8,825 nucleotides of DNA from Desulfobacteraceae bacterium. GTDB lineage: Bacteria; Desulfobacterota; Desulfobacteria; Desulfobacterales; ETH-SRB1. The notes under the pieces were generated by a model that ran no database searches, had not been told where the DNA came from, and was given only the letters and a program-made list of their open reading frames with translations. Shown here piece by piece: positions 1-8,825 of the stretch. Position numbers and translations under genes: made by a program. Every line of letters begins with the position of its first letter. The first letter of the stretch is position 1. The DNA lies in contig DAOWEW010000133.1 in NCBI GenBank assembly GCA_030638305.1, positions 1-8,825 of the forward strand. The letters run 5' to 3'.

Positions 1-171
1 ATTGTAGATCATCCCAACCAAAAAAAATATCCTAATCAGCAATTACTCGCGGTTAAAATTAATAATTATGTTTATCTTGTTCCATTTGTGGAAAATAAAA
101 ATGGTAAGATTTTAAAAACAATAATTCCAAGTCGTAAAGCCACTCGTTCCTTAGGAGGCAAGAATGAATAA
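1..171 (+). CDS. BrnT-like ribonuclease toxin, C-terminal part (5' end outside window)
   Basis: An open frame enters from the left edge in frame 1 and ends at TAA 169-171, giving the last 56 residues. The visible part starts IVDHPNQKKYPNQ, continues with a beta-rich stretch (VYLVPFVEN) and ends with KTIIPSRKATRSLGGKNE. From memory, the KTIIPSRKAT ending and the HPNQ..YP..Q motif are typical of BrnT-like toxins paired with CopG/BrnA-type antitoxins. The toxin would be a small RNase that blocks translation in the cytoplasm when free. The stop codon overlaps the start of the next gene by 8 bp, the usual translational coupling of a toxin-antitoxin pair in toxin-first order. The N-terminal half and promoter lie outside the window, so catalytic residues cannot be checked. 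Confidence 0.7.
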   Translation: MVDHPNQKKYPNQQLLAVKINNYVYLVPFVENKNGKILKTIIPSRKATRSLGGKNE

Positions 172-496
172 AATTAAACTCAATAAAGATGAAGAAGAGA
201 TTCTCGAATCCTTTGAGCGAGGTGAGTGGAAGTCGGTGCAAAATGTTAAAGCAGAAATAATGAAACACCACCAGTATGCACGCAACACCCTGAAAAAGGA
301 TAAAAGAGTTAATATCAGAATATCTTCAAAAGTTTTGGAGGAAATCCAAACACTTGCTGTAGAAAATGGAATTCCATATCAAACACTTATGTCTAGTGTT
401 CTGCACCGTTATGTTTCAGGCTATCTTATAGAAAAACCAAGGCCGAACAAATCACTTGAGCGAACGGGAAACGCTGGTCAGACAAAGGCGGCCTGA
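164..496 (+). CDS. Ribbon-helix-helix (CopG/BrnA-like) antitoxin
   Basis: This 110-aa protein is the likely antitoxin of the overlapping toxin gene. It would bind and neutralise the toxin and repress the shared promoter. Residues 1-45 are charged and probably hold the toxin-contacting part. Residues about 49-86 fit a ribbon-helix-helix DNA-binding fold: the strand VNIRIS, then two helices containing KVLEEIQTLAVENG and IPYQTLMSSVLHRYVSG. A good Shine-Dalgarno, AGGAGG at 153-158, lies 5 nt before ATG 164 inside the toxin frame. Related antitoxins as I remember them end near the SGxLIEK motif (residues 86-91). Here about 19 extra residues follow (PNKSLERTGNAGQTKAA), and the last few codons and the stop come from a truncated copy of repeat F1. 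The tail is probably acquired and may be dispensable. The family call is firm; the precise subfamily is not. Confidence 0.8.
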   Translation: MNKIKLNKDEEEILESFERGEWKSVQNVKAEIMKHHQYARNTLKKDKRVNIRISSKVLEEIQTLAVENGIPYQTLMSSVLHRYVSGYLIEKPRPNKSLERTGNAGQTKAA

Positions 497-542
497 AGCT
501 GTGATAGCATAGTTGGGGAAGTTATTTCATCCACGTTCCTAA
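481..542 (+). repeat. Repeat F1, truncated right-arm copy
   Basis: This is nearly identical to the right end of the full F1 copy at 3203-3264. Shared pieces are GACAAAGG, GGCCTGAAGCTGTGAT, GCATAGTTGGGGAAGTTATT and the terminus TCCACGTTCCTAA. The left arm is missing. It supplies the last codons and the stop of the antitoxin gene and ends 18 bp before the kinase-like gene. Confidence 0.8.
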
Positions 543-560
543 TCAGATAGAGAGGTATGT

Positions 561-1526
561 ATGGCAAAAGTTATATCTCAAGAAATTATTCATCAAATGG
601 TTGCGCGCTGGTCATCTCCTCGTGCAAAGAATTATCGGTTTAAAATTTTCAAAGATACGTCGGATTTTTTTCGTGTAGAATATGGAAGCGTGGTTGTTCT
701 TGATGAAAAACCCTTCCTGATCCTGCATAATGCAAAGGAAGGACGTTTTGGACTTGATGATGAGGAAAAATTCTGGGTTAAACGATCAGTTGATTTAACT
801 GATGGAAGCAGAAAGATCATAAAGCTTGTTTTTTATGAAAAGTTTATGGCTAATATTGCGGGTATTGATTTTGAGTGCTTCAGGAGCCCCAAAAAAGAGG
901 CGCGCATTTTAAAGCTGGTAGGTGATCATAAAAATTTCATGCATGGATATGCGGTAGAGGATGAAAATGGAAATATTGTTAGAGTATTGGACGTGGTTAA
1001 TGGAAAACCTCTCCATACTCATTTACAAAATTTAGAGTGTGATCATAAGGCTTATTTTTATGAGCTGTTTCCCGATATCTTGAGTAAATATATTGAGTGT
1101 ATTAAGGCTATTAAATTTCTACACGAAAATGGTGAGAAACACGGAGATATTCGTAGAGATCATATTTTCATTGACAGGGACAGCGGAGATTTTCGCTGGA
1201 TAGATTTTGATTATAATTATCGACAGAGAGAGAATATATATGGTTATGATCTCTTTGGTCTGGGTAATATTTTAATATTTCTGACAGGAATGGGCGATGT
1301 AATGATGACTGATCTTAAGAAACAAAACCATCCTGCTTTAAGTCTGCTGACAGATGATGATGTTAATATTGTTTTTCACAATCGTGTGGCAAATTTAAAA
1401 AAGGTTTATCCCTACATACCTGAAACCCTTAACAGTGCCCTCATGCATTTCTCAAGTGGAGCCAACCGGTTTTATGATAACACCAGTCAGTTGCTGGAGG
1501 ATTTGGAAGAGTTCATACAAACATAA
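561..1526 (+). CDS. Protein-kinase-like protein (PKL fold)
   Basis: This soluble 321-aa protein has a protein-kinase-like catalytic core. A candidate ATP-binding lysine is K88 in KIIKLVFYEKF, and E113 in KKEARIL fits the helix-C glutamate. The catalytic loop is HGDIRRDH (residues 194-201, D196 as base), the metal-binding DFG equivalent is DFD at 215-217 (WIDFDYN), and D230 in YGYDLFGLGNILIFLTG resembles helix F of Ser/Thr kinases. No canonical glycine-rich loop is visible. The catalytic-loop position that is usually Asn is His201, so activity is not certain. HGD rather than HRD recalls aminoglycoside/choline kinase-like enzymes, so the substrate could be a small molecule or a protein. ATG 561 is preceded by a GAGAGG ribosome-binding site. 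The USP gene follows, and before a repeat insertion the gap was probably 28 nt. No membrane segment or signal peptide is seen. Confidence 0.72.
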   Translation: MAKVISQEIIHQMVARWSSPRAKNYRFKIFKDTSDFFRVEYGSVVVLDEKPFLILHNAKEGRFGLDDEEKFWVKRSVDLTDGSRKIIKLVFYEKFMANIAGIDFECFRSPKKEARILKLVGDHKNFMHGYAVEDENGNIVRVLDVVNGKPLHTHLQNLECDHKAYFYELFPDILSKYIECIKAIKFLHENGEKHGDIRRDHIFIDRDSGDFRWIDFDYNYRQRENIYGYDLFGLGNILIFLTGMGDVMMTDLKKQNHPALSLLTDDDVNIVFHNRVANLKKVYPYIPETLNSALMHFSSGANRFYDNTSQLLEDLEEFIQT

Positions 1527-1539
1527 ATGCAAATACAAT

Positions 1540-1681
1540 GAGACCTTTGAAAAATGCTCAATTTTGTTCAAGTTCAAGGAAGGCGCAAATTTTAAACGTA
1601 GGAATACATTGAGTATTTCGAGGCTTAAAATTTGAGACTGACGCCGAAATTGGGCAAAATGGGGTGTTTTGCAAAGGTCTC
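1540..1681. repeat. Palindromic element F2a (MITE-like), 142 bp
   Basis: The element begins GAGACCTTTGAAAAATGC and ends TTTTGCAAAGGTCTC, an imperfect terminal inverted repeat. It is flanked on both sides by the 5-bp direct repeat ACAAT (1535-1539 and 1682-1686), consistent with a target-site duplication. The centre is a nested palindrome, AAATTTTAA ... TTAAAATTT, around AGGAATACATTGAGTATTTC (from 1600). It has no coding capacity. The same element in opposite orientation is at 6692-6835. It splits the kinase-like and USP genes. Confidence 0.85.
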
Positions 1682-1701
1682 ACAATAGGGAGGAAAAAAG
1701 C

Positions 1702-2169
1702 ATGACTAACGAGCTTACTTTTAATAAGAACATTCTTATTGCAGTTGATGAGTCAGAAAACGCCCGTCGTGCGGTTTTATATGTAGCTCAACTTCTGGAA
1801 GGCACTGCGGGCTTTAGTGTTACTATCCTGCATGTAATTAATGAACCGGAAGAAGATTATTTTCCTGCAATTGATGAAAAGGAGAAATGGCTCAGTCAGT
1901 ATAAAAAGAAAGTTGATAAAATGCTTGAAGACTACCGTCAGATATTGATAAAAAAGGGGTTTGATCAAAACGCGGTTTCGGTTCGCTCTCCCGTGCGCTA
2001 CTGTCCATCCATGGCACAATGTATTCTACAAGAAAGAGACGAGACCGAATACAGCACCGTAGTCGTTGGAAGACAAGGGCTTTCACGAAGTGAGGAATTT
2101 CTCTTTGGCAGTGTTTCCAGCAAGATAGTTAACTACGCACGTAACTGCACGGTCTGGGTGGTTGAATAA
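1702..2169 (+). CDS. Universal stress protein, ATP-binding (UspA/MJ0577 type)
   Basis: This 155-aa protein is a single-domain cytoplasmic universal stress protein. The N-terminal strand and loop ILIAVDESENARRAV (residues 11-25) carry the conserved Asp15. VTILHVINEP (40-49) is the second core strand. The C-terminal segment VVVGRQGLSRSEEFLFGS (120-137) fits the ATP-binding signature G-2x-G-9x-G-S exactly (G123, G126, G136-S137), so it should bind ATP rather than be an ATP-independent UspA. ATG 1702 is chosen because the ribosome-binding site GGGAGGA (1688-1694) lies just before it. A further in-frame ATG at 1669 would start inside repeat F2a and add residues unlike the family. The kinase-like gene lies upstream in the same direction, which suggests joint expression and possibly a phosphorylation partnership (inference). 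Confidence 0.9.
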   Translation: MTNELTFNKNILIAVDESENARRAVLYVAQLLEGTAGFSVTILHVINEPEEDYFPAIDEKEKWLSQYKKKVDKMLEDYRQILIKKGFDQNAVSVRSPVRYCPSMAQCILQERDETEYSTVVVGRQGLSRSEEFLFGSVSSKIVNYARNCTVWVVE

Positions 2170-2179
2170 GTTAGCAATT

Positions 2180-2280
2180 TTAAGTGTTGAGGCGCCCGTC
2201 TGGCAAGGCGCGAAAGCGCAGGAATATCAGGATATTTCGAGCTGTTGCAACACAGCCATGCAGGATGCATCGACGCTTAA
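2180..2280. repeat. Palindromic element F3, 101 bp
   Basis: It starts TTAAGTGTTGAGGCGCCC and ends with the imperfect inverse GGATGCATCGACGCTTAA (13 of 18 positions match). The interior AAGGCGC...GCAGGAATA....ATATTTCGAGC resembles the F2 core, but the outer arms differ completely. It begins 10 nt after the USP stop codon and could serve as a 3' stem-loop for that transcript. The following 60 bp (2281-2340) hold nothing recognisable beyond a small GAAGTT/AACTTC inverted repeat. Confidence 0.7.
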
Positions 2281-2340
2281 ACCGAAGTTCCTCCAGTGGA
2301 CCGTAACTTCCGAAAGCAGGGAAGCTCATATCGTAATACG

Positions 2341-2551
2341 TTAGGAACGTGGACGAAATAACTTCATCAAGTAGGCGTACAGATTTTGGTCGAATTTGCC
2401 CAAATCTCAAATATAGGCTCAGATCACAAAAGTTGATGGAATAGCGAGCTATTTCAATATGTTTGTGATTTGAGCCTGGATTTGAGATTTGGCAAAGGCG
2501 ATCTGAATCTGGAATGCATGGTTATGGAAGTTGTTTCGTCCACGTTCCTAA
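2341..2551. repeat. Palindromic element F1a, about 211 bp (MITE-like)
   Basis: The ends are TTAGGAACGTGGACGAAA and TTTCGTCCACGTTCCTAA. The imperfect complementarity extends roughly 90 bp inward on each arm and includes AAATCTCAAAT and its partner ATTTGAGATTT. The tip of the hairpin is near AATAGCGAGCTATT. The second copy, F1b at 3052-3264, is in the same orientation. No open frame inside is credible. Its right end supplies the stop codon of the minus-strand gene 2548-2889. Confidence 0.85.
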
Positions 2552-2889
2552 GCATCTTTATTTCTGGTAAACGTATAAAACATCTCAATATTTTTTGAGT
2601 TGGGACCGGGCCTCTTGTCAACTATAACTTTCCAGGAAGTATGCCCCTCTAAATAAAATAATACTTCTGTAATTTTTGCAATTATAGCAGCCTGATCAGT
2701 TCCTGTCAGGTTGATAAGTTCGGTTTCATGAAAAGTTACAACATCGTCTTTGTGCATTCCTTTTTCAAGGCCGTATAAAACTGATCCTTCACCGATATCA
2801 ACTAATGCACGGTTAAGAGCGGCAGATAATTTTGGTGCTACAGGTGATAAATCCCTGTGAATCTGTTTTGCAAGTTCATAATTTGTCAT
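2548..2889 (-). CDS. Hypothetical protein, 113 aa
   Basis: I do not recognise this family. The start ATG (CAT at 2887-2889) is supported by a strong Shine-Dalgarno, AAAGGAG (complement of 2899-2905), 9 nt upstream on the minus strand. The first 80 residues look mainly helical (TNYELAKQIHRDL, KLSAALNRALVDIG, DQAAIIAKITEVLFYLEG). The end looks like two beta strands joined by a loop: SWKVIVDKRPG and IEMFYTFTR. There is no signal peptide, membrane segment or cysteine, so it is probably cytoplasmic. The final codon GCT and the stop TAG are formed by the terminus of repeat F1a, so the natural C-terminus may have been longer. The gene stands alone, between two same-orientation F1 copies. Confidence 0.7.
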   Translation of the reverse strand: MTNYELAKQIHRDLSPVAPKLSAALNRALVDIGEGSVLYGLEKGMHKDDVVTFHETELINLTGTDQAAIIAKITEVLFYLEGHTSWKVIVDKRPGPNSKNIEMFYTFTRNKDA

Positions 2890-2954
2890 TAATTAAATCT
2901 CCTTTGTAACCTGTGATTCATATCAATCGTGAACGGCTACAAAATAAACAGTTA

Positions 2955-2994
2955 GTGCCTGAACGAAAAATAGAAATTTTTTTCGTTCGGGCAC
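2955..2994. repeat. 40-bp hairpin with GTGCCTGAACG ends (F2d, core-less)
   Basis: GTGCCTGAACGAAAAA and its near-perfect inverse TTTTTTCGTTCGGGCAC surround a few bases. The same termini bound the element at 7092-7232, but here the central core is missing, so this looks like an internal deletion derivative or a minimal unit. GTTA occurs on both sides (2951-2954, 2997-3000), though offset by 2 bp on the right. Confidence 0.75.
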
Positions 2995-3017
2995 CCGTTA
3001 AGGGTTCGTTCAAAGAC

Positions 3018-3053
3018 AAAAGGGGTTATAAGAAAAAACTTATAACCCCTTTT
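3018..3053. terminator. Strong perfect stem-loop, possible intrinsic terminator
   Basis: AAAAGGGGTTATAAG (3018-3032) and CTTATAACCCCTTTT (3039-3053) pair perfectly over 15 bp around an AAAAAA loop. Because the stem ends in A/T runs it could act as a terminator on either strand. No plus-strand gene ends nearby. On the minus strand it lies upstream of gene 2548-2889 and downstream of tRNA-Gln, whose transcription it could stop after reading through F1b. It abuts F1b. Confidence 0.5.
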
Positions 3054-3264
3054 AGGAACGTGGACGAATTAACTTCCACAAGCAGGCGCATAGATTTGGG
3101 TCGAATTTGTCCAAATCTCAAATATAGGCTCGGATCACAAAAGTTGATGGGATAGCTTAGCTATTTTGATATTTTTGTAATTTGAGCCTGGCTTTGAGAC
3201 TTGGACAAAGGTGGCCTGAAGCTGTGATGCATAGTTGGGGAAGTTATTTCGTCCACGTTCCTTA
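3052..3264. repeat. Palindromic element F1b, about 213 bp (MITE-like)
   Basis: This is the second full F1 copy, starting TTAGGAACGTGGACGAATT and ending ATTTCGTCCACGTTCCTTA. Its interior runs colinear with F1a in the same orientation (AAATCTCAAATATAGGCTC, GATCACAAAAGTTGATGG). The hairpin tip is the perfect palindrome ATAGCTTAGCTAT. The right arm is the near-identical parent type of the fragment at 481-542. Confidence 0.85.
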
Positions 3265-3311
3265 TATTGAGATCTCTGAAAAATTGTTTTCTTCTGCCCT
3301 GTTTTTGCGTT

Positions 3312-3385
3312 TGGCTGAGGGACAAGGATTCGAACCTTGATTAACGGGACCAGAACCCGTCGTCCTGCCGTTAGACGATCCCTCA
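3312..3385 (-). tRNA. tRNA-Gln (anticodon CTG)
   Basis: The minus strand folds into a full 74-nt cloverleaf with encoded CCA. The acceptor TGAGGGA pairs with TCCCTCA, the discriminator is G, and the D-stem is GTCT/GGAC. The anticodon stem ACGGG/CCCGT holds loop TTCTGGT with anticodon CTG, which reads CAG. The T-arm is CAAGG-TTCGAAT-CCTTG. All stems are intact. The U1-A72 type acceptor end and the sequence resemble bacterial tRNA-Gln. It stands alone, between an F1 copy and an F1 fragment. Confidence 0.95.
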
Positions 3386-3445
3386 TTTGATTCAGAAATT
3401 TTTCTCGTTCATTCCGTCAAAAAAAATCGCTTGAAAAACGTTACC

Positions 3446-3474
3446 TAATTATATAAAATATATAATAGAGTCAA
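3446..3474 (-). promoter_or_regulatory. Sigma-70-type promoter for tRNA-Gln
   Basis: On the minus strand a -35 box TTGACT (complement of 3469-3474) is followed after 17 bp by TAATTA, overlapping TATAAT at 15 bp spacing. The -10 box ends about 60 nt before the tRNA 5' end, leaving a leader for processing. Confidence 0.5.
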
Positions 3475-3504
3475 GTTAATTCATCACTTTCTTCAATACA
3501 AACA

Positions 3505-3560
3505 AATTCGACCCAAATCTGTGTGCATACTTGGGGAAGGTATTTCGTCCACGTTCCTAA
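3505..3560. repeat. Repeat F1 end fragment, inverted
   Basis: Its reverse complement begins TTAGGAACGTGGACGAAATA and ends CAGATTTGGGTCGAATT, matching the left arm of F1b (3052-3107). Only this terminal 56 bp remains. Together with F1b it brackets the tRNA-Gln gene with inverted F1 left ends. Confidence 0.75.
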
Positions 3561-3975
3561 CCTGATCTGATTATTTGCTTCTACAACTCAGGCAGTATAT
3601 TATCAGTATAAGCCAATTAATGCTTATTAGGTAAATTATATTTTTATTAATAATAAATACAATAGAATATAATTTCTCTACAATTGTATTAAGTGATTCA
3701 CTTACACTACATTAAGCATTATCTTAAACTAGTAAAAGCAAGTAATAAATCGTGTAGAAGATAATTCTGGGACTTTGTCAAAAATTATTGATGAACTTTT
3801 TGAGTGTTACTTTATTGTAACAAAAAGACATGAACAGATAAGCTAAAAACTGGAGATTAATCTAATATTTGAATAAGTTACAAATTTGTTTCCTACGATA
3901 ATTTATAAAATAATACCAACGATACAAATCAAATAAATACAAATTTGTTCATTTGAAATAAGGGGATAAAAGTTC
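3561..3975. other. AT-rich non-coding region upstream of rpmF
   Basis: I see no credible gene in this stretch. It holds several short dyads: AAGTGATTCACTT at 3691-3703, and a stem-loop TGTTAC-TTTATT-GTAACA at 3805-3822 whose outer arms CTTTT/AAAAG could extend the stem across a bulge. It also holds two ACAAATTTGT palindromes listed separately. The base composition is much more AT-rich than in the genes on the right, so some dyads may be chance. Confidence 0.6.
3880..3948. promoter_or_regulatory. Pair of ACAAATTTGT palindromes, possible operator
   Basis: The 10-bp perfect palindrome ACAAATTTGT occurs at 3880-3889 and again at 3939-3948, 59 bp apart. The second ends 27 bp before the TTGACA box of the rpmF-fab promoter. 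The placement would suit a dimeric regulator, but the regulator is unknown and the AT-rich background raises the chance of coincidence. Confidence 0.3.
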
Positions 3976-4004
3976 TTGACAATCTTTTTTAATTCAATTA
4001 CTTG
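3976..4004 (+). promoter_or_regulatory. Candidate sigma-70 promoter P1 for the rpmF-fab operon
   Basis: A consensus -35 box TTGACA (3976-3981) is followed by a 17-bp spacer and a weak -10 TACTTG (3999-4004). The perfect -35 box is the main argument. Transcription would start about 65 nt before rpmF. Confidence 0.45.
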
Positions 4005-4014
4005 TATTGCGATC

Positions 4015-4044
4015 TTGTCATTATGTAGCGAAATACATTATATA
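4015..4044 (+). promoter_or_regulatory. Candidate sigma-70 promoter P2 for the rpmF-fab operon
   Basis: TTGTCA (4015-4020), then 17-18 bp, then TTATAT/TATATA (4038-4044). It would give a leader of about 25 nt before the rpmF start, which still contains the Shine-Dalgarno. It may act in tandem with, or instead of, P1. Confidence 0.45.
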
Positions 4045-4076
4045 GCATATAAATACAAACAATTAGGAGATTACTC

Positions 4077-4259
4077 ATGCCTGTACCAAAGCGTAAAACA
4101 TCTAAGTCAAAGCGGAACCAAAGACGTGCTCATATTAAAGCCAAGGCTCCAAATTTGACTGCTTGCCCCCAGTGCGGGGAAACTAAAGTTTCACACCATG
4201 TATGTCATTCCTGCGGTACCTATAAGGGGCGGACTATTATAGAAATAAAAGAGGATTAA
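4077..4259 (+). CDS. rpmF: Large-subunit ribosomal protein L32
   Basis: This 60-aa protein is bL32 of the 50S ribosomal subunit. The N-terminus MPVPKRKTSKSKRNQRRAH is the conserved basic RNA-binding tail. Four cysteines, C30-x2-C33 and C43-x2-C46 (CPQC ... CHSC), form a complete zinc ribbon, so this is the zinc-binding form of L32. ATG 4077 follows TAGGAGA at a good distance. In many bacteria rpmF follows a DUF177/YceD gene and precedes plsX and fabH. Here no DUF177 gene precedes it; a long non-coding region with promoters does, so rpmF is the first gene of the operon. The acyl-CoA dehydrogenase starts 3 bp after its stop, which implies translational coupling. Confidence 0.97.
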   Translation: MPVPKRKTSKSKRNQRRAHIKAKAPNLTACPQCGETKVSHHVCHSCGTYKGRTIIEIKED

Positions 4260-4262
4260 TAT

Positions 4263-5930
4263 ATGACAGCATCAACAGCTACTGCCGGACGCAATCTCAA
4301 AGGTCTCGACCTTGAGGCAAGGCATATGATAATTGATACCGTGAGGCAGCTTGAGAAACGCCTTCTTACAAAGGAAAAAATTCTTGAATTTGATAAAAAT
4401 GAAATTTTTCCTGAAGATACGATTCGTGAGTTGCTCGGAGAAGATATCGGTTTGCAGCTCCTGTTTATACCTGAAGAATATGGAGGTATAGGAGGAGGGG
4501 CTCGTGACTGCTGTGAAGTAATTCGTGAAATATCCAGCATATGCCTCGGCATTGCAACAGGTTTTTTTGCTATTCAGCTCGGCTCGGATCCTATAATAGT
4601 TGGAGCTACTGAGGAACAGAAGCATAAATGGCTTGGAACTCTTGCTGAAGGAAAATCTCTTGTAGCTTATGCTGTTACTGAAGCCGGAGCCGGGAGCAAC
4701 CTTGCTGCCTTAAAGACAACGGCCGATCCTGTAGCAAACGACGCCGGTGAAATCCTTGGATACAATATAAACGGTACCAAACAGTTTATATCAACAGGAG
4801 GATTTGCTGATTTCATCACGGTTCTTGCCAATACTCCTGAGGGTCCGTCATTTTTTATTGTGGAGAAAGGCTCAAAAGGCTTTGTCCAGGGCAAAGGGGA
4901 AGAAAAACACGGGATACGTGCATCAAATACATCGCCGCTTTCATTTACCGATGTCTTTGTACCGGTTGAAAATCTTATTGGTGGTGTTCCCGGAGAAGGG
5001 ATGAGGCAGGCTAACAAGGTTTTTGGATATACAAGACTTATGGTAGCTGCTATGGGCCTGGGTGCCGGTCAGAAAGTTCTGAGCATAGTTATTCCATATG
5101 CTAAGGAGAGAATTCAGTTCGGCTCTTCTCTTTCTGAAAAACAGGGCTATACACACAAACTGATTGTACCGAATGCTGTAAGGCTCGAAGCAGCAACAGC
5201 CTATATCGAAGAAATTGGGGAAAGACTGGATTCAGGAGAAGAGGATCTGCAGGTTGAAGGTTCAATTGCCAAGTTCTTTGCCACCGAATCTGCCGATAAA
5301 GCAGCCGATGATGCCATACAGGCGCTTGGCGGTTATGGATACATTCACGAATTTGAGGTGGAAAAGATAAAAAGAGATGTTAAAATCACCTGTATTTATG
5401 AAGGAACCAGCGAAATTCAGCAGAGTATAATCAGTACGTTTCGCTGGAAAATTACGCGGAAAACAAAAGGTAAATATTACGAAAACATATCTTCAGAGAT
5501 GGAAGAACTGGAGAATACCTTGAATGATGCCGGATGCAGATTTTATGGGCTTGCTGCCAGGGCTCTTAATGAGACCATAATGCTTGTACATGACAACAAG
5601 CTTACCAGAAAACAACATATTATGTTTGCCCTGTCCGACATGATGACACATGTGGAAGTTGGAGTAAGCATGGCGCGTAAGGCAAAATCACTTGTTGAAG
5701 CAGGAAATTCTGAAGCCGAAAAGATAAAGGCAATGTCAAGGATTTTTGCAAATGAAACAGCGCAGGTTGTAACTCATAATATATTGAAGATACTTATGGG
5801 TTCCGGGGCTTTTGATCAGAAAACCGTCTCTGATTTTATGGAGGCTGTTTCTTATAATAAACTGCTTGGCAGCTATGAAAATGTCATTAAAGACATGGAT
5901 ATGGTTGCAGACATATTATTTGAGAGGTAA
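4263..5930 (+). CDS. Acyl-CoA dehydrogenase family flavoprotein with C-terminal helical extension
   Basis: This 555-aa FAD enzyme belongs to the acyl-CoA dehydrogenase family, which forms or, in reverse, reduces the alpha-beta double bond of acyl thioesters. The N-terminal helical domain spans about 10-130. YAVTEAGAGSN (136-146) opens the beta domain with its FAD/substrate motif. QFGSSLSEKQG (285-295) matches the family RxxFG region. QALGGYGYIHEFEVEKIKRD (353-372) and IYEGTSEIQQ (378-387) follow, with E380 at the position of the catalytic base Glu376 of medium-chain dehydrogenase. Residues about 400-555 are an extra helical domain, absent from short 380-aa members and reminiscent of VLCAD/ACAD9-type enzymes. 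The ribosome-binding site AAGAGGA overlaps the rpmF end, and fabG follows after 4 bp. The location in a fatty-acid synthesis operon is odd for a beta-oxidation enzyme; the acceptor and physiological direction are unknown. Confidence 0.9.
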   Translation: MTASTATAGRNLKGLDLEARHMIIDTVRQLEKRLLTKEKILEFDKNEIFPEDTIRELLGEDIGLQLLFIPEEYGGIGGGARDCCEVIREISSICLGIATGFFAIQLGSDPIIVGATEEQKHKWLGTLAEGKSLVAYAVTEAGAGSNLAALKTTADPVANDAGEILGYNINGTKQFISTGGFADFITVLANTPEGPSFFIVEKGSKGFVQGKGEEKHGIRASNTSPLSFTDVFVPVENLIGGVPGEGMRQANKVFGYTRLMVAAMGLGAGQKVLSIVIPYAKERIQFGSSLSEKQGYTHKLIVPNAVRLEAATAYIEEIGERLDSGEEDLQVEGSIAKFFATESADKAADDAIQALGGYGYIHEFEVEKIKRDVKITCIYEGTSEIQQSIISTFRWKITRKTKGKYYENISSEMEELENTLNDAGCRFYGLAARALNETIMLVHDNKLTRKQHIMFALSDMMTHVEVGVSMARKAKSLVEAGNSEAEKIKAMSRIFANETAQVVTHNILKILMGSGAFDQKTVSDFMEAVSYNKLLGSYENVIKDMDMVADILFER

Positions 5931-5934
5931 TTAA

Positions 5935-6693
5935 ATGCCTGAAAAACGTACTGTCGTTGTTACAGGTGCTTCAAGAGGTATTGGCCGAGCCATTTGTCTT
6001 TCCCTGGCAAATCCGGAGACGCAAATCTATTTTAACTATTTTTCTCCAGGTAATCCGGAAGCTGAAGAGGCTGCTGCTGCTGAAACAGAAAAAATGGTTG
6101 CTGAACTGGGTAGTTCGGCAGCAAGTATGAGTGTTGATGTAGCATCTGAAAAAGATGTTGAAGCTTTTTTTAAGAAAATAGTTGATGAAACCGGTCGAGT
6201 AGATATTCTTGTTAACAATGCTGGTATTACCAGGGATCGACTGTTGGTTCGTATGAATGAAAATGACTGGAATATGGTGTTAGATATAAACTTAAAAGGT
6301 GCATTTACCTGCATGAGACTTGCCGCAAGAACTATGATGAAACAGCGCTATGGACGCATAGTAAATATGGCATCTGTTGTGGGTGTCAACGGCAATCCGG
6401 GACAGGCAAATTATTCCGCTTCAAAGGCAGGATTAATCGGGCTGACAAAAACAGCGGCTAAAGAATTTGCCTCTCGAAATGTTACCGTCAATGCAGTTGC
6501 TCCCGGTTTTATAGAGACAGACATGACGGCAGTGCTTTCTGAAAAGGCCAGGGCAGCTATGCTGGATCAGGTGCCGATGGGTCGGGGGGGGCAGCCGGAA
6601 GATGTTGCTGCTGCTGTTAAATTTTTGGCCTCAGATGATGCAGCATACATTACAGGTCAGGTAATCCATGTAAATGGTGGAATGTATATGTGA
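5935..6693 (+). CDS. fabG: 3-oxoacyl-ACP reductase
   Basis: This 252-aa short-chain dehydrogenase should reduce 3-oxoacyl-ACP to 3-hydroxyacyl-ACP with NADPH in cytoplasmic fatty-acid elongation. The Rossmann motif TGASRGIG is at 10-17 and NNAG at 94-97. The catalytic tetrad is N119, S147, Y160 and K164 (ANYSASKAG), and the family ending GGMYM is present. The segment about 34-60 (SPGNPEAEEAAAAETEKM) is a few residues longer than in typical FabG. It starts 4 bp after the acyl-CoA dehydrogenase with GAGAGG as ribosome-binding site. The adjacent acpP and fabF support FabG over other short-chain dehydrogenases. The TGA stop lies within the target duplication of element F2b. Without that element, acpP would start 15 nt downstream. 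Confidence 0.93.
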   Translation: MPEKRTVVVTGASRGIGRAICLSLANPETQIYFNYFSPGNPEAEEAAAAETEKMVAELGSSAASMSVDVASEKDVEAFFKKIVDETGRVDILVNNAGITRDRLLVRMNENDWNMVLDINLKGAFTCMRLAARTMMKQRYGRIVNMASVVGVNGNPGQANYSASKAGLIGLTKTAAKEFASRNVTVNAVAPGFIETDMTAVLSEKARAAMLDQVPMGRGGQPEDVAAAVKFLASDDAAYITGQVIHVNGGMYM

Positions 6694-6835
6694 AACTTTT
6701 GCAAAACACTCCCTTTTGCCCGATTACTGCGTCAGGCTCAAATTTTAATCCTCGAAATACTCAATGTATTCCTGCGGTTAAAATTTTCGCCTTCCTTGTA
6801 CTCGAACAAAATTGAGCATTTTTTCAAAGGTCTCT
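6692..6835. repeat. Palindromic element F2b (MITE-like), 144 bp, between fabG and acpP
   Basis: This is F2a in the opposite orientation: left end GAAACTTTTGCAAAACA, right end TTTTTTCAAAGGTCTCT. The core AATACTCAATGTATTCCT (from 6757) is identical to the F2a core. The direct repeat TATGT (6687-6691 and 6836-6840), extendable to TATGTGAAA, flanks it. Its first bases overlap the fabG stop codon. Transcribed as RNA it can fold into a long interrupted hairpin. Confidence 0.85.
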
Positions 6836-6857
6836 TATGTGAAAGGAGAAAATTTTA

Positions 6858-7088
6858 ATGTCAGTTGAGGATAAAGTAAAAAATATTATTGCAGAAAAAT
6901 TAAGTGTTGATCTGGATGAGGTTGTGCCAGGTGCATCGTTTGTGGATGATTTAGGGGCAGATTCGCTTGATCTGGTTGAGCTTATAATGTCAATGGAAGA
7001 AGAATTTGATATAGATATTCCTGATGATGATGCCGAAAAAATTCTTACTGTACAAGATGCTATCGAATATACTCGTAAGCGTTCATAA
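6858..7088 (+). CDS. acpP: Acyl carrier protein
   Basis: This 76-aa acidic acyl carrier protein holds growing acyl chains on a 4'-phosphopantetheine arm attached to S36 in GADSLD (33-38), the prosthetic-group motif. The four-helix layout is standard: helix I at 3-15, helix II starting at the DSL serine and continuing [12 protein letters not shown], and the acidic segment [12 protein letters not shown] typical of type II FAS carriers. The ribosome-binding site AAAGGAG lies 9 nt before ATG 6858. Length and sequence fit the housekeeping AcpP rather than a secondary-metabolite carrier. It lies between fabG and fabF, with palindromic elements F2b upstream and F2c downstream. These could shape its mRNA ends and stability, which matters because ACP is usually needed in excess of the enzymes. 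Confidence 0.97.
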
Positions 7089-7091
7089 ATA

Positions 7092-7232
7092 GTGCCTGAA
7101 CGAAAACTGCCAATTTTTCCGATTTCTGCGTCAGTCACAAATTTTAATCCTCAAACTACTCCATGTATTTCTGCGGTTATAATTTGTGCCTTCCTTGAAC
7201 TTGAAAAAATTTTCCGGTTTTCGTTCGGACAC
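7092..7232. repeat. Palindromic element F2c (MITE-like), 141 bp, between acpP and fabF
   Basis: The ends are GTGCCTGAACGAAAAC and TTTTCGTTCGGACAC, flanked by the 6-bp direct repeat TAAATA (7086-7091 and 7233-7238). The left TAA of that repeat is the acpP stop codon. The interior matches the F2a/F2b core in the F2b orientation (CTGCGTCAG, CAAATTTTAATCCTC, CTGCGGTTA, CCTTCCTTG) with divergence in the central loop. The termini, however, are those of the small hairpin at 2955-2994, not of F2a/F2b. Confidence 0.85.
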
Positions 7233-7266
7233 TAAATAAGAAAATAATTCTATTAAGGAGGTCTGC

Positions 7267-8511
7267 TTGGATAGGCGGGTAGTTGTTACAGGCGTAGGAC
7301 TAATAACGCCTCTTGGTATAGGGGTTAAAGAAACCTGGCAGGCACTGTGTGCCGGAAAATCAGGGATAGCTGAGATAACCAGATTTGATACTAAAGATTT
7401 TCATACAAAAATTGCAGGTGAGATAAAGGGTTTTAATCCTGAGGATTATCTCCAGAAAAAAGATGCAAAACGTACAGAGCGATTTATTGCTTATGCTGTT
7501 GCGGCTGCTCGTATGGCGCTTGAAGATTCGGATCTGGTAATCGACAGTTCTAATGCAAACAGAATTGGAGTCCTGACAGGATGCGGTTTGGGTGGACTGT
7601 CAATAATGGAGCAAACACAGAGAGTTATAGAGACAAAAGGTCCCAAGAGGGTAACTCCGTTTTTTATTCCTATGATGATTGGGAATATGGCTCCTGGAAT
7701 GGTTTCTATTTATCTGGGTGCTAAAGGGCCCAATGCTTCGGTTGCAACAGCATGCGCGGCAGGCACACATGCTGTCGGCGATTCATTCGAAATCATAAAA
7801 AGAGGTGCAGCAGATATTATGGTAACAGGTGGCGTTGAGTCTGTTATTACGCCAACATGCATTGCCGGTTTTAATGCTATGAAAGCCCTGTCAACTCGTA
7901 ATGACGAGCCTGAAAAAGCATCCCGCCCCTTTGACCGTGATCGTGATGGTTTTATTGTAGGTGAAGGAAGCGGCATTCTTATTATTGAACTTCTCGAAAA
8001 TGCATTGGAAAGAGGGGCTCATATTTATGCTGAAGTTATTGGATATGGTATGAGCGGAGACGGATATCATATGAGTGCACCCTCTCCCGGTGGAGAAGGC
8101 GCTGCAAGGTGTATGCAGGCCGCTCTTGATGATGCCGGCATTTCCTGCAACGAGGTTGATTACATTAATGCTCATGGTACGTCAACTCAGCTTAACGACC
8201 TTTATGAGACAATGGCAATCAAGCAGGTATTCAAAGACAAGGCTTATTCAGTAGCAATCAGTTCCACTAAATCAATGACCGGTCATCTGCTTGGTGCAGC
8301 CGGCGGGATTGAGGCGGTTTTTACAAGTCTTGCAATCAATAAAGATATTATTCCGCCGACTATAAATTTTGATAATCCTTCCGAAGAGTGCGATCTTGAT
8401 TATGTTCCCAACACTGCACGTAAGAAAAAAGTTGAGATTGCGATGTCCAATTCTTTTGGTTTTGGAGGGACAAATGCATCGCTTGTTTTTAGAAAATACC
8501 ATAATGAATAG
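7267..8511 (+). CDS. fabF: 3-oxoacyl-ACP synthase II (beta-ketoacyl-ACP synthase)
   Basis: This 414-aa condensing enzyme elongates acyl-ACP with malonyl-ACP. VVVTGVGLITPLG opens the thiolase-fold domain. The nucleophile is C163 in ATACAAGTHAV, the two catalytic histidines are H303 in NAHGTST and H340 in KSMTGHLLGAAGG, and K335 is also present. The end GFGGTNASLVF (399-408) is typical. The Cys-His-His triad identifies the KAS I/II class rather than FabH. The start codon is TTG at 7267: AAGGAGG (7255-7261) sits 5 nt before it, and no ATG or GTG gives the conserved N-terminus. Length matches the usual 410-415 aa. It is the last gene of the fab group, followed by a GC-rich stem-loop and an AGGAT-type repeat. 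Confidence 0.96.
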   Translation: MDRRVVVTGVGLITPLGIGVKETWQALCAGKSGIAEITRFDTKDFHTKIAGEIKGFNPEDYLQKKDAKRTERFIAYAVAAARMALEDSDLVIDSSNANRIGVLTGCGLGGLSIMEQTQRVIETKGPKRVTPFFIPMMIGNMAPGMVSIYLGAKGPNASVATACAAGTHAVGDSFEIIKRGAADIMVTGGVESVITPTCIAGFNAMKALSTRNDEPEKASRPFDRDRDGFIVGEGSGILIIELLENALERGAHIYAEVIGYGMSGDGYHMSAPSPGGEGAARCMQAALDDAGISCNEVDYINAHGTSTQLNDLYETMAIKQVFKDKAYSVAISSTKSMTGHLLGAAGGIEAVFTSLAINKDIIPPTINFDNPSEECDLDYVPNTARKKKVEIAMSNSFGFGGTNASLVFRKYHNE

Positions 8512-8544
8512 TTGCCCCGAATTTTACATTTCCGATTAAATTAG

Positions 8545-8566
8545 CGCCCTTCGGGCGGACTTTTCT
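8545..8566 (+). terminator. Weak intrinsic terminator candidate after fabF
   Basis: CGCCC-TTC-GGGCG (8545-8557) forms a short GC-rich stem about 35 nt after the fabF stop, followed by GACTTTTC. The stem is only 5 bp and the T-run is interrupted, so termination may be partial. Confidence 0.35.
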
Positions 8567-8567
8567 G

Positions 8568-8635
8568 ACAGGATTAACGGGATTTACATGATTTCTTTAT
8601 TTTTTTATATCCTGATCATCCTGTATATCCTGCAA
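8568..8635. repeat. Palindrome built of 9-nt AGGATTNAC-type units
   Basis: The left arm has three 9-nt units, ACAGGATTA, ACGGGATTT and ACATGATTT (8568-8594). The right arm has three inverse units, ATCCTGATC, ATCCTGTAT and ATCCTGCAA (8609-8635), followed by an A-run. The arms are imperfectly complementary with a T-rich loop. I recall similar ACAGGATTTACAGGATT-type palindromes as common intergenic repeats in diverse bacteria. The rest of the fabF-rpiB gap (8636-8768) holds nothing clear. Confidence 0.7.
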
Positions 8636-8768
8636 AAAAAAAAAGGAAATTCCTATAAATTAACACGCCTCGGGGCTAACTTTCAGGCTGTGATTATATT
8701 GTTTTTCCCCTTGCGGATATATTGATAGACTGAAGGTGGAGGTGGGTTAAAAATAAGGTCTTAAAAAT

Positions 8769-8825
8769 ATGTATAAAAACAAAACACCTGTTATTATAGG
8801 CCGTGATCATGCTGCTTATCCTTTG
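8769..8825 (+). CDS. rpiB: Ribose-5-phosphate isomerase B, N-terminal fragment (runs off window)
   Basis: Only 19 residues are visible: MYKNKTPVIIGRDHAAYPL. The strand-turn motif VIIGRDHAAYPL matches the start of RpiB/LacAB-type isomerases, whose conserved Asp-His (here D13-H14, usually in GSDHAG/GCDHAG) contacts the sugar phosphate. The enzyme would interconvert ribose-5-phosphate and ribulose-5-phosphate in the pentose phosphate pathway. The order acpP-fabF-rpiB is one I recall from other Desulfobacterota and Geobacter-type genomes, which supports the call. ATG 8769 is the only possible start nearby, because the frame is closed by TAA at 8754. The only ribosome-binding site is a weak TAAGG; a stronger purine run, GGAGGTGGG, lies too far upstream. 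Most of the gene is outside the window. Confidence 0.75.
   Translation, partial: MYKNKTPVIIGRDHAAYPL

Follow-up and report, generated by a model that had tools for sequence, protein, structure and literature searches.

MITEs are usually classified by their ends and are regarded as dead-end derivatives of one insertion sequence (IS). The elements analyzed here come from a window of 8,825 nt, the whole stretch of DNA under study, from a Desulfobacteraceae bacterium. With bacterial MITEs (PMC10969869), they share small size, a non-coding sequence, terminal inverted repeats, target-site duplications (TSDs), many copies, and a mostly intergenic location. Normally there is a single interior per end type and IS, whereas here one interior is combined with ends that have at least three TSD lengths and correspond to two identified IS families.

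As in REP/RAYT systems (PMC3733652), a palindromic core is enclosed by longer palindromes of differing kinds. That paper suggests that a broad spectrum of transposases might mobilise CGTC REPs, and it describes REP dimers inside palindromes in some bacteria. However, the core analyzed here has neither the GTAG- or CGTC-stem architecture set out there nor a link to Y1 genes, and it comes with IS ends of the DDE type and with clear TSDs. TIMEs and their mosaics (PMC4133298) are likewise mosaic non-autonomous elements with ends and core of different sources, but in TIMEs the Tn3-like ends are constant and the core varies, while here the core is constant and the ends vary. From sequence comparison, we consider it probable that the elements form a MITE superfamily in which a near-palindromic interior of ~98 bp is joined to exchangeable ends that determine the mobilising transposase.

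Elements of the window

Table 1. Coordinates of the elements and the hairpin in the window.
Feature	Position	Strand	Interior	TSD	Remarks
GAGACC-type element	1540..1681	-	1561-1658 (minus strand in CTCGAAATA orientation)	ACAAT, exact, 5 bp (1535-1539 / 1682-1686)	First letters GAGACCTTTG, last letters CAAAGGTCTC
Diverged core copy, third arm kind	2180..2280	-			Exact core pattern at 2217-2241
GGAACGTGGACGAA element, possible remote member	about 2343..2549	-			CM E 0.0052; sequence profile: no match
GTGCCTG hairpin without core	2955..2994	.		Clean TSD not found	40 nt, 16 pairs predicted; flanks AACAGTTA / CCGTTAAG
Second GGAACGTGGACGAA element, possible remote member	about 3054..3261	-			CM E 0.096; sequence profile: no match
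GAGACC-type element, fabG/acpP gap	6692..6835	+	6715-6812	TATGT (6687-6691 / 6836-6840)	One additional T at 6835
GTGCCTG-type element, acpP/fabF gap	7092..7232	+	7114-7211	TAAATA, exact, 6 bp (7086-7091 / 7233-7238)	Opens with GTGCCTGAACG

The element boundaries proposed in the earlier note proved correct (Table 1). The three main elements have a 98-nt interior in common (pairwise identity 0.90, 0.84, and 0.84). They score 88.5, 76.2, and 67.6 bits with an interior profile that has the window copies among its source sequences, and their covariance-model (CM) E-values are 1.4e-26, 1.5e-21, and 1.8e-20. When the window was dinucleotide-shuffled 200 times, 190 shuffles gave any match, with a top score of 8.0 bits. 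The likeness of the three interiors far exceeds chance. Elements 1540-1681 and 6692-6835 are of the same type, in opposite orientation, and agree at 17 of the 20 outermost left-arm positions. Between types only 10/20 and 9/20 are identical. That 7092-7232 carries the same core between other ends was confirmed (the three interiors are 84-90% identical). The related core with a third kind of arm in 2180-2280 was confirmed as well (31.8 bits; CM E 3.2e-9); its arms resemble those of the collected elements L010 and L019, and its outer ends are eroded.

Several traits of MITEs are present: a length of 141-144 nt in the window, inverted terminal repeats, no transposase gene, multiple dispersed copies, and TSDs, the latter established by a shuffled-flank control over the end types (Table 2) and by ACAAT, TATGT, and TAAATA in the window. 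The two longer GGAACGTGGACGAA elements had not been listed before; ends similar to those of 2343-2549 flank the core in a locus of another genome (L338). The GGAACGTG elements were rejected as certain members, the CM being weakly positive and the sequence profile negative.

The insertion between fabG and acpP is old and common to relatives. At this site, the core is lost in one of three relatives, cut in another, and the third has no element. The first of these retains just the arms of its GAGACC element at the orthologous position, and a core-less hairpin can thus form by internal loss. The hairpin 2955-2994 had been cited as evidence of end swapping; as core loss suffices to explain such a structure, it does not serve as such and is best read as an end-only remnant. 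A 37-nt hairpin in another locus (L325) is a counterpart for comparison. The corresponding acpP/fabF gap of L428 and L429 contains no counterpart of 7092-7232.

Interiors and ends across genomes

Outside the window, 278 distinct elements were collected by interior-based searching, which favours the recovery of conserved interiors. Among 228 typed elements, the identity between end types is 0.78 within genomes and 0.68 across genomes for the interior, compared to 0.49 and 0.38 for the outer arms. Position-wise comparison between TSD classes gave means of 0.37/0.39 for the outer 15 nt and 0.65 for the interior, and the outcome was the same when pattern-retrieved loci were omitted (0.39/0.43 and 0.74). 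Overall, 0.37-0.43 for the outer 15 nt stands against 0.65-0.74 for the interior; the earlier note had named a core no more conserved than its arms as contrary evidence. The central motifs mostly exceed 0.8 identity between end types with different footprints, and one related genome (G001) has four end types on similar interiors.

Seven groups of ends were set by script and several more by eye. TSD length tracks the end type, exact duplications being counted against shuffled flanks (Table 2), although the majority of GAGACC copies (27/41) lack an exact 5-bp TSD. One further end type has a 3-bp TSD, as judged by eye. GAAG types have a TA footprint, in which TA is indistinguishable from a part of the end and is beyond the shuffle control.

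Table 2. Exact target-site duplications by end type, with the count expected from shuffled flanks.
End type	TSD length	Exact	Expected
GAGACC	5 bp	14/41	0.41
GAGAGC	5 bp	2/10	0.23
GAGACCTC	5 bp	5/6	0.91
GTGCCTG	6 bp	23/39	4.5
GTGTCCATCC	6 bp	5/17	0.45
GGGTACC	4 bp	10/13	1.0
GAGCCAG	4 bp	9/13	0.77
GAGGCAG	4 bp	2/3	0.69
GGAGGCTG	4 bp	5/7	1.4

In 184 of the 190 elements with typed ends, left and right end are of the same family; the remaining six are weak or truncated, and no convincing mixed-ended intermediate was seen among the 190. GTGCCTG ends also flank unrelated interiors. One of these, by eye and against PMC3733652, is like a CGTC-REP dimer (L180, L181, L185), and in L113 one element is inserted into the core loop of another. 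Together with the end-only hairpins (2955-2994 and the 37 nt in L325), this would fit an origin in which a small mobile or REP-like hairpin, now the core, had entered the loops of numerous end-only palindromes. We consider such an origin unlikely. The first interior word lies at a constant 34-35 nt from the end across types (by eye), and an AAA block ~14-18 nt from the end is common across types, neither of which is expected under free insertion; moreover, one end-only hairpin demonstrably derives from core loss. Nor are the cores linked to Y1 (RAYT) genes: a core was found at 1 of 30 Y1 loci (83,413 bases), and 5 of 22 genomes are without a Y1 match, on which grounds a RAYT/REP origin was rejected. 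A REP hairpin spans 20-40 bp and bears its GTAG or CGTC tag immediately at the stem, whereas the interior has about 98 nt and its GCGT(C/T) stands apart from the central stem (by eye, relative to the REP description in PMC3733652).

The core pattern had 0 matches in IMG/VR, and element 6690-6837 had none in plasmid and phage sets. One candidate member (L103) was discarded as a chance match, having no palindrome and no CM match in its genome. The possibility that both ends of an IS make up the interior was also dismissed, as the 4 inspected of 25 partial profile matches were truncated, nested, or diverged elements.

Partner insertion sequences and the interior tree

Two full IS with ends of the collected types were found: one with GGAGGCTG ends and an IS1182-family transposase (L308, genome G001), the other with GTGCCTG ends and an ISNCY-family transposase (L403, genome G227). 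The likeness extends over about 13-18 bp and is limited to the ends; neither IS was seen to contain the interior. NCBIfam models for the two transposase families show weak cross-matches between them. A full IS, expected for each terminus, was thus found for these two types, whereas the searches gave no partner for GAGACC (the type of window elements 1540-1681 and 6692-6835), GAGCCAG, GGGTACC, GTGTCCATCC, and the TA types.

For the GAGACC and GTGTCCATCC ends, positions were judged by eye among the matches listed by the end-pattern searches. The GTGCCTG end pattern occurs at 62 places in 6 genomes, with no full IS in the stretches inspected (20 fetched, with others). An IS1634 partner (PF14104), which the TSD length had suggested, was rejected (2/20 genomes match; L280 and L281 are without any of the ends), as was an IS630 partner (PF13358) for the TA types (matches in 2/9 genomes, none with the ends).

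The interior tree bears on the reading as a single MITE family, whose ends diverged along with one evolving transposase so that the swap is merely apparent. End types partly cluster on this tree, with 38 changes compared to a minimum of 11 and a mean of 93 after shuffling. A single clade is not rejected by the AU test for either the 5-bp class (p 0.34) or the 6-bp class (p 0.28); the end exchanges may thus be few and old. A continuous gradient of ends, named in the earlier note as contrary evidence, is present inside the TA class (GAAGCC, GAAGCT, and GGGGCTG in JAJDOA), but none was seen between TSD classes. As TSD length differs among classes and the two IS with matching ends fall into different transposase families despite the weak cross-matches, we regard a single diverging family as very improbable. 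The claim that simple decay of one MITE family does not give this pattern is borne out by the TSD lengths, the two IS families, and the contrast between interior and ends; type-specific TSD lengths, IS from two families, and interiors more alike than ends likewise favor modular elements moved by different transposases.

Host function and the persistence of the interior

The central motif is kept irrespective of end type and in genomes whose titles name several phyla, and many copies are near genes (median about 50 bp), as might be expected if the core served the host as a regulatory RNA, terminator, or protein-binding site while being spread by any carrier transposon. We give this little credence. 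Stem mismatches of the G.T and A.C kinds are balanced (101 v 95 in 51 elements), so that wobble shows no strand asymmetry; elements within tandem gene pairs face with and against the genes equally often (30:30; 114 elements); and two relatives have lost or cut the core at the orthologous site. No Rfam family was above cut-off, 14 sources giving tRNAs only and the other searches below-cut-off matches only. Asymmetry, orientation, and Rfam results together argue against an RNA function, and selection of the core for a host function, as raised in the earlier note, is left without support.

The interior is instead best read as a selfish module maintained at the DNA level. Under the modular reading preferred here, copies of one interior would have been moved by different transposases, which implies that the lineage switched partners several times. 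The element being a palindrome, hairpin-templated repair might have copied a new end from one arm onto the other; alternatively, ends could have been exchanged via recombination between arm-sharing elements, e.g., following a nested insertion. The change might then have been fixed by selection for ends that match. Our guess is that the central motif binds a widespread DNA-structuring protein that aids end pairing. A bolder version, possible but doubtful, is a transposase-agnostic module: the hairpin motif would make any attached inverted repeats good substrates, e.g., by recruiting a common DNA-bending or hairpin-stabilising protein, and would have spread over several phyla by serially adopting the ends of at least 4-5 unrelated transposases.

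End-based sorting splits one lineage, and interior-based sorting merges several transposition systems, which calls for caution in classification. The natural pairing of one interior with several ends makes directly testable what a miniature element needs beyond its terminal repeats. A parasitic hairpin DNA, present in sulfate reducers and in certain other bacteria, seems to have switched its transport enzyme on several occasions, and an interior persisting through changes of ends and transposase would be a parasite outliving its carriers.

Interiors and ends of the core-bearing elements

Three elements of the window share a 98-nt interior at 84–90% identity, whereas the outer 20 nt of their left arms match at 9–10 of 20 positions between end types. 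The earlier note had read these as one core, carried in the third element by other ends, and had placed a related core with a third kind of arm at 2180–2280; both readings are borne out. The four copies score 88.5, 76.2, 67.6, and 31.8 bits with the interior profile (the last being the diverged copy), versus a maximum of 8.0 bits in shuffled windows.

Repeats and associated features of the window
Feature	Position	Description
Element	1540–1681	GAGACCTTTG-type ends; orientation opposite to 6692–6835
Element	6692–6835	GAGACCTTTG-type ends; orientation opposite to 1540–1681
Element	7092–7232	GTGCCTGAACG ends
Fourth interior copy	2181–2277	diverged; arm of another kind
Hairpin	2955–2994	bare ends
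Second repeat family	2343–2549, 3054–3261	GGAACGTGGACGAAATAA ends; ~207 bp; strongly palindromic
Single ends of that family	near 477–542, 3503–3561	
tRNA gene	3315–3385, minus strand	Rfam match
fabG stop codon	6691–6693	overlaps first bases of one element
acpP stop codon	7086–7088	inside the TSD of the other element

Among the genes of the window, which is probably a complete contig, are a fabG-acpP-fabF run and those for a CopG-antitoxin-like protein, a kinase-like protein (slightly below the Pfam cut-off), ribosomal protein L32, a universal stress protein, and an acyl-CoA dehydrogenase. The positions of the two stop codons place the insertions extremely close to the genes. The tRNA gene lies in a repeat-rich stretch between GGAACGTG copies. 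The GGAACGTG elements are possible members of the core-bearing group; ends like GGAACGTGGACGAAATAA bound the core in a stretch from another genome (L338, genome G212).

The ends form modules separate from the interiors. In genome G001, GTGYCTGAACGAAAAC, GA(G/A)ACCTTTG, GGAGGCTGTCCGAGAATGG, and GTGTCGATCCATAAATGG ends surround similar interiors, some nearly identical; mean interior identity between its end types (0.81) is as high as that to other genomes' elements of the same type (0.80). In genome G005, GTGCCTG ends enclose other interiors of 132–133, 142, and 511 bp. The 325 profile hits yielded 278 distinct elements with both flanks, 228 typed and 50 untyped. Among those typed, identity between types within and across genomes is 0.78 and 0.68 for interiors, versus 0.49 and 0.38 for outer arms. 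A position-by-position comparison between TSD classes gives mean identities of 0.37 and 0.39 over the outer 15 nt (0.25 being expected from composition), with an AAA block ~14–18 nt in being common to most end types; the interior averages 0.65, the words CTC-AA-ATA and TATTCCTG mostly exceeding 0.8. Because the first loci had been fetched by core pattern, the comparison was repeated without pattern-retrieved loci, giving 0.39 and 0.43 for the ends and 0.74 for the interior, a contrast to be read knowing that retrieval by interior still favors conserved interiors. A search with a whole element likewise gave many core-only matches. Cores no more conserved than arms would have spoken against the modular reading; the interior is the better conserved part (0.65–0.74 vs. 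0.37–0.43).

Ends of one family occur on both sides in 184 of the 190 elements typed at both ends, the other six being weak matches or truncated, and no mixed-ended intermediate was seen among the 190. Three GTGCCTG-ended stretches from G005 (L180, L181, L185) have an interior, TGTCATTTCGACCGAAGGGAG..., resembling CGTC-type REP dimers as described in PMC3733652. In genome G003, GAGACCTTTGCATAA ends, counted together with close variants, occur at 25 places and mostly lack a partner when the pattern is matched exactly; they may mark elements whose right end has changed.

Target-site duplications and partner insertion sequences

Target-site duplications (exact matches; expectations from shuffled flanks)
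End type	TSD	Observed	Expected
GAGACC	5 bp	14/41	0.41
GAGAGC	5 bp	2/10	0.23
GAGACCTC	5 bp	5/6	0.91
GTGCCTG	6 bp, mostly TANNTA	23/39	4.5
GTGTCCATCC	6 bp	5/17	0.45
GGGTACC	4 bp	10/13	1.0
GAGCCAG	4 bp	9/13	0.77
GAGGCAG	4 bp	2/3	0.69
GGAGGCTG	4 bp, CTAG twice	5/7	1.4
GAAGTGG	TA	6/7	inseparable from fixed TA by shuffling
GAAGCCATC	TA	14/17	inseparable from fixed TA by shuffling

TSD length goes with end type, although an exact 5-bp duplication is absent in 27 of 41 GAGACC copies. Five Sandaracinaceae copies (L333, L342, L350, L356, L097) have, by eye, TGA or TTA at each side, a 3-bp duplication. Since it is the transposase that sets the length of the TSD, several enzymes must have moved the core-bearing interior.

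An insertion sequence of ~2.18 kb in G001 (L308 = L331) has the ends GGAGCTTGTCCGACAATG and GGAGGCTGTCCGAGAATA and is flanked by CTAG left and right, the left copy being the first four bases of the contig; its transposase belongs to IS1182 by NCBIfam (398.7 bits, cut-off 270). Another of 1931 bp in genome G227 (L403) has the ends GTGCCTGACCGAAAA and GTGTCTGAACGAATA, flanks identical at 5/6 positions (TACTTA/TAATTA), and an ISNCY transposase (508.3 bits, cut-off 325). Two end types thus belong to two transposase families, which, with the TSD lengths, supports the proposal of modular elements moved by different transposases. The expectation of a full insertion sequence for each terminus holds for these two types; none was found for the others. 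Insertion sequences with GAGACTGTCGAAAAA-like ends, resembling the AGAGCTGTCGAAAAATGG ends of Sandaracinaceae elements, occur in L292 (genome G002) and L402 (genome G230), the latter with an IS1182 family transposase.

Insertion history and proposed exchange of ends

The order acyl-CoA dehydrogenase-fabG-acpP-fabF is kept in relatives with 71–72% identical FabG. The fabG-acpP gap, compared between the window and three relatives, holds a full GAGACC element in the window, another in L429 at that very point but truncated within the core, two arms without the core in L428, and no element in L430. The acpP-fabF gap is occupied in the window and empty in L428 and L429. The former insertion is therefore old and shared, the latter younger. 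Core loss readily explains a bare-end hairpin such as 2955–2994, which had been listed among the signs of terminus swapping.

An interior tree (141 interiors, at most four per genome and end type) requires 38 changes of end type, compared with a minimum of 11 and a mean of 93 after shuffling, and 24 changes of TSD class (minimum 3, mean 72 after shuffling), versus 18 and 9 on a tree of outer arms. AU tests, confined to the 5-bp and 6-bp classes, did not reject one clade for either class (p 0.34, 0.28), and end exchanges may be few and old. We favor hairpin-templated copying, by which a new end would be copied onto the opposite arm, or alternatively recombination between elements sharing arms, which would exchange ends. 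Nested insertions bring homologous arms together and might offer one route: in L113 of JAFDLS (1–420, minus strand), a GAGACCTC-type element with a TAATA duplication of its own carries a GAAGCC-type element at a TA in its core loop, and L016 around 7430–7600 looks, by eye, like a second such nest.

Distribution and nature of the core

The exact core pattern (CTCGAAATAY, loop 4–5, RTATTYCTGCG) occurs in at least 119 stretches of GTDB species genomes and had no match in IMG/VR. Record titles among the matches listed are mostly Desulfobacterales, Desulfobacteraceae, or Deltaproteobacteria; others are Sandaracinaceae, Sphingobium, Gammaproteobacteria, Clostridiales Family XIII, Fibrobacter, and Melainabacteria. 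Searched alone, as had been suggested, the core was found by a covariance model from 51 interiors in 35 of 198 genomes drawn from G001's phylum (scoring being limited to 20 candidates per genome) and in nine of ten genomes picked for pattern hits of odd origin (128, 76, 70, 45, 9, 9, 2, 2, and 1 copies). The tenth had none, its pattern hit (L103) being judged a chance match. The spread across several phyla is provisional because MAG titles can be wrong.

Among the open-licence PMC papers listed, no title or abstract start describes a case in which one MITE interior is bounded by ends from more than one IS family. The closest systems in these papers are REP dimers lodged in palindromes (PMC3733652), where CGTC REPs are suggested to use a broad spectrum of transposases, and TIME mosaics (PMC4133298). 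No link between the core and Y1 (RAYT) genes emerged, the core being present at 1 of 30 Y1 loci.

Stem mismatches in 51 elements are balanced (101 G.T vs. 95 A.C). With crude ORF calls, 60 of 114 distinct elements lie between tandem genes, with orientations at 30:30. A further 25 occupy convergent gaps and 14 divergent ones; 13 overlap ORFs of at least 100 aa, and two are without near neighbors. Both the balanced mismatches and these counts speak against a strand-specific RNA, and in favor of a selfish element at the level of DNA.
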